Shown: positions 1 through 64,000 of the stretch, piece by piece
Position numbering within the stretch: position 1 is the stretch's first letter
Layout of the letters: the number at the start of each line of letters is the position of its first letter
NCBI RefSeq assembly: GCF_012030425.1
Contig: NZ_JAAUVN010000003.1
Location: forward strand, 124,001-188,000
Direction: 5' to 3'
From: Sphingobacterium sp. B16(2022)
GTDB lineage: Bacteria > Bacteroidota > Bacteroidia > Sphingobacteriales > Sphingobacteriaceae
DNA length: 64,000 bases
Notes under the pieces: generated by a model
The model's database searches: none
Told to the model about the DNA's origin: nothing
The model's input: only the letters and a program-made list of their open reading frames with translations
Position numbers and translations under genes: made by a program

Positions 1-199
1 TTTTTTTTAATACATCCATATAGATCAATCTATTATATCATGAGCAATATAACAATAGTGTTATAAAAAAGTTAAATTTCAAATTATAAATTTTATAAAT
101 TGGCAATTGTCTCAAAAAAAACTAAATTAGCTGATTCCAAATGAACTTGTTTAATCAACCAAATAAGTTTTAAGGGATTGAATTTAATAAAACCAAAAT

Positions 200-2116
200 A
201 TGAGTCTACAAATCAAATCATTTGAAGAATATCAAGACGTTTATAAAAAAAGTGTAGAAAGTCCGGAAACTTTCTGGGGAGAGATAGCGGAAAACTTTTT
301 TTGGAAAAGAAAATGGACAAATGTTCTGAATTGGAATTTTACAGAGCCTAATGTAAAATGGTTCGAAGGTGGAAAATTAAATATTACAGAAAATTGCCTT
401 GACCGCCATATCTATAATTTAGGGGATAAACCTGCGATTATTTGGGAGCCAAATGATCCAAATGAATCGCATCGCATTTTATCTTACAAACAACTTTTAC
501 AGAAAGTTGAGCAATTTGCCAACGTTCTAAAAAATAACAATATCCGCAAAGGAGACCGTGTATGTATTTATTTACCAATGGTTCCCGAATTGGTTATTGC
601 GACTTTAGCCTGTGCACGTATCGGTGCTATTCACAACGTAGTCTTCGGAGGTTTTTCGGCTCAATCTATCGCTGACCGTATCAATGATGCGGCCTGTAAA
701 GTAGTTGTGACTTCTGATGGTAGCTACCGTGGTCCAAAAGTATTAGAATTAAAGAGCATTGTTGATGATGCATTAATGCAATGTGACTCTGTTGAAAAAG
801 TCATTGTATTAACAAGAACACGTACACCAGTCTCCATGATTAAAGGTCGTGATGTATGGTGGGAAGATGAAATTAAGAAAGTAGAAACACAAGGAAATCC
901 AGCTTGTCCCGCAGAAGAAATGGATTCAGAAGACACATTATTTATCTTGTATACTTCAGGTTCTACAGGCAAACCAAAGGGTGTTGTCCATACCACTGGT
1001 GGCTATATGGTTTATACTGGTTATACTTTTGCAAACGTATTTCAATATCAGCAAGGTGAAGTATACTTCTGTACTGCAGATATTGGCTGGATTACAGGTC
1101 ACTCCTACATTGTTTACGGACCTCTTTCACAGGGAGCTACTTCATTAATGTTTGAAGGTACACCAACCTATCCTGACGCTGGCCGTTTATGGGATATCGT
1201 TGATAAATATAAAGTCAATATTTTATATACAGCACCAACAGCTATCCGTTCACTGATGGCTTTTGGAGACTCATTTATTGATGGAAAGGATTTGAGCAGT
1301 ATCCGTAAACTGGGATCAGTTGGTGAGCCTATCAATGAGGAAGCTTGGCATTGGTATAACAATAAAGTCGGTAAAGGAAAAGCTCCTATTGTTGATACCT
1401 GGTGGCAAACTGAAAATGGCGGTATCTTAATCGCTCCTATGGCTGGTATTTCACCAACTATACCAGGATATGCGATGTTACCATTACCAGGGGTTCAGCC
1501 TGCACTTATGGACGAGAATGGAAAAGAAATTGAAGGAAATGATGTTTCCGGAAATTTATGTATCAAATTCCCGTGGCCAGGTATGTTACGTACCACTTGG
1601 GGAGATCATGAGCGTTGCCGTCAGACCTATTTTGCAACTTACGAAAATATGTATTTCACAGGTGATGGCTGTTATAGAAACCCTGAGGGTTATTACAAAA
1701 TCACAGGTCGTGTGGATGATGTATTAAACGTATCTGGACACCGCATCGGAACTGCTGAAGTAGAAAATGCAATCAATATGCACTCTGATGTTGTAGAATC
1801 AGCTATTGTTGGTTACCCGCACCCCGTAAAAGGACAAGGTATCTATGCTTACGTTATTGCCAATCATCATATTGATGAAGAAAGTACACGTAAAGATATC
1901 ATGCAGACGATTACAAGATTGATTGGTGCTATCGCAAAACCTGATATCATCCAATTTGTATCAGATCTTCCTAAGACACGTTCTGGAAAAATCATGCGTC
2001 GCATTCTTAGAAAAATTGCAGAGGGTGAAAGATCCAACTTGGGAGATACTTCCACTCTTCAAGATCCAGCTGTAGTTGAAGCAATCATTGAAGGTGCAGA
2101 AAAAATGAATAAGTAA
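200..2116 (+). CDS. acs: Acetyl-CoA synthetase (AMP-forming)
   Basis: This 638-residue protein activates acetate to acetyl-CoA through acetyl-AMP in the cytoplasm, the route by which scavenged acetate enters central metabolism. It is full length for the Acs family. The N-terminal ACAS domain is followed by the adenylate-forming core with the P-loop YTSGSTGKPKG at residues 251-261. The C-terminal domain carries PKTRSGKIMRR at 591-601, whose Lys597 is the catalytic and normally acetyl-regulated lysine. The Trp in the WWQTENGG stretch fits the small acyl pocket expected for acetate. The ATG at 200 gives the usual family N-terminus. The gene stands alone and ends in a strong hairpin. Nothing in the sequence shows its regulation. 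The identification is secure. Confidence 0.97.
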   Translation: MSLQIKSFEEYQDVYKKSVESPETFWGEIAENFFWKRKWTNVLNWNFTEPNVKWFEGGKLNITENCLDRHIYNLGDKPAIIWEPNDPNESHRILSYKQLLQKVEQFANVLKNNNIRKGDRVCIYLPMVPELVIATLACARIGAIHNVVFGGFSAQSIADRINDAACKVVVTSDGSYRGPKVLELKSIVDDALMQCDSVEKVIVLTRTRTPVSMIKGRDVWWEDEIKKVETQGNPACPAEEMDSEDTLFILYTSGSTGKPKGVVHTTGGYMVYTGYTFANVFQYQQGEVYFCTADIGWITGHSYIVYGPLSQGATSLMFEGTPTYPDAGRLWDIVDKYKVNILYTAPTAIRSLMAFGDSFIDGKDLSSIRKLGSVGEPINEEAWHWYNNKVGKGKAPIVDTWWQTENGGILIAPMAGISPTIPGYAMLPLPGVQPALMDENGKEIEGNDVSGNLCIKFPWPGMLRTTWGDHERCRQTYFATYENMYFTGDGCYRNPEGYYKITGRVDDVLNVSGHRIGTAEVENAINMHSDVVESAIVGYPHPVKGQGIYAYVIANHHIDEESTRKDIMQTITRLIGAIAKPDIIQFVSDLPKTRSGKIMRRILRKIAEGERSNLGDTSTLQDPAVVEAIIEGAEKMNK

Positions 2117-2130
2117 TTATATTATATTTC

Positions 2131-2170
2131 TAACTAAAGAAGCCTGCGCGTGCGCAGGCTTTTTTAGTTA
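2131..2170 (+). terminator. Rho-independent terminator of acs
   Basis: A 9-bp perfect GC-rich stem, AGCCTGCGC (2141-2149) and GCGCAGGCT (2152-2160), closes over a two-base loop and is followed at once by six T residues. An outer TAACTAAAG/TTTTTAGTTA pairing lengthens the stem. It lies 24 bases after the acs stop codon. Confidence 0.9.
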
Positions 2171-2303
2171 GATCTTTTATCTATATTTTTCAAGAAAAAA
2201 AATAATATAGAAATGAGAGCTTGATAAAATCAAGTAAAATAGACCTTTGAATCGAAATCCTCACCTTAATCATAAGAGATATCTGCGCATACAAAAGTGA
2301 GAA

Positions 2304-2828
2304 CTATTTAAAACAAATATCCAAATTAGTTAACGCTGTTTTTAGTTTAGCTATATTCTGTATTGAAAAAGTGACTTTCTTCTTATTCTCAAAACAGAAA
2401 GTAACAATATAATTTGAACTAAAAATGTAAGACCAACCGTACTTCTTGCTATATCTTATTCCCCAGCCACCAAAATATCCTAAAGCAGATATGCTATCAA
2501 ATTTGCAACTGTCAATTTTTTTTAAATCATACTTTCTATTAAAAAAATAAAAAAATGAATTTGTTAGAATAACATCATCGTTCAAAATTAACTTAGATCT
2601 GCAAATAAACAACAAAATACCTATAATTATAGCTGGAATGTGGTAGTACAACGACATCACATCCATTTTTAAATAATATATTGTTAATACCACATATTGA
2701 ATAATATATATAATCAGAATAAACTTAGGAAGTCTATGTTTTTCCTCAAAAATGATCATAATAAAAATACCAAAAAACAAAGTGTATGGAAAAATATCAT
2801 GCCTTTCTATTCTGTTTGAGATAAACAA
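2304..2828 (-). CDS. Small membrane protein with PH-like C-terminal domain
   Basis: I do not recognise a named family. Two or three hydrophobic segments fill roughly the first 80 residues. They are followed by a soluble part with GGWGIRYSKKYG and a strand-rich tail ending in a helix (IQNIAKLKTAL). This resembles bacterial PH-domain membrane proteins, in which a glycine-rich GGWGIR-type strand precedes an arginine/lysine-rich strand. The longest frame begins with TTG at 2828; the first ATG is at 2759 and would remove part of the first hydrophobic segment, so the start is uncertain. The gene lies 71 bases after the XRE regulator on the same strand and could be co-transcribed with it. The function is unknown. 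Confidence 0.6.
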   Translation of the reverse strand: MFISNRIERHDIFPYTLFFGIFIMIIFEEKHRLPKFILIIYIIQYVVLTIYYLKMDVMSLYYHIPAIIIGILLFICRSKLILNDDVILTNSFFYFFNRKYDLKKIDSCKFDSISALGYFGGWGIRYSKKYGWSYIFSSNYIVTFCFENKKKVTFSIQNIAKLKTALTNLDICFK

Positions 2829-2899
2829 AGCGTCAATTTACTTCTGCAGATTTGTTACAACCAATTTATAGCTTTATTATTCCAAAAACTAATTGGTCA

Positions 2900-3499
2900 T
2901 TATATCACTGTCAAATCTTGATTTTTTAATTTTTTATCGATATTAAGGTAATTAATTGCTGTAAACAAAATAATAAACACATAATAGATGAGTGGGATTG
3001 TAAAAAGAACATATGCATTCAATATCTTATCCAGAAATGCGGGCATAGTAATATTTAAAAGACCTGTCAGGAAAAGATATGAAATAGAAATACTTAAAAA
3101 AAATAAAGCCAACGCGTGTGCTGTTATCATTTTTCTTAATTCCTTTTTATAAAAGTCGCTTTTGTTTTGTTTAGTCGAACCAATTATTGCTGGCACTAAA
3201 AGTCCTAAGAGTGGATTCACAAATAATAGCAATGATGATAAGTAAAGTCCTTTAATACTTCCCGTTTGATCCTTGTCTATACTTATTTGGTTTACATTTG
3301 GCATGATTAATTGCTCTAAAGGTATTTCTAATACCTGACTAATTTGTTTTAAACTAAATCCACTAATTTCTTCTGTTCCCTTCTCAACTCGTTGTATCGT
3401 CCTTAAGGAGACACCAGCCACCTCTGCCAGATCCTGTTGTGTCAGTCCCCTCTGCTTTCGCATGAATTTTATCTGTTCTTGAATATTTTGTCTTTCCAT
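2900..3499 (-). CDS. XRE-family regulator with C-terminal membrane segments
   Basis: From the ATG at 3499 this is a 199-residue protein. Residues about 5-60 form a classic lambda-Cro/XRE helix-turn-helix (MRKQRGLTQQDLAEVAGVS, then LRTIQRVEKG). The rest holds three hydrophobic segments (around SLLLFVNPLLGLLVPAIIGS, ALALFFLSISISYLFL and VLFTIPLIYYVFIILF). This makes it a membrane-anchored DNA-binding protein of a type common in Bacteroidota. An ATG at 3577 gives 26 extra residues, but they precede the normal XRE start and their codons lie inside the palindromic repeat at 3570-3589, so the shorter start is preferred. What it controls is not evident. The repeat about 70 bases upstream could be its own operator, and the PH-like protein downstream could be a partner. 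Confidence 0.8.
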   Translation of the reverse strand: MERQNIQEQIKFMRKQRGLTQQDLAEVAGVSLRTIQRVEKGTEEISGFSLKQISQVLEIPLEQLIMPNVNQISIDKDQTGSIKGLYLSSLLLFVNPLLGLLVPAIIGSTKQNKSDFYKKELRKMITAHALALFFLSISISYLFLTGLLNITMPAFLDKILNAYVLFTIPLIYYVFIILFTAINYLNIDKKLKNQDLTVI

Positions 3500-3569
3500 A
3501 AGACGAAAGTGTAAAATGTTATTTATATAATGAATTATAACATGTGCCAAAAATATGTCAAAAACATGC

Positions 3570-3589
3570 AAATGCATTTAAATGCATTT
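3570..3589. promoter_or_regulatory. Tandem palindrome, candidate XRE operator
   Basis: The perfect 10-bp palindrome AAATGCATTT occurs twice with no gap, at 3570-3579 and 3580-3589, so the two copies lie one helical turn apart. It sits 71-90 bases upstream of the preferred start of the XRE gene. Dyad sites one turn apart suit cooperative dimer binding. That it is the regulator's own operator is inference. Confidence 0.4.
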
Positions 3590-3664
3590 AAAGGGGATTA
3601 TTGTATTAGAATACCTTTGGAGATAAATATTTTAACATTTGATAATTATTGATATTCAACTTTT

Positions 3665-4516
3665 CTATTCCATAAAATGTCGTAATCGTCTATCCAAAAC
3701 TTGTTTTATGTTAGATGGAAAGGAATTATAGACTTTGATATACCTTTCAAAATCCTGCTTACTATTTACTTGAAAATTATATATCTGAATAATAACATCG
3801 CTAGATATGTGTTTCTTCATAAATAGAATTTCTTGAGTAATCAATTCATTTTTCACAAGATCTAGCCAAGGTTCATGTAACGTTGCGCTAACTATCTTGG
3901 CTTCATCGTACATTTTATGCTCAATATAATAATTCTCTACCTGTTGCAAGCTATCTTTCTGATGTCGGTTTTTATGCTTAAATCCATCTAATAAATCAAG
4001 GTATTGACAATACAGCTTATTATTTAATCCATTAGATTTTACCCACATGTGAGTAGGTTCGTCCGCCACTTGATTAAATAATATCTCTTCCAACTCGTCC
4101 TGATTATAAACTTTATCGAACGATAAGTTGTATTCATTGGCCTCTTCATTGTCTAACCAAAAAGTCGTTGATAAAAAATATTTTGGGACTCCTAACTCAG
4201 GCTGTCGTGAAAATCGTTCAATATCTTGAGGTCTAAGTAAGTCCCTTTTCCATGAAAACACCGCTTGATAAATCCCTTTTGGAAGATTCTTTATAGATAT
4301 GTTAAAATCATTACTATTGAGACTATCCGAAAATACCTTTCCTCCACTATTTAAGTGATAAAAATCGATATAAAATGGTGGACTAACATTGAGATTGCCT
4401 GAAAAATAATTACTATTTGAGACGTTACAACTGACTAAATAAAAAATTCCAAAATAAATAAAAGAATATCTCTTAAAAATAGTCCTTTTAAAACACCAAA
4501 TGATATCTTTAAACAT
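3665..4516 (-). CDS. Unrecognised lipoprotein, possibly DUF4369-like N-terminal domain
   Basis: The start chosen is the ATG at 4516, which gives a 283-residue protein with a basic N-terminus, a hydrophobic run (YSFIYFGIFYLVSC) and a lipobox-like LVSC, so it is probably a lipoprotein. The open frame extends to 4678, but those codons cross the 15-bp inverted repeat at 4658-4705 and give no sensible signal peptide. The first 100 or so mature residues look strand-rich (FYIDFYHLNSGGKVFSDS, FNISIKNLPKGIYQAVF), like DUF4369 domains of Bacteroidota cell-envelope proteins, while the C-terminal half is mainly helical. No thioredoxin CxxC is present. It follows the DUF4302 gene on the same strand, 206 bases away and beyond a hairpin, so it probably has its own transcript. 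The function is unknown. Confidence 0.6.
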   Translation of the reverse strand: MFKDIIWCFKRTIFKRYSFIYFGIFYLVSCNVSNSNYFSGNLNVSPPFYIDFYHLNSGGKVFSDSLNSNDFNISIKNLPKGIYQAVFSWKRDLLRPQDIERFSRQPELGVPKYFLSTTFWLDNEEANEYNLSFDKVYNQDELEEILFNQVADEPTHMWVKSNGLNNKLYCQYLDLLDGFKHKNRHQKDSLQQVENYYIEHKMYDEAKIVSATLHEPWLDLVKNELITQEILFMKKHISSDVIIQIYNFQVNSKQDFERYIKVYNSFPSNIKQVLDRRLRHFME

Positions 4517-4657
4517 TATTGCACTGTAATAATTTAAGAAACATTGGATTGAGAATTGAAAAAAGTTATAGCAAGCCAAAGCAGTAACTTTTTTTATAAT
4601 TTCAAATCTACCCAACAAATTCCTATAACATATTAAATTAAGTATAGTATTGCTATG

Positions 4658-4705
4658 TAAATACGTCCACAAAATCAATCATTAATTATATTGTGGACGT
4701 ATTTA
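4658..4705 (-). terminator. Perfect 15-bp inverted repeat after the metallohydrolase/DUF4302 operon
   Basis: TAAATACGTCCACAA (4658-4672) and TTGTGGACGTATTTA (4691-4705) are exact reverse complements around an 18-base loop. The repeat begins 18 bases beyond the stop of the DUF4302 gene and most likely ends the sigma/anti-sigma/SusCD operon. No clear U-run follows on the minus strand, so termination is inferred from position. Confidence 0.6.
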
Positions 4706-4722
4706 TAAAATTCACCCTTCAA

Positions 4723-6051
4723 TTAATAAACAAAAGAAAAATAATAATTAGGATCTTCTACACTAGTAAATTGAATACCCGGACCAAAATTTTCATCTTT
4801 TATAAATGACAATTTAAAATCGTGATTTATCATCTTTTTGAAGAATGTTTGGTTCATGTATGGCACCATTATTCCTCCATTATTTGTAGTATTTTTGACA
4901 GAAAGGAAACGTATTGTACCATTCTCAAGGTCGATTGAATAATTCATTACATATCCACCTATAAACCTTGTATTATCTTGATAAATATACCCATCCATTG
5001 TAATCAATTTTTTAGCATCATTGAAGTTATAAAAAGATTCACCAACGGTTAAGTTATACCCTCCTGTTTTTGAAAGCCGTACATATTCATTCCAATCAAC
5101 AGAATAACTGGTAGACCATGTTTTTAGCGGAAGATAAGAACTATAATTATAGACACCTGGTTGGTACATATCTGTAATTGCAGTTCCTAGTTTATATTGA
5201 GGAGGTAGCAAATATTCTTCGGACTTATTAATAGTGAATGACTTGCCAGATACAGAATGTAATTTATAAACACCATTTTCCTCAGTAACATTAGTAAATT
5301 TTTCACCATCAAAAGAGACATCACCTAGTAAAATCAGGTTTTTATTAAGGCTGTAAAAATATGGAATTTGAACACTTTCTACCTTACCATCAATCATTGC
5401 CATAAGATTTATCTGCTTGGCAGCAATATTTAAAGTAAATTCACAATTTGCCTTATTTAAAGAAACTACATTAATTCCTTCTTCAAAATAAGTATTTACA
5501 TCTTCAATACTAGTCAATAACTTTTTAGTTAAAAAAGCATTTTCCTCAGCAGCCGTAGCTTTAACCAATATAAGAGGCTGAACAAATTTACGCCCCTGAA
5601 AAAATAGTGTATCTCCATGAGTCTTAACATAATCATACTCATTATCGCTACCCAACCCCTTACCTGGTGCACCTCCGTACACGTCAGGATTAGGATCTTG
5701 TAGCTTGGTTATATAATTATATGTATCGAAAGACAAAGTTGCATACATGATTTGGCGTATACGATAGGTAGACTCTTTTATTTCAGAAGCACTCGTTTCG
5801 TCCAAATCAGCAACCATTTTCAGCCTGTCATTTTCACCAAATTTCATATAAAATCCATATCCTCCATTGCTAATAGAGGTAGTTGTGTAGGCTTTCCATC
5901 CATTCGCTGCAGCTACCAAAGTATTTTTCACATAAGCTAATGTATCCGCAATGCGTTGCGTGGGATCCCCAAAAATGGGATCGATCTCTTTTGGTTTACT
6001 ACAGCTAATAGTTAATAAAACCAAAAACATTAAATAAAATATATTTTTCAT
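4723..6051 (-). CDS. DUF4302-family surface lipoprotein
   Basis: The 442-residue protein starts with a signal peptide and lipobox (LLTISC, Cys17). Right after it comes the conserved DUF4302 N-terminal pattern: FGDPTQRIADTL, a helix, then NGWKAY and GGYGFYMKFG at about residues 50-75. The rest is strand-rich. DUF4302 proteins are known as companions of SusC/SusD pairs and of a zinc metallohydrolase lipoprotein in Bacteroidota, which is exactly the context here: four bases separate it from the metallohydrolase gene. It is probably an outer-membrane surface protein that binds ligand for the adjacent transporter. No catalytic motif was seen and the substrate is unknown. It is the last gene of the operon. 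Confidence 0.85.
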   Translation of the reverse strand: MKNIFYLMFLVLLTISCSKPKEIDPIFGDPTQRIADTLAYVKNTLVAAANGWKAYTTTSISNGGYGFYMKFGENDRLKMVADLDETSASEIKESTYRIRQIMYATLSFDTYNYITKLQDPNPDVYGGAPGKGLGSDNEYDYVKTHGDTLFFQGRKFVQPLILVKATAAEENAFLTKKLLTSIEDVNTYFEEGINVVSLNKANCEFTLNIAAKQINLMAMIDGKVESVQIPYFYSLNKNLILLGDVSFDGEKFTNVTEENGVYKLHSVSGKSFTINKSEEYLLPPQYKLGTAITDMYQPGVYNYSSYLPLKTWSTSYSVDWNEYVRLSKTGGYNLTVGESFYNFNDAKKLITMDGYIYQDNTRFIGGYVMNYSIDLENGTIRFLSVKNTTNNGGIMVPYMNQTFFKKMINHDFKLSFIKDENFGPGIQFTSVEDPNYYFSFVY

Positions 6052-6054
6052 AAC

Positions 6055-7425
6055 TTAATATTTTCTCAAATTAACTTTCCCCATAAATTTCACGCTCGGA
6101 TCCTCGATATTTTTCAATACAAAATATTGTAAATAATCAGTTGGATTAACGGTTAAATCCACACTCTTCCATTCGGCTGAAAAGTGAGTACTACCAAGAT
6201 AATCTAGTAGTGGTTTAGTGTCACTTATAACCCAAGGAACATTACCATTATCATAAATTGTACTTGTTCCTTGTACAGCTGATTTCGAGATTTTATAACT
6301 ATTATCGGCATTCCTCACAATATCAAAATCATAAGCGGCATTATAATTATTATTATCATCTCCGAATCCTATATTTAGGGTTGCTTTTGTTGCGGAAACG
6401 AATTGAAACACCATTGTCTTAGTTCTCCATCCTCCTAATTCGTCAAGAATATTCATAAAAAGATCTCGTTGTTTTATAGAAATTGTATTTTCCAAACCCC
6501 AAGTGTTACGGATATCCCAATCCAATGAACCTAGATAATTACTATTAAGTGCCGTTGCAGCAGAGTATCTTGTTGATTTATATGTTTCGCTCATTATACG
6601 CTGAAATTCAATTTGCAATTGCGTAACATCAATATTAAAGTTTTGCATCATATAGTCCCGAACAATTGACTCCTTCTGTTTAAATTTAGGATAGGCATCT
6701 TTTCCACTATTGTACGCAAAATCATCATAATACAATTGCCCAGCTACTATCAAGTGAGATAACACTTCCGCAAAATCTTCACCTATGGACTTACGGGCAT
6801 AGGGAGTAATGAAGCCAAGAGAACGTGCCAATGCTGTAGTATTCTCTTGTGCAGTCCAATTCGAATAATAATCTCCCACACTTACCCTTCCATATTCGCC
6901 AGGAATAAATCTATTTTGATTCAGGATATGGGTAAACTCATGATGGATTACCTGTAAATTCCCAAGAACAGAATTGGCGTTCTCAGTACTAAAGTTATTT
7001 ATGCCATACAATGTAATCCTTCTTCCTCCATCTGCGGTACCACCTTTTACAGAACCATCTACATCATAATCACCTGATCCAAATAAGGCAAATTGTTTGG
7101 GTGTATAAGTTTTAATAAAAGGAATACCCCCGATCTTTTTGTAAACATCCAAAAAACCCTTAATAACAACGTCCATTTGTGGAATGACTTTAGCTTCATC
7201 TGCTGGAGCTATATTTTTATTGATATCATGCATATTACGCTGATACCGGTAAACCACCTCAATATTATAGGGATCTGTTAAATTAGTTGTAATCCATTTA
7301 TCAATTTCCCCGGGTACGAATGTATCGTAATTTTCAATTTTCACATTGAGTTTTTCCTCCTTTGTACAAGAGTATAAGCCAGTTATTAAACTAACTAGTA
7401 TAAATATTTTTACTGTCGTTTTCAT
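6055..7425 (-). CDS. Substrate-import-associated zinc metallohydrolase lipoprotein
   Basis: The 456-residue lipoprotein (lipobox GLYSC, Cys20) carries the zinc site HEFTH at residues 162-166, preceded by LQVIH as in gluzincin-type peptidases. The DFAEVLSH stretch around Glu220 is a plausible source of the third zinc ligand. The pattern fits the putative zinc-binding peptidase group (Peptidase_Mx1-like) found beside SusC/SusD genes. It is probably surface exposed and trims a peptide or protein substrate before import; the natural substrate is not known from sequence. It lies three bases after the SusD stop and four before the DUF4302 gene, so the three are translationally close and surely one operon. 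The length is normal and the active-site residues are intact. Confidence 0.85.
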   Translation of the reverse strand: MKTTVKIFILVSLITGLYSCTKEEKLNVKIENYDTFVPGEIDKWITTNLTDPYNIEVVYRYQRNMHDINKNIAPADEAKVIPQMDVVIKGFLDVYKKIGGIPFIKTYTPKQFALFGSGDYDVDGSVKGGTADGGRRITLYGINNFSTENANSVLGNLQVIHHEFTHILNQNRFIPGEYGRVSVGDYYSNWTAQENTTALARSLGFITPYARKSIGEDFAEVLSHLIVAGQLYYDDFAYNSGKDAYPKFKQKESIVRDYMMQNFNIDVTQLQIEFQRIMSETYKSTRYSAATALNSNYLGSLDWDIRNTWGLENTISIKQRDLFMNILDELGGWRTKTMVFQFVSATKATLNIGFGDDNNNYNAAYDFDIVRNADNSYKISKSAVQGTSTIYDNGNVPWVISDTKPLLDYLGSTHFSAEWKSVDLTVNPTDYLQYFVLKNIEDPSVKFMGKVNLRKY

Positions 7426-7428
7426 AAT

Positions 7429-8901
7429 TTACCTTGGATTTTGTTCAACACCGGACAGTTTCGCTTCTTCCGGAATTTGGAAAACGCGTCTTGGATCCTC
7501 TGGTTTCAATTCTATATAAGACTCACTTTCATCATTTGCTATGACAAGGTGCTTTACCGTAATTCCCTTACGAATAATATCCAACCACCTTAATCCCATA
7601 GACATAAAACCGACTTGTTTAAATTGTAACACCGTTTGAATAAGGGCTTCCTTATCATCCTGTACACCAAAAAACAATTTGGATTTTTCTGTAGTTACGG
7701 CATGGTTTGCCGGATTGTAATTCTCAATTCGGTTGCTTGCCATTAAATTCATATCGGCTATACCAGCTCCAGTATTTCCGAGCTCTAAATATGCTTCTGC
7801 TCTATTCATCAAAGCTTCATCCGTAATTAAAACTGGAACCATTAACATGGGGAAACCCGTATTGGCAGTTGTATTGGTGACATACCAATATTCTTTCCAT
7901 ATATACGTAGTATAATGAGGGGCACCATAAGAAACTCCAAAATTATAAAATTTACCACCGGCTGCTGTATTGCCATTATATATGTCTTGAAATACGTTTA
8001 TACCCATAGCATAACGATTATTCCACCACCTCTGATAGCCACTATAGGTTTCATTTATTAATAAATTATAGGGCTGCTCGGCTTTTGCGAAAACCGTGTG
8101 CACCTCTTCAAATGTCATTTTTTTAAATGTTGAATTATAAGGGATCAGCTTGCCCGCAAAATTGCCACCTGCAAAAATCTTATTTGCATTGTCAATGACT
8201 TTCTGCCATTCGCCAGTAAACAAATAAAATCTCGTAGCGAAAGCATGGGCCGCAGCGGGCGTGAAATGGTATTTAGGTACTGTCCACTCAGCAGGGTTAG
8301 CATCTAAAAGGGCTAGTCCTTCTTCTAAATCCTTCCGGATATTTTCATAAACAGACTGAACTGTCCCACGATCATACTTTTCTATAACTTTTGTTTCTGG
8401 TTTTGTTACATAAGGGATTCCTGGAGACGTATTACTTTCTGGTTTTTTATGATCATATACTTTTGCAAAAAAGTTGACAAGCATAAAATGTGCATATGCA
8501 CGTGCTACTAATGCTTCTCCTTTATATGCCAAAACCTCGTCTCCAAAGTTATTTGATTCAATTGCATCCAAAGCATGATTTGCTGCAGCAATAGCTTCAT
8601 AACATTTATTCCAATAACCAGTAGGTGTATCAGAACCGCTATCTTTAACATCTTGCCAACGGTACAATGCTGGAACCGGTTGATATAAATCTCCTACACC
8701 TTTGTCTTCCACATTGTCTGAATAAGTCTCAGCCATAGCAAGATAATTATTAAAAGGATAGGCAGAAGTAATGAGTCTCTTAACTTTATCGACTGTATTA
8801 ATTTCTGCACGCATATCCGGTTGTTGATCCAGATATTTACTACAACTGCCGAATAACAATGTCGATGAGATTATTAAATATTTAAAATTTGAAAGTTTCA
8901 T
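7429..8901 (-). CDS. SusD/RagB-family nutrient-binding lipoprotein (locus 1)
   Basis: The 490-residue protein has a signal peptide with lipobox LLFGSC followed by SKYLDQQPD, the standard SusD mature start. Helical TPR-like segments follow (for example GEALVARAYAHFMLVNFF near residue 130, and the SusD-typical ALMNRAEAYLELGN), then a C-terminal RWLDIIRKG, the usual SusD region before the end. SusD proteins cap the partner SusC barrel and deliver substrate. This one follows its SusC gene by 11 bases and precedes the metallohydrolase. The substrate cannot be read from the sequence; the metallopeptidase context points to peptides rather than glycans. Confidence 0.93.
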   Translation of the reverse strand: MKLSNFKYLIISSTLLFGSCSKYLDQQPDMRAEINTVDKVKRLITSAYPFNNYLAMAETYSDNVEDKGVGDLYQPVPALYRWQDVKDSGSDTPTGYWNKCYEAIAAANHALDAIESNNFGDEVLAYKGEALVARAYAHFMLVNFFAKVYDHKKPESNTSPGIPYVTKPETKVIEKYDRGTVQSVYENIRKDLEEGLALLDANPAEWTVPKYHFTPAAAHAFATRFYLFTGEWQKVIDNANKIFAGGNFAGKLIPYNSTFKKMTFEEVHTVFAKAEQPYNLLINETYSGYQRWWNNRYAMGINVFQDIYNGNTAAGGKFYNFGVSYGAPHYTTYIWKEYWYVTNTTANTGFPMLMVPVLITDEALMNRAEAYLELGNTGAGIADMNLMASNRIENYNPANHAVTTEKSKLFFGVQDDKEALIQTVLQFKQVGFMSMGLRWLDIIRKGITVKHLVIANDESESYIELKPEDPRRVFQIPEEAKLSGVEQNPR

Positions 8902-8912
8902 AGTTTAGTCTT

Positions 8913-11900
8913 TTAGAATCCTAATTTTACAGATAATGTCACTTGTTTCGGAACTGGAAGAGCTACGCCTCCATTGCTATAAAACTCAGGGTCGACACCG
9001 TTTAACTTTTTGTCCGAATGCAGCAACCAAAGGTTATTACCAACCAAATTGAACTGAGCGGTTCTAAATTTAATCTTAGAAACTAATTCTTTTGGAACAT
9101 TATAACCTACGGAAATCTGTGATAAACGAATATAATCACCCTTAGCTACACGTTCGCTAGAATAGTTGTAAGCGTTATAAGTATAATTTGATGCGTTACG
9201 ATCGCCATTGGAATTCTTAATATCAAATTCGGAAGTTAATCCATCTAATGTAGAAGGGATGACTGTTAGGAACTCATCACCTTTAAAAATAAAGCGGTTA
9301 ACTAAATCTCTTGATACATTATACATATCCAAATAAGTTGCTGAATATGTTGGCTGCAAACGTACTTTACTTCCAAATGCAAATTTTAACAAAAACGACA
9401 AATTGAAATTTTTATATTCTAGACGGTTATAATATCCTCCAGCAACGGTTGGATCAACTGGACCTTCATATTTTAAGAAATTTGTTTCATTATCCTGCAA
9501 CCAAAAGTAAGTCTCACCAGGAGTTCCATCCGTTCCAATATAAGTGGGATATCCTCCATTTGTTGCCAATTTATCAAAATCTATTGAGTATAATCCGCGA
9601 TGAGGTCGTCCAAGCATAGCGCCACCTTCAGCAGAAACAAGATTCCAGATATTACGTGTTACATCAAGTTTTGTAATTTCAGTTTTATTAAAACCTAAGG
9701 TAAATTGTGTCCGCCAAGTGAAACCTTCTGGATTTTTGAAAGGATAACCGCCTAATTGAATATCTATACCTTGGCTTTTCATATCGGCATAATTGGCTAA
9801 TTTCTCAAATTTCCCTCCGATACCCGATGTGCGTATTGGGCCAATTAGATCAAAGATATTACGCTTATAGTAATCAAAATTTAGATCAATTCGATTGTTC
9901 AAAAATGATAAATCCGTACCAATATTCAATTCGTACATCTTTTCCCATGTCAATTCTGAATTTTCTAAATCATCGAGGCTGATTTTTCCTTCTTTTTCTC
10001 CCTCAAAAGGTCTATACGTAGTAGCATTATAGAATACTGCTGAAGAATTGGATGCATTCCCCATGTTAGCAACTAAGCCATAGGTTCCACGTAATCGCGC
10101 ACCAGAAAGAATACCATTGTCCTTATTAAAGAAGTTTTCTTGATCAATATCCCAAGCTCCAGACAGATTCCAAGTAGGTAACCACCTTGCCACATTTGTC
10201 CGTCCCATTTTATTGGATCCATCATAACGTGTGGTAAAGTTAAATGAATACTTATTCATATAGTTGTATGCACCTCGAATAGCATAAGCAATCTTACGAT
10301 CATAAGTATAATTCATCGCGAACGGTTTATCGCCTGATTCTATCAATTTTTTATAATAGCGAGAACTAGGTAATACCAAATTACCATTACCATATTCTAT
10401 ACCTGGCCCGTTAAAATCATGACTTTGCTTATCTCCAAACTGAAGTTCGTATGTACCAAATAGATTTAAAGAATGGTCATTCCAGGTTTGATTATATTCC
10501 AAATTATGGCGCATATAATAACTGATCATATTATTATTTGCCAAATTGAAAAATCCACCATTTGGAAGGATAACATATTTATCTGTATTTGGAAAATCAG
10601 GATCTGCATATAAAAACCTATTTCCACTGTTTACAGTTTGATCTTGGTTCGCCCGATATGCTTTTGATAAATTAGCATTCTCTGTAATCATATGCTGCCT
10701 TTCCGAATTGTAATAACGATACATACCGTTTGCAGAATAAGTTAAGGAAGGTAAAATTTTGTAGGTAATCCCCGCCTGAACTTTGATATCCATTAATTTG
10801 AGTTTGATATAGTTATTATCTAACTCATTTAGAATATTGAACGGTGCATAATCCCGAGTAAAAAACTCACGATCACCATTTTCATCAAAAGCCGTAATTA
10901 TCCGACTGGTATTTAAGGAATAAGAATATGGATTGATATCAAAATCACGCGAATAGCTTCCATACACGGCATCAGAGTTACGGTTCAGCGTACCTGGAGC
11001 CCGTTGATCTCTAATATTTCCCTGAAAGATAAACTCTGTACTTAGTTTATCACTGATTTTATAATTATTTCGAATATTAGCAGTAAAACGTCTCGCTTGA
11101 TTACCAAGCGTGTAACCTGGATCATTCATAAAACTAGTAGAAGCATAGGTTTGTGCTTTACTTGTACCTGAACTCATACTCAAAGAATGGTCATGTGCTA
11201 TATTACTTTTAAACAGCTCATCAAACCAGTCCGTATTTGTATTAGCGTAACGTTGCAAAAACTCATAGCGGGAAGGGGCGTCATTACGTAACGCATATGA
11301 ATCCGTTTTCGGATCATAATCATACATTAAATTATACATTTTATTAAATACTCCTCCTGTAGGGGCTCTTGAAACTTGTGAATGATTCAGATACCCTTTA
11401 TTCTCCATATCAATAATCAATTGCATCTGCTCTGCAGAATTCATGATATCAAATTGATTATAATTAGGTTTAATGTAAGTTGTAAAATTACCTGAATAAT
11501 TAAAATTAACTGCACCGTCTGTATTGCGCCCTCTCTTTGTATTTACTACTACAACTCCATTCATCGCTGCTGCACCATACATTGCTGTAGCGGCAGCATC
11601 TTTTAAAACTGTAATAGATTCAATATCATCTGGATTTAAACCGGCTACGGAAGATCCTAATAATGTGTTGGCATCACCTGTTGAAAGTGCTTCATTCGAA
11701 ATATTAACAGCTTCGTCCAAGATAACACCATCAATAACCCAAAGGGGTTTATTATCTCCCGTAAGAGAAGTTGCTCCACGGACACGAATCTTAGGTGCAG
11801 CCCCAAATGTTCCGGATACATTTTGTACTGAAACACCAGCAACCTGTCCTTCTAACATTCTCGATATATCTGGCACTCCTGCGCGCTCTGCCTCTTTAGC

Positions 11901-12617
11901 ATCAATTTTTGATGATGCCCCTGTAAACAGCTTGCGATCCAAATTTTGATAACCTGTTGCTACTACATTAACAATGTCCAATTGTTGTTCTGTACGATTC
12001 AATGTTATTGAAATAACATTTCTTTCATTAATAGCCGTTTCAATTTGAGTAAAACCTACATATCGAATAATTAAGGTAGCATTGGCAGGAGCATTTATTT
12101 TAAAATTACCACTATTATCTGTTTGTGTTGAAACGCTTGTTCCTTTAACAGTTATACTCGCTCCTGTCAAAGGTCGCCCTTCCTTATCTTTGACTGTTCC
12201 ACTAACGGTATTTTGCAATACAACCTCTGAGGTTTTATTACTACTTTTTTCAATATTATTGATAGTAATCGTATTGGCAATGACTTTATAGGTATAGTTA
12301 TTATCACTTAAAACTTCTTCAAGTGCATCTTCAAGACTTGCGTCTTTTAAATTTAGACTTATTCTCTTCGCACCTCTAGTGACATCGTCACTGTAAAGGA
12401 AACGATGCTTTGTCTGTTTGCCAATAGCTGATAACGCATCTTCGACCCTAACATTTTTGAGTTTAAGGTTGACCTTTTGCGCAATCCCTTCAGCCTGGAC
12501 ACCAGTAACGAAAGCAAACATTAAAAAGGTACTAATTTTCATAATACGTAAAGGTTTGCAAAATAACGAGTCTTGAGAATCCCAAGGTCGTTTTTTGCCA
12601 AATGGTAAGTTATTCAT
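8913..12617 (-). CDS. SusC/RagA TonB-dependent transporter with STN signalling domain (locus 1)
   Basis: The 1234-residue outer-membrane transporter has, in order, a signal sequence (ending near VTGVQAEGIAQ), an STN (secretin/TonB short) domain at about 45-125 (VNLKLKNVRVEDALSAIGKQ), a carboxypeptidase-regulatory-like domain at about 135-215, the SusC plug with the SusC region VLKDAAATAMYGAAAMNGVVVV, and a C-terminal beta barrel ending in aromatic/Phe. The STN domain is the hallmark of receptors that signal to a FecR-type anti-sigma factor, and the upstream genes are exactly an ECF sigma and FecR pair. Import would therefore induce the operon when substrate is bound. A hairpin separates it from fecR. 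The start ATG at 12617 leaves a long hydrophilic leader, so an internal Met (MKISTFLMFAF) is an alternative. Confidence 0.95.
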   Translation of the reverse strand: MNNLPFGKKRPWDSQDSLFCKPLRIMKISTFLMFAFVTGVQAEGIAQKVNLKLKNVRVEDALSAIGKQTKHRFLYSDDVTRGAKRISLNLKDASLEDALEEVLSDNNYTYKVIANTITINNIEKSSNKTSEVVLQNTVSGTVKDKEGRPLTGASITVKGTSVSTQTDNSGNFKINAPANATLIIRYVGFTQIETAINERNVISITLNRTEQQLDIVNVVATGYQNLDRKLFTGASSKIDAKEAERAGVPDISRMLEGQVAGVSVQNVSGTFGAAPKIRVRGATSLTGDNKPLWVIDGVILDEAVNISNEALSTGDANTLLGSSVAGLNPDDIESITVLKDAAATAMYGAAAMNGVVVVNTKRGRNTDGAVNFNYSGNFTTYIKPNYNQFDIMNSAEQMQLIIDMENKGYLNHSQVSRAPTGGVFNKMYNLMYDYDPKTDSYALRNDAPSRYEFLQRYANTNTDWFDELFKSNIAHDHSLSMSSGTSKAQTYASTSFMNDPGYTLGNQARRFTANIRNNYKISDKLSTEFIFQGNIRDQRAPGTLNRNSDAVYGSYSRDFDINPYSYSLNTSRIITAFDENGDREFFTRDYAPFNILNELDNNYIKLKLMDIKVQAGITYKILPSLTYSANGMYRYYNSERQHMITENANLSKAYRANQDQTVNSGNRFLYADPDFPNTDKYVILPNGGFFNLANNNMISYYMRHNLEYNQTWNDHSLNLFGTYELQFGDKQSHDFNGPGIEYGNGNLVLPSSRYYKKLIESGDKPFAMNYTYDRKIAYAIRGAYNYMNKYSFNFTTRYDGSNKMGRTNVARWLPTWNLSGAWDIDQENFFNKDNGILSGARLRGTYGLVANMGNASNSSAVFYNATTYRPFEGEKEGKISLDDLENSELTWEKMYELNIGTDLSFLNNRIDLNFDYYKRNIFDLIGPIRTSGIGGKFEKLANYADMKSQGIDIQLGGYPFKNPEGFTWRTQFTLGFNKTEITKLDVTRNIWNLVSAEGGAMLGRPHRGLYSIDFDKLATNGGYPTYIGTDGTPGETYFWLQDNETNFLKYEGPVDPTVAGGYYNRLEYKNFNLSFLLKFAFGSKVRLQPTYSATYLDMYNVSRDLVNRFIFKGDEFLTVIPSTLDGLTSEFDIKNSNGDRNASNYTYNAYNYSSERVAKGDYIRLSQISVGYNVPKELVSKIKFRTAQFNLVGNNLWLLHSDKKLNGVDPEFYSNGGVALPVPKQVTLSVKLGF

Positions 12618-12673
12618 ACATTTACATTTGGTTAATGAGTTAATTTTTCGGTTAGCTTCTTAATTAAGAATAG

Positions 12674-12701
12674 ATACAGGGATGCTGCAACATCTCTGTA
12701 T
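12674..12701. terminator. Hairpin between fecR and susC, possible attenuator
   Basis: ATACAGGGATG (12674-12684) pairs with CATCTCTGTAT (12691-12701) with one G-U pair and a six-base loop. A run of T follows on the plus strand, but the flanking genes are transcribed from the minus strand, where the hairpin precedes the susC start by about 57 bases. A partial terminator that separates regulator and transporter levels is plausible. Confidence 0.45.
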
Positions 12702-12745
12702 TTTTTGTTTAATAATTAGGTTTAGTATTTATTCTCCATATCGTG

Positions 12746-13906
12746 TTATTTATTTTTAATAATTAATTGATCTCCATCTATCTTAAACCGCAAATCACTT
12801 ACATATTCTAACATCTCTAATACCTGCGAAAGTGGAACATTGCGATCAACTGATCCGGTGATTGCTTTATTTCTATTGACCCCTTGGTCAAATTTAGCTT
12901 CTACATCATACCAATTAGATAACTGATCGACAATGGATTGAACATTATCTTTATTAAAATAAAATTCATTATTATGCCATGCCAGGTCCTTTGCCAAATC
13001 TGCATAACCTTTATTGAGTCTTCCATCAACAGATTCTGCAAACTCTCCTGGCTGTAATATGATAGCAAGATCAGCATTGGACACTTCAACTTTTCCTTCT
13101 TCCAAAGTTGTTCTTACTTTTTTACTATAAGCGTCAACATTAAAATGTGTACCTAAAACTTTAACGTCAGTACCATTCGCTTGGACTATAAAAGGACGAT
13201 CAACATCTTTAGATACTTCAAAATAAGCTTCGCCATCCAATTGTACCTTACGCTCTCCTGATCCAAAAGACTCAGGGAACTTCAATCTGGACATCGCATT
13301 AATCCAGACCTTAGTACCATCTGATAGTTCGAGCTTATAATAACCGCCTTTCGGAACAACTAAAGTGTTATACCTGAGTTCTGCACCTCCATAATGACCT
13401 TTTACATACTCCAGCTGATCATTGCTAAGCTTAATGTTATTGGCTATTTGCCCGTTATTACGATTACTGAGATCAAAAGTTTCACCATTATCCAATATTA
13501 ACAAGGCATCATTTGAAGCTGGCTTTATATCATTTTTATGTTTGGTAGATTGGATGGCAATTATCTTTGAATTCTTAGGTGATTTATTTTGATATAAAAA
13601 GAGGAAACACAAGACTAAACATGAGGCAATAAGTGGAATCCAAATTTTAAGATTAAAATTATTTTCAACTTTTTGCGTGCTATTTTGCTTTTTTTCTAAA
13701 TTATTCCAAGCTTGCTCAACATCAATTGATCTTAAAAACTTTAAATCTTCTTCAACTTTATGGGATTGCTTAAAACTAGCGTACAATTTTTTGTTTTCAT
13801 CCGTTAAATTTATCCAATTTTCAAGCACAGTTTTTTCTTCAATAGACAGTTCCCCGACTAAAGATTTTTTGATGATTTCAGCAATAATAAAAGGTTTACT
13901 CTTCAT
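12746..13906 (-). CDS. FecR-family anti-sigma factor
   Basis: The ATG at 13906 (MKSKPFIIAEI) gives 386 residues; the frame extends upstream to 13951 but that start is less typical. The N-terminal cytoplasmic helical part binds the sigma factor, a transmembrane segment follows near residues 83-103 (WIPLIASCLVLCFLFLY), and the periplasmic FecR domain includes KGGYYKLELSDGTKVWINAMSRLKFPESF and GEAYFEVSKD, the family signature. The C-terminus (DUF4974-like, VPLSQVLEMLEY...FKIDGDQLIIK) resembles the STN fold and should contact the transporter's STN domain. It lies between the ECF sigma gene and the SusC gene, completing the surface-signalling chain. Confidence 0.93.
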   Translation of the reverse strand: MKSKPFIIAEIIKKSLVGELSIEEKTVLENWINLTDENKKLYASFKQSHKVEEDLKFLRSIDVEQAWNNLEKKQNSTQKVENNFNLKIWIPLIASCLVLCFLFLYQNKSPKNSKIIAIQSTKHKNDIKPASNDALLILDNGETFDLSNRNNGQIANNIKLSNDQLEYVKGHYGGAELRYNTLVVPKGGYYKLELSDGTKVWINAMSRLKFPESFGSGERKVQLDGEAYFEVSKDVDRPFIVQANGTDVKVLGTHFNVDAYSKKVRTTLEEGKVEVSNADLAIILQPGEFAESVDGRLNKGYADLAKDLAWHNNEFYFNKDNVQSIVDQLSNWYDVEAKFDQGVNRNKAITGSVDRNVPLSQVLEMLEYVSDLRFKIDGDQLIIKNK

Positions 13907-14146
13907 AATATATAATAAAGAAACTTTGCTCGCCCGAATGGGTGACAACAATTTTTAAAAAAAGTAAATTTCTTGAAAGAATAAAGTGAAACAGGCTTAT
14001 AGAGATTATATAACACCATTAACATAAATATATAACAGTGATTCATAAAAGATATGAACCTAAAAAAATAACCTGCTTTTGACTAATAAAATACTGGTAA
14101 GAGAAAAATCAATTTGAGTTTGATCTATATAGAATGCGGGAAGCAT

Positions 14147-14683
14147 CTATCGAAACATGTTATAGAAAATCAACGCTAGGGGCAACAATTCAGGATTCAT
14201 TTTCTTCATAATTGTTTTTAACCCACGTTGCTTTTGAGTTTTCACAGTATTAACACTAATATTTAGCTCTTTAGAGATATCCTGATTACTTAATCCTTCA
14301 AAGTATCCCATTTTAAATACGATACGACAGCCTTCAGGCATGCTTTGCATAATTTTATGAACCTCTGCGATAACTTCCGAATGAATAATATCTAATTCTA
14401 AAGAATCGTTGCTGCACTCATTAAATGGAGAATTTAACCAATACTTCTCAACAACCCTTTCTTTCCGCTTGCTATTTAAAAATGCATACCTCACAGAAGT
14501 ATAAAGGTAATTCTTTATAGCACCCTGATGTGTAGAAATATGATCTTCATGGTTATAATAAGAAATGAATGCATCCTGTGCCAGATCTTCAGCTTCTGTA
14601 GCGTCCCCACATAGCTTCCATGCAAAATGACATAGGCTTCTATAATGTTCTTCAAATAATTGTTTATGGACGTTACTGTTCAT
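14147..14683 (-). CDS. ECF-type RNA polymerase sigma factor
   Basis: The 178-residue protein has a region 2 (YRSLCHFAWKLCGDATEAEDLAQDAFISYY, the -10-binding helix at about 15-45) and a region 4 (GCRIVFKMGYFEGLSNQDIS, then NISVNTVKTQKQRGLK at about 120-160) with no other domain, as in the large Bacteroidota ECF expansion family. Encoded just upstream of the FecR anti-sigma and STN-type SusC, it should direct transcription of the operon when the anti-sigma releases it. The gap to fecR is 240 bases, long enough for a separate promoter. The ATG at 14683 gives a normal family N-terminus. Confidence 0.93.
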   Translation of the reverse strand: MNSNVHKQLFEEHYRSLCHFAWKLCGDATEAEDLAQDAFISYYNHEDHISTHQGAIKNYLYTSVRYAFLNSKRKERVVEKYWLNSPFNECSNDSLELDIIHSEVIAEVHKIMQSMPEGCRIVFKMGYFEGLSNQDISKELNISVNTVKTQKQRGLKTIMKKMNPELLPLALIFYNMFR

Positions 14684-14894
14684 TTAAAACATAAATTTGG
14701 TCAAGTACAAATTATTAATTAGGTAGTTTTTAAACGGTTTAGCATGTTAGTTCAAAACGAAGTTAATGTTAAATTTTGTTAAATGCTATAGTCATTCGAA
14801 ATTAATTTCTCATAAAATTACACCTCCAATTCAGAAATAACCGTCAATTTTTCTTATATTGTAGCCTTTCACAAATATTAAAAACAAAGACTAA

Positions 14895-17204
14895 ATGCTA
14901 TTTACCGTTCTAATAGGACTAATAACATCGAGCCTTATTGTTCCATTTGGCAAATTCGTAAAAACTAAATGGGGAATTATTCTCGCATTCATACCGCTAC
15001 TTTTATTTCTTTATTATCTCCAATATCTACCATTAATAAATTGGGATAAATCATATGTGCAGCATATTGATTGGATACCCTCACTAGGTATAAATTTTGA
15101 TTTTAGACTAGATGGATTATCACTCCTATTTTCTTTATTAATCACCGGAATCGGAACCTGTATATTTTTTTATGCTAAATCATATTTAAAAGATGATCCG
15201 TATGTTGATCGCTTTTTCGGATACTTATGTATGTTCATGTCGGCCATGCTCGGCCTTGTACTGTCTGACAACATCTTTCTATTATTTACCTTCTGGGAAC
15301 TGACCAGCATCAGCTCGTTTTTCTTGATTGGTTTTAATAATGAAAAAATAGAATCTAGAAAAAGTGCCCTGACAGCATTAAGCGTAACTGGACTAGGAGG
15401 CTTCTTTTTATTGGCAGGTCTTGTTCTAATCGGTAATATTGCCAATACCTATTCCATCTCCGAGCTCGTAAGTAAGGCTCAACTAATTCAGGAACATCAG
15501 CTATTTCCTTATATATTAGGTCTTATCATCTTAGGTGCTATGACCAAATCTGCACAATTTCCATTTCATTTTTGGTTACCTGGTGCTATGAAAGCGCCTA
15601 CCCCAGTATCTGCTTACCTGCACTCAGCAACTATGGTAAAAGCTGGTATCTACCTACTTGCACGTTTTTATCCCATTTTAGGCAATAATACAGCGTGGAC
15701 GTATAGCCTCATGATTATTGGTGGAATCACAATGCTATATGGAGCTTTTCATTCTCTTTTTAGAACTGATATGAAGGGCGTACTCGCTTATTCAACCATA
15801 TCGGCATTAGGTATTTTAGTTTTTTTGTTAGGTCTTGGCACCCAAGATGCCATCATCGCTGCCTCTGTTTTTATTGTTGTGCATGCACTATATAAAGCAA
15901 CATTATTTTTAATTACAGGTATTATTGATCACGCCACCCACACTCGGGACCTATCTGTACTGCAAGGATTGAGAAAGGTTTTATTACCTGTTGCAATTGC
16001 TGGTTTTTTAGCCGCTATATCCAGTGCCGGAGTACCTTTAACATTTGGATTTATTGGAAAAGATTTAATATATGAAGCGACATTACATAGTGAAAAACAT
16101 TTAGCTATTTACCTGACTGTTGCAGCAGTAATAACAAATATTCTATTGGTATCTGCGGGTTTCATGGCTGGTATCAAACCATTTTTTGGGAAACTTCCTG
16201 AAAATTTTGAGAAAATAAAACTTCCTGCAAAATCGCTTTGGATACCTCCGTTTATACTTGCACTCTTAGGAGTCGTTTTTGGTTGTTTCCCAACTTTTAT
16301 TGGCGATCTGATCGCACAACCCACCGTAAATAGTATCATGTCCGTTAAAAGTGATTTTCAACTTAAAATATGGCATGGATTTAATACTATTTTGCTATTA
16401 AGTGCCATAACTATAGTACTGGGCACAGTTATCTATTTTATCAATAAGCCAAGTGAACATAAATTAAAATGGATTGAACAATTAAATTTCATAGCGCCGA
16501 TTACCATTTTTCAAAAATGTTATCGGACCATTTACAATTTCTCGACAAGTTATTCGCATTATTTCCATAACGGATATCTTCGCTCTTACCTATTGAAGAT
16601 CATCATATTTGCAGAGGTTCTTTTAGCTTATCAACTTTACCTTGGTGGCCCACTACATATCAACTGGGAACTACTATCAGCAGTAAGCGTATACGAAGTG
16701 GTTACTATTCTGATCGTATTTGGAGCTGTCGCTCTCACCTTGAGCACTTCTTCAAGGCTAACCGCTGTAGTTTCAACTAGTGTCATTGGATACGGTATCT
16801 GTTTACTTTTCGTATTCTACAGTGCTCCGGATTTGGCTATGACACAATTTACAATAGACACGCTAACAGTAGTTCTATTTGTTCTTGTTCTCTTTAAATT
16901 ACCTCCATTTCTAAATCTTGCCAATAAAAGAGTACTGATAAGGGATGCGGTGGTTGCCATCATATTTGGGATAATCTTAGCTTTGGTGGCCATTCGCGTA
17001 CTACATGTTCCTACGAATATTGCGATAAGTGACTTCTATGGTAAAAATGCATATCTATTAGCGAAAGGTAGAAATGTCGTAAATGTACTGCTTGTTGACT
17101 TCAGGGGGTTTGATACCATGTTTGAAGTTGTTGTATTATCGATCGCTGCATTAGGTGTGTACAGCTTATTAAAATTACGTTTAAAATCATCGGAGAAAGA
17201 ATAA
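14895..17204 (+). CDS. mnhA: Mrp antiporter subunit A
   Basis: The 769-residue integral membrane protein belongs to the NuoL/MrpA family. The proton-pumping core has the conserved TKSAQFPFHFWLPGAMKAPTPVSAYLHSATMVKAG at about residues 215-250, and later MTQFTIDTLTVVLFVLVLFKLP (MbhD-like) and a C-terminal NVLLVDFRGFDTMFEVVVLSIAALGVY (MbhE-like). It is therefore the fused A form with all three parts. With subunits B-G it forms the multi-subunit monovalent cation/proton antiporter that exports Na+ and supports pH homeostasis. It is first in a tight seven-gene operon; the next gene starts one base after its stop. mrpA is an equivalent name. No obvious promoter motif was seen in the 211 bases before it. 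Confidence 0.96.
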   Translation: MLFTVLIGLITSSLIVPFGKFVKTKWGIILAFIPLLLFLYYLQYLPLINWDKSYVQHIDWIPSLGINFDFRLDGLSLLFSLLITGIGTCIFFYAKSYLKDDPYVDRFFGYLCMFMSAMLGLVLSDNIFLLFTFWELTSISSFFLIGFNNEKIESRKSALTALSVTGLGGFFLLAGLVLIGNIANTYSISELVSKAQLIQEHQLFPYILGLIILGAMTKSAQFPFHFWLPGAMKAPTPVSAYLHSATMVKAGIYLLARFYPILGNNTAWTYSLMIIGGITMLYGAFHSLFRTDMKGVLAYSTISALGILVFLLGLGTQDAIIAASVFIVVHALYKATLFLITGIIDHATHTRDLSVLQGLRKVLLPVAIAGFLAAISSAGVPLTFGFIGKDLIYEATLHSEKHLAIYLTVAAVITNILLVSAGFMAGIKPFFGKLPENFEKIKLPAKSLWIPPFILALLGVVFGCFPTFIGDLIAQPTVNSIMSVKSDFQLKIWHGFNTILLLSAITIVLGTVIYFINKPSEHKLKWIEQLNFIAPITIFQKCYRTIYNFSTSYSHYFHNGYLRSYLLKIIIFAEVLLAYQLYLGGPLHINWELLSAVSVYEVVTILIVFGAVALTLSTSSRLTAVVSTSVIGYGICLLFVFYSAPDLAMTQFTIDTLTVVLFVLVLFKLPPFLNLANKRVLIRDAVVAIIFGIILALVAIRVLHVPTNIAISDFYGKNAYLLAKGRNVVNVLLVDFRGFDTMFEVVVLSIAALGVYSLLKLRLKSSEKE

Positions 17205-17205
17205 T

Positions 17206-17619
17206 ATGAAAAGTACTATTTTACAAACAGCTTCAAAATATTTGTTGCCTATACTTCTTTTATTTTCCTTTTTTCTATTATTAAGAGGACATTACTACCC
17301 AGGCGGTGGTTTTGTCGGAGGTTTGGTTGCATCCATTGCTTTTGTCTTACACAGTTTCGCTCATGGTACTGAAGAAACAATGAAGATATTGCGTTATAAA
17401 CCCCTATCCTTACTTCCTATCGGATTAGGAATATCTGCATTCAGTATGTTTATGCCAGCACTTTTCGGACTGCCTGTAATGACTGGATTATGGCTGGAAC
17501 ATCCGATCCCAGTTATTGGTATGATTGGTACAGCACTACTCTTCGATCTTGGTATTTACCTCGTGGTCATCGGAGTTGTTTTAACCATTTTATTCACCAT
17601 TTCACTCAGTTCAGATTAA
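17206..17619 (+). CDS. mnhB: Mrp antiporter subunit B
   Basis: A 137-residue membrane protein with four hydrophobic segments. The motif RGHYYPGGGFVGGLVASIAFVLHSFAHG near residues 27-54 is the signature of MnhB/MrpB, in which the glycine-rich segment recurs across the family. It starts one base after mnhA and ends seven bases before mnhC, so translation is probably coupled. The length is normal. Confidence 0.95.
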   Translation: MKSTILQTASKYLLPILLLFSFFLLLRGHYYPGGGFVGGLVASIAFVLHSFAHGTEETMKILRYKPLSLLPIGLGISAFSMFMPALFGLPVMTGLWLEHPIPVIGMIGTALLFDLGIYLVVIGVVLTILFTISLSSD

Positions 17620-17626
17620 CATTGCA

Positions 17627-17983
17627 ATGGAAATACTACTTATTTTACTCATAGGCGTATTATATGCGACAGGCATATATCTTATTTTAAGAAGAAGTAT
17701 GGTTAAACTACTTCTAGGAATTATGCTACTTGGAAACGGCACCAATATTTTGATATTTCTCTTGGGTAATATCACCAAAGGAAAACCGCCGATCATTAGA
17801 GATGGATTGAAAGTCTTTCAAGATATATATGCAGATCCAATACCTCAAGCATTAATTTTAACCGCAATTGTCATTAGCTTCGGCTTAACTTCCTTTGCTA
17901 TTGTACTATTAAAACGTGTTTATGCACTAATTAACACGGACGATCTAGACAACTTAAACACACCCGAAGACGAAGATATATGA
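17627..17983 (+). CDS. mnhC: Mrp antiporter subunit C
   Basis: A 118-residue NuoK-like membrane protein with three hydrophobic segments. LLLGIMLLGNGTNILIFLLG and the later DPIPQALILTAIVISFGLTSFAIVLLKR (about 66-93) are the typical MrpC signatures. Its TGA stop overlaps the ATG of mnhD in an ATGA junction at 17980-17983, which indicates translational coupling. Confidence 0.95.
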   Translation: MEILLILLIGVLYATGIYLILRRSMVKLLLGIMLLGNGTNILIFLLGNITKGKPPIIRDGLKVFQDIYADPIPQALILTAIVISFGLTSFAIVLLKRVYALINTDDLDNLNTPEDEDI

Positions 17984-19482
17984 TTGATAATCAAATTATA
18001 GCAACAGTACTTGTACATTTATTTACTGCAATCATACAGTTAGGTTTTTGGAGAAAAACAGGTCCACAACGTATCCTCAGCATTGGCGGCAGTTTCATAA
18101 GTTTAATTTTTGCCATCAAATTATTTGCTAAAGTATTTAATGGAGACATACTCATTATGCATGCGGCCAATTGGGAGGCTCCTTTCGGAATTGTATTTGT
18201 AGCAGATTTACTAAGCTCCACCTTAGTTCTGCTCACAGCGATAGCGACTTTAGCAGTATCTATTTTCTCTGCAACAGGTATCGGCCGGCAACGTATACTC
18301 TACGGTTACTTCCCTATCTTCCACTTTTTAGTGATGGGATTAAATGGTGCATTTTTAACCGGAGATATTTTCAATCTTTACGTGTTTTTTGAAGTTATTA
18401 TTATTTCATCCTTTGTATTAATGACCCTGGGAGGTCGGAAAGCACAATTAGAGGGCGCTGTAAAGTATATGGCGATGAATATACTCGCTTCTACTTTCTT
18501 CTTAACTGGAATCGGTATTCTTTATGGTATATCGGGGTCTTTAAATATGGCCGATCTAGCACTCATCGTTCCCAAGATTGAAAACCGTGCAATAGTTGAT
18601 ATTACTGCTACTTTCTTTTTAATTGGATTTGGCATCAAGTCTGCGATTTTCCCTCTTTACTTCTGGTTGCCATCATCCTATCACACACCTCCTTCTGCTG
18701 TAGCAGCTATATTTGGTGGGCTACTCACTAAGGTAGGTATATATGCCTTATTCCGGGTCTTTACCTTAATTTTCATTCCTAATGAATTTATTCGGAATCT
18801 GTTGGTCATATTGGCAATTTTGACCATTTTAACAGGAGCATTCGGTGTATTGATCAAGACCAATATAAGACGGCTATTTTCTTACCTCATCGTATGCCAT
18901 ATCGGATTTATGATAGGGGGATTAGGTATTTATAGCAAGTTGGCAATTCTCGGTGCCGTATTTTATTTAATTCATGATATCATGGTTAAAACGAACATCT
19001 TCTTAATCGCCGGATTGATCCGTCAAATGAGAGGATCTATGGATATGAAAAAACTGGGTGGATTGTATGCTGAATATCCAAAAATTTCATTGCTGATTGC
19101 CATAGTACTGTTTTCACTGGCTGGTATACCACCATTATCCGGATTTTGGCCAAAAATATATTTATTGCAGGGTGCCTTTCAAACAGGACATTACTTTTAT
19201 GCAGGAGCACTTATACTAGGTAGCTTCATGACTTTATTTGTACTCGCAAAATTTTGGTCGGAAGTATTTTGGAAAAAACCACAAGACCCCGATGCAATTG
19301 AGGACAAATTTAAAGACCTGATAGGTATTCGAAAGGTCGCATTGATTTTACCGATCTGTATACTTGCAGCTAGTTCTTTATATATCGGACTCAATGCAGA
19401 AAGTATCATTCAGGTAGCGGACCGCATATCATCAGAAATGTTAAACACCAAACCTTATATTCAAGCAGTATTAGGCAAATAA
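17980..19482 (+). CDS. mnhD: Mrp antiporter subunit D
   Basis: A 500-residue NuoN/NuoM-like subunit with about fourteen hydrophobic segments. The family core is clear in GFGIKSAIFPLYFWLPSSYHTPPSAVAAIFGGLLTKVGIYALFR at about 208-252, whose lysines and conserved prolines belong to the proton channel; FEVIIISSFVLM near 130 holds the conserved glutamate. It starts inside the mnhC stop and is followed eight bases later by mnhE. With MnhA it forms the ion-translocating pair of the antiporter. Confidence 0.96.
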   Translation: MIDNQIIATVLVHLFTAIIQLGFWRKTGPQRILSIGGSFISLIFAIKLFAKVFNGDILIMHAANWEAPFGIVFVADLLSSTLVLLTAIATLAVSIFSATGIGRQRILYGYFPIFHFLVMGLNGAFLTGDIFNLYVFFEVIIISSFVLMTLGGRKAQLEGAVKYMAMNILASTFFLTGIGILYGISGSLNMADLALIVPKIENRAIVDITATFFLIGFGIKSAIFPLYFWLPSSYHTPPSAVAAIFGGLLTKVGIYALFRVFTLIFIPNEFIRNLLVILAILTILTGAFGVLIKTNIRRLFSYLIVCHIGFMIGGLGIYSKLAILGAVFYLIHDIMVKTNIFLIAGLIRQMRGSMDMKKLGGLYAEYPKISLLIAIVLFSLAGIPPLSGFWPKIYLLQGAFQTGHYFYAGALILGSFMTLFVLAKFWSEVFWKKPQDPDAIEDKFKDLIGIRKVALILPICILAASSLYIGLNAESIIQVADRISSEMLNTKPYIQAVLGK

Positions 19483-19490
19483 AGTAAAAT

Positions 19491-19967
19491 ATGATCAAAC
19501 AGTTTTTAATGAACCTGCTGCTTTCTTTTATTTGGGTAGCATTAACAGGTTCAATGTATTATACGAATTTTCTTTTTGGCTTCTTACTTGGTTTCTTCAT
19601 TCTATGGGTCATGAACCGAAATGAAGTTGATCAGCGTTATTTTTACCGTGTCCCGAAAACGATTAGCTTTCTCTTTTTCTTCTTGTATCAAATGATTATA
19701 GCTAATCTACAGGTTGCTTACGACGTGATCACACCTAAGTATTTTTTTAAACCTGGAATTGTGAAATACAAGATGGATGCTAAGTCTGATTTTGAGATCA
19801 ACTTACTTTCTACCTTTATCTCACTAACACCGGGAACATTAATTCTGGATATCAGCGAAGACAAAAAGATTTTATATATCCATGTCATGTACCTACATGA
19901 TAAACAAAAATTCATGACAGAGTTGAAAAACAATGTTGAACGCAAACTTTTAGAAATTTTGAGATGA
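19491..19967 (+). CDS. mnhE: Mrp antiporter subunit E
   Basis: A 158-residue protein with two or three N-terminal hydrophobic segments and a cytoplasmic tail containing SLTPGTLILDISEDKKILYIHVMYLHD (about 110-136), the MnhE signature. Its stop overlaps the start of mnhF by four bases (ATGA). Length and order within the operon are standard. Confidence 0.95.
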   Translation: MIKQFLMNLLLSFIWVALTGSMYYTNFLFGFLLGFFILWVMNRNEVDQRYFYRVPKTISFLFFFLYQMIIANLQVAYDVITPKYFFKPGIVKYKMDAKSDFEINLLSTFISLTPGTLILDISEDKKILYIHVMYLHDKQKFMTELKNNVERKLLEILR

Positions 19968-20239
19968 GCTTAACTGAATATTTAGATTATGTGATTCTGC
20001 CCATATTAATTTTGTCAACAGTAATTACATTTATACGTCTTTTCAAAGGACCGGATGTGGCCGATAGGGTTATTGCTCTAGATCTAATCATTACCACAGG
20101 TATTGGGATTATTACTGTCTATAGTATCACGACATCTCAAGAAATTTTTCTTGACGTGGCCATGATACTTGCCCTAATTGCCTTTTTAGGAACAATTGCC
20201 TTTGCCTATTATTTAGAAAAACAAGACTATAATGACTGA
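19964..20239 (+). CDS. mnhF: Mrp antiporter subunit F
   Basis: A 91-residue membrane protein with three hydrophobic segments and the FKGPDVADRVIALDLI motif at about 28-43 that marks MnhF. It overlaps mnhE by four bases and mnhG by eight, which keeps the seven subunits on one coupled transcript. Confidence 0.95.
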   Translation: MSLTEYLDYVILPILILSTVITFIRLFKGPDVADRVIALDLIITTGIGIITVYSITTSQEIFLDVAMILALIAFLGTIAFAYYLEKQDYND

Positions 20240-20624
20240 TATTATTATTGCAGTGCTGAGTACCATCGGCGCCTTAGCGATTCTCTTCGCTTCCATTGGC
20301 ATCCTTAGAATGCCTGACTTTTATTTACGCCTTTCTGTTACGGTTAAAGCTGCAACTCTAGGTGTTGGTTTGCTTTTGCTTTGTGCCGCAATTGTCTTTC
20401 CTGACGTCTCCGTCACAACAAAAACAATCGCAATCGCGTTCTTTCTAGTACTAACAGCTCCGGTTGCGGCGCATATGATTGGAAGGGTTGCCTATATAAC
20501 GGGCATTAAATTGTGGAAAGGGACAATCACAGATGAATTAGAGGGTATGTATGATGAAGAGACACATGAATTAAAAAGTAATTCTGACGACTCTTCATCA
20601 ACAGATGATATCACTAAAAAATAA
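20232..20624 (+). CDS. mnhG: Mrp antiporter subunit G
   Basis: A 130-residue protein with three hydrophobic segments. IGILRMPDFYLRLSVTVKAATLGVGLLLL (about 21-49) is the MnhG hallmark, and the middle has FFLVLTAPVAAHMIGRVAY. The C-terminus is acidic and serine-rich. It ends the operon. Its last 11 bases overlap the end of the converging 6-phosphogluconolactonase-like gene, and no terminator was seen between them, so transcripts from both sides probably run into each other. Confidence 0.95.
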   Translation: MTDIIIAVLSTIGALAILFASIGILRMPDFYLRLSVTVKAATLGVGLLLLCAAIVFPDVSVTTKTIAIAFFLVLTAPVAAHMIGRVAYITGIKLWKGTITDELEGMYDEETHELKSNSDDSSSTDDITKK

Positions 20625-21708
20625 TACAAACTGGAGCAGGAACACGAAGTGGTTTTCCAGTCTCTTTTAGAAGTCCTGTTTTTTCATCCCTGCTAAAAGT
20701 GATAATTTCGTTACTCGTTTGATTGGCTACCAATAGGAATTTACCGTCAGGGCTAAAATTAAAATTGCGCGGTCCTTTTCCAGATGTACTCTGATTTGCT
20801 ACTTTGGTCAATTTTCCGTCTTTAGCAATAGCGAAAATTCCAATGGTATTAGCATCACCTCTGTTTGATGCATACAGAAATTTTCCGTCCGGAGATACTT
20901 TGATATCAGCGGCACCATTTTTCCCTGTAAACCCATCAGGATTAATATTAACAGATTGATCAAATAACCAATCTTGTCCATCCCGTTTGTATACAGCAAT
21001 GTCTGCTGTCATTTCGAGTACGACATACATATGCTTTTCTTTCTTATCAAAGGCAATATGTCGAGGACCACCACCTGCTGAAGAGAATACTTCCGCAGGA
21101 TCTGTACCCAATTTAACATCCTTTGATTTTGGATCAATTAATTTATAAATCGAAATTTGATCTAGACCTAAATCTTGTACAAAAAGTTCATTTCCTTTTT
21201 TTGAGAAAAACGCAGAATGTACATGAGGGCCTTCTTGTCTAGCTTTGTCAACGCCTTTACCTTCATGTTGAACAAAATCTTTTAGATTACCGATAACACC
21301 ATTGGGTTCTAATCCGTATAGTACAAAAGAGCCACCACTATAATTAGAAGCTGTGATCAGGTTTTTATAAGGACTCACCGAAACATGACAGGGCGCATCT
21401 CCTTTTGTAGGAACTGTATTTAAGATTGTAAATTTACCTTTGTTATAAGAATACGCAGTTAAACTTCCTTTATTATTTCCCTGCTCACTAACGGCATATA
21501 AAATATTATCCTTTCGAGCTAGAAAAGAGGGATCCACTAATGGAGTGGTCGATACTAGCGCTATTTCACCCGTTTTTACATTAAAATCAAATGCATAGAT
21601 TCCTTTACTTTCGGTGTTAGAGGTATAAGTACCTACAAACATGGAAATGTTTTGCGACCAACCAAAAAAAGGAAAACAGGTCAAAATAAAAAGTATAATT
21701 TTTTTCAT
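20614..21708 (-). CDS. Lactonase-family beta-propeller protein (6-phosphogluconolactonase-like)
   Basis: The 364-residue protein belongs to the seven-bladed lactonase family (PF10282). It shows repeated blades with PSFLARKDNILYAVSE, GDAPCHVSVSP, GGGPRHIAFDK and GPRNFNFSPDGKFLLVANQTSNEI, the PRH and SPDGK patterns being typical. Unlike the E. coli cytoplasmic Pgl it begins with a signal peptide (MKKIILFILTCFPFFGWSQ), so it acts outside the inner membrane, where 6-phosphogluconolactone would not be the obvious substrate. The family name should therefore be read as a fold assignment; a periplasmic sugar lactone is possible. It converges on mnhG with an 11-base overlap. Confidence 0.88.
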   Translation of the reverse strand: MKKIILFILTCFPFFGWSQNISMFVGTYTSNTESKGIYAFDFNVKTGEIALVSTTPLVDPSFLARKDNILYAVSEQGNNKGSLTAYSYNKGKFTILNTVPTKGDAPCHVSVSPYKNLITASNYSGGSFVLYGLEPNGVIGNLKDFVQHEGKGVDKARQEGPHVHSAFFSKKGNELFVQDLGLDQISIYKLIDPKSKDVKLGTDPAEVFSSAGGGPRHIAFDKKEKHMYVVLEMTADIAVYKRDGQDWLFDQSVNINPDGFTGKNGAADIKVSPDGKFLYASNRGDANTIGIFAIAKDGKLTKVANQSTSGKGPRNFNFSPDGKFLLVANQTSNEIITFSRDEKTGLLKETGKPLRVPAPVCIIF

Positions 21709-22068
21709 GATTTCAAAATTAAAATTTTGTGGGAAAATGTAGTGTTAAATTTGGTTAAAACTACTTTTACTACCTTGTAAATACTTATTTTAGCTGTTCC
21801 AGAGCCGTTCAATATGTTATTATTCATAATAAGCATATAAACGGGATAAGACCTCGGAAATAATATTCAAATAAAATTAAGAATAATTAATATATTCTAA
21901 TAATTTTGTGCAAGCTTTCAGAACTTTAAGTTTGAACAGTTATATTTTTAAAAAGCATTTAAATTACATTCCACGAATGAAACCATCATGGGCTTATAAT
22001 AGCTTACAAACCGCGAGTAGTAACCAGCTCATGATAGCTTCATCACCATTAAAAGACATATTATTCTA
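21709..22068. other. Divergent intergenic region pgl-like/surA-like
   Basis: This 360-base AT-rich gap holds the start regions of two divergent genes. A Bacteroidota-type promoter pair pointing right is described separately (21905-21934). No small gene, tRNA or strong hairpin was seen. Confidence 0.6.
21905..21934 (+). promoter_or_regulatory. Candidate promoter of the surA-like gene
   Basis: TTTG (21905-21908) is followed after 18 bases by TAAGTTTG (21927-21934), a match to the Bacteroidota -33 TTTG / -7 TAnnTTTG pattern. The start codon is about 125 bases downstream, implying a long leader. Confidence 0.4.
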
Positions 22069-23418
22069 ATGAAAAAAAACTTATATACGTTGCTATTATT
22101 GGTATTTGTGACAGCACAAACAGTATTTGCTCAAAAACAAGTTATCGATCGAGTAGTTGCGACAGTAGGATCTGGTATTATTTTACAATCAGATGTTGAT
22201 ATGCAGTATGCGCAATATCTTTCAGGTGGTAATAAACCAAATGCAGATTTCAAATGTGAAATGCTGCAACAGCTGTTAACACAGAAATTACTTTCTCAGC
22301 AGGCGGTAATTGACTCCATCGAAGTGGGCGAAACTGAAGTTGATGATAACCTAAACAGCCGACTACGCTATATGTCTCAACAAGCAGGTGGTCAAGAAAG
22401 ATTAGAAAAATTCTTAAATAGATCTCTGTTGCAATACAAAGAAGATATGCGTCCTAGTATATATGAGCAATTGAAAGCAAATAAAATGCGTCAGAATATT
22501 GTTCAAAAAGTAGACGTTACACCTATTGAGGTAAAACGCTATTATGAAGGACTGAATACCGATAGCCTACCTTATTTTAATACAGAAGTAGAAATTGGTG
22601 AAATTGTTATGTTCCCTAAACTAACTGTTGAAGAGAAAGCTGAGTTTAAAGCAAAGGCAGAGGGACTTCGCAAACAGGTTACAGATGGTTCTGATTTTGG
22701 TACAGTTGCACGTTTATATTCTGAAGATGGATCTGCTCCTTATGGTGGAGATTTAGGTTTCAATACACGTGATAATTGGGTTAAGGAATTTGCAGCAATG
22801 GCTTTTAAATTAAAAGCGGGTGATGTTTCTCCTGTTTTTGAAACAAAATATGGTTTCCACTTTTTACAAGTGTTAGAAAGACGTGGGGAAGAAGTACATG
22901 TTAGACATATTTTGATTAAGTTTAAACCAACAGCTGCTAGTATTGAACGCACACAAGCAAAGATGGATAGCATCTACAACTTAGTGACAACAGGAAAATT
23001 AGATTTTTATCATGCTGCAACGACAAACTCTGACAGTGAAGAATCAAAATTTAATGGTGGAATGGTTCTTAACCAAGAGGGAGAAACCCGTTCAACATTA
23101 ATACCTGTAGATAAATTGGAAGCTTCTGTATTTCAAGCTATAGATCCATTAAAACCTGGAGAATATTCTAAACCGGCACAATTTACAGATCGTACAGGTG
23201 AAATTGGTCTACGATTCAATTATTTAAAATCACGTATTGCTCCTCATAAAGCAAACTTAGATGAGGATTTTGTGAAAATCAAAGAAGCTGCACGTCAAGA
23301 TAAAGTAAACCGCAAATTGAATACCTGGTTTGAATCTAAGAGAGAGAACACATATATCAATATTGCCGATGACTTTAAAGACTGTAATGAACTTAAAGTT
23401 TGGATCTCTAAAAAATAG
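22069..23418 (+). CDS. SurA-like periplasmic peptidyl-prolyl isomerase
   Basis: The 449-residue protein has a signal peptide (cleavage after VFAQ), a SurA N-terminal chaperone domain (IDRVVATVGSGIILQSDVDMQ at about 26-46), and a central parvulin (PpiC) domain with LYSEDGSAPYGGDLGF and KYGFHFLQVLERR at about 215-270. A second, more divergent parvulin-like domain follows. It should escort unfolded outer-membrane proteins, including the SusC barrels encoded nearby, through the periplasm. The length matches SurA. It stands alone between a divergent gene and a strong bidirectional terminator. Confidence 0.9.
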   Translation: MKKNLYTLLLLVFVTAQTVFAQKQVIDRVVATVGSGIILQSDVDMQYAQYLSGGNKPNADFKCEMLQQLLTQKLLSQQAVIDSIEVGETEVDDNLNSRLRYMSQQAGGQERLEKFLNRSLLQYKEDMRPSIYEQLKANKMRQNIVQKVDVTPIEVKRYYEGLNTDSLPYFNTEVEIGEIVMFPKLTVEEKAEFKAKAEGLRKQVTDGSDFGTVARLYSEDGSAPYGGDLGFNTRDNWVKEFAAMAFKLKAGDVSPVFETKYGFHFLQVLERRGEEVHVRHILIKFKPTAASIERTQAKMDSIYNLVTTGKLDFYHAATTNSDSEESKFNGGMVLNQEGETRSTLIPVDKLEASVFQAIDPLKPGEYSKPAQFTDRTGEIGLRFNYLKSRIAPHKANLDEDFVKIKEAARQDKVNRKLNTWFESKRENTYINIADDFKDCNELKVWISKK

Positions 23419-23432
23419 TTGATCTGATAAGA

Positions 23433-23480
23433 TAAAATAGAAAGGGCTTCAAAATTAATTTTGAAGCCCTTTCTATTTTA
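23433..23480. terminator. 48-bp perfect palindrome, bidirectional terminator
   Basis: Arms of 22 bp at 23433-23454 and 23459-23480 are exact reverse complements around TTAA. The stem includes GAAAGGGCTTC and its complement. It lies between the converging surA-like gene and the NTF2-like gene and can end transcription from both sides. Confidence 0.88.
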
Positions 23481-23499
23481 TAAATAATGTGAAAAAATA

Positions 23500-24384
23500 T
23501 TATCTTTCAAACATCATTTCTACAAGTATATTCCAATTTGCTTTAGATACATCGTCCTTCGCGAGTTCACTCAACTTCCAAATACGGATATAATTGTATT
23601 TAACGACCTTATCCTTAATATTGACAGTTGCAGTACCGAATGAATAAGCATACTCACCGCTATATGCTCTACCTACTTTTTCAGGAGTAGTTAGAATATT
23701 AATACGAGATTTCTTTAAATATGCTAATATTTCTTTTTTACCTTCTATTGGTTGTATCCAAGGAAAAAGAAATCTTGCATCTTCATTCAAAAACTCTTTA
23801 TAACCCGCTTGATTATCAGCCTTAAGAACCGTTGACAAAAGCTTATCGGTTTCAAAAACAATCTCTTTACGTTGATCTAAACGTACCTGAGAACGGTGCT
23901 TCAAATACCAAGCTTCACTAGGTTCATAAAACTCCAGTTCAGAATTTTCCTTATTGCCAAAATTTTCAACTTCAGCACGAATATCCACCAGCCACTTACC
24001 TTTTTTATTTCTTTTCCAGACGGTTAAGTACTGCCCAAAACGTTTTCTCGCTCCTACTTTCTGAAATTCCATCGAACCAGTAGTAACCCCAAATTCTTGA
24101 CTTTTTGAAACCATCGCTAGCGCTGGTTCCCAAGTTAGTACATCGGGTATATTCGGCCTATTATTAAGATAATCTAAAGCATTGACCTCGGAAGGAACAA
24201 AAAATTTAGACTCTTTATCGACAATCGACAGAAAAGCCTGATGCGGAGTAGTTGTCTTAGAAATCAACGCAGCCTCTTTGTCGGCATTGATTAAACTACC
24301 TACTTTATCGGGAACCTGTGCATACACTTGTGCTGAAAAGGCACTCATGAAAACTATTGCCGACATTTTATTCCATATATTCAT
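23500..24384 (-). CDS. Secreted NTF2-like (SnoaL/DUF4440-type) protein, two repeats
   Basis: The 294-residue protein has a signal peptide ending near VYAQ. The mature part looks like two NTF2-fold units. The first contains VTTGSMEFQKVGARKRFGQYLTVWKRNKKGKWLVDIR, the DUF4440/SnoaL pattern in which the final strand reads YLTVWKR..GKW. The second contains LLSTVLKADNQAGYKEFLNEDARFLFP and YNYIRIWKL...ANWNILVE. Some such proteins bind small ligands, but no catalytic residue can be assigned. It follows cysS by 32 bases on the same strand and may be co-transcribed, though no functional link is evident. Confidence 0.72.
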   Translation of the reverse strand: MNIWNKMSAIVFMSAFSAQVYAQVPDKVGSLINADKEAALISKTTTPHQAFLSIVDKESKFFVPSEVNALDYLNNRPNIPDVLTWEPALAMVSKSQEFGVTTGSMEFQKVGARKRFGQYLTVWKRNKKGKWLVDIRAEVENFGNKENSELEFYEPSEAWYLKHRSQVRLDQRKEIVFETDKLLSTVLKADNQAGYKEFLNEDARFLFPWIQPIEGKKEILAYLKKSRINILTTPEKVGRAYSGEYAYSFGTATVNIKDKVVKYNYIRIWKLSELAKDDVSKANWNILVEMMFER

Positions 24385-24416
24385 GTAATGTCTTTATTTT
24401 AATTGGACACTAACTA

Positions 24417-25883
24417 TCAAATCTTATTCCAAAGCGTTCCATCTTTGCTATCTTTTAATTGAATACCGATAGCATTAAGTTCCTCACGAATACGATCAGA
24501 TGTAGCAAAATCTTTATTTTGCTTAGCTCCATCACGTAATTTGATCACAATAGCCATGATTTCATCCACATTATCAGTGCTCGATAATTGATCATCTTGC
24601 AAGCCTAGAATATCAAAAATAAAATGTTGTACAAATGCTCTTAACTCTTCTAGATCAGCAGCACTGATAGCTGCTTTTCCATCGTAAATAGAATTAATCG
24701 AACGAACGACTTCAAACAATTCTGCAATTAAGATAGGGCTATTGAAATCATCATCCATGGCAGCATAACATTTCGCACGTAAATCAGCTACATCAACAGC
24801 AGACTTACCTTTTGAAGGTTTCAGCTTATCCAATAGATTTACCGCTGTCATAAGACGCTTGAACCCTTTATCTGCAGCATCAAGTGCCTCATTTGAGAAA
24901 TCCAATGTGCTTCTATAATGCGCTTGTAACATAAAGAAACGAACAGCCATAGGTGAATATCCACGTTCCAACAAAGGATGATCACCGGTAAACAACTGAT
25001 GAGGTAAAAAGCCATTTCCTGAAGATTTAGACATACGTGCTCCATTTACCGTTAACATATTGGTATGCATCCAATATTTGGCAGGTGCAGTATGATTACA
25101 TGCTTCAGACTGAGCTATTTCGTTTGTATGATGCGTTGCTGCCAGATCCATACCTCCACCATGAATATCAAACTGATCGCCTAAATATTTACGGCTCATC
25201 GCCGAACATTCAATATGCCAACCCGGAAATCCAACACTCCAAGGTGAAGGCCAGCGCATAATATGTTCTGGCTTAGCTTTGATCCATAATGCAAAATCCA
25301 GACGGCCATGTTTTTCATCTTGGCCACCAAGCTCACGTGTATTATTCAACATATCTTCCAGCTTACGATTAGTCAGAATAGTATAATCGTAATCTTTCAC
25401 ATATTTCTCTACATCAAAATATACAGTCCCATCTACTTCATAAGCATAGCCATTAGCAATGATCTTTTGGACCATTTCAATCTGCTCAGAAATATGTCCT
25501 GTAGCGGTCGGTTCTATACTTGGAGGTAAAGTATTAAAAAGACGAAGCACATCGTGGAAACCAAGAGTATATTTTTGAACAATCTCCATCGGTTCCAATT
25601 GCTCCAATTTTGCCTTTTTAGCAAACTTATCATCACCTTCATCATTATCCCCTTCCAAATGGCCTGCATCGGTAATATTACGTACATAACGAACTTTAAA
25701 TCCGAGATGTTTTAAATAACGAAATATCAAATCAAATGACACAAAAGTCCGACAATTTCCTAAGTGAACATCACTGTATACAGTAGGCCCACAAACATAC
25801 ATCCCTACTAAAGAGGGATGTAATGGTTGGAATTTTTCTTTCTTACGTGTTAACGTATTGTATAAATGAAGATTGTTTTCCAT
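24417..25883 (-). CDS. cysS: Cysteinyl-tRNA synthetase
   Basis: The ATG at 25883 (MENNLHLYNTL) gives 488 residues, normal for CysRS; the longer open frame to 25958 would run into der and is rejected. Zinc ligand Cys31 lies in YVCGPTVYS, the class I HIGH motif appears as HLGN at residues 40-43, and the second zinc site is in FPGWHIECSAMS. GGGMDLAATHHTNEIAQSE and the KMSKS loop as RMSKSSGN complete the active site. It charges tRNA-Cys in the cytoplasm. It starts 19 bases after the der stop, so the two share an operon. Confidence 0.97.
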   Translation of the reverse strand: MENNLHLYNTLTRKKEKFQPLHPSLVGMYVCGPTVYSDVHLGNCRTFVSFDLIFRYLKHLGFKVRYVRNITDAGHLEGDNDEGDDKFAKKAKLEQLEPMEIVQKYTLGFHDVLRLFNTLPPSIEPTATGHISEQIEMVQKIIANGYAYEVDGTVYFDVEKYVKDYDYTILTNRKLEDMLNNTRELGGQDEKHGRLDFALWIKAKPEHIMRWPSPWSVGFPGWHIECSAMSRKYLGDQFDIHGGGMDLAATHHTNEIAQSEACNHTAPAKYWMHTNMLTVNGARMSKSSGNGFLPHQLFTGDHPLLERGYSPMAVRFFMLQAHYRSTLDFSNEALDAADKGFKRLMTAVNLLDKLKPSKGKSAVDVADLRAKCYAAMDDDFNSPILIAELFEVVRSINSIYDGKAAISAADLEELRAFVQHFIFDILGLQDDQLSSTDNVDEIMAIVIKLRDGAKQNKDFATSDRIREELNAIGIQLKDSKDGTLWNKI

Positions 25884-25902
25884 GTCTAGAAAATAGCTGT
25901 TT

Positions 25903-27204
25903 CTATTTTTGTCTAAAATATATTTGAATTGGAACACCTTCAAAATCGAAGTGCTCACGTAATTTATTTTCGATATAACGTTTGTACGGATCTTTTACAT
26001 ACTGTGGTAAGTTACAGAAGAATGCAAACATAGGTGTACGTCCTGGTAATTGCGTTACGTATTTTACCTTGATATATTTACCCTTTAAAGCTGGTGGAGG
26101 ATAATTCTCAATCACCTGCAACATCACTTCGTTCAATTTTGAAGTAGGTATTTTTTTCGTTTTATTCTCATAAACTTTTGCTGCTACTTCTAGCGCTTTG
26201 AAAATACGTTGTTTTTCAGTGACCGAAGTAAAGACAATCGGTATATCTGTAAAAGGAGCGATTTTCTCTTTAATTCGAGCTTCAAACTCTTTCATCGTTT
26301 TATTGTCTTTTTCAATGGTATCCCATTTATTGACAATAATTACAATACCTTTTCTATTTTTTTCTGCCAAATGAAAAATATTGATATCCTGTGCTTCAAT
26401 ACCATCATTTGCATCTAACATTAAAAGGACAACATCAGAATCCTCTAATGCCTTGATTGTACGCATCACAGAGTAAAACTCAATATCTTCGTTTACCTTA
26501 GATTTACGTCTCAAACCTGCTGTATCAATCAATAAGAACTCATGTCCAAATTGCTTATAATGAATACGAATCGAATCGCGTGTCGTACCTGCAACAGGTG
26601 TTACAATATTACGATCAACACCTAATAAAGCATTTGTTAAAGAAGATTTACCTACGTTCGGACGACCTACGATTGTATATTTCGCTAATGTGGTATCATC
26701 TTCTTCTTCGTCTTCAAAAGTTGAAACTACAGCATCTAATAATTCCCCTGTCCCCGATCCTGTAGCGGAAGAAACATTATAAATTTCACCTAAACCAAAA
26801 GCATAAAACTCTGCAGAGTCATGGTGTAATTTAGCGTGGTCAACTTTATTTGCAGCAACATATACCGGTTTAGAACTTCTTCTCAAAAGATCTGCGATCT
26901 CATCATCTAAATCCGTAATACCTGTTGTTACATCAACCATAAAAATGATCGCTGATGCTTCTTCTATTGCGATATGAACCTGGTCACGAATTGCTTCTTC
27001 AAAAACATCATCCGATCCATGTACAAACCCACCAGTATCAATTACTGTAAACTTTTTCCCAATCCATTCTGCCGTTTCATAGTGACGGTCGCGCGTCACT
27101 CCACTAAAGTCATCAACAATAGCTTTTCTACTCTCCGTCAGACGATTAAAAAGCGTGGATTTCCCAACATTTGGACGACCTACAATTGCAACAATATTTG
27201 CCAT
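25903..27204 (-). CDS. der: Ribosome-biogenesis GTPase Der (EngA)
   Basis: The 433-residue protein has two consecutive GTPase domains, with P-loops GRPNVGKST at residues 9-17 and GRPNVGKSS near 180, each followed by a DTGG or DTAG switch and NKxD motifs (ANKVDHAKL and VNKWDTIEK). A C-terminal KH-like domain ends in [11 protein letters not shown]. Der assists 50S subunit assembly. The arrangement and length are standard. A promoter with a good -7 element lies about 70 bases upstream, and cysS follows. Confidence 0.97.
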
Positions 27205-27270
27205 ATTTTTACTATATATTATTCTCGTTACCTCACGGCAACTTATTTAAATACAATTTAACTCAGTGGG

Positions 27271-27278
27271 CAAAGTTA
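27271..27278 (-). promoter_or_regulatory. Candidate -7 element of the der promoter
   Basis: Read on the minus strand this is TAACTTTG, an exact match to TAnnTTTG, 67 bases before the der start codon. The -33 region has only TTTC at about the right spacing. Confidence 0.45.
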
Positions 27279-27392
27279 CATAATATACCTGGTATTTTTG
27301 AAAATCAATCTAATCTTATCGTAAACAATAAGATTTTTATTATCATATTTTACAACTGAGCTAAGACTATCAAACAAACTTGCTATCAGTCC

Positions 27393-27439
27393 GTAAGTAT
27401 TCTTTTAATTGAAATTCAATTAAAAGAATATAAGCTTAC
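27393..27439. repeat. Long AT-rich inverted repeat upstream of der
   Basis: TATTCTTTTAATTGAA (27398-27413) and TTCAATTAAAAGAATA (27415-27430) are perfect 16-bp reverse complements around one base. A further GTAAG/CTTAC pair extends the stem across a four-base bulge. It lies between the terminator of SusC/SusD locus 2 and the der promoter. Its role is unknown; a second terminator or a protein-binding dyad are options. Confidence 0.6.
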
Positions 27440-27576
27440 CAAAAAGTATCCTAAAAGGGATTCAATAAAAAAAGTCCCAAATAGCTGGGGTGTTCTAAAA
27501 CACTAAATTTCATTTATTCTAATTCATAAAATCGTTTTCGCGAAAATTCTAGCAATCATAATTATTAAACATAAAA

Positions 27577-27604
27577 AATGGCTTTGCAAAATTGCAAAGC
27601 CATT
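27577..27604 (-). terminator. Terminator of SusC/SusD operon 2
   Basis: AATGGCTTTGCAA (27577-27589) pairs perfectly with TTGCAAAGCCATT (27592-27604) over a two-base loop. On the minus strand the stem is followed by a T-rich stretch. It lies 29 bases beyond the SusD stop. Confidence 0.85.
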
Positions 27605-27632
27605 ACTTTATTCATCAAAATCTAAACTTAAA

Positions 27633-29366
27633 CTATTGAGTTGGATTTTGTGTTAATACACCAGGGTAAGAATTAATCGCAGACTGTGGTATAAAGTATA
27701 CTACACGAAAGTCTGTCGGAGCAATAACCTCTGACTGATTGTGCGGTCCCGGATATTGACGCGTCAAGGCTTCACCGTTACGAAATACATCATAGCTACG
27801 TTCTGCTTGAAATGCTAATTCCAATTCACGCTCTTTATCAATTAATTTACTTGCATTTGAAGCATTTAAAGATGAATAAGCACCATTCGTAATTGAGCGG
27901 GTTCTTATTTTATTTAAATCCGCTAAAGCTGCACTGTAATTACCTAGTTTTGCTTGTGCTTCTGCTCTATTGAGATAAACCTCTCCTAACCTGCTGATGA
28001 CAGGTGAATGTAATTGCGAATTTTCACCTTCTTTAGAACATTTGGTGATGTAAAACTGAGGATATACACGGTTCAAGGAAATATAGTAATCGAGAACTCC
28101 TTTGTAGGTTTTACCATCTTTATATTTCAAGCTATAAATTCCCTGACCTGCATCAATTACAGTTAATGCATATGATATTCTTTTCTCCTTCTCCGTTTTC
28201 GTTTCTGGGATTACTTCTACAGCATTGATTGCATTTCCAGCTCGTTCAATAACAAATTGAGCATAGTTTAACGTACTCACTCCATCTTCTTTTACAAAAC
28301 GAAACACTTCAGAATACTTACCTGTTTTTTCATCTTTTGCATAAGTAGGTTCTATAAAAGATGCTCGAGCATCAACGATGCGGTAATTATCTGGACGCCA
28401 ATCGTTACGACCGGTTTCATTCAATAAATCAATGTATTTAGCACTTGCATACATCTCACCCCAGCCCATACCTCCAATATTGGAATACATACCACCAATA
28501 CCATAATAATGATCATCACCCGAAAATTCAGATGCTACTCTTTTAACTGCGAAAATAGTCTCGTTATTATTTTCTGGTGTGAACGTATTATATTTCATAA
28601 ATCGCTCTCTTTCCAACAATGAATAAGATCCAGAGTTGATTACCTTATCCGCATACTCAACAGACAATCTTGCATATTCTGCATTGGGTGATTGATATGT
28701 ACCACTCATATATAGATAAACACGGGATAACATCGCTTGAGCTGCTCCCTTAGAAGCATAAATATTACCTTTATTAATTGTCAACAAAGACTCCGCTTTC
28801 TTCAGATCGCTTATCGCTTGCGCATAAGTTTCTTTAACAGTTGAACGGTCTGGTAAATGTAAATTATCAAATACATCATCCGGTGTACCATTTACAATAG
28901 GCAAACCTAGATTTGTTTCTGGATTTTGATAATAAGGACGTCCATATGCACGAACCAAATAGAAATACATCATCCCGCGGATATAGTAACATTCTCCTAA
29001 TTGATTGTCTTTTTCAGCACTTTCTCCCTCTTTTATAATTTTCATCACATTGGAAGATTGAGCAATTGCCTTATAACCTGCATTCCAAAATTCAGACAAA
29101 CGTCCGTTATTCGGAGTACGTGCATAAGAAATAAACTCATAAAATGCATCCGTTGAGGCACCCCTAATCATCATATTATCTCCTGCATATTCCCCTGCGC
29201 GATGCATCGGGTCTGACCATGCTTTTAATTGTGCATAAGCACCATTGATCATCGCGTCTGGATTATTCGCAATAACATCCGAATCCATTAAGTTATGGGG
29301 TAACCTATCTATATTACATGACGTAAAGCTAGCAGCTGCTAATAATACAAATAATATCTTTTTCAT
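27633..29366 (-). CDS. SusD/RagB-family lipoprotein (locus 2)
   Basis: The 577-residue lipoprotein has a signal peptide with a lipobox-like AASFTSC and then NIDRLPHN, the normal mature start of the family. ECYYIRGMMYFYLVRAYGRPYYQ near 125-147 and VISRLGEVYLNRAEAQAKLGNYSAALADLNKIRTRS near 455-490 are typical SusD helices, and ERELELAFQAERSYDVFRNGEAL is the conserved C-terminal region. It follows its SusC partner by 20 bases. No enzyme gene is linked, so the glycan or other ligand cannot be inferred. Confidence 0.94.
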   Translation of the reverse strand: MKKILFVLLAAASFTSCNIDRLPHNLMDSDVIANNPDAMINGAYAQLKAWSDPMHRAGEYAGDNMMIRGASTDAFYEFISYARTPNNGRLSEFWNAGYKAIAQSSNVMKIIKEGESAEKDNQLGECYYIRGMMYFYLVRAYGRPYYQNPETNLGLPIVNGTPDDVFDNLHLPDRSTVKETYAQAISDLKKAESLLTINKGNIYASKGAAQAMLSRVYLYMSGTYQSPNAEYARLSVEYADKVINSGSYSLLERERFMKYNTFTPENNNETIFAVKRVASEFSGDDHYYGIGGMYSNIGGMGWGEMYASAKYIDLLNETGRNDWRPDNYRIVDARASFIEPTYAKDEKTGKYSEVFRFVKEDGVSTLNYAQFVIERAGNAINAVEVIPETKTEKEKRISYALTVIDAGQGIYSLKYKDGKTYKGVLDYYISLNRVYPQFYITKCSKEGENSQLHSPVISRLGEVYLNRAEAQAKLGNYSAALADLNKIRTRSITNGAYSSLNASNASKLIDKERELELAFQAERSYDVFRNGEALTRQYPGPHNQSEVIAPTDFRVVYFIPQSAINSYPGVLTQNPTQ

Positions 29367-29386
29367 AAAATTTTTTCCTCTTTTAA

Positions 29387-32300
29387 CTAAAATGTCACAT
29401 TAAGACCAAACATAAATTTACGTGTAGCAGGATAAATAGCAGGTCCTGCAGAACCCAATATAGCACCTGAATCATTCACAGACATTTCAGGATCTACACC
29501 TGAGTAATTTGTAATGGTAAACAAGTTCTCCCCCGTAAAGAACAAACGAACATTTTTCAATTTATACTGTTCCAATTTCAAATTATATCCTAAGGTTAAA
29601 GAACGCAACCTTAAAAAATCACCATCTTCTAAATAACGAGTTGAAGTAGAATTTCCTTTATCGTTATTATTGTATTTCGCAATAGGATGTGTTGCTATAT
29701 CTCCCGGTTTTTCCCAACGGTTCCAGCCATCTTGCAATTTCATTTGATTTCTATCTGTATATGTTCCATCCGAATCGTATTCTTGACGAGAATAGTTATA
29801 GATTTTTCCACCAATTGAATAGCCAAACGAAGCATTTAAATCAAATTGCTTATAAGTTATTCCAGTATTGAATCCTCCAAATAGATCTGGCGATGCTTTT
29901 CCTGCTTTCTGTAATGTTGCTGCAGAATAATTAGAGGTCTTTACTTGAGTTTGATTACCATCTTGATCGGTTTCAACTTTATACCATTCGGGAGCACCTG
30001 TCTCTACATTCACTCCAGCCCATATCGGCATATAATAGGTATCAACAGGTAAACCAGGTTCTAAAACACGATTAGCAGAACCAGCGATGCCTAAACCATC
30101 ACCAATGATAAGTGGTCTAACAACGTCATTTCCACTAGCATCCTTACTCTTAATCAATTGTGTCAGTTTATTTTTATTGTGACCAATATTGATATCCAGA
30201 CTCCACGTAAAGTCATTTTTTCGAATGATATCTCCACCTAAAGTAAGCTCAATACCTCTATTTTGCATCTTACCGATATTCTTATACACAGAAGTAACTC
30301 CAGTTAATCCACTAATTGGCACATTATATAAGATATTATCGGTTTTTTTATCATAGTAGTCAAAACTTACACGAGCACGATTACTGAACATCGATGCATC
30401 AAATCCTGCCCCTGTAGTAAACGTACGCTCCCACGTCAGATTCTTGTTTCCAATCCGATAAATCAAAGCGCCCGAAGTCTCATTATATCCGGATGATGAT
30501 GATACAGAATATAAGCTATATTGTGGATACAACTCACTAGGGCGGTTACCGACAGAACCATAAGAAGCACGAACTTTTAAATTATCAACCCATGAGGCAT
30601 TGAACCAATTCTCGCGATTGATATTCCATCCTCCACTCACAGAGAAGAAATTTCCGTATTTCGCATTGTCACCAAAGTTAGAAGCGCCATCACGACGGAA
30701 AGACAATTGTCCTAAATATTTACCATCGTAAGCATAGTTTGCATTAGACAAGAAAGATTGAACAGCCCATTCATTGATCGCTCCTTTAGTTCTTTCTGGT
30801 CGAGAAACAACATCAAGCACTTCAAATCCTGGAATAAATCCAGTTCCATATACATCTAATGTCTTAGACCAATAATCATTGAATTCATATGCTGCTAATG
30901 CGTTCACAGCATGCTTGCCCCAAGATTTATTGAATTTTAATATTTGGCTGGTGTAACGTCGTGCATATTCCGAACGATAATCGGTTAAACGTCCTTTTAC
31001 ACTTTCTCCACCATTAGAGCGTGGATCAGTATAACCAGCAGCACTATACGTGTTATAGCGGTAGTTATTAACAGACGAAAATGTTAGCCAATTCGTGAAC
31101 TTGATATCAAAGTCCATATTACCACTGAATTCATAATTTGTGTTGGCGCTATGATCCCATTGTAAATCGTAAAGGTAGTTTGTACTCGCACTATTTACCC
31201 AGCTACTTGAACGGTGACCAACCAAGTTACCATTAGCATCATATGGACTGTCCCAAGGGAAATTTGAATACATAGCAGTTGTAGAATACTGTCTATCTTC
31301 AACTCCACGACGTGCCCCCACCAATGTTGGTTTAACAGTCAACCATGTGGTAGGCTTATAAACTGTATTCATACGGAAGTTATAACGATCGTATTCATAA
31401 CCTTTTACAGCACCTACTTCATTATAATAACCTAATGACAAGTAAGACTGCAACTTCTCCGTACCACTTTGAATCGAAACATTATGATTTTGCGTAAATC
31501 CTTGCTGAGTAGCTACTTTCCACCAGTCAAAATTGCTATCTCTTAAATCTGCATTCCAACGTGGAAATTTGATTGCACTTTGGTTAGCAAAAGAAGCATA
31601 GTAATCATACAATTCTGCACCGTTCATCATTTTCATATTACCATTGGTAAGCTGATTGAATCCCATTTTTGTAGAAAAACTGATTGAAGTGCCGCTTGCA
31701 GATGGGTTCTTAGTCGTTACGACAACTACACCATTTGCGCCTTGAGAACCATAAATAGCAGTGGAAGCTGCGTCTTTCAAAATTGTTAATGTTGCGATAT
31801 CATCTGGATTTAAATCTCCAGCACTAGATCCAAGAATTACACCATCTACGACCCAGAGCGGACTAGTTGTACCACTTAAAGTAGCTTGACCACGAATCAC
31901 GACTCCTCCTTTTGCACCTGGCTGACCCGATCCGGGGGCAACATAAACACCAGCAGCTTTTCCATTTAACATATTCTCCACATTCGGAGAAGTTGTACCT
32001 CTCAATTGATCACCCTTTACAACTTGTAGCGCTCCTGTTAGACTCTCTTTCTTTTGAGTGCCATAACCTACAACTACAACTTCTTCAAGTGCTTGATTGG
32101 ACTCTTGTAACTGCACATTTAAAAATGCACCTTCCACTAGTTTTTCAGTTTTGTTAAATCCAATGGCTGAAAAAATCAAAGTTTGACCAACTTCAACTTG
32201 AAGAGAATAGCGACCATTAGCATCAGTTGAAGTCGCAAGAGTAGGTTTTTCTTTCACAGAAATAGTCACTCCGCTTAATGGGCCCGTACTTGATGTAACA

Positions 32301-32461
32301 GTACCAGAAACTTTCTGTTGCATACTATTACTTGTTACGCTAATCAAATTACCATAATCATTTGCCATCACCATATTTGGAGCTACAAGAGCAAACATTA
32401 AGGCAGATGTAATCGGGTAAAATTTAGTCGTAAAAAAAGGTTTTGTAAATCTTTTATTCAT
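29387..32461 (-). CDS. SusC/RagA TonB-dependent transporter (locus 2)
   Basis: The 1024-residue protein has a signal sequence, a carboxypeptidase-like domain (VSGTVTSSTGPLSGVTISVKEKPTLATSTDANGRYSL, about 49-85), a TonB-box region EEVVVVGYGTQKKESLTGA near 126-144, the plug with TILKDAASTAIYGSQGANGVVVV and a 22-strand-type barrel to the terminal Phe. There is no STN domain, so it is not controlled through a FecR protein. It imports an unknown oligomer with the SusD protein encoded downstream. A LacI-operator-like site shared with locus 3 lies about 100 bases upstream. Confidence 0.95.
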   Translation of the reverse strand: MNKRFTKPFFTTKFYPITSALMFALVAPNMVMANDYGNLISVTSNSMQQKVSGTVTSSTGPLSGVTISVKEKPTLATSTDANGRYSLQVEVGQTLIFSAIGFNKTEKLVEGAFLNVQLQESNQALEEVVVVGYGTQKKESLTGALQVVKGDQLRGTTSPNVENMLNGKAAGVYVAPGSGQPGAKGGVVIRGQATLSGTTSPLWVVDGVILGSSAGDLNPDDIATLTILKDAASTAIYGSQGANGVVVVTTKNPSASGTSISFSTKMGFNQLTNGNMKMMNGAELYDYYASFANQSAIKFPRWNADLRDSNFDWWKVATQQGFTQNHNVSIQSGTEKLQSYLSLGYYNEVGAVKGYEYDRYNFRMNTVYKPTTWLTVKPTLVGARRGVEDRQYSTTAMYSNFPWDSPYDANGNLVGHRSSSWVNSASTNYLYDLQWDHSANTNYEFSGNMDFDIKFTNWLTFSSVNNYRYNTYSAAGYTDPRSNGGESVKGRLTDYRSEYARRYTSQILKFNKSWGKHAVNALAAYEFNDYWSKTLDVYGTGFIPGFEVLDVVSRPERTKGAINEWAVQSFLSNANYAYDGKYLGQLSFRRDGASNFGDNAKYGNFFSVSGGWNINRENWFNASWVDNLKVRASYGSVGNRPSELYPQYSLYSVSSSSGYNETSGALIYRIGNKNLTWERTFTTGAGFDASMFSNRARVSFDYYDKKTDNILYNVPISGLTGVTSVYKNIGKMQNRGIELTLGGDIIRKNDFTWSLDINIGHNKNKLTQLIKSKDASGNDVVRPLIIGDGLGIAGSANRVLEPGLPVDTYYMPIWAGVNVETGAPEWYKVETDQDGNQTQVKTSNYSAATLQKAGKASPDLFGGFNTGITYKQFDLNASFGYSIGGKIYNYSRQEYDSDGTYTDRNQMKLQDGWNRWEKPGDIATHPIAKYNNNDKGNSTSTRYLEDGDFLRLRSLTLGYNLKLEQYKLKNVRLFFTGENLFTITNYSGVDPEMSVNDSGAILGSAGPAIYPATRKFMFGLNVTF

Positions 32462-32561
32462 AAACTTAATTTCAAGATAATCAGTATATTAGTTAATTAT
32501 CATAATTTATACAGTGCAAAATAGCGTAAAGATTACTTAATATAAATTTAATATGTAACGA

Positions 32562-32597
32562 AATCGATTGCATAAATTCACGCAAACGATTGTTATG
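32562..32597 (-). promoter_or_regulatory. LacI-operator-like sites upstream of SusC locus 2
   Basis: The plus strand has AATCGATTGCATA at 32562-32574, identical over 13 bases to 37622-37634 in front of locus 3. A related GCAAACGATTG follows at 32582-32592. The core TGCAAnCGnTT resembles operators of LacI-family repressors. No LacI gene lies in the window, so the binding protein is unknown. Confidence 0.45.
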
Positions 32598-32697
32598 AAA
32601 ACTAAAATATAGTTATCTCAGAAACTACCCAATCATAGCGCTTATACAAACTTCTTCATAATGAAATAACTGCTCGGCTATTATATCACAATAAACA

Positions 32698-32733
32698 ATA
32701 AAAGCAGGTATTTATAGAGATACCTGCTTTTAT
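32698..32733 (-). terminator. Terminator of SusC/SusD operon 3
   Basis: ATAAAAGCAGGTAT (32698-32711) and ATACCTGCTTTTAT (32720-32733) form a perfect 14-bp stem with an eight-base loop, 18 bases after the SusD stop on the minus strand. Confidence 0.85.
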
Positions 32734-32751
32734 TAATCGGGTTAAAATAAA

Positions 32752-34386
32752 TTAATAACCTGTGTTCTGTTTCAAAACTCCATAAGATAAATCAATTTGG
32801 CTTTGCGGAACAGGCATTAGATATAATCTATCATTCCAAACTCGCTCTTGAGCTAGCCCATTTTTTACATCGTAAATATTTTTCATTACATCAGGAGCGG
32901 TTTTCCAACGACGAATATCATAATAGCGCACGCCTTCTAACACCAATTCAACAGCTCTCTCATTACGAATTAATTCCCTTAACTTACCTTGACTTCCATA
33001 TGCTCCGCGATCGACTTTAGGCAAACCTGCACGAACACGAAGTTGGTCCAAAGCATCAAAAACTGTTGCATCTGGTCCAGATTTTTCATTTTGAGCTTCT
33101 GCGTAGTTAAGTAAAACTTCAGCATAACGAATTAGGATAACATTAGCATAAGAATCAATCTGATCTCTATTAGATGTTGGATCTACTAATTTCCTAAAAT
33201 TATATCCTGTTATTGACATATTAGATTTACCACTGCTCCAAGTAAACTTATATCCTCCTTCTTTTGTTAAAGCATTCCAAGGCGCTGTCTCAAATAATAT
33301 AGAGGCATAAAAACGTGGATCACGATTTTTAAACTCCTTCACAAAATCAGCCTTATCCGCTTTTGCATAATTAGCAGCTCTTACTTCAGCACTCACAGGC
33401 TTGATGGATTCTCCCGTCTTAAAATTAACATAAAGATCAACTAAATTCTGTGTTGGTGTTAAAGAACTCCAGCCGCCCACAGCACCTTCTCCTAGTAAGG
33501 TATTATTCAATTGAGATTGAGCGACACGAATATATTGTCTATCCAAAATCACTTCACTGTTACCTTCATTTTCAACCTGAAAGATACCTTCATAACTTCT
33601 AAGCCCTAATCGAAACTTTTTCTCATCATCAGCATTTTCAAAATCAACAAATTGCGCATAATTATCTTTTTTATTTAATTCTGATTCAGCACCAGCATGA
33701 AACAATCCATATCCTAAGCCCATTACTTCCTTGGCTGTACGTGCAGCCTCCTCCCAATTATTCTCCATCAAATATAATCGCGATTGTAAAGCTAAAGCGG
33801 CACCTTTCGTAATCCTTCCCTTTTCAGAAGAGTATGACGCAGGCAATTTTGCTGAAACTTCTTGTAATTCCTTAAACAAGAAATCAAGTACTTCCTTCTT
33901 CGCAACGCGAGGAACATTAGATTCTTCCTTAGTCAAGACCTTAGTCACCAAAGGAATATCTCCAAATTTCTCTACCATAGGGATATATAGATAAGCACGA
34001 ATAAAACGAACTTCAGCTTTATAACGCTCTTTAAGCGTTTCATCCATGACAGCTTTATCTACATTTTCTAAAAAATAATTACATGTTCGGATTGGAATAT
34101 AACTCCAGCCTGCATCGATGTCTGCACCTAGCGAGCCAGATGATATTGCCGTTGAAGCACTTTCCCATGGGTATTGAGCATGAACCAAATCTGAAGCTCC
34201 ATCATCATACATACCATCAGATAGTTTTCCATAAATAGCGTTTACCGCTAATTTCACATCATTTTCAGTTCTCCAAAATTCTTCCTCCGGAACCTTGTTA
34301 ACAGGTGTACGGTCTAAAAAATCTTTTGAACAGGCTCCAAATAACAGTGTTGTTGCTAATAAGGGATATAATATATGTCTTTTCAT
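32752..34386 (-). CDS. SusD/RagB-family lipoprotein (locus 3)
   Basis: The 544-residue lipoprotein has lipobox LLFGAC followed by SKDFLDRTPVNKVPEEEFWRTENDVKLAVNAIYG, the textbook SusD N-terminus. RAYLYIPMVEKFGDIPLVTKVLTKEE near 130-155, YAEVLLNYAEAQNEKSG and LIRNERAVELVLEGVRYYDIRRWK near the C-terminus complete the SusD fold. It lies 17 bases after its SusC gene. It is the last gene of locus 3; no hydrolase or other accessory gene accompanies it. Confidence 0.94.
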   Translation of the reverse strand: MKRHILYPLLATTLLFGACSKDFLDRTPVNKVPEEEFWRTENDVKLAVNAIYGKLSDGMYDDGASDLVHAQYPWESASTAISSGSLGADIDAGWSYIPIRTCNYFLENVDKAVMDETLKERYKAEVRFIRAYLYIPMVEKFGDIPLVTKVLTKEESNVPRVAKKEVLDFLFKELQEVSAKLPASYSSEKGRITKGAALALQSRLYLMENNWEEAARTAKEVMGLGYGLFHAGAESELNKKDNYAQFVDFENADDEKKFRLGLRSYEGIFQVENEGNSEVILDRQYIRVAQSQLNNTLLGEGAVGGWSSLTPTQNLVDLYVNFKTGESIKPVSAEVRAANYAKADKADFVKEFKNRDPRFYASILFETAPWNALTKEGGYKFTWSSGKSNMSITGYNFRKLVDPTSNRDQIDSYANVILIRYAEVLLNYAEAQNEKSGPDATVFDALDQLRVRAGLPKVDRGAYGSQGKLRELIRNERAVELVLEGVRYYDIRRWKTAPDVMKNIYDVKNGLAQERVWNDRLYLMPVPQSQIDLSYGVLKQNTGY

Positions 34387-34403
34387 TGCTTTTCTATTAA
34401 AAA

Positions 34404-37400
34404 TTAAAATTTAGCGGTTAAACCAACAGAAATTGTTTTCACACCCGGATAACTTGCTCTTCCCGAACCAGTTTCCGGATCAAAATCGCCAAGACGCTTA
34501 TCCGCCATAATAGTAAATGGATTATTAGATGAAGCAAAGAAGCGTAATTGAGACATTTTGATATTACTCAACATTTCTTTAGGAAATGTGTATCCGACCG
34601 TAATGGCACGAATTCTGAAATAGTTACCACTAAACAACCAAAAATCTGATGTTTTATAATTATGAGGAGCATCACCTGTCAATGTGATTCTCGGAAATGG
34701 AGCATCCGATACATTATTTTCTTCGGACCAACCGTTTGACCAGCTCTTCTTAATGTTAGCACCATTGAAGAAAGGAAAGGAAGCCTCATTATCCAAATAA
34801 GTTTTAACTCCACCAACTCCATAAGTCAACACATCAATATCAAAATTTTTATAGGCAGCTCTGAAATTAAACCCATAATTGAACCAAGGAACATCATTAC
34901 CTAAGATTGTACGATCCTCTGCATCAATTTTATGATCACCATTGATATCTACATATCGGATATCTCCTAATTTTGGTGTACCTCCCATTGCTTCATAATT
35001 GACATTCTTTAGCTCTTCCGCATTGGTAAACAATCCATCAGATTTATAACCATAATAGTCACCAACAGATCCGCCTACACGATTGATGTAGTAACCGTCG
35101 GTGATTTCATTTACATCACCTAAAGAAAGTATGGTATTTTTAATCTTCGAGATATTTCCCGATACCGAATATGTAAATTCATCACCTACTTTACCATTGT
35201 AAGTCAATGCAATCTCAATTCCTTTATTTTGCGTAGTCCCTTGATTATAATATGGTGTGTGATCTTTATCAAAGCCCGATGTAGACAAAGTTGCGGGTCT
35301 TAATAGTACATCCTCCGATTTTTTAACAAAATAATCAGCTACTAAATTAAACTTACCCCCTAAAAAAGTAGCGTCCAATCCAATATTCGACATCGTAACT
35401 TTTTCCCAGAGCGCAAGTCTATTAGCTCCATATTGCTGCTCTAATCCATCAACTGCTAATCCATCAAAGCTGTAAGCAGAATAACGATCCAAAAGATTAT
35501 AATAATTACCTATCGCAACTGCATCTTGATTGCCCAATGTACCATAAGATCCTCTTAACTTTAATAAATCAATCCACTCCACATCCTGCATAAAAGATTC
35601 CTTATTGATATTCCAACCGGCAGAGAAAGATGGGAAAATTGCTCTACGAACTTCCGGAGCAAATCGAGAGGAGTAATCCATTCTCATGTTTGCTTCAAAG
35701 AGATACTTATCTTGGTACGAATAATTAAATCGGCCAAAAAAAGAACGCAATGCCCACTCATCTTGAGTAGTGCGGTTAGCAAGACCTTTATCATCTTTAC
35801 TAATTTCGCCCGAACTACCGTTAATAATCGTAGAAGCATCGTTGTTAACAAAATTTTGTCTACCTAAAAATGCTTCCCTGTATACATTTGACTCCTCAGA
35901 AGCACCAACAGTCGCTTTCGCATAGTGATCTCCAAATCGACGCTCATAATTAATTGTTCCTTGCAACATCAACTCCTGACGTTTACCCCAAAATTCCTTT
36001 AGCTCATTGATTGCATTTACAGTAGAGGCCATGGGTTGTTTTGTAATGAAATTTATAACAGGATCTGTACGATTTATAAAATCAAAAGAATTTGTATTGG
36101 TATATTTCAAAGATATAGCCCCATCAATTGATAAACCTTTAAGCGGAGTTAAAGATGCGTTGGCAGCCATTTGTAAATAATTATCTCTATTATTACCCCT
36201 TCCACCTTCAGTAATGGCGCGCAATTGATTGTTTTTTGCAATTGTCGCGTTAGCAGCTCCATTTGAGATTGACCCCCAAGAACCATCTGATTGACGTATT
36301 GAGGTAAAAGGAAGCGCTCTACCCATCTCAACCCAGCTTATAGCACTACCATTACGATCATAATCTTGCTTTAAAAAAGAAACATTTGTGTTAAATGTTA
36401 ACAAATCCTTGATAACGGTCGTATTGGTATTCAATTTCATATTAATACGATCCTGTTTTCGTCCTGGTACTAAAGATTCTTGATCAAAATAGTTTAAGCC
36501 AAGATAGTAGTTTGTAATTTTTCCAGGAGCATTTACATTCAATCCAAAATCACGCTGAGGAGCGGAACCTCTCAAGACCTCTTTATACCAATCATTATTA
36601 GGATAATAATCAGGATCGGTTTGATTTTTAAATTTATCGATCACATCTTGCTTAAATGTAGGAGCTTTTCCCGCATTTACCATCGCCTTATTATGCAGTT
36701 CGGCATAACCTACAGCATCAGCATATTCTGGTAAATAAGTTGCACTTTGAAACCCGTAGTTTGCATTAAAACCTACGACAGCTCGGTCACCGCCACCACG
36801 CTTAGTCGTTACTAAAATAACACCATTAGCAGCTCGAGAACCATACAATGATGCAGAAGCAGCATCTTTTAGAACGGACATACTATTGATATCATTTGGA
36901 CTCAATGCCGAAAATTCTGCACTAGTTGCTGGAATTCCATCAATAATAAACATCGGCGAAGGTGAACCTAAATTAGTTCTACCACGTACAGTTATTCCTC
37001 CAGAATTACTTGACGCGCCCGTACTAGAAGATTTTCCTACCTCACCTGGTCTACTCAAGACTGTCACGCCTGGTGATATACCTTGTAAAGCATTCTGCAA
37101 TGAAGTTACAGGTCTATCTGCCAATTGCTTAGGGGTAATTGTTGCTACAGAACCTGTTAAATTTGCTTTCTTTTGGGTACCAAAAGCTACGATAACAACT
37201 TCATCTAATGCTGTATTTGAAGATGTTAATGAAATATTCAGATTTCCACCGGTATAAACCACCTCCTTGGGCTCGTATCCCACAATATTAAAAATAAGTA
37301 TTTTACCTGTTTCTGCATTTAATTCAAATCCTCCTGCAGCATTAGTTGCCGTAGCATTACTTGTACCTTTCTCAGTAATAGTTACACCCGACAACTGATT

Positions 37401-37505
37401 TCCCTTGTCATCTGTAACATTACCCTTAACTTTAATTTTTTGTGCAAAAGTTGCACTCATAACTAAAGACAAAGCACAAGAAAGTATGGTAGCTCTTCTT
37501 TTCAT
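34404..37505 (-). CDS. SusC/RagA TonB-dependent transporter (locus 3)
   Basis: The 1033-residue outer-membrane transporter has a signal peptide (ATFAQ), the carboxypeptidase-like domain (VKGNVTDDKGNQLSGVTITEKGTSNATATNAAGGF), the DEVVIVAFGTQKKANLTGSVATI TonB-box/plug start at about 102-124, SVLKDAASASLYGSRAANGVILV in the plug, and a C-terminal barrel. No STN domain is present. It pairs with the SusD gene that follows. Upstream it has a TGTTTAC dyad and the LacI-operator-like word shared with locus 2, so the two loci may be co-regulated. Confidence 0.95.
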   Translation of the reverse strand: MKRRATILSCALSLVMSATFAQKIKVKGNVTDDKGNQLSGVTITEKGTSNATATNAAGGFELNAETGKILIFNIVGYEPKEVVYTGGNLNISLTSSNTALDEVVIVAFGTQKKANLTGSVATITPKQLADRPVTSLQNALQGISPGVTVLSRPGEVGKSSSTGASSNSGGITVRGRTNLGSPSPMFIIDGIPATSAEFSALSPNDINSMSVLKDAASASLYGSRAANGVILVTTKRGGGDRAVVGFNANYGFQSATYLPEYADAVGYAELHNKAMVNAGKAPTFKQDVIDKFKNQTDPDYYPNNDWYKEVLRGSAPQRDFGLNVNAPGKITNYYLGLNYFDQESLVPGRKQDRINMKLNTNTTVIKDLLTFNTNVSFLKQDYDRNGSAISWVEMGRALPFTSIRQSDGSWGSISNGAANATIAKNNQLRAITEGGRGNNRDNYLQMAANASLTPLKGLSIDGAISLKYTNTNSFDFINRTDPVINFITKQPMASTVNAINELKEFWGKRQELMLQGTINYERRFGDHYAKATVGASEESNVYREAFLGRQNFVNNDASTIINGSSGEISKDDKGLANRTTQDEWALRSFFGRFNYSYQDKYLFEANMRMDYSSRFAPEVRRAIFPSFSAGWNINKESFMQDVEWIDLLKLRGSYGTLGNQDAVAIGNYYNLLDRYSAYSFDGLAVDGLEQQYGANRLALWEKVTMSNIGLDATFLGGKFNLVADYFVKKSEDVLLRPATLSTSGFDKDHTPYYNQGTTQNKGIEIALTYNGKVGDEFTYSVSGNISKIKNTILSLGDVNEITDGYYINRVGGSVGDYYGYKSDGLFTNAEELKNVNYEAMGGTPKLGDIRYVDINGDHKIDAEDRTILGNDVPWFNYGFNFRAAYKNFDIDVLTYGVGGVKTYLDNEASFPFFNGANIKKSWSNGWSEENNVSDAPFPRITLTGDAPHNYKTSDFWLFSGNYFRIRAITVGYTFPKEMLSNIKMSQLRFFASSNNPFTIMADKRLGDFDPETGSGRASYPGVKTISVGLTAKF

Positions 37506-37556
37506 AGGTTAATTTAATAATTGTAAATAATGATTTTGTATTGTATTTAAGTCAGT

Positions 37557-37575
37557 TGTTTACTATTTGTAAACA
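37557..37575. promoter_or_regulatory. Symmetric dyad upstream of SusC locus 3
   Basis: TGTTTAC (37557-37563), a five-base spacer and GTAAACA (37569-37575) form a perfect 19-bp interrupted palindrome 52-70 bases before the start codon. This is a typical shape for a dimeric regulator site; the regulator is unknown. Confidence 0.4.
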
Positions 37576-37621
37576 CAATATTAAATCTATATTATTGAAA
37601 AAAAAAGAGCAAAAATCGAAC

Positions 37622-37634
37622 AATCGATTGCATA
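37622..37634 (-). promoter_or_regulatory. LacI-operator-like site upstream of SusC locus 3
   Basis: AATCGATTGCATA on the plus strand is identical to 32562-32574 in front of locus 2. Here it extends to the palindrome CAATCGATTG (37621-37630). It lies 117-129 bases before the susC start, about the same distance as at locus 2. Confidence 0.45.
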
Positions 37635-37840
37635 TATTGCCTAGACAACTTTATTAAAAAAATAATAAGTACTACATATAAATTGGTTGATAATCAGTAA
37701 AACACTAATTATCAAACTCTTTAGATTGAAAATAATATTCAAATAAAGAAAAATGAATCCCATTCATTAAAAAAGAATCTTTGTAACAATTAGAGGATTA
37801 AATCATAGGTATTGGGAAGGAGGTGGAAAAAATAAAAGAC

Positions 37841-37874
37841 AAAAATAAACCCTTTAGCTTTTGACTAAAGGGTT
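37841..37874 (-). terminator. Terminator of the tRNA-fMet transcript
   Basis: AACCCTTTAG (37848-37857) and CTAAAGGGTT (37865-37874) form a 10-bp stem, followed on the minus strand by TTTATTTTT. It starts seven bases after the 3' end of the second tRNA gene. Confidence 0.88.
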
Positions 37875-37880
37875 ACCAAG

Positions 37881-37953
<73 letters not shown>

Positions 37954-37972
37954 ATGTATTTTTAATGTCTTG

Positions 37973-37996
37973 GAGTCTGTGTCTTTCAACAGACTC
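37973..37996. repeat. Hairpin between the two tRNA genes
   Basis: GAGTCTGT (37973-37980) and ACAGACTC (37989-37996) are perfect complements over an eight-base loop in the 49-base spacer between the two initiator tRNA genes. It may help processing or partly terminate the transcript; a T-run follows it only on the plus strand. Confidence 0.5.
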
Positions 37997-38002
37997 TTTT
38001 AG

Positions 38003-38075
<73 letters not shown>

Positions 38076-38143
38076 ATATATTTTTAGTTCAATCGTCCTT
38101 TTTGTGTTAAAAAGCAAGATATCTTTACCTCCGAATTGGAGCA

Positions 38144-38158
38144 CAAAGATATATTTTG
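38144..38158. promoter_or_regulatory. Candidate divergent promoter core for the tRNA pair and era
   Basis: CAAAGATATATTTTG reads almost the same on both strands. On the minus strand it gives TATCTTTG, an exact TAnnTTTG match 69 bases before the first tRNA. On the plus strand it gives a near match (TATTTTG) 32 bases before the era start. Confidence 0.4.
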
Positions 38159-38189
38159 TTTCTTTGTAATCCTAATTAAATTAAAAAAA

Positions 38190-39068
38190 ATGTCGCATAA
38201 AGCAGGATTCGTAAGCATCATCGGTAAACCTAATGCAGGTAAGTCTACGCTAATGAACGCTTTAGTGGGTGAAAAGATGTCTATCATCACTCCTAAAGCT
38301 CAAACAACAAGACACCGCATTATTGGAATAGTCAATGATGAGGAGCACCAAATTGTCTTTTCAGACACACCTGGTATCATCAAACCAAACTATTCGTTAC
38401 AAGAATCAATGATGAATTTTGTCCAAGGATCGCTGATCGATGCGGACATTATTTTACTTGTTACAGATATCAATGAAAAATATGATGAAAATGATGTTAT
38501 TGAGAAATTAAAAAAAACAAGTTCTCCAGTAGCTGTTCTTATCAATAAAATTGATAAGTCTAACGAAGCTGAAGTGATGGCTAAAGTAGAGTTCTGGAAA
38601 GAAACGATCAACCCAGAAGTTATTTTTGCGGTATCAGCACTTCTTAATCATAATATCACTGGAGTAATGGACTATATCAAGGAAAAACTTCCTGTACATG
38701 CTCCTTACTATGAAAAAGATGAATTAACAGACAAATCAATGCGTTTCTTTGTTTCGGAAATGATTCGCGAAAAAATATTCAAACTGTATGACAAGGAAAT
38801 TCCTTACAGTACTGAAGTCGTTGTTACATCTTATAAAGAAGAACCGAAGATCACTCGTATCGCTGCAGAAATCATTGTGGAGCGTGATTCACAAAAGAAT
38901 ATCATCATCGGTACCGGTGGATCAATGATTAAAAAAGTCGGCACGTACGCTCGCCAGGATATTGAGGCATTTATTGACAAAAAAGTCTTTCTTGAGGTTT
39001 TCGTAAAAGTAATTCCAGATTGGAGAAGTAAGAAAAATTACTTAAAAAGATTTGGTTATGACGACTAA
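38190..39068 (+). CDS. era: GTPase Era
   Basis: The ATG at 38190 (MSHKAGFVSIIGKPNAGKST) gives the normal 292-residue Era; the frame extends 54 bases upstream but overlaps the promoter region. G1 is GKPNAGKST at residues 12-20, G3 DTPG lies in FSDTPGIIKP, G4 is NKID in LINKIDKSN, and a C-terminal KH domain has GTGGSMIKKVGTYARQDIEAFI, which binds the 3' end of 16S rRNA. Era helps 30S assembly. It is divergent from the initiator tRNA genes and ends in a strong terminator. Confidence 0.97.
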   Translation: MSHKAGFVSIIGKPNAGKSTLMNALVGEKMSIITPKAQTTRHRIIGIVNDEEHQIVFSDTPGIIKPNYSLQESMMNFVQGSLIDADIILLVTDINEKYDENDVIEKLKKTSSPVAVLINKIDKSNEAEVMAKVEFWKETINPEVIFAVSALLNHNITGVMDYIKEKLPVHAPYYEKDELTDKSMRFFVSEMIREKIFKLYDKEIPYSTEVVVTSYKEEPKITRIAAEIIVERDSQKNIIIGTGGSMIKKVGTYARQDIEAFIDKKVFLEVFVKVIPDWRSKKNYLKRFGYDD

Positions 39069-39109
39069 TGCTAGAAAATAGTTTTTAGTACAAATGTTAA
39101 CCAGCATAC

Positions 39110-39145
39110 AAAAGCCCCATTAGTGATCAACTTATTGGGGCTTTT
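39110..39145. terminator. Bidirectional terminator between era and uvrC
   Basis: AAAAGCCCCA (39110-39119) and TGGGGCTTTT (39136-39145) form a 10-bp stem with flanking A and T runs, so it can end the converging era and uvrC transcripts. Confidence 0.88.
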
Positions 39146-39175
39146 CTCTTAATAAAAAATGCAAGACAAACGCGC

Positions 39176-40978
39176 TTAATTTCGCTTAAAATGTGCTAAA
39201 AGTGCCTGTAGCTGTTTTAAGTTCAACACTTTTCTCAACTCTTCTTCTGGAGCCTCTTTAATCTTCTTAACAGATTTAAAGGTAGTCAGTAATTTCTCTA
39301 CCGTAGTCTTACCTATGCCAGGAATATCTTCGAGTTCAGATACAAAAGTTTTTCGGCTACGTTGATTTCTGTGAAAAGTAATTCCGAACCGATGGGCTTC
39401 ATCCCGCAAGTGTTGAATGATTTTAAGAGTTTCCGATTTTTTATCCAAATAGAGAGGATATTGATCACCCGGATAATACAGCTCCTCCAGCCGCTTAGCA
39501 ATACCAATTACTGTAACCTGTTTCTCTATCCCTAATAATCGCAAGCTTTTCAAAGCGGCCCCTAACTGTCCCTTACCCCCATCAATAATAATCAACTGAG
39601 GTAAATCACCATCTTCTTCCAAAACCCGCTTATATCGCCTATATACAGCCTCCTCCATCGTGGCAAAATCATTTGGACCTACTACTGTTTTAACATTGAA
39701 GTGTCGGTAATCCTTTTTTGATGGCTTACCATCTTTAAAGACTACAATAGCAGATACAGGATAACTACCTTGAATATTAGAGTTATCAAAACATTCAATA
39801 TGCTGAGGCAAGACATTTAACCGCAAATCTTTCTTCATCTGCGTTAAAATACGATCTACACGTACATCTGGATTCAATTTCTCATAATGTAGCAATCGTT
39901 CTTTTTTAAAGAACGCTACATTCTTCAACGATAGATCCAATAGTTTTCTCTTTTCCCCTAGTTTTGGAACCGTAAATTTGATCTGATCATTTTCCTGAAT
40001 ATCCAGTTCAAATGGAACGATAATTTCTCGTGATAAGCTTTTAAACCGATCCCGGATCTCAGGAATCGCTAAAGCAAGAAGTTCTTGTTCAGTCTCATCC
40101 AGTCGCCGCTTCATTTCAACAGTCTGTGTTTGAATGATTACCCCGTTCATCACTTTTAAATAATTAACAAAAGCATAACTTTCATCCGATGCAATACTGA
40201 AAACATCAACATTCGTGATAGATGAATTAACAACTGTAGACTTACTCTGATACAGATCCAGTTTATCTAATTTCATCTTAAAGGAATGCGCCTTTTCGAA
40301 ATTCATTTCCGATACTGCAGCAGACATCTGCTCTTTAATCCTATTCGTGACAACAGAAATTTTACCATTTAAAATATCTTTAATATCACTCAGATTCTGA
40401 TCATAATCTTCTTCAGATTGATAACCTTCACATGGACCTTTACAGTTGCCAATCTGATATTCAAGGCAAATTTTGAATTTACCCCTAGCAATATTCTCCT
40501 GAGTCAGTGCCAAATTACAGGTCCTTAGCGGAAAAAGATCCCGGATTACGTCCAATACAATGTGCATCATCCCTACAGAGGCATAAGGACCATAATACCG
40601 AGAGCCATCTTTAATATATTTACGTGTCCAAAAAACTCGGGGAAAGCGTTCATTTTTAATGACAATCCAAGGATAAGTTTTATCATCTTTTAATAATACA
40701 TTATACTTGGGCTTATGTTTCTTAATCAATGAATTTTCCAGCAACCATGCATCAATCTCCGTATCTACAATTGTAAAAGAAATACGGTTGATCTGACGAA
40801 CTAATACACGCGTCTTACCGTTATGTTGCGTTTCATTCACAAAATAAGAACCAACCCGATTCCTGAGATCTTTAGCTTTACCGATATAAATCAGGACATC
40901 CTGTTTATCAAAATACTGATAAACCCCAGGCTTATGTGGAATTCTTTTAAGCTCCTCTTTATAATCAAACACGCTCAT
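39176..40978 (-). CDS. uvrC: Excinuclease ABC subunit C
   Basis: The ATG at 40978 (MSVFDYKEELKRIP) gives 600 residues. The N-terminal GIY-YIG nuclease (KPGVYQYFDKQDVLIYIGKAKDLRNRVGSYF, about 12-45) cuts 3' of the lesion. A UVR domain (MNFEKAHSFKMKLDKL near 210) contacts UvrB. The RNase H-like nuclease (CFDNSNIQGSYPVSAIVVFKDGKPSKKDYRHFNVK, and later LIIIDGGKGQL) cuts 5'. The C-terminal helix-hairpin-helix (DIPGIGKTTVEKLLTTFKS) binds DNA. It acts in nucleotide excision repair. A TTG nine bases upstream is an alternative start. All domains are intact. Confidence 0.97.
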   Translation of the reverse strand: MSVFDYKEELKRIPHKPGVYQYFDKQDVLIYIGKAKDLRNRVGSYFVNETQHNGKTRVLVRQINRISFTIVDTEIDAWLLENSLIKKHKPKYNVLLKDDKTYPWIVIKNERFPRVFWTRKYIKDGSRYYGPYASVGMMHIVLDVIRDLFPLRTCNLALTQENIARGKFKICLEYQIGNCKGPCEGYQSEEDYDQNLSDIKDILNGKISVVTNRIKEQMSAAVSEMNFEKAHSFKMKLDKLDLYQSKSTVVNSSITNVDVFSIASDESYAFVNYLKVMNGVIIQTQTVEMKRRLDETEQELLALAIPEIRDRFKSLSREIIVPFELDIQENDQIKFTVPKLGEKRKLLDLSLKNVAFFKKERLLHYEKLNPDVRVDRILTQMKKDLRLNVLPQHIECFDNSNIQGSYPVSAIVVFKDGKPSKKDYRHFNVKTVVGPNDFATMEEAVYRRYKRVLEEDGDLPQLIIIDGGKGQLGAALKSLRLLGIEKQVTVIGIAKRLEELYYPGDQYPLYLDKKSETLKIIQHLRDEAHRFGITFHRNQRSRKTFVSELEDIPGIGKTTVEKLLTTFKSVKKIKEAPEEELRKVLNLKQLQALLAHFKRN

Positions 40979-40989
40979 ATATAACAAAT

Positions 40990-41030
40990 AAGCCAGATAA
41001 CAAATTTCGAAAAACTCAATTATCTGGCTT
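40990..41030 (-). terminator. Terminator of the class A PBP gene
   Basis: AAGCCAGATAA (40990-41000) and TTATCTGGCTT (41020-41030) form a perfect 11-bp stem 22 bases after the PBP stop on the minus strand, separating it from uvrC. Confidence 0.8.
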
Positions 41031-41051
41031 TATATCTTTATTTAATAAAAT

Positions 41052-43307
41052 TTAAAAACCTAATCGATCATCATTTAAGTTTGATTCCGAACCCGTGCTG
41101 TCTGCTCCGGAGCTTCCGCCCCCTCCCCAGTACTTAGAACAGTCGACTACTCGCGTTAGCCCACCTTCAGGAAGTTCAAAATCGCCCTTCGTATAATTGA
41201 GGTTTTTATCTGCATACACCTTCTGCATATAAAGTGCAAATACAGGCATTGCTGCTGCAGCTCCCTGCCCGTCTTGCATATTCGCAAAACTAATACTACG
41301 ATCTTCAGCTCCTGTCCAGACACCCGACACCAGTTCAGGAGTGATCCCGATAAACCAAGCATCAGCATTATCATTGGTTGTACCCGTCTTTCCTCCGATT
41401 GGATTCGTCAGATGATATTTCCATTGAATTCGTCTTCCTGTACCTTTCGAGACAACCGATTTTAACATGTCTACAATAATATAAGCAGACTCACTGTTCA
41501 AAGCCTTAACAACTTTAGGTGCCTTTTCATAAATAGGAGTTCCATTCTTATCTTCGATCCTCAAGATCGCATTAGGTTCAATCCAGGTACCATGATTTAC
41601 AAATGCCGAATAAGCACCAACCATATCAAATACAGAAGCTTCATATGCTCCAAGTGAAATGGATGGATAGTTCGGGACATCACTGGTAATACCCATACGT
41701 TTCGTCAATGCAGCAACTGCCTCCGGTGTAACTTGATTCACCAAATATGCAGTCGCATAATTCTGAGACAAGGCCAATGCATTAGCTAAAGTAATCGGAT
41801 TCCCACCTTCAGCTGTACCCCTTGGTGTCCAATTTCCATAAGTCTGTTGATAATTTGGAATACTGTAACATGGAGAGTAGCCATTATCAACTGCGACAGC
41901 ATAAGTAAATGGCTTGGCAGTTGAACCGACCTGTCTCGTCCCCATTTTTACTTGATCATACTTGAAATGCTCAAAATTTATTCCACCGACCCAAGCCTTG
42001 ATATGTCCAGTTTTTGGTTCCATCGACATCATTGCATTACGTAACATCAATTTATTGTATTTGATAGAATCAATCGGAGCCATAACAGTATCCACAGAAC
42101 CCTTCCAAGTGAAAATAGACATCGGAACTTTTACCTGAAATGCTTTCTTGATTTCATCTTCAGAAAGTCCATTTTCCTTCAAAACACGGTAGCGTTCAGA
42201 ACGTCGCATACCTGTCGTCAGTAACTTGGCTTTATCTCCTTTAAAAGGATCCTTATTTTTCCATTGTACAGCAAACTTACCCTGTAAAGATTTCATCCAT
42301 TCTTTCTGGGCATCTTCAGCATATTGCTGCATGGACATATTAATTGTTGTATAAATTTTCAACCCATCACGATCCAGATCATAAGGTGTACCATCCGATT
42401 TGGTAATCGATAATTTTGAAAATTCTTTCTTGATTTCTTCTTTTAATACCGCACGAAAATAAGGTGCTAAACCTTCCCCATAATTGGCGATTTTCAATTG
42501 TAATCCCAATGGTTTAGCTTGTGCACTAGCCTCTTCCTCTGTAGAAATGAAATTTGCTTTATTCATATTGTCCAAGACTGTATTTCTACGCGCTAATGCG
42601 TTTTGCGGATACCTGACAGGAGAATAAACGCCCGGACCTTTCAGCATACCCACTAATAAAGCAGCTTGGTCTGCAGTAAGTTTATCAGGAGTTGTATTGA
42701 AATAAGTACGTGCGGCTGATTTAATACCATAGGTATTATATGCTCCAAAGTCCACTGTATTGAAATACATGGTGATAATCTCTTCTTTGGTATAATTACG
42801 CTCTAAACGAACAGCAGTTATCCATTCCTGAAACTTTTGAATGATACGCTTAGGAGCACTTTTAGCACGACCGTCTGAAAATAAATTAAGAGCTAATTGC
42901 TGTGTAATCGTACTCCCTCCTTGTTTATTTCCAGTTAAAGTGTGGAAAATGACCGTAAAAGTACGTGTATAATCAATACCGGAGTGATCGTAAAAACGCT
43001 TATCCTCTGTTGAGATCAAGGCATGTATCAAGTAAGGTGACAACTCACTATACTTCACATTTGACCTATTTTGAATATAATAAGTACCTAAAACCTTATT
43101 ATCTTCCGTTATAACTTCCGAAGCTAAATTACTCTTAGGATTTTCTAAATCACTAAAAGACGGTAACTTTCCAAATAACCCCAGGCGAACACTAAATATA
43201 AATAGAAACCCAAAAGCTATTATTCCAATAATAAATTTCCAGAAATTACGTGTGTACCGCTTAATATCTTCTGGTTGCAGTTGGTTTTTTTTTGATTCTC
43301 TCTTCAT
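41052..43307 (-). CDS. Class A penicillin-binding protein (PBP1A type)
   Basis: The 751-residue bifunctional enzyme polymerises and cross-links peptidoglycan at the outer face of the inner membrane. A single N-terminal transmembrane segment (FWKFIIGIIAFGFLFIFSV, about 25-45) precedes the GT51 glycosyltransferase domain with STEDKRFYDHSGID (catalytic Glu) and GGSTITQQLALNLF. The transpeptidase domain has STAK in RQVGSTAKPFTYAVA, SQNYATAYLV and the KTGT box GGKTGTTNDNADAWFIG, so all three active-site motifs are intact. The C-terminus is a glycine/serine-rich tail. It is monocistronic with its own terminator. Confidence 0.95.
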   Translation of the reverse strand: MKRESKKNQLQPEDIKRYTRNFWKFIIGIIAFGFLFIFSVRLGLFGKLPSFSDLENPKSNLASEVITEDNKVLGTYYIQNRSNVKYSELSPYLIHALISTEDKRFYDHSGIDYTRTFTVIFHTLTGNKQGGSTITQQLALNLFSDGRAKSAPKRIIQKFQEWITAVRLERNYTKEEIITMYFNTVDFGAYNTYGIKSAARTYFNTTPDKLTADQAALLVGMLKGPGVYSPVRYPQNALARRNTVLDNMNKANFISTEEEASAQAKPLGLQLKIANYGEGLAPYFRAVLKEEIKKEFSKLSITKSDGTPYDLDRDGLKIYTTINMSMQQYAEDAQKEWMKSLQGKFAVQWKNKDPFKGDKAKLLTTGMRRSERYRVLKENGLSEDEIKKAFQVKVPMSIFTWKGSVDTVMAPIDSIKYNKLMLRNAMMSMEPKTGHIKAWVGGINFEHFKYDQVKMGTRQVGSTAKPFTYAVAVDNGYSPCYSIPNYQQTYGNWTPRGTAEGGNPITLANALALSQNYATAYLVNQVTPEAVAALTKRMGITSDVPNYPSISLGAYEASVFDMVGAYSAFVNHGTWIEPNAILRIEDKNGTPIYEKAPKVVKALNSESAYIIVDMLKSVVSKGTGRRIQWKYHLTNPIGGKTGTTNDNADAWFIGITPELVSGVWTGAEDRSISFANMQDGQGAAAAMPVFALYMQKVYADKNLNYTKGDFELPEGGLTRVVDCSKYWGGGGSSGADSTGSESNLNDDRLGF

Positions 43308-43405
43308 TGAACCTTATTCTTTCTCGATTTGATCATTATAAAATATGATGACATATGCCTCCGCTACAATATCAGATAATGTGCCAAAGATTATGTGCAT
43401 GACAA

Positions 43406-43413
43406 CAAAGATA
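43406..43413 (-). promoter_or_regulatory. Candidate -7 element of the PBP promoter
   Basis: Read on the minus strand this is TATCTTTG, an exact TAnnTTTG match 99 bases before the PBP start. The same octamer lies before the tRNA pair and before the glycogen-synthase-like gene. No clear -33 TTTG was found. Confidence 0.35.
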
Positions 43414-43660
43414 TTACAAATATTTTGAGGAATCTTCATTCGATACAACATCCGTTAAAAAAACACTGAAAAAGAATCAATTACTACAAAAAAGAAACTT
43501 TAAACCAATCGCACATTTCAGTCTTTAAAACCATTTTCTAAATAAAACAGATCGCCTTTGATTGGTTCAAAAACAATCCTTAGGGTATGATCCTAATTTT
43601 TCAATATCGCTAAAGCTTGGTATTTCAGAAATTTAGTTTAGATTTAAAAACAAATCAATT

Positions 43661-43680
43661 GTCTGTCATTCGTGACAGGC
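43661..43680 (+). repeat. UUCG-capped hairpin upstream of the MFS gene
   Basis: CTGTCA (43663-43668), TTCG and TGACAG (43673-43678) form a perfect stem with the extra-stable UUCG loop, lengthened by a G-C and a U-G pair. It lies 90 bases before the MFS start and is RNA-stable only in the sense of that gene. It could be a leader structure. Confidence 0.5.
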
Positions 43681-43769
43681 AAAAACATATAGATTATTAA
43701 AATAAATGATAAAGCTATAGGCCAGTAAATCGTTTAAAAGCCTATCTAAAAAATAAAAAACAGTAAAAT

Positions 43770-44987
43770 ATGCAAGTCAACACTTCAAAAAGTCTATTTT
43801 TCATTTTTTTAACCGTACTAATTGACGTCATTGGTTTAGGTATTATTATACCTGTAATGCCTAAATTAATTGAAGAATTGATTGGCGGCACATTAAGTGA
43901 TGCATCGCGATATGGTGGTTTGCTCATGTTTTGTTATGCATTAACTCAATTCTTCTTTGCATCCGTGTTAGGTAATCTCAGTGACCGATTTGGTAGAAGA
44001 CCCATCCTTTTAATATCACTCTTAGGCTTTTCTATCAACTATTTACTCATGGGGTTAGCTCCAACCATCCTGTGGTTATTCATCGGTAGGTTTATAGCAG
44101 GTATTACAGGAGCCAGCTACACAGTAGCTGCTGCATTTATAGCAGATATCAGTTCGCACGAGAAAAAAGCTCAGAATTTCGGATTATTGGGAGCTGCATT
44201 TGGCTTAGGTTTTATAGTAGGTCCATTGCTAGGAGGGTTATTGGGGCATTATGGTGCCAGAATACCGTTTTTCGCAGCAGCATTATTAAGCTTTTTGAAT
44301 TTCTTATATGGTTATTTTTTCATTCCAGAATCATTAAAAAAAGAAAACAGAAGACCTTTCAGATGGAAAAATGCAAATCCGGTAGGTGCCTTCAAGCAAC
44401 TTGCTAAATACCCGCATCTAAAACAATTATTTTTTTGCATCTTTCTGATAAACATCTCTTCTCATGCCGTACAAAGTACTTGGTCATATTACACCATGGA
44501 AAGATATCAATGGGATGAAAGAATGGTTGGTATCTCTTTGGGTTTTATAGGTATGTTGTTGGCTATAGTTCAAGCCGGACTGATTCGAATTATTATTCCA
44601 AAATTGGGATTAGAAAAAAGTATTTTAATTGGATCTGGACTCTACGTGATATCGATGCCCTTAATGGGGATGGCATACGCTCCATGGTTAATTTTCCTAG
44701 CCGTAATACCCTATGTATTTGCGGGAATCGCAGGGCCAGCTATCCAGAGCCTTGTATCCAACGAAACGCCATCGAATGAGCAGGGACAGATACAAGGTGG
44801 ATTAACAAGTATTATTAGCTTAACAGCCATTATAGGCCCTCCCGTCATGAGCTGGTTGTTTGCTCACTTTACAGATAAAAAAGAAGCCCTTTATTTACCA
44901 GGAGCTCCTTTCTATCTAGGATTCGTACTTACAGCAATCAGTTTTATTGTTGCCTGCTTCTTTTTTAAAAAGAAACAGAAAGTTTAA
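43770..44987 (+). CDS. MFS transporter, TetA-like (DHA1 family)
   Basis: The 405-residue protein has about twelve hydrophobic segments. DVIGLGIIIPVMPKLIEELIG near 15-35 matches the start of TetA-like exporters, and motif A appears as GNLSDRFGRRPILLISL at about 71-87. Motif C-type glycines occur in LGAAFGLGFIVGPLLGGLLG. Such proteins export drugs or other small molecules against protons; the substrate cannot be told from sequence. It converges on ispF and the palindrome TTAA at 44984-44987 supplies the stop codon of both genes. There is no adjacent TetR-type regulator. Confidence 0.9.
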   Translation: MQVNTSKSLFFIFLTVLIDVIGLGIIIPVMPKLIEELIGGTLSDASRYGGLLMFCYALTQFFFASVLGNLSDRFGRRPILLISLLGFSINYLLMGLAPTILWLFIGRFIAGITGASYTVAAAFIADISSHEKKAQNFGLLGAAFGLGFIVGPLLGGLLGHYGARIPFFAAALLSFLNFLYGYFFIPESLKKENRRPFRWKNANPVGAFKQLAKYPHLKQLFFCIFLINISSHAVQSTWSYYTMERYQWDERMVGISLGFIGMLLAIVQAGLIRIIIPKLGLEKSILIGSGLYVISMPLMGMAYAPWLIFLAVIPYVFAGIAGPAIQSLVSNETPSNEQGQIQGGLTSIISLTAIIGPPVMSWLFAHFTDKKEALYLPGAPFYLGFVLTAISFIVACFFFKKKQKV

Positions 44988-45463
44988 GCTTTTTCGATCA
45001 AACAAACAGCATATGCTACTACCCCCTCTTGTCTTCCGACAAATCCCATGGATTCATTCGTCGTTGCTTTGATCGAAATATCATCAACGTCCAAACCTGA
45101 GGCCTCCGATATTTTAGCCTTCATCTGTCCGATATACGGTTTAATTTTAGGAGCCTCCAGGCATAGCATAGCATCAATGTTCCCTATGGTATACCCCTTA
45201 TCTCCAATTAGCTTAACACAATGTTTCAGTAAAACAAGACTGCTAATACCTCTCCATTGCTCATCTGTATTTGGGAAATGATAACCAATATCCTCTAAAT
45301 TTGCGGCCCCCAGGAGCGCATCACAAATGGCATGAGCCAAAACATCCGCATCCGAATGGCCGAATGCACCAGCATGATGATCCAATTCTACTCCACCTAC
45401 TATAAATGGATGCCCCTCTTCTAATTGATGGACATCAAAGCCAAATCCAACTTTAATTTTCAT
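44984..45463 (-). CDS. ispF: 2-C-methyl-D-erythritol 2,4-cyclodiphosphate synthase
   Basis: The 159-residue enzyme catalyses the cyclisation step of the MEP isoprenoid pathway. Zinc ligands Asp10, His12 and His44 are at the positions expected from E. coli IspF (GFDVHQLEEG and HSDADVLAHAICDALLGAANLEDIG). The C-terminal KATTNESMGFVGRQEGVVAYA is also conserved. The length is normal. It overlaps the end of the converging MFS gene by four bases. Confidence 0.97.
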   Translation of the reverse strand: MKIKVGFGFDVHQLEEGHPFIVGGVELDHHAGAFGHSDADVLAHAICDALLGAANLEDIGYHFPNTDEQWRGISSLVLLKHCVKLIGDKGYTIGNIDAMLCLEAPKIKPYIGQMKAKISEASGLDVDDISIKATTNESMGFVGRQEGVVAYAVCLIEKA

Positions 45464-45588
45464 AATAAAGCTAAGGTAACATTTTAAATTATCATCCTTA
45501 CCATTAAATCAAACGCAAAACTTATTTGTTAACAATCAGATTTTAATCTAATATATAAGAGATCCTTCACTGATGATATTTCACAAAA

Positions 45589-45618
45589 AAATAGCGTCTA
45601 ATTTCTTAGACGCTATTT
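45589..45618. terminator. Terminator after the glycogen-synthase-like gene
   Basis: AAATAGCGTCTAA (45589-45601) and TTAGACGCTATTT (45606-45618) form a perfect 13-bp stem with a four-base loop, 21 bases beyond the stop codon of the minus-strand gene. Confidence 0.85.
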
Positions 45619-45638
45619 AAATACGTTTAATTTCTATT

Positions 45639-46463
45639 TTAAACCGTTGTTTCTTCTTCTACAGGAGCAAATTGATCAAAAAGATCATTGAAAGCTTCAT
45701 AATCTTCATCACCATTAGGTTCAAAGACCTGAATTCCTTTTTCTTTTGCATATGCTAGAATTTCTGGATTAACACCCTCCTCAGCTACAACCGCTACATC
45801 GGTGAAGTCCAAAGCACCTTTATAGATGTTGACATAACTACCGTCACCATAACTAGCAACATCATCTTTTGTCAATGCACCTTCAGGGGCAATTTCTCTG
45901 TATTTATCGCCTAAAGTTCCGGAGAACTCTTCGTTATACAACGAATACATAACTTTGGCACCTTTAAAAGTAGGATCATCTTTATATGTCGTCTTTAAAT
46001 AAGCCGGCACTAATGCTGAAAACCAACCGTGGCAATGTACCACATCTGGTGACCAACCTAACTTCTTAACCGTTTCCAGTGCTCCTTTACAAAAGAACAC
46101 AGAACGCTCATTGTTATCATTAAAAAATTCTCCATTCTCGTCACGAAAAACTTTTTTCCGCTGAAAATAGTCTTCATTATCCAAAAAGTAAACCTGCATA
46201 CGTGCCGCAGGCAATGAAGCTACCTTAATGATTAGCGGATTGTCATTGTTATCCACCACAATGTTTAAGCCTGACAGACGAATTACCTCATGCAATCTAT
46301 TTCTACGCTCATTAATATTACCAAAACGAGGCATAAGAATACGGATTTCAAATCCTTTCTCTTGCATAGCCTGTGGCAATTGACGCGTGATTTCAGAAAT
46401 TTTAGTTAATTCGAGGAAAGGCGACATCTCGTGGGTTATAAACAATATCTTCGTTTTTGCCAT
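45639..46463 (-). CDS. Half-length glycogen/starch-synthase-like protein (GT5 N-terminal domain only)
   Basis: The 274-residue protein matches the N-terminal Rossmann half of GT5 glycogen synthases: KILFITHEMSPFLELTKISE at the start, MPRFGNINERRNRLHEV, and WSPDVVHCHGWFSALVPAYLK near 140-160. The ADP-glucose-binding loop that reads KxGGLxDV in real synthases is here LTKISEITRQ, without the glycines. The C-terminal half with the second nucleotide-binding part is absent. The C-terminus is acidic. It is therefore unlikely to be a complete glycogen synthase and may be a binding or regulatory protein. It is divergent from panC and has its own promoter candidate and terminator, so it looks like a functional gene, not a remnant. 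Confidence 0.85.
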   Translation of the reverse strand: MAKTKILFITHEMSPFLELTKISEITRQLPQAMQEKGFEIRILMPRFGNINERRNRLHEVIRLSGLNIVVDNNDNPLIIKVASLPAARMQVYFLDNEDYFQRKKVFRDENGEFFNDNNERSVFFCKGALETVKKLGWSPDVVHCHGWFSALVPAYLKTTYKDDPTFKGAKVMYSLYNEEFSGTLGDKYREIAPEGALTKDDVASYGDGSYVNIYKGALDFTDVAVVAEEGVNPEILAYAKEKGIQVFEPNGDEDYEAFNDLFDQFAPVEEETTV

Positions 46464-46512
46464 CTCCAGTTTTTATTTATTTTATTTTTATTAGAACAGT
46501 AAAATCGGTCTA

Positions 46513-46520
46513 CAAAGATA
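46513..46520 (-). promoter_or_regulatory. Candidate -7 element of the glycogen-synthase-like gene
   Basis: The minus strand reads TATCTTTG here, 50 bases before the start codon. An ATTG at 46541-46544 (read on the minus strand) is at an acceptable -33 distance. Confidence 0.4.
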
Positions 46521-46614
46521 CAAAAAATATCCCGACAATACAATTCCTTACAAATCATCGTTTTATATTCACAAATATATTCCCCACTTTTGCCCTGTAT
46601 TAAAATTTCTAAAA

Positions 46615-47460
46615 GTGAGAATTTTCGAGACTAAAAAAGAGCTCCAAGATTACCTGGAAACAGCACGAATCAACAAACAAAAAATAGCTCTTATCCCAAC
46701 AATGGGTGCACTACATGAAGGACATATCTCTTTACTGAATTATGCAAAACCTTTATCAGATGTCACCGTTTGCAGTATTTTTGTCAACCCAACACAATTT
46801 AACGACCCAAAAGATTTAGAAAAGTATCCAAGACCCATTGAGCATGATATCGCATTATTAGAAGCTGCTCATTGTGATGTCTTATTCTTACCGACCGTAG
46901 AGGAGATGTACCCTGATCCAAATGAAAAATGGCACATTGATCTAAACGGATTAGATACTATATGGGAAGGGAAAATGAGACCGGGGCACTTTCAAGGTGT
47001 AACGCAAGTCGTTTACAAATTATTCGCCTTAGTGCAACCAGATATTGCATGCTTTGGTCAAAAAGACTTCCAACAGGTCATGGTTATTGAACATATGATC
47101 AAGGTAAAGCAATTACCGATCACCATTGCATTATGCCCAATCATCCGAGATGAAAATGGTCTTGCTTTAAGTTCAAGAAACATGCGCCTCTCATCCAATG
47201 GTAAAATACAAGCGTTAGCTTTGTCCAAAACACTTCTGTATATCAAAAGTAACTTTGGAAAGATACCTTTACTTCAATTAAATAAACAGGCAACAGAACT
47301 ATTGAACTCCAGCGAAGGTATTACCTTAGAATATCTCGCTATTTGCGAAACAACGACATTGAAAGAAATCAAAACAATTGAACAAGATAAACAATATGTA
47401 GCACTTGTCACTGCGCGGGTCGAAGATGTACGGCTTATTGATAACATGATTTTGAATTAA
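46615..47460 (+). CDS. panC: Pantothenate synthetase
   Basis: The 281-residue enzyme condenses pantoate and beta-alanine with ATP in vitamin B5 synthesis. The HIGH-type motif is HEGH at residues 34-37 in PTMGALHEGHISL, followed by SIFVNPTQFNDPKDLEKYPR, FGQKDFQQVMVI and RDENGLALSSRN, all family signatures. It begins with GTG at 46615; no better start was seen. panD follows 57 bases later, so the two steps that join beta-alanine to pantoate are encoded together. Confidence 0.97.
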   Translation: MRIFETKKELQDYLETARINKQKIALIPTMGALHEGHISLLNYAKPLSDVTVCSIFVNPTQFNDPKDLEKYPRPIEHDIALLEAAHCDVLFLPTVEEMYPDPNEKWHIDLNGLDTIWEGKMRPGHFQGVTQVVYKLFALVQPDIACFGQKDFQQVMVIEHMIKVKQLPITIALCPIIRDENGLALSSRNMRLSSNGKIQALALSKTLLYIKSNFGKIPLLQLNKQATELLNSSEGITLEYLAICETTTLKEIKTIEQDKQYVALVTARVEDVRLIDNMILN

Positions 47461-47482
47461 ATGTCACATTATACTTATTAAC

Positions 47483-47513
47483 TTTACATTTTTACAAGAA
47501 AAATCTAACTTTG
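47483..47513 (+). promoter_or_regulatory. Candidate promoter directly before panD
   Basis: TTTA (47483-47486) and TAACTTTG (47506-47513) stand 19 bases apart and match the -33/-7 pattern. The predicted transcription start falls on or just after the panD ATG at 47518, so any transcript from it would have almost no leader. Confidence 0.4.
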
Positions 47514-47517
47514 CCAC

Positions 47518-47868
47518 ATGTTTATAGAGGTAATGAAATCTAAAATCCACCGTGTTCGGGTTACACAGGCCGAGCTTAATTACGTTGGTAGTATCACAAT
47601 TGATGAGGATTTAATGGATGCAGCAAATATTATTGCAAACGAAAAAGTTCAAATCGTTAACAATAACAATGGCGCTCGTTTAGAAACATATGTTATTCCT
47701 GGAAAAAGAGCTTCCGGTACCATCTGCTTAAATGGCGCTGCAGCAAGATTAGTTCAAGTGGGTGATATTGTGATCATCATATCGTATGCACAAATGGAAA
47801 TGGAGCAAGCTAAAAAGCATATTCCTAGCTTGGTTTTCCCAGATGACAACAATCAACTTATAAAATAA
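47518..47868 (+). CDS. panD: Aspartate 1-decarboxylase (pyruvoyl-dependent)
   Basis: The 116-residue proenzyme makes beta-alanine for PanC. Self-cleavage occurs between Gly24 and Ser25 in NYVGSITID, exactly the E. coli numbering, which supports the ATG at 47518; Ser25 becomes the pyruvoyl group. The later [20 protein letters not shown] is also conserved. It ends before a clear terminator. Confidence 0.97.
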
Positions 47869-47919
47869 TATTTAAATAATACACTTTCAATAGAAAGCTA
47901 CGTTTATTTTCAATAATTT

Positions 47920-47948
47920 AGCACTCGTATTAAGCGGGTGCTTTTTTA
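47920..47948 (+). terminator. Terminator of panCD
   Basis: AGCACTCG (47920-47927) pairs with CGGGTGCT (47935-47942), one pair being G-U, and six T residues follow directly. Confidence 0.85.
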
Positions 47949-47956
47949 TTACCTAC

Positions 47957-48316
47957 ATGTCAAAGAATATATATATCAGAAAGATCTTAGCATCAATGCA
48001 ATTGACATTGATCAGCTTGATCATTATTTCTGGTGTTATTTTCATGCACAAAGAAGTAAAATCAAACGGAGAGATTGTCATGCACAATCACCCCTACGAT
48101 TTTACAAACGATCAGCCCAGACCGCAAGAATCCGACGATCAAATTGATTTCCTCAATGTCGTCTACAATCAGAACTTTGTTCAAAGTGAATTTATCGTTT
48201 TTGAACAACCCATTCGAACTGTCGTTCATATCTACAGTTATCAAGTCTACACACCGGTTGTCACCAATCGTGTCGTCGATCACGCTTTCTCAAGGGGTCC
48301 TCCAGATTTTGCTTAA
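47957..48316 (+). CDS. Small membrane-anchored protein with HNHP and C-terminal RGPP
   Basis: The 119-residue protein has one hydrophobic segment at about 14-30 (MQLTLISLIIISGVIFM), then a periplasmic part with GEIVMHNHPYDF at residues 38-49 and a C-terminus SRGPPDFA. I recall similar small proteins with a (H/N)HPY motif and a terminal RGPP or RAPP beside TonB-dependent receptors in other Bacteroidota, but cannot name the family. The histidines could bind a metal. It is the first gene of a set with the receptor at 48553 and the thioredoxin-like gene at 50900, although a GC-rich structured spacer of 236 bases intervenes. Confidence 0.75.
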   Translation: MSKNIYIRKILASMQLTLISLIIISGVIFMHKEVKSNGEIVMHNHPYDFTNDQPRPQESDDQIDFLNVVYNQNFVQSEFIVFEQPIRTVVHIYSYQVYTPVVTNRVVDHAFSRGPPDFA

Positions 48317-48359
48317 AATAAAATTAGTTATTGCATTCATCCTTATTATCAAGACGAAT

Positions 48360-48399
48360 GCTATTCGCCGTGCGATAGCACGACGCATTGCGTCGTGCT
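48360..48399 (+). repeat. GC-rich element with overlapping alternative hairpins
   Basis: Two hairpins share their middle arm. The first pairs GCTATTCGC (48360-48368) with GCGATAGC (48372-48379, one bulged T). The second pairs AGCACGACGCA (48377-48387) perfectly with TGCGTCGTGCT (48389-48399). Only one can form fully. It lies 44 bases after the small protein gene and 154 before the receptor start. It could be a terminator, a leader switch or a REP-type repeat; no poly-T follows. Confidence 0.55.
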
Positions 48400-48552
48400 G
48401 TAATTTATTAATTATTTTAAGTAAATAATGTAACCATAGTGGACATAGCTGGTATGAAAATATACATGGAGCAGGCATTCGCATTGCTTCGTACCGATAT
48501 TTCACACCTCCCATGATAGGTTCATTACTATTAAAAGGACAAATACACTCCA

Positions 48553-50880
48553 ATGAGAAATATCAACCTATTGATCATCATCATGATGATCAGTATGCAT
48601 ACATATGCACAACATACATTAAAAGGTAAAATCAGTAACAATGACGGTAAAGGTATAGTTGGAGCAACTATCAACATCGAAAATGGTCTTCACTCGACCG
48701 TTTCTGATACCGCAGGCTATTTTGAATTTCAAAAACTAACTAAACAAAAACAAAATATACAGATAACCGCTGTTGGCTATCAAACCATCAAACAGCTGAT
48801 ATTGCTAACAGATTCCACCGTACACTTTAAATTAAATACAGACAACCTGCATTTGAATGAAGTCGTTGTAAGCGCAACCCGATATGGTGTCAGTAAAAAG
48901 GAAGCACCAGTTATTGTGCAGGTATTAGGCCCTAAACTTTTTCAGGCTACACAATCTGTAGCTATGTCCGAAACACTAAACTATCAACCAGGAGTTAGGG
49001 TAGAGAACAACTGTCAAAACTGCGGTTTTTCACAAGTCCGTCTAAACGGATTAGAAGGCGCCTATTCACAGATCTTGATCAACAGCAGATCCGTATTCAG
49101 CGCATTAAACAGTGTATATGGTTTAGACCAACTTCCAACCAGTATGATCGACCGCATCGAAGTCGTTCGAAGTGGTGGTTCTGCCCTATTTGGAGCAAAT
49201 GCAATTGCCGGTACCATTAATATCATTACTAAAGATCCTGTCGAAAATGATTGGCAGATTAAATCTACCAACTCATTAATCGGCGGTAGCAGTTGGGATA
49301 ATACGGTAGACTTCAACACCTCCTACGTAGATGAAGACCTTACAACAGGAGTTACCTTTTATGGTATGCACCGGAATCGTCAACCATTTGATAAAAATAA
49401 GGACGGATTTTCGGAGATAACAGAACTTAACAATACCACATTCGGAACAAAAGCATTTTTCAAACCTTCCGATGTCAATAAAATAACAGTAGATTTCAGT
49501 ACCATACAGGAATTTAGAAGAGGAGGAGACCAATTTAACAAATCACCCCATTTTACAGCCATCACAGAACAACTGGAAACCAATTCACTGATTGGTGGTA
49601 TCACTTACGATCATTATTTAGCTGACTATAAACAAAAAATCTCCGTGTATGCTTCCGGCCAAAAAACAAAACGTAAAAGTTTTTACGGGGGACTGGGCGA
49701 AGCGCCCACTGCAACAGATAGTTTAAGAGCCGCAAATTCTTATGGAGACACAGATGATTTGTCTTTTGTTACAGGAACACAATACACAAACAATTTTGAG
49801 GATGATGTCTTTACCGGCGGTATTGAGTTCAACTACAACAAAACAAATGATCAGATTCCCGGATATCAACGTATCATCGATCAAAAAACAAAAGGAATAG
49901 GAACTTATGCCCAATACGAATGGAAGCCAATATCCTCTTTCAAAGCATTAATAGGAATGCGATACGACTACATCTTCGTCGATGGAAATTATCAGCTCCA
50001 ACAAGTGGAACGCAGCAGTCAGAAGAATTTTGGATCTTGGAATCCGCGATTAACCATCTTGTACGATATCAATAGTAATATTCAATTTCGTGGCGGGTAT
50101 GCTCGCGGGTTCCGTGCCCCACAAGCCTTCAATGAAGATATGCATGTGACCTCAATCGGAGGAAAACAGGTTTTTGTATTAATTGGAGAAGACCTAAAAA
50201 CAGAATATTCAAATGCTTATACCGGATCGTTCAATTTCAGCAGAAATTTTGGTAATACGCAAACAAGTCTTTTAGTGGAGGGCTTCTATACACAGTTGAA
50301 TAATCCATTTACGACAGTCTTGAAATCAGAATCCAATGACATTATGATTGAAGAAATGCGAAACGGTACAGATGCCTATGTATACGGAACAAACCTAGAA
50401 CTTAATGTAGCCCCTTCAAGTATATTTAGTCTACAAGCTGGTGGTACGATACAACGCTCGCGATACCAATCGGCACAACTGATAGCTGAAGCTAAAACAG
50501 GTCAAGAAGCCATTTTGTCCCAAGATTTCTTACGTACGCCAAATGTCTATGGGTACTTAAATGCCAATTGGAAAGCAACTAAGAAATTCGCAGTTGACCT
50601 AACAGGAGTTTACACCGGAAAAATGAAGATCTCGCATATACAAGAAGAAATCATGAGCCTCAAAAATACGAGGGATTTTATGGAGCTGAATGCACGGTTA
50701 GGATATACTTTTGCTGTTCACAAAGATTTTAACCTTGAATTATTTGCAGGTGTACAAAATATGTTCAACGCATTCCAAAAAGATTTCGATAAAGGCGCTA
50801 ATCGAGATTCAAACTACATTTACGGTCCGACAAAACCACGTACAATAACCTTTGGAGTAAAAATTGGCCATTTTCACTAA
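48553..50880 (+). CDS. TonB-dependent receptor with CxxC in the plug
   Basis: The 775-residue outer-membrane receptor has a signal peptide (cut after TYAQ), a carboxypeptidase-regulatory-like domain at about 22-95, the TonB-box region LNEVVVSATRYGVSKKEAPV, a plug and a 22-strand-type barrel ending in FGVKIGHFH. The plug has NNCQNCGFSQVRLNGLEG at residues 152-169, with Cys154 and Cys157 forming a CxxC, and SGGSALFGANAIAGTINIITK. It is the single-component (non-SusC) type used for metals, siderophores or cobalamin. The CxxC recurs in a family I recall from other Bacteroidota, but the ligand is not known to me. A thioredoxin-like gene follows by 19 bases, and no SusD is present. Confidence 0.92.
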   Translation: MRNINLLIIIMMISMHTYAQHTLKGKISNNDGKGIVGATINIENGLHSTVSDTAGYFEFQKLTKQKQNIQITAVGYQTIKQLILLTDSTVHFKLNTDNLHLNEVVVSATRYGVSKKEAPVIVQVLGPKLFQATQSVAMSETLNYQPGVRVENNCQNCGFSQVRLNGLEGAYSQILINSRSVFSALNSVYGLDQLPTSMIDRIEVVRSGGSALFGANAIAGTINIITKDPVENDWQIKSTNSLIGGSSWDNTVDFNTSYVDEDLTTGVTFYGMHRNRQPFDKNKDGFSEITELNNTTFGTKAFFKPSDVNKITVDFSTIQEFRRGGDQFNKSPHFTAITEQLETNSLIGGITYDHYLADYKQKISVYASGQKTKRKSFYGGLGEAPTATDSLRAANSYGDTDDLSFVTGTQYTNNFEDDVFTGGIEFNYNKTNDQIPGYQRIIDQKTKGIGTYAQYEWKPISSFKALIGMRYDYIFVDGNYQLQQVERSSQKNFGSWNPRLTILYDINSNIQFRGGYARGFRAPQAFNEDMHVTSIGGKQVFVLIGEDLKTEYSNAYTGSFNFSRNFGNTQTSLLVEGFYTQLNNPFTTVLKSESNDIMIEEMRNGTDAYVYGTNLELNVAPSSIFSLQAGGTIQRSRYQSAQLIAEAKTGQEAILSQDFLRTPNVYGYLNANWKATKKFAVDLTGVYTGKMKISHIQEEIMSLKNTRDFMELNARLGYTFAVHKDFNLELFAGVQNMFNAFQKDFDKGANRDSNYIYGPTKPRTITFGVKIGHFH

Positions 50881-50899
50881 TCCCATTTATTAAAGAAAG

Positions 50900-51367
50900 A
50901 TGAAGCATATGCACAAATTTGTTTTATTAATAACGATTATCCTTTATCCGCTCAGCCATTATGGTCAAGAGCGGATAATTTATACCTCTTTTCAACAATT
51001 AGACTCTTTATTAAGCATAGCACCAAAAGAAACAATCATCTTCATTCATACCGACTGGTGCAGCTACTGCAGAAAAATGGAAAAAGAAGTCTTTTCAAAA
51101 AAAGAAATCTATGACCGATTAAACAAAGATTATTATCTAGTTGAATTAGATGCGGAGACGGTTGAGTACATCACTTTCGATCAGCAAGTATGGAAATCAA
51201 AAACTCCCAAAAAAAATACCGGACAATATCATCCCTTAGCCTTACTCTTGTTAACCAGCCAAAAGATGGTTTTCCCGAGTCTCCTGCGTTATGATCAAAC
51301 ATTTAAATTAAAAAGTATTAAGCAAAAATATCTAAGCCCAAAAGAGTTAGCGAATTTTTTAAGATAA
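50900..51367 (+). CDS. Periplasmic thioredoxin-like protein (CSYC)
   Basis: The 155-residue protein has a signal peptide (LYPLSHYG) and a thioredoxin fold start with IIFIHTDWCSYCRKMEKEVFS; the active site is Cys54-Ser-Tyr-Cys57. The surrounding pattern (DWCxxCxxME, VEYITFDQQVW, YHPLALLLL) resembles the thioredoxin_7/DUF255-type secreted proteins. It probably acts on disulfides in the periplasm. It starts 19 bases after the CxxC receptor and is likely co-transcribed, so it could keep the receptor's cysteines in a defined redox state or handle the imported ligand. The partner reductase is not visible in the window. Confidence 0.85.
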   Translation: MKHMHKFVLLITIILYPLSHYGQERIIYTSFQQLDSLLSIAPKETIIFIHTDWCSYCRKMEKEVFSKKEIYDRLNKDYYLVELDAETVEYITFDQQVWKSKTPKKNTGQYHPLALLLLTSQKMVFPSLLRYDQTFKLKSIKQKYLSPKELANFLR

Positions 51368-51401
51368 TTTAACATCTCGCTGTAGCGAAACCGAAAAACA
51401 T

Positions 51402-51424
51402 AACGTTTTAGTGGTAATATAAGA
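51402..51424 (+). promoter_or_regulatory. Element shared upstream of the two FKBP-like genes, copy 1
   Basis: AACGTTTTA, two bases, then GGTAATATAA lies 39 bases before the first FKBP-like start. A close copy at 52315-52336 precedes the second gene at almost the same distance. Confidence 0.4.
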
Positions 51425-51440
51425 TACAATTTAAAAAATT

Positions 51441-52121
51441 ATGAAAAAATTTACGAAATTTTTAATGGCATTTTTATGCATGGGGATAGTTTTTGCTTCC
51501 TGTAACAAAAATGATTTTGATTATGAGAAAGCTGAAAGAGAGCAAATTGAAAAAGCAAGATTAGAAAAAGTACGCAGAGATTCATTAAAAAGAATACAAG
51601 CTCCTTTATTAGAGCAATATGCAAAAACCAAATGGGGAGATAATGCTAAATACTCTGATTCAACTGGAATCTGGTATAAAGTAGATTTAGCGGCTGGAAA
51701 TGAAACTCCTTACGTATATAAAGGAACTGTTAATGGTATTGGACAAGCAGGGTTAAATGTTTGGGCAGCAACTGTAAATTTTAAGGGTGAACTGATGAAT
51801 GGAACTGTATTTGATAAAAATACAGATGGAGTTCCTAAAAATTACACAGATATTCGTCAAGCAACTACAGTATACGGAGCTGCTTGGGTTCAAGCATTTG
51901 TACCAACAATCATTAATATCCAAGGTAAAGATGTAAGATTCGAGGGATTACTACCAAAAGGTCTCCAAAAAAATGATAAAATTAGTTTTATTTCACCATC
52001 TTATTATACTTTTGACCAAGTAGAATATACAAAAGGTAGCGAAAAAGTAACTGTTCCTAAAAATACTCCAGTTGTTTACACAATCGAAGTGAAAACTGTT
52101 GGAGATGTTACTGGTTCGTAA
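51441..52121 (+). CDS. FKBP-like lipoprotein, paralogue 1
   Basis: The 226-residue protein has a signal peptide and lipobox (IVFASC, then NKND), a charged helical stretch (EKAEREQIEKARLEKVRRDSLKR, about 30-52) and an FKBP-type fold with TGIWYKV, VNFKGELMNGTVFDKN, and at the end SPSYYTFDQV...VPKNTPVVYTIEVKTV, the usual FKBP end pattern. Compared with standard FKBPs, the tyrosine/phenylalanine-rich pocket residues are changed and there is an insertion before the final strands, so isomerase activity is uncertain. It forms a tandem pair with the gene at 52358 and both may fold outer-membrane or secreted proteins. It ends at a strong terminator, so the two are separate transcripts. Confidence 0.8.
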   Translation: MKKFTKFLMAFLCMGIVFASCNKNDFDYEKAEREQIEKARLEKVRRDSLKRIQAPLLEQYAKTKWGDNAKYSDSTGIWYKVDLAAGNETPYVYKGTVNGIGQAGLNVWAATVNFKGELMNGTVFDKNTDGVPKNYTDIRQATTVYGAAWVQAFVPTIINIQGKDVRFEGLLPKGLQKNDKISFISPSYYTFDQVEYTKGSEKVTVPKNTPVVYTIEVKTVGDVTGS

Positions 52122-52145
52122 TTAATACAAAATCAATAAAAGCAT

Positions 52146-52185
52146 ATAAAAGGTCCTTTACATCGTGATGTAAAGGACCTTTTAT
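52146..52185 (+). terminator. Terminator of FKBP-like paralogue 1
   Basis: ATAAAAGGTCCTTTACATC (52146-52164) and its exact complement (52167-52185) form a 19-bp stem over a two-base loop, 25 bases after the stop codon. Confidence 0.88.
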
Positions 52186-52314
52186 ATATATATAATTTTC
52201 ACAAGAAAACTATTGTTAACGAACAAAAAGACAGCACATTGCCCAATAAAAAATTATCCTACACTTTACTTGCTTTAAAATTCTTTCGTACCTTGTAGCA
52301 CATCTAAACAATTG

Positions 52315-52336
52315 AACGTTTTAACCGGTATAATAA
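52315..52336 (+). promoter_or_regulatory. Element shared upstream of the two FKBP-like genes, copy 2
   Basis: AACGTTTTA (52315-52323), three bases, then GGTATAATAA lies 43 bases before the second FKBP-like start and mirrors the element at 51402. Confidence 0.4.
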
Positions 52337-52357
52337 CAGTAATAAGTAAAGAAATTT

Positions 52358-52990
52358 ATGAAAAATTTTACAAAAATCTTTTTTGGAATGTTGGCAATGA
52401 TTATTGCTTTGGCATCTTGTAGTAAATCAGACGACTTTTCAAAATTAGCTGAAGAACAAAGAATTAAAGATTCTATCGAAAATGCGAGAATCCAAAATTT
52501 ACTAAAAGAACAGGCTCCTCAGTTGAAATCATTTGCCATCAAAAATTTCACGAATCCTAAATTAGATACAGCAACTGGTATTTGGTATGATCTGATAGCT
52601 GAAGGTGACGATGCTTCATACGCTTATCAAATCAGCTCCGGTGGTTACCTGATGTATCCTACCGCTGTAGTAAATTATAAAGTTAATTTACTGAACGGCG
52701 CAGATAAAGGAACTCTTGTTGATGAATCTAAAGAGGGTAGCCCAGCAACATTTACGATAAATAGAGACCGTATTATCTTATTCTGGCAGTTCGCTTTTTT
52801 TCCAAAAAAATTATCTTTTCAAGGTAAGGAAGTAAATATCGGTGGATTAACTGTAAAAGGACTTAAAAAAGGAAGTAAAATAAAAGCTGTAGCACCATCT
52901 CCATTCGGTTATGATCAAGTTGCAAAAGATAAAGTTCCAGCAAACTCTCCACTATATTCTGAAATTGAAGTTGTTTCAATTAGCAATTAA
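52358..52990 (+). CDS. FKBP-like lipoprotein, paralogue 2
   Basis: The 210-residue lipoprotein (lipobox LALASC, then SKSDD) is clearly related to the preceding gene. Shared features are the N-terminus (MK(K/N)FTK), the charged helix (EEQRIKDSIENARIQNLLKEQAP), TGIWYD, VVNYKVNLLNG, the SFQGKEVNIGGLTVKGLKKGSKIKA stretch, and an FKBP-like end (APSPFGYDQV, PANSPLYSEIEVVSI). The usual Asp of the FKBP GxxFD motif appears as GTLVDES, so the active site may be altered. The pair arose by duplication and has diverged considerably. It has its own upstream element and terminator. Confidence 0.8.
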   Translation: MKNFTKIFFGMLAMIIALASCSKSDDFSKLAEEQRIKDSIENARIQNLLKEQAPQLKSFAIKNFTNPKLDTATGIWYDLIAEGDDASYAYQISSGGYLMYPTAVVNYKVNLLNGADKGTLVDESKEGSPATFTINRDRIILFWQFAFFPKKLSFQGKEVNIGGLTVKGLKKGSKIKAVAPSPFGYDQVAKDKVPANSPLYSEIEVVSISN

Positions 52991-53041
52991 ATGGCGTTTG
53001 GGAGATTTATTTCTTCTAAAATTTTAAACGAATACACGATG

Positions 53042-53069
53042 CAGGATCTTTACTTACGTAAAGATCCTG
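53042..53069 (+). terminator. Terminator of FKBP-like paralogue 2
   Basis: CAGGATCTTTAC (53042-53053) and GTAAAGATCCTG (53058-53069) form a perfect 12-bp stem over four bases, followed by TTTGTTTTT. Confidence 0.88.
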
Positions 53070-53188
53070 TTTGTTTTTAATTCACTATCAAAAACTAAAA
53101 TAAAAAAACAATAGTATCAAAAAGTAGTCTAAAAAACTTCTTATCTTGCTCTTCATATCAGTATACCATTCAAAACAAAGACGCAAAA

Positions 53189-54829
53189 ATGAAAATAGCT
53201 TTAGCCCAGTTAAATTATCATATCGGCAACTTCAGTTCCAACACAGCAAAAATTATTACTGCTATTGAAAATGCAAGAGCACAACAAACTGAAATTATTG
53301 TTTTTTCTGAATTAGCAATTGGCGGCTACCCAGCAAAGGATCTTTTGCAAAATGCAACATTCTTAAAACAGTGTAGTGAATCTATTACCACCATTGCATC
53401 ACATTGCCAAGATATTTTATGCATTATCGGAGCGCCTGTCCCCAATACAGATCCAGAAGGTAAAGCGCTATACAATGCTGCAGTTTGTTTAGAAAATGGA
53501 AAGATTACACACATTAGTAAAAAAGGACTACTTCCTAACTATGATGTTTTTGACGAATATCGTTACTTTGAACCTAGCAGAAAATTCGCATGTCTCACCT
53601 ATAAAAAAACAAAAATAGCATTGACCATTTGTGAAGATTTATGGGATGACGATCAAGGAAATAATTCTTATGTTGGCGATCCCATGAGCGAATTACTTCA
53701 AGAAAACCCAGATTTGCTGATCAATATTGCAGCATCGCCTTTTTCTTATGTCCATTACGAAGATCGTGTTGCTGTTTTGAAAGCACAAGTGGCAAAAGCA
53801 AAACGTCCGTTAATCTATGTTAACCAAGTAGGTGCTCATATGGATATAATTTTTGATGGAAGATCATTAGCTATTGATGAAAATGGAGCAATTTGTTGCG
53901 AATTAAAAAAATTCGAAGAAGATGTACAGATTATAGAATATAGAGATCAAACCATAAAAGCAACAACAGCATTTACGGTACCCCAAGATCAGGAAATAGC
54001 ACTGATTCACGATGCCCTGCTTTTAGGTTTACGTGATTATTTTCACAAATCTGGTTTCAAAAAAGCTGTCTTAGGCCTTTCCGGTGGATTAGATTCAGCA
54101 CTAGTTGCCGCATTAGCCTGTGAAGCATTAGGTTCAGAAAATGTACTTGCAATATTGCTTCCTTCTATTTATTCATCCGACCATTCCATTCAAGATGCAT
54201 TAGATCTCGTAAAAAACACCAATTGCGCACATCATATCATTCCAATAAAAGATATTACACAGGCCTACGAAACAACATTAGCTCCCTTTTTTGAAGGGCA
54301 ACAAGCGGGTGTTGCCGAAGAAAATATCCAGGCACGTACCAGAGGTACGTTATTAATGGCAATTTCCAACAAATTTGGTCATATCGTTTTAAACACTTCA
54401 AATAAAAGTGAAGCAGCGGTAGGTTATGGCACCTTATATGGAGATATGGCAGGATCGATTTCAGTAATAGGAGACGTATATAAATCAAAGGCCTATGATC
54501 TCGCCCGATACATTAACCGAAATAAGGAAATTATCCCATCTAATACAATTGAAAAAGCACCTTCTGCAGAATTAAGACCCGATCAAAAGGATTCAGATTC
54601 CTTACCACCATATGATTTACTGGATGAAATATTATTCCTATATATCGAAAAACAAAAATCAAAAGAGGAAATTTTAGCTCAAGGTTATGATCTTAATATT
54701 GTTGAAAAAATTATAAAACTAGTTAATAATGCCGAATTTAAAAGATTTCAGGCTCCTCCAATACTGCGCATTAGTCCAAAAGCTTTTGGTCCAGGCCGTT
54801 CGATGCCATTAGTTGCCTTTTATCAATAA
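53189..54829 (+). CDS. nadE: Glutamine-dependent NAD+ synthetase
   Basis: The 546-residue enzyme makes NAD+ from deamido-NAD+. The N-terminal nitrilase-type glutaminase domain has FSELAIGGYPAKD (catalytic Glu), KKGLLPNYDVFDE (Lys) and Cys148 in LTICEDLWDD. The C-terminal synthetase has the ATP-binding SGGLDS at residues 298-303 and SNKSEAAVGYGTLYGDMAGS. All catalytic motifs are intact and the length is normal for the two-domain form. It appears monocistronic. Confidence 0.97.
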   Translation: MKIALAQLNYHIGNFSSNTAKIITAIENARAQQTEIIVFSELAIGGYPAKDLLQNATFLKQCSESITTIASHCQDILCIIGAPVPNTDPEGKALYNAAVCLENGKITHISKKGLLPNYDVFDEYRYFEPSRKFACLTYKKTKIALTICEDLWDDDQGNNSYVGDPMSELLQENPDLLINIAASPFSYVHYEDRVAVLKAQVAKAKRPLIYVNQVGAHMDIIFDGRSLAIDENGAICCELKKFEEDVQIIEYRDQTIKATTAFTVPQDQEIALIHDALLLGLRDYFHKSGFKKAVLGLSGGLDSALVAALACEALGSENVLAILLPSIYSSDHSIQDALDLVKNTNCAHHIIPIKDITQAYETTLAPFFEGQQAGVAEENIQARTRGTLLMAISNKFGHIVLNTSNKSEAAVGYGTLYGDMAGSISVIGDVYKSKAYDLARYINRNKEIIPSNTIEKAPSAELRPDQKDSDSLPPYDLLDEILFLYIEKQKSKEEILAQGYDLNIVEKIIKLVNNAEFKRFQAPPILRISPKAFGPGRSMPLVAFYQ

Positions 54830-54907
54830 TTTTTTTTACTGATATAATTAAACTTTTAACATTTACATTTGTCTAACACTAAGAAAATAATATAAATCCT
54901 ATTGGTC

Positions 54908-55468
54908 ATGAAAAAAATAATTTATTTCCTATTTGCAAGTCTAATTCTTGCATCTTGTGCCTCATATCAATATAATACGATGCGCGACGAAAAAGTAGAT
55001 TTTTCGCAATATCGTACTTATGGCTGGTTACCACCTGTTGATTCGTTATCAAAATCATACTTTGATAATGATATTGCAAGAACAAATATATTAGACGCGA
55101 GCAACAGCGAATTACAAGCAAGAGGCTTATCTTACAGTAAGGATAATCCAGATTTGTTATTCCGTTATATAACAATTGTCAATAACAAAAGCCGTTTAGT
55201 ATATGGATCCTCATACGCTTATGGAGGTCCATGGGGTTGGTACAGACCGTGGTTTTCTCCTTATTATGGTTATGCAACATATCCTGTAGCCAAAGAACGC
55301 TACCGCTACGCTCACTTAATCATAGAAGCTGTAGACCGTAAAACAAATAAAGTTGTTTGGCAAGCACGTGGATCTGGTGAAGTTAATAGTCCAGAGAAAG
55401 CTGCAACTAATGTTGCTAAAGTTGTTCAAGGAGTATTTAAACAATACCCTTTAACCATAAAAAAATAA
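54908..55468 (+). CDS. DUF4136 lipoprotein
   Basis: The ATG at 54908 gives 186 residues with a signal peptide and lipobox (LILASC, then ASYQYN). The mature part begins with VDFSQYRTYGWLPP, the DUF4136 start, and ends with HLIIEAVDRKTNKVVWQARGSGEVNSPEKAATNVAKVVQGVFKQYP, the typical DUF4136 C-terminus. A tyrosine/tryptophan/glycine-rich loop (YGGPWGWYRPWFSPYYGY) lies in between. The family is common in Gram-negative cell envelopes; its role is unknown. The gene has its own terminator and no clear functional neighbour. Confidence 0.88.
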   Translation: MKKIIYFLFASLILASCASYQYNTMRDEKVDFSQYRTYGWLPPVDSLSKSYFDNDIARTNILDASNSELQARGLSYSKDNPDLLFRYITIVNNKSRLVYGSSYAYGGPWGWYRPWFSPYYGYATYPVAKERYRYAHLIIEAVDRKTNKVVWQARGSGEVNSPEKAATNVAKVVQGVFKQYPLTIKK

Positions 55469-55492
55469 TACTGTAATCGTGATCAAAAGTAT

Positions 55493-55520
55493 AAAAGCCA
55501 TGAGTTTTCTCATGGCTTTT
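55493..55520. terminator. Terminator between the DUF4136 and GntR genes
   Basis: AAAAGCCATGAG (55493-55504) and CTCATGGCTTTT (55509-55520) form a perfect 12-bp stem with a TTTT loop and T/A runs on both sides, so it suits both converging transcripts. Confidence 0.88.
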
Positions 55521-55541
55521 TTTATAGTCTAAGAAATTCCT

Positions 55542-56579
55542 TTATATAGAAGCTCGAATCTTAATATTAAATGGAACTTCTAGCCTCTCTTTAGAGTTAT
55601 TTTTAATCAAATTTGCCGCCATCCGTCCCATTGTTTCAAAATCAGTTGATATGGTTGTAATTCCATTCAAAATAAATTTCTTTAAAGGTGTTTCATTATA
55701 GGAAATAACACCAATATCTTTACCTATCAAAAGCTTTTTCTGCTGGATCTTGTTCAGTAGCTTTACGAGATCATCTTCAATAATATTAATATAACAAGTA
55801 CCCACTACCACTTTTTCTTTATTTAATTCAGACACCAGCTCATGATCAAAAGCGTATTGCTGACAAAATTTATAAAAACCTTTGATAATTGCTTTTGGGA
55901 AATCACTATGATCTGGAAAAACCAATTTTATCATTTTATATTTACTTAAAACTTCATTAGCTTGTTCCAATGCTAAATAAATATCCTGTTCATAATTCTC
56001 ATAAACCGCTGGAAAATCACCAGGTACATCATCAATAAATCGTCCTAATAACATTAGCTTATCGATTGGTATTCTACGAATAATATCTGGCGCTTTATCT
56101 CGTCCCTCTTTAAAATGTGGAAACAGCACGTAATAGTCATAAGTTTTGGTCAGATTCGCTAATAAATTCTTGAGATAAGAAAGGTCTGAATTATAGACAA
56201 ATAAATCGAGATCAGCATAATCCCCCAACTCCTTCGCAAATGAATCATAGACTATTTTTTTGTGAACACTCAATTTATTCAGAAACAGTGCAATTTTACA
56301 TTTGGATTGAATATCTGTTTTATTGACATAGTATCCCTTACCTGGATTTGATGCAATAATTTCATGCTTTTTTAAATAGCGATAAGCCTTTTCAACCGTA
56401 TCTCTAGATATTTCAAGATAAGTACTGGATTCATTAATTGAAGGAAGCATTTCACTCTTCTTAAGCCTTTCATTTTTTACCGCATCAATGATGGTATTCG
56501 CCAATTGGAGATATTTAGGAGTTGCTGAAAAATCACTGATCTCCAGTGTCATTAAAAACTGAGCAGTTGAATTGGTCAT
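55542..56579 (-). CDS. GntR-family regulator with sugar-binding-type effector domain
   Basis: The ATG at 56579 (MTNSTAQFLMTLEI) gives 345 residues; a GTG at 56600 is an alternative start. The N-terminal winged helix (YLQLANTIIDAVKNERLKKSEMLPSINESSTYLEISRDTVEKAYRYLKKHEIIASNPGKGYYV, about 20-90) is GntR type. The rest is a LacI/periplasmic-binding-protein-like domain (YYVLFPHFKEG, DVPGDFPAVYENYEQDIYLALEQA, IGVISYNETPLKKFILNGITTISTDFETMGRMAANLI). Such hybrids control sugar operons in Bacteroidota. It is encoded downstream of the rhamnose operon, behind a terminator, and is the likely rhamnose-responsive regulator. A CTGTTATGG site lies about 120 bases upstream of its own start. Confidence 0.9.
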   Translation of the reverse strand: MTNSTAQFLMTLEISDFSATPKYLQLANTIIDAVKNERLKKSEMLPSINESSTYLEISRDTVEKAYRYLKKHEIIASNPGKGYYVNKTDIQSKCKIALFLNKLSVHKKIVYDSFAKELGDYADLDLFVYNSDLSYLKNLLANLTKTYDYYVLFPHFKEGRDKAPDIIRRIPIDKLMLLGRFIDDVPGDFPAVYENYEQDIYLALEQANEVLSKYKMIKLVFPDHSDFPKAIIKGFYKFCQQYAFDHELVSELNKEKVVVGTCYINIIEDDLVKLLNKIQQKKLLIGKDIGVISYNETPLKKFILNGITTISTDFETMGRMAANLIKNNSKERLEVPFNIKIRASI

Positions 56580-56700
56580 TTTAAAATTTAGATTAATCAC
56601 TAAAATAACAATTAATTAGCATAAAATTTTAAAAAAGTTAAACTCTAAGACCATTCATATTTTTCATATTTCAACTTTTTTAGGTGTTTACTACTAGGTA

Positions 56701-56709
56701 CCATAACAG
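56701..56709 (-). promoter_or_regulatory. Candidate operator before the GntR gene
   Basis: The plus strand has CCATAACAG, the reverse complement of the CTGTTATGG word found at 62928-62936 before rhaT. It lies 122 bases before the regulator start and may be its autoregulation site. Confidence 0.4.
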
Positions 56710-56778
56710 CACAAGATGGAAACTATTGTCAATAGCCGTAAACTTGTTCTGGTAAAAAATCTATTTACGCCATTCATG

Positions 56779-56812
56779 ATTAGACAAACACCTTAAAGGT
56801 TGTTTGTCTAAT
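56779..56812. repeat. Inverted repeat upstream of the GntR gene
   Basis: ATTAGACAAACA (56779-56790) and TGTTTGTCTAAT (56801-56812) are perfect reverse complements, with a further CCTT/AAGG pairing inside the 10-base loop. It sits between the operon terminator and the regulator promoter region. The role is unknown. Confidence 0.5.
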
Positions 56813-56878
56813 GATTCCTAAAAAACAATTGGTTTTTTAAAGACTTTCACGCTCTCTATTTAGAAACCTTTTGTATTG

Positions 56879-56916
56879 AAGAAAAGGATCAAGTGATTAC
56901 ACTCGACCCTTTTCTT
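56879..56916 (-). terminator. Terminator of the rhamnose operon
   Basis: AAGAAAAGGATCAAGTG (56879-56895) and CACTCGACCCTTTTCTT (56900-56916) form a 17-bp stem with two G-U or mismatched positions and a four-base loop, about 33 bases after the kinase stop. Confidence 0.8.
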
Positions 56917-56948
56917 ATTCATAGTTCTGATCTATAACAATTTAAATT

Positions 56949-58304
56949 TCATTTATTTCTAAAGTACCGCAATGCAATAAGGTCATTCGGTATTGCCAGC
57001 TCATTCCAATGGTCATGAATGACAAGAGCTGCGCCCAATGCTGTTGCCTGAGCCATTGAAGCGCCAAAAACTTCGACTTCAGGAAATTCTTTTGCCAGAA
57101 GACTCATATAAATATGGTTCTTACTAAACCCACCGTCTACAAATATTCTAGAGATCTTATTCGCATCTAAAACTAGTTTTGTTGATTCCACCTGTACTTT
57201 GATGAGGTGTAAAATTAAACTATGGTAAGCTTCTTCATAATTACGGTATCGATCAAGCTCAACTTTTGAAAATGCTTTTAAATCCACAATTACAGGCTCT
57301 TTCATTAATTTTTCTAAAATCCTTAGATTAAGCTGAAGATTACGAAACTTCGCTGTCGTAACATGAAAGAAATCAGCAATTCGTTTAGATTGCAGTTCAT
57401 GTTCATAACCTGCAAATAACCGCGAAGCCTTAACCGGGTTTCCTAAATAAGATTGATAAAACAAACAGTCCTTTTTTAGTTCGCAAGAAGTTAGAGCACT
57501 ATTATTAAATGGATTAAATGAGATACACCAAGTGCCCGTGGATATTAGAACAAATGGTTCACTAAAATTGAATAAATAAGGAATTAAAGCCGAAGAACTA
57601 TCATGAAGCCCCGCTCCTACTCTAAAAGGGCTACCAGGAAATGCACCATCAAAAACTTCATCTCCTTTAACAATTGGAGCTAACACCTTGGTAATACCCT
57701 CATCTTGTACCCATTGATGATACTCACCCTTTTCAAAATCCCATAGAGCAGTATGACAACCGATGCTGGTCATATCTGAGTAGAACTTTCCAGAAACCAG
57801 AAAACTTAAATATTGGGGCAAATGCAGAGCAAAGTTGACCTGTTTATAAATTTCTGGTTGCTTCTTTTTTAATCGAAGAATCTGGAAACCCGAATTTAAA
57901 CTACCTAATGTTGGCGATGAAGTTGTTAAAGAAAAATGTTCCTCTCCTCCATACTTATTATGCAGTTCTTGTTGAATAGTAACAGGAAATTCTTTTAGAT
58001 AATTATATAATGGAGTTAAGGGTCTACCATTTTCATCAAGATATACAAAGCTAGCCCCGTATGATGTAAAATTAATCGCTTTAATTTCAAATTCATTCTT
58101 TCTAAAGACCTCATGAAGTGAATCAAAAACCGATAATCTAAGACTTTCAAGATTTTCACAAGGATCCCCGTCCTCATCCTTTGTTTCTAAAAATCTGGCC
58201 GAACGTTCAAACACGATCTGATAATTAGAATCAAATAGAAACAGCTTTTTGTTGGTTTTACCAACATCGAAAATAGCAACTACAGGAATTTTATCATTAT
58301 TCAT
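56949..58304 (-). CDS. rhaB: FGGY-family carbohydrate kinase (L-rhamnulokinase)
   Basis: The ATG at 58304 (MNNDKIPVVAIFDVGKTNKK) gives 451 residues; the frame runs 27 bases further to a TTG inside rhaI. The phosphate-1 loop FDVGKTNKKLFLFD is at residues 12-25, the middle has ISTGTWCISFNPF, and the C-terminal adenosine region reads RIFVDGGFSKNHIYMSLLAKEFPEVEVFGASMAQATALGAALV. The family phosphorylates ketoses. Position after an L-rhamnose isomerase and before a regulator makes rhamnulose the expected substrate. It starts ten bases after the isomerase stop, a coupled arrangement. Confidence 0.88.
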   Translation of the reverse strand: MNNDKIPVVAIFDVGKTNKKLFLFDSNYQIVFERSARFLETKDEDGDPCENLESLRLSVFDSLHEVFRKNEFEIKAINFTSYGASFVYLDENGRPLTPLYNYLKEFPVTIQQELHNKYGGEEHFSLTTSSPTLGSLNSGFQILRLKKKQPEIYKQVNFALHLPQYLSFLVSGKFYSDMTSIGCHTALWDFEKGEYHQWVQDEGITKVLAPIVKGDEVFDGAFPGSPFRVGAGLHDSSSALIPYLFNFSEPFVLISTGTWCISFNPFNNSALTSCELKKDCLFYQSYLGNPVKASRLFAGYEHELQSKRIADFFHVTTAKFRNLQLNLRILEKLMKEPVIVDLKAFSKVELDRYRNYEEAYHSLILHLIKVQVESTKLVLDANKISRIFVDGGFSKNHIYMSLLAKEFPEVEVFGASMAQATALGAALVIHDHWNELAIPNDLIALRYFRNK

Positions 58305-58314
58305 CCTAAAAACT

Positions 58315-59589
58315 TTATAATCCAGTTGCAATAGTTTGTAAACCTCTCTCTTCTATTAGCTTATCACGTAATTTTTCCTCTTCAAATAATAATACAGGAT
58401 TTAAAGCTGCACCACTCCTCAACCTAGATTCAGCAACCAATGGTCTTACATCCGTACGAAATGCATCTTGAAGAATTTCTTGTGCTTTTACAATATTATT
58501 CGCTTGTTGAGCGGCCTTGAGTGCAACACGATCGATAAGTAATGCTTGCGCATAAGCAATTTTAATGGCTTCAACAGATTGCAGCAAGTCCACTAAAGGA
58601 TCTTTAAGATTATGTGAAGCATCAATCATCCAACCTAAACCAGTAGCGTGATCCATTCCCTTCACATCCATCCCATCAATTAATTCATTAAAAATCAGAA
58701 AAAGCTGATAGGGTTTAATACTTCCTGCTGTTAAATCGTCATCAGCATATTTACTATCATTAAAATGAAAACCGCCAAGCTTCCCCTCCATTAATAACAA
58801 TGATACGATCTGTTCAATATTAGCATTTGGTAAATGGTGCCCTAAATCCACTAATGTGTAAGCTTTAGGGCCAAGCTTATTTGCCAAAAGTAGAGACTGC
58901 CCCCAATCTCCAATAGTCATCGAATAGAAATAAGGTTCGAAAGCTTTATACTCGATAAACAATTTCCAATCCTCGGGTAAGTGTTTATAGATTTCCTGCA
59001 AACTGGATAACGTATTCTGAAAAGCCTCACGGAAATTCAATTGGCCAGGAAAAGATGAACCATCAGCTAACCAAACAGTCAAAGCCTTTGAACCGAGAGC
59101 TTTTCCATAATTGATAACCTCTATATTATGATCAATAGCCTGCTTGCGAACCTCAGGATCAACATGATGCAAAGATCCATACTTATAACTATATTCCTGC
59201 TGTGGTTGATCTTGAAAAGTATTGGAATTAACAGCATCGAACGTGATATTTAAAGAACGTGCCAATTCCTTCATTTTTGCGGTGTCTTCTGGAATATCCC
59301 AAGGTATATGTAAGGAAATAGCTCCGCTAGATTTATTAAGCGCATGTAGTAGACCAACATCTTCAAACTTTTGCTCCAAACTCCCTGGCTCGCCAGGGCC
59401 AGAAAAACGTCCGAAGCGTGTACCACCTGTCCCTAGTGCCCAACTCGGTATCCCGATCTGAAATTTCTGAAGTTTAGCAATAAGCTCTTCAACTTCATCA
59501 ATATCCTGAGAAATAAATTCAAATGCTCGATTATGTTTCTTTTCTAATTTATTATTGTGCTTTTTTATTAATTGTTGATCTAAAATCAT
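58315..59589 (-). CDS. rhaI: L-rhamnose isomerase (RhaI type)
   Basis: The 424-residue TIM-barrel sugar isomerase matches the RhaI/Rhizobium-type family and not the E. coli RhaA type. Features are GIPSWALGTGGTRFGRFSGPGEPGSLEQKFEDVGLLHALNKSSGAISLHIPWD at about 43-95, WLADGSSFPGQLNFREAF, FIEYKAFEPYFYSMTIGDWG, and LVDLGHHLPNANIEQIVSLLLMEGKLGGFHFNDSKYADDDLTAGSIKPY near 246-295, which supply the metal ligands. It converts L-rhamnose to L-rhamnulose. It lies 81 bases after the fusion gene and just ahead of the kinase. Confidence 0.92.
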   Translation of the reverse strand: MILDQQLIKKHNNKLEKKHNRAFEFISQDIDEVEELIAKLQKFQIGIPSWALGTGGTRFGRFSGPGEPGSLEQKFEDVGLLHALNKSSGAISLHIPWDIPEDTAKMKELARSLNITFDAVNSNTFQDQPQQEYSYKYGSLHHVDPEVRKQAIDHNIEVINYGKALGSKALTVWLADGSSFPGQLNFREAFQNTLSSLQEIYKHLPEDWKLFIEYKAFEPYFYSMTIGDWGQSLLLANKLGPKAYTLVDLGHHLPNANIEQIVSLLLMEGKLGGFHFNDSKYADDDLTAGSIKPYQLFLIFNELIDGMDVKGMDHATGLGWMIDASHNLKDPLVDLLQSVEAIKIAYAQALLIDRVALKAAQQANNIVKAQEILQDAFRTDVRPLVAESRLRSGAALNPVLLFEEEKLRDKLIEERGLQTIATGL

Positions 59590-59670
59590 ATTAAAAATGG
59601 TTATTGGTTAAAATTTACTTAGATACAGCATGTACTTTCTTTTCATTCCTTAAAAACTAAGATATAAAAC

Positions 59671-61779
59671 CTACCGTAAAAAAGCCATTGCCACTCCCCC
59701 ATCAACGTTTAATATATTACCTGTAGATTTATTCAGTAAACCACCAACATGTGCAAAACACGCATTTGCAATGTCTTCTGGCAGAATAATCTCATTTAAC
59801 AAAGTACGTTTTGCATAATATGCAGGTAACTCCTCTATCTTTACACCGTATGCCTTAGCACGACCTGCGGCCCAACCACCTGCCCAAATATTACTATCGG
59901 AAATTACGGCATCTGGGTTCACTACATTCACTCGAATTTTTGCTGCCCCTAATTCAGCGGCACTCAAACGGCTCATGTGTAATTGAGCCCCCTTTGCACT
60001 ACCATAACCAATATTATTCGGACCACTCACTAAAGCATTTTTACTTACAATATTGACAATATCACCACCGATATTTTGTGCTTTTAATATAGCTGTTGCA
60101 GCCTGAGTTACCAGAAACTGACCTTTAACCAAAACGTCATATAAAAGATCCCAGTCATCTTGTGTATGTTCCTCGATCGTTTTAGAAATGGATAAACCCG
60201 CATTATTAACGACAATGTCAATCCCACCAAAAGCTAGTACAGCATCATTGAGTGCATGTTTTATCTGGGCCTCATTAGTTACATCGAGTAGAGTCGTAAT
60301 AACCGCATCTCTACCAAACTCTGCTACGAATTCTACCTCGCATGATGCAAGCCGATCAGCATTGATATCATTCAACACGACAACAGCACCTTCCTGTGCC
60401 ATCTTTCTTGCAATCGCCTTTCCAATCCCACCACCACTTCCTGTCACGAGTACAATCTTACCTGATAATGCTTTTGATTTTGGCATACGTTGTAATTTTG
60501 CCTCTTCCAACAGCCAGTATTCAATATCAAAAGCTTCCTGACGTGGCAATGCAGTATATTCGCTTACCGCTTCAGCACCTTTCATTACATTAATGGCATT
60601 AATATAAAATTCAGCAGCTACACGAGCAGTTTGTTTATCCTTTGCAAACGAAAAAAGACCAACTCCGGGATATAAAACAATAACGGGATTTTTATCACGT
60701 ATAGCGGGGCTATTTTCATGTTTACAACGGTCATAATACTGTTCATACATCTCTCGATATCCTGCAAACAAAGGCTCCAATTTTCTTTTAACCTCCGCTA
60801 CATTATCTAAACATTCAGATTTATCTAAATTTAGTACTAAGGGCTGGATTTTAGTTCTTAAAAAATGATCCGGACAGCTTGTCCCTAATGGTGCTAATCG
60901 GTCCAGATCGTTTGAATTGATAAATTCTAAAACACGTTCATCGTCTGTAAAATGTCCGATCATATGGCGTTCACTTGAGCAAAATCCCCGCAAAATAGGA
61001 GCTAATTTTACGACTTGCGCATTTCTTTCTGCTTTATTAAGACTTACCATTTTCTGGCTGCCAAACACGTTATTCTTCTTACCAGAACTTTGTTCAAGGT
61101 AGGTGGCACAAGTCTCAATAACATCCAAAGAATTAATATAACAATCGTAAGCAGTGTCTCCCCAAGTAAACAAGCCATGAGATCCCAACATAATACCCTT
61201 GATACCAGGATTTGCTTCTAAACAGGCTTTTAATTGTAAACCTAAATCAAAACCAGGACGTTGCCAATCAACCCAACCGATCGATCCTTTGAACAATTCA
61301 GCAGTGATACTTTTCCCATCTTTAGAAGCTGCAATTGCAATTGCGGCATCTGGATGTAAATGGTCAATATGCTTAAATGGTAAAAATCCGTGCAAGGGCG
61401 TATCAATAGAAGGCGCCTTAGAGCTTAAATCAAAAATACAATGATTAAATAGTGCGACCATTTCATCCTCATATTCGATTCCTCTATACACATTTTCAAG
61501 ATTACGTAAGCGCTGAAGATATAATGCTGCAAGCCCTGACTTCTTCAGCGTGCCGATATCTCCGCCAGACCCCTTTATCCACATGACTTCAACACTTTCA
61601 TCAGTAAGTGGATCTTTCTCCAAAACTTTACAAGAAGTATTCCCACCTCCATAATTAGTAATTCTTAGATCGGCGCCTAGAATATTTGAACGATATAATA
61701 ATAAAGCAACTTCATCACCTTGCAATGATTGCGCTATTTTATCGTCCCACAAATAATTTACATGTTTGTATGTTTTCAC
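59671..61779 (-). CDS. rhaEW: Rhamnulose-1-phosphate aldolase / lactaldehyde dehydrogenase fusion
   Basis: The 702-residue protein is a two-domain enzyme. The N-terminal class II aldolase has NYGGGNTSCKV near 42-52, IKGSGGDIGTLKKSGLAALYLQRL near 74-97 and LPFKHIDHLHPDAAIAIA with the zinc histidines near 130-150. The C-terminal short-chain dehydrogenase has GKIVLVTGSGGGIGKAIA near residue 441, NNAG and the catalytic YGSAK. It splits rhamnulose-1-phosphate to DHAP and lactaldehyde and oxidises the latter, which matches the RhaEW fusion described in other bacteria. The start codon is GTG at 61779; no ATG lies nearby. It is the second gene of the operon. Confidence 0.92.
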   Translation of the reverse strand: MKTYKHVNYLWDDKIAQSLQGDEVALLLYRSNILGADLRITNYGGGNTSCKVLEKDPLTDESVEVMWIKGSGGDIGTLKKSGLAALYLQRLRNLENVYRGIEYEDEMVALFNHCIFDLSSKAPSIDTPLHGFLPFKHIDHLHPDAAIAIAASKDGKSITAELFKGSIGWVDWQRPGFDLGLQLKACLEANPGIKGIMLGSHGLFTWGDTAYDCYINSLDVIETCATYLEQSSGKKNNVFGSQKMVSLNKAERNAQVVKLAPILRGFCSSERHMIGHFTDDERVLEFINSNDLDRLAPLGTSCPDHFLRTKIQPLVLNLDKSECLDNVAEVKRKLEPLFAGYREMYEQYYDRCKHENSPAIRDKNPVIVLYPGVGLFSFAKDKQTARVAAEFYINAINVMKGAEAVSEYTALPRQEAFDIEYWLLEEAKLQRMPKSKALSGKIVLVTGSGGGIGKAIARKMAQEGAVVVLNDINADRLASCEVEFVAEFGRDAVITTLLDVTNEAQIKHALNDAVLAFGGIDIVVNNAGLSISKTIEEHTQDDWDLLYDVLVKGQFLVTQAATAILKAQNIGGDIVNIVSKNALVSGPNNIGYGSAKGAQLHMSRLSAAELGAAKIRVNVVNPDAVISDSNIWAGGWAAGRAKAYGVKIEELPAYYAKRTLLNEIILPEDIANACFAHVGGLLNKSTGNILNVDGGVAMAFLR

Positions 61780-61795
61780 TGCTATATATATTAAA

Positions 61796-62872
61796 TTAAT
61801 TTTCTAAAGTTCTTGCAAACCCTACAACACAAATAGAAATTATGATTGTCGCTATGCCTGCAATTATAGATCGATATGCCATTCTATTCACGCCCTTCCA
61901 CTCATTTAATATAATTCCCCAAGCATTTGAAATTAAAATAATGAACGCCATGTGAAGAATCCAAGAACTGGCACCATTACCCAATCGACTCTCACCCATA
62001 CCATAAAAGAAGAACTGTAAATACCACATTGTACCTGCCAAAGCACAAAAAAGTAAATTCTTTCCTTTTGGTACATTGGATTTAGTATAGTCTGAAAAAG
62101 TTCTATTTTTAATTAGGAGATAGACGCACCATATAAAATTTGTAGTAAAACCTCCCCAAAGGATAATGATATAAGTCACATTATTTTGATAAAGAAATTC
62201 TCCACTGTTCGAATTACTATTTTTCCATATGGAATTTGCAACATTAGCAAGCGGTTTACCTGCTTCAATACCAAAATTGAAACAAGCACTAAGTACACCA
62301 GAAATGATCGCAACGATAATACCCAGAGTAAAATTGTAATCAGACCTTGCGGCCTTAGAAAGAGTCGAAAGACTTTTCTCCTTTGAAACACCTGCCCGAC
62401 CGCACAGCACAACACCCATTAGACATATTAATAAACCTATCAATATGCAAGTTCCTGATTGAGTCATAAAAAAATAGTTGACTCCATGTTTACCCACTGT
62501 GGGGTAAAAAAAATAATAAAGACTTGGCATCAGCGAACCAAAGACCATACTTAAGCCCAAAATAATACTGCTACCTAAGGAAACACCAAGATAACGTATC
62601 CCTAGACCATAGGTAAGTCCACCTATACCCCATAACAATCCAAATAAAAAAGTATAATATAAAGTAGCTGCCTGGGCATTGCTGATAATCTCCCAAAAAT
62701 TAGGAATAGTTAACCATGCTGCAAATGGTGGTACAATAATCCAAGAAAATAGACCACCTAGGATCCACATGGATTCCCATGACCATCCTTCAACTTTCTT
62801 ATAAGGCACATAAAAACTTCCTGACGCAAAACCGCCAATGAAATGAAATAAAACTCCGAAAACAGCATTCAT
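61796..62872 (-). CDS. rhaT: L-rhamnose/H+ symporter
   Basis: The 358-residue membrane protein with ten hydrophobic segments is RhaT-like. FHFIGGFASGSFYVPYKKVEGWSWESMWILGGLFSWIIVPP at the N-terminus is the family start, and GIGGLTYGLGIRYLGVSLGSSIILGLSMVFGSL near 80-112 and LAGTMWYLQFFFYGMGESRLG in the C-terminal half are signatures. It brings L-rhamnose into the cytoplasm. It is first in the operon and precedes the fusion gene by 16 bases. Two CTGTTATG repeats lie about 60 bases upstream. Confidence 0.93.
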   Translation of the reverse strand: MNAVFGVLFHFIGGFASGSFYVPYKKVEGWSWESMWILGGLFSWIIVPPFAAWLTIPNFWEIISNAQAATLYYTFLFGLLWGIGGLTYGLGIRYLGVSLGSSIILGLSMVFGSLMPSLYYFFYPTVGKHGVNYFFMTQSGTCILIGLLICLMGVVLCGRAGVSKEKSLSTLSKAARSDYNFTLGIIVAIISGVLSACFNFGIEAGKPLANVANSIWKNSNSNSGEFLYQNNVTYIIILWGGFTTNFIWCVYLLIKNRTFSDYTKSNVPKGKNLLFCALAGTMWYLQFFFYGMGESRLGNGASSWILHMAFIILISNAWGIILNEWKGVNRMAYRSIIAGIATIIISICVVGFARTLEN

Positions 62873-62908
62873 ATTTATCTTTTTAGGTATTGTACATAAA
62901 CTAAATTA

Positions 62909-62950
62909 CAAGATTAAAATAGGTAAACTGTTATGGACTGTTATGCATAA
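62909..62950 (-). promoter_or_regulatory. rhaT control region with CTGTTATG direct repeat
   Basis: CTGTTATG occurs at 62928-62935 and 62938-62945, exactly one helical turn apart; the second copy runs into the palindrome TTATGCATAA (62941-62950). A weak -7 match, TAATCTTG on the minus strand, lies at 62909-62916, so the repeat would cover the -33 region. Confidence 0.45.
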
Positions 62951-62990
62951 ATACAGAGATTATAGCCAACAGATATTTCATGATTTAGAA

Positions 62991-63032
62991 GCAAAAGGTC
63001 AATTTTCAATGTGTGGAAAATTGACCTTTTGC
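62991..63032 (-). terminator. Terminator of the SusD locus 4 operon
   Basis: GCAAAAGGTCAATTTTC (62991-63007) and its exact complement (63016-63032) form a 17-bp stem with an eight-base loop, 31 bases after the SusD stop on the minus strand. Confidence 0.88.
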
Positions 63033-63063
63033 ATATTATTATTATTAAAGTAATAAAACTAGA

Positions 63064-64000
63064 TTATTTATATCCTAAATTTTGTTTAAGTCCTTCCCCT
63101 TCTTTGTTATTTAATTGAATTTCACTCAAGGGGATTGGAAGTAAAATATTATAATCTTGGAAACCACTGGTTATTTTATTTGCCGGTCCTTGATCACCAT
63201 TTAAAGCAATACGTTCTTTGAGTTTATTTGTTCTCACCAAAGTCATTCTACGATTTTCTTCTGAAATCAACTCACGGGCACGTTCATCAAGAATAAAATC
63301 GATCGTCATATTTGATGCGAGAACCTTTCCTAAAGCGGTGTTTCCAGATTGAATACGCGTATCTTTAAAAGAACGATCTCTCAACTTATTGATATCCTCA
63401 GCTGCTCCGCCTAGATTATTTTGTCTAAGACGTGCCTCTGCCCTTAATAGATACGTTTCTCCAAACCGCATGACTGGCCAATCTTTGACCAATGCATAGC
63501 CAAAATCATCTATCGGATCATAACCACCCCACTTTGTTGGGAAAGGATACCATACTTCCAAACTGTCTGTACGAAAAGGAATCACTTTATCACCAGTTTT
63601 TATCGTCACATTTCTAACCCCTGCACCTTTAGCAACACGATAACCATCGGCATCCACACCGATTTCTGTACTCCATGGTGTTACCACAGCATTGTTGACG
63701 GTCATATTAGGTCGGTTATAATTTGTGGTACGACGGATATTATAATTGCTATTCCGAATATCACCTTGAAGTCCTTTCCAGACCGTATACTTCATAAAAT
63801 TGCTTAATCTCAAACGTCCATTACCCCTTCCTCCAAGAGAATCAGCGTTTACCATTCCATCCCACTTGTGATAGGAAGGTTGCCATACACGACGATGCTG
63901 CGGATTATCGATGGTTCCACCATTCACTTCGCGATTAAATTCAACTTCAAAAGTCCATATGGCTTCGGTATTTCCTTGAGCGCGGCGCATATTGCCCTGT
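63064..64000 (-). CDS. SusD/RagB-family protein, C-terminal part (cut by window edge)
   Basis: The frame stays open from the Met at 63990 to the right edge, so only the last 312 or so residues of the gene are present and the signal peptide lies outside. WPVMRFGETYLLRAEARLRQNNLGGAAEDINKLRDRSF and FILDERARELISEENRRMTLVRTNKLKERI are the conserved C-terminal SusD helices, and the end NILLPIPLSEIQLNN...LKQNLGY is the usual SusD terminus. The matching SusC gene should lie just beyond the edge. Its position directly before the rhamnose operon suggests a rhamnose-containing glycan as ligand, but its terminator separates the two. Confidence 0.92.
   Translation of the reverse strand, partial: QGNMRRAQGNTEAIWTFEVEFNREVNGGTIDNPQHRRVWQPSYHKWDGMVNADSLGGRGNGRLRLSNFMKYTVWKGLQGDIRNSNYNIRRTTNYNRPNMTVNNAVVTPWSTEIGVDADGYRVAKGAGVRNVTIKTGDKVIPFRTDSLEVWYPFPTKWGGYDPIDDFGYALVKDWPVMRFGETYLLRAEARLRQNNLGGAAEDINKLRDRSFKDTRIQSGNTALGKVLASNMTIDFILDERARELISEENRRMTLVRTNKLKERIALNGDQGPANKITSGFQDYNILLPIPLSEIQLNNKEGEGLKQNLGYK

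Follow-up and report, generated by a model that had tools for sequence, protein, structure and literature searches.

A Bacteroidota variant of the receptor–thioredoxin module: a CxxC-plug TonB receptor, a thioredoxin-fold protein, and a small His-cluster protein in a probable metal-uptake cassette of Sphingobacterium

The window—the whole stretch of 64,000 nucleotides of Sphingobacterium sp. B16(2022) DNA that was analyzed—contains a three-gene cassette that is a Bacteroidota variant of a receptor–thioredoxin module first described in May 2026. The cassette is probably a TonB-driven outer-membrane importer of a divalent transition metal, with Cys154 and Cys157 of the receptor as ligands, a small membrane protein as an accessory, and a thioredoxin-fold protein as the reductase. 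The three open reading frames lie on the plus strand in the order small protein, TonB-dependent receptor, and thioredoxin-fold protein. They are separated by 236 bases between small protein and receptor and by 19 bases between receptor and thioredoxin. The features on which the original prediction was built—HNHPY, RGPP, Cys154-x-x-Cys157, Cys54-x-x-Cys57, and the 19-base gap—are all present in the sequence. The cassette and its upstream element comprise the following features:

47920..47949, plus strand: hairpin with a T run immediately 5' of the small-protein start; 9-pair stem, -13.1 kcal/mol
47957..48316, plus strand: small membrane protein of 119 aa; single N-terminal hydrophobic segment, His cluster, and C-terminal RGPP
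48553..50880, plus strand: TonB-dependent receptor of 775 aa; leader, carboxypeptidase-like N-terminal domain, plug, and barrel
49012..49023, plus strand: CQNC (Cys154-Gln-Asn-Cys157), candidate metal ligands, inside the PF07715 plug
50900..51367, plus strand: secreted thioredoxin-fold protein of 155 aa; hydrophobic N-terminal leader and WC54SYC57 (codons 51059-51070)

The cassette sits after panC–panD, and the same order is found in other Sphingobacterium loci. Proximity of panD to the small-protein/receptor pair is also seen at two unrelated loci (L155 and L223) and is possibly a coincidence. The hairpin at 47920..47949 is probably the panD terminator. Other Sphingobacterium loci, L087 among them, have a comparable hairpin with a T run 5' of the small protein, and a 25-pair perfect hairpin precedes a second small-protein copy (L217); these hairpins are either terminators of the upstream gene or leader elements. 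The gap between small protein and receptor holds, at about 48343-48405, a palindromic repeat-like stretch, CACGACGCATTGCGTCGTG, which resembles REP-type dispersed elements, and no Rfam element was found near the cassette. Downstream follows a pair of similar lipoproteins (51441-52121 and 52358-52990); the first matches both FKBP_C and the BamJ model weakly, the latter at 32 bits against a cut-off of 100.

The receptor features the Pfam domains PF13715, PF07715, and PF00593, each above its cut-off, and the PF07715 plug spans residues 115–221. Cys154 and Cys157 are invariant in both receptor alignments; among 44 aligned receptors, the invariant residues are E151, C154, Q155, and C157, together with D529 and H531 of the barrel. 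The plug CxxC is kept in all 130 homologous receptors: in 129 as judged by motif, and in L143, a MAG locus, where CQNC persists 5' of an in-frame stop. The prevailing variant is CQNC (111 receptors), followed by CQTC (15) and by CSNC, CANC, and CQSC (one each). Of the 30 further TonB-receptor plugs in the genome of the window, by contrast, none has CxxC and only two have any Cys. CxxC is thus a hallmark of this receptor family; it is not a product of chance and marks the family regardless of the thioredoxin. A BLAST-based, motif-independent sample of 395 genomes of the host's class yielded a close receptor relative, at E below 1e-60, in 52 of them. A scan of named genomes added 80 further loci, but one of its two search patterns includes CxxC, so the BLAST sample alone is free of motif bias. 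Relatives retrieved in a search of plasmid records were all Bacteroidota.

In the AlphaFold2 model of the receptor (mean pLDDT 86.7), CQNC is placed in a plug loop between the strands 148–152 and 160–164. The closest solved folds are PirA, Cir, PqqU, and BtuB, none of them a discriminating match, and CQNC aligns with the GDNR segment of Cir, which has no Cys there. In the search with NCBIfam-type family models, the receptor reached no family cut-off. Separately, residues 280–288 (49390-49416) form a conserved DxNxDGFSE segment in the barrel that is similar to an EF-hand-type calcium loop; D280, D284, and E288 are invariant in alignment A2.

The thioredoxin-fold protein scores above the Pfam cut-off of 27 with both PF13899 (33.6 bits) and PF13098 (32.6 bits), and its family has W53, C54, C57, H111, and P126 as invariant residues. 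Its nearest solved relatives are the C-terminal thioredoxin domains of DsbD, a likeness that points to a reducing role. Unlike DsbD, however, it is stand-alone, secreted, and linked to a receptor, and it stays under the cut-offs of both the DsbH and DsbD families. The predicted pairing with the receptor is recurrent: the thioredoxin follows immediately 3' in 53 of the 130 loci (50 by HMM, and L088, L090, and L093 by reading frame), mostly with a gap of -4 to 30 bases. On the receptor tree, its presence changes five times. The thioredoxin-linked receptors make up one large clade (Sphingobacterium, Flavobacteriia, and Cytophagia) and a separate pair, L042 and L085, in the CQTC branch. In six Bacteroidales-like genomes that carry the small protein and a CxxC receptor, no member of the thioredoxin family was found; the best profile matches there, at 35–50 bits, lie within DsbD-sized proteins of 670–710 aa.

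The alignment of plugs, which had been put forward as a check, shows CxxC to be invariant where the thioredoxin adjoins and equally so where it is absent; the thioredoxin is therefore a frequent but dispensable partner. The idea that it controls the plug is only partly supported: the pair recurs, but CxxC is universal whereas just 53 of 130 loci have the thioredoxin next to the receptor, and the six genomes lack that thioredoxin family. Homologous receptors thus do not lack CxxC, but most of them are not linked to the thioredoxin. We propose the thioredoxin as the reductase of the plug cysteines; the better reading of these is as metal ligands, which it may keep reduced in some lineages. As exposed thiols would call for a reductase under air, the thioredoxin was expected to track aerobic life as marked by COX1 (PF00115). 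Among the 52 receptor-bearing genomes, a thioredoxin-profile match is found in 36 of 42 with COX1 and in two of 10 without. This candidate was dropped, since such matches occur in 281 of 390 class genomes, mostly free of the receptor, and hence represent general thioredoxins.

The small protein has HNHPY at residues 43–47 (codons 48083-48097) and RGPP at residues 113–116, and a 20-row alignment yields H31, H43, H45, P46, R113, P115, and P116 as invariant. The family pattern is HxHP...R(A/G)PP, and the protein has no credible match among the Pfam or NCBIfam models. A profile search of 390 genomes located the family in 16. Members of the family immediately precede 33 of the 130 receptors; these pairs occur in Sphingobacterium and Bacteroides-type genomes. 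The earlier view of the small protein as an accessory is supported in that it is a real, recurrent, and metal-linked partner. At the distant locus L221, small protein, CNVC receptor, and thioredoxin stand in a row. The family is also the first gene of Czc/Cus-family RND efflux operons (L218, L224, and L225), whose RND genes exceed the TIGR00914 cut-off, and one such operon carries a CzcA-like DFGILVDGAIVMMET segment. The genome of the window carries a second copy (L217:5839-6222), which leads a ZnuD-like receptor with the plug sequence GDEHGIEID; this receptor scores 119 bits with the ZnuD model against a cut-off of 950. Further ZnuD-like receptors are led by the small protein at L220 and L222, with DtxR-type boxes 5' of it. 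At L217, L220, L222, and L223, the TonB receptors behind the small protein are without CxxC. Since the partners of the family have metal transport in common, a periplasmic metal binder is the simplest inference for its role.

Receptors without the small protein neighbor a mostly divergent three-domain DtxR-type regulator, for which an MntR model is the best NCBIfam match, under its cut-off. Their other neighbors are a ZIP transporter, a TroA/ZnuA-type binding protein, or FeoB accompanied by its small Cys-rich protein. Between regulator and receptor, relatives carry a palindrome near TTTAGATTAATCTAAA. The DtxR/MntR-type operator TTAGN6CTAA occurs 5' of 68 of the 130 receptors as compared with one of 130 shuffled sequences. 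These neighbors and operators support the predicted link to metal uptake. The boxes divide completely: where the small protein is present, none of the 33 receptors, the window's included, has one; where it is absent, 68 of 97 do. Fisher's test gives p 5e-14 with relatedness ignored; the split follows the receptor tree, and a tree-based test had too few independent pairs to reach significance. The branch of the window is thus differently regulated, and with no DtxR-type box at its locus, the metal of the relatives is not transferable to it.

In the window, no DtxR/MntR-type box lies 5' of the small protein or the receptor, and neither mntR nor mntH stands beside the cassette. Upstream of the same two genes, no Zur-like operator was found, nor any convincing palindromic operator in Sphingobacterium or Bacteroides; apparent motifs in these upstream regions may reflect upstream coding sequence or close relatedness. 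The window's genome has three Fur-family genes and a second CxxC receptor, L038 (G000 contig C22:664914-667187), which reads DCQTCNY and is 38% identical. This paralogue adjoins the sole DtxR-type gene of the genome, on a contig other than the window's, and has a DtxR-type box. Both regulatory types, boxed and unboxed, hence coexist in one genome.

The closest described system is that of Stenotrophomonas maltophilia Sm18, in which orf2357–orf2358 encode an MntR-regulated CQNC receptor and a periplasmic thioredoxin-fold protein, pTFP (PMC13217887, 12 May 2026). The earlier statement that no such system had been described no longer holds, and the two-gene receptor–thioredoxin inference is already in print. 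The authors found their reporter off at 80 nM Mn under Fe limitation and proposed that CQNC coordinates Mn, its disulfide being possibly reduced by the partner (PMC13217887). By described features, the cassette shares with this module the plug CQNC, a CxxC thioredoxin-fold gene directly 3', and a metal-homeostasis context in relatives. It differs in that MntR gene, mntH, and MntR-type box are all missing alongside it, in its third gene for the small His protein, and in its thioredoxin active site, CSYC instead of CAPC. CQNC/pTFP synteny was reported for Lysobacterales, Sphingomonadales, and Opitutales (PMC13217887), whereas the cassette of the window belongs to Bacteroidota and widens this distribution. 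New here are the spread in Bacteroidota, the third gene, the lack of MntR control, CxxC without a thioredoxin, and the small-protein family.

Two receptors of known structure allow for comparison of the metal site. OprC binds metal between Cys143 and Met147 of the plug and His323 and Met325 of the barrel (PMC8610252). The window receptor resembles OprC/NosA in being a TonB receptor with plug cysteine chemistry and, as proposed, a metal site formed by plug and barrel. However, OprC/NosA have CxxxM plus HxM where the window receptor has CxxC, and TIGR01778 is not among its reported matches. In ZnuD, metal is held between Asp99 and His100 of the plug and Glu340 and His499 (PMC4557270). The link to ZnuD is through the second small-protein copy of the genome, whereas the ligands Asp/His/Glu/His include no CxxC and NF038289 is not among the reported matches of the window receptor.

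In the mechanism that we infer from gene content, conservation, neighborhoods, and the operators of relatives, a divalent transition metal would be imported free or weakly chelated. It would bind to Cys154 and Cys157 in the plug loop, probably together with barrel ligands, for which His531 and Asp529 are candidates; such a site would match the plug-plus-barrel layout of OprC and ZnuD. The pull of TonB on the plug would release the metal into the periplasm, where the His cluster of the small membrane protein would take it and buffer it or pass it on. The thioredoxin would keep the exposed plug thiols in the reduced, metal-binding state or return them to it. Mn2+ or Fe2+ is the foremost candidate for the metal, at evenly balanced confidence, because of the regulators of relatives and the Stenotrophomonas system. 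Mn2+ is seldom bound by thiolates, which counts against it here. Zn2+ is a plausible if less probable choice, in view of the thiolate/His chemistry and of the genes that the small protein accompanies elsewhere. Copper, which the original prediction had named, is the least supported candidate and improbable.

Zinc import may be confined to one branch of the family: the receptors led by the small protein, in Sphingobacterium and Bacteroides, would take Zn2+ under a non-DtxR regulator, and the branch with DtxR boxes would take Mn or Fe. The complete box split, the small-protein family at the head of ZnuD-like receptors and Czc/Cus-family RND operons, and ligands that suit Zn2+ all argue for this possible but rather doubtful reading. 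Yet the split tracks the tree with few independent pairs, the ZnuD-like loci L220 and L222 are led by the small protein and nevertheless DtxR-boxed upstream, no Zur-like operator was found, and the ZnuD model is absent among the reported matches of the window receptor.

Two other readings depart further from the preferred one of a metal importer with thiol ligands. The plug CxxC could be a regulatory disulfide, reduced by the thioredoxin so as to open or close the receptor, with metal binding secondary. The thioredoxin being adjacent 3' in 53 of 130 loci, across the large clade, the pair in the CQTC branch, and the distant L221, is consistent with such a gate, as is the proposed reduction of CQNC by its partner (PMC13217887); the invariance of CxxC without the thioredoxin, including the six genomes that lack its family, makes the gate unlikely. 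Still less credible is a receptor that imports an organic or siderophore-type ligand and has CxxC as a structural disulfide. Cir, PirA, PqqU, and BtuB are the nearest relatives in both fold and sequence, and that these closest solved structures carry siderophores or cobalamin counts against metal import. Against this stand the failure of the receptor to reach any family cut-off, the lack of Cys at the aligned position of Cir, and the regulator and transporter neighbors of relatives, which are metal-ion genes. A structural disulfide is, in addition, disfavored by the retention of CxxC in Bacteroides-type genomes, Bacteroides being anaerobes.

To our knowledge, little is understood of how Mn, Fe, or Zn, as free ions, cross the Gram-negative outer membrane, and we know of few established free-metal receptors: ZnuD, OprC, and MnoT. 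The invariant plug CxxC of the present family, found in 52 of 395 class genomes and in gut Bacteroides, offers a two-residue handle, C154/C157. The recurrent thioredoxin poses the question of whether an outer-membrane transporter requires a reductase of its own. The small accessory protein represents an unnamed family tied to both metal uptake and efflux. Tentatively, and with the doubt outweighing, it may be a new protein family that assists metal handling in the periplasm, in import (CxxC and ZnuD-like receptors) as well as export (Czc-type RND pumps); together with the thiol-plug receptor and a dedicated reductase it would then form a thiol-based importer of Sphingobacterium with its own regulation, whose metal would not be Mn but most likely Zn2+.
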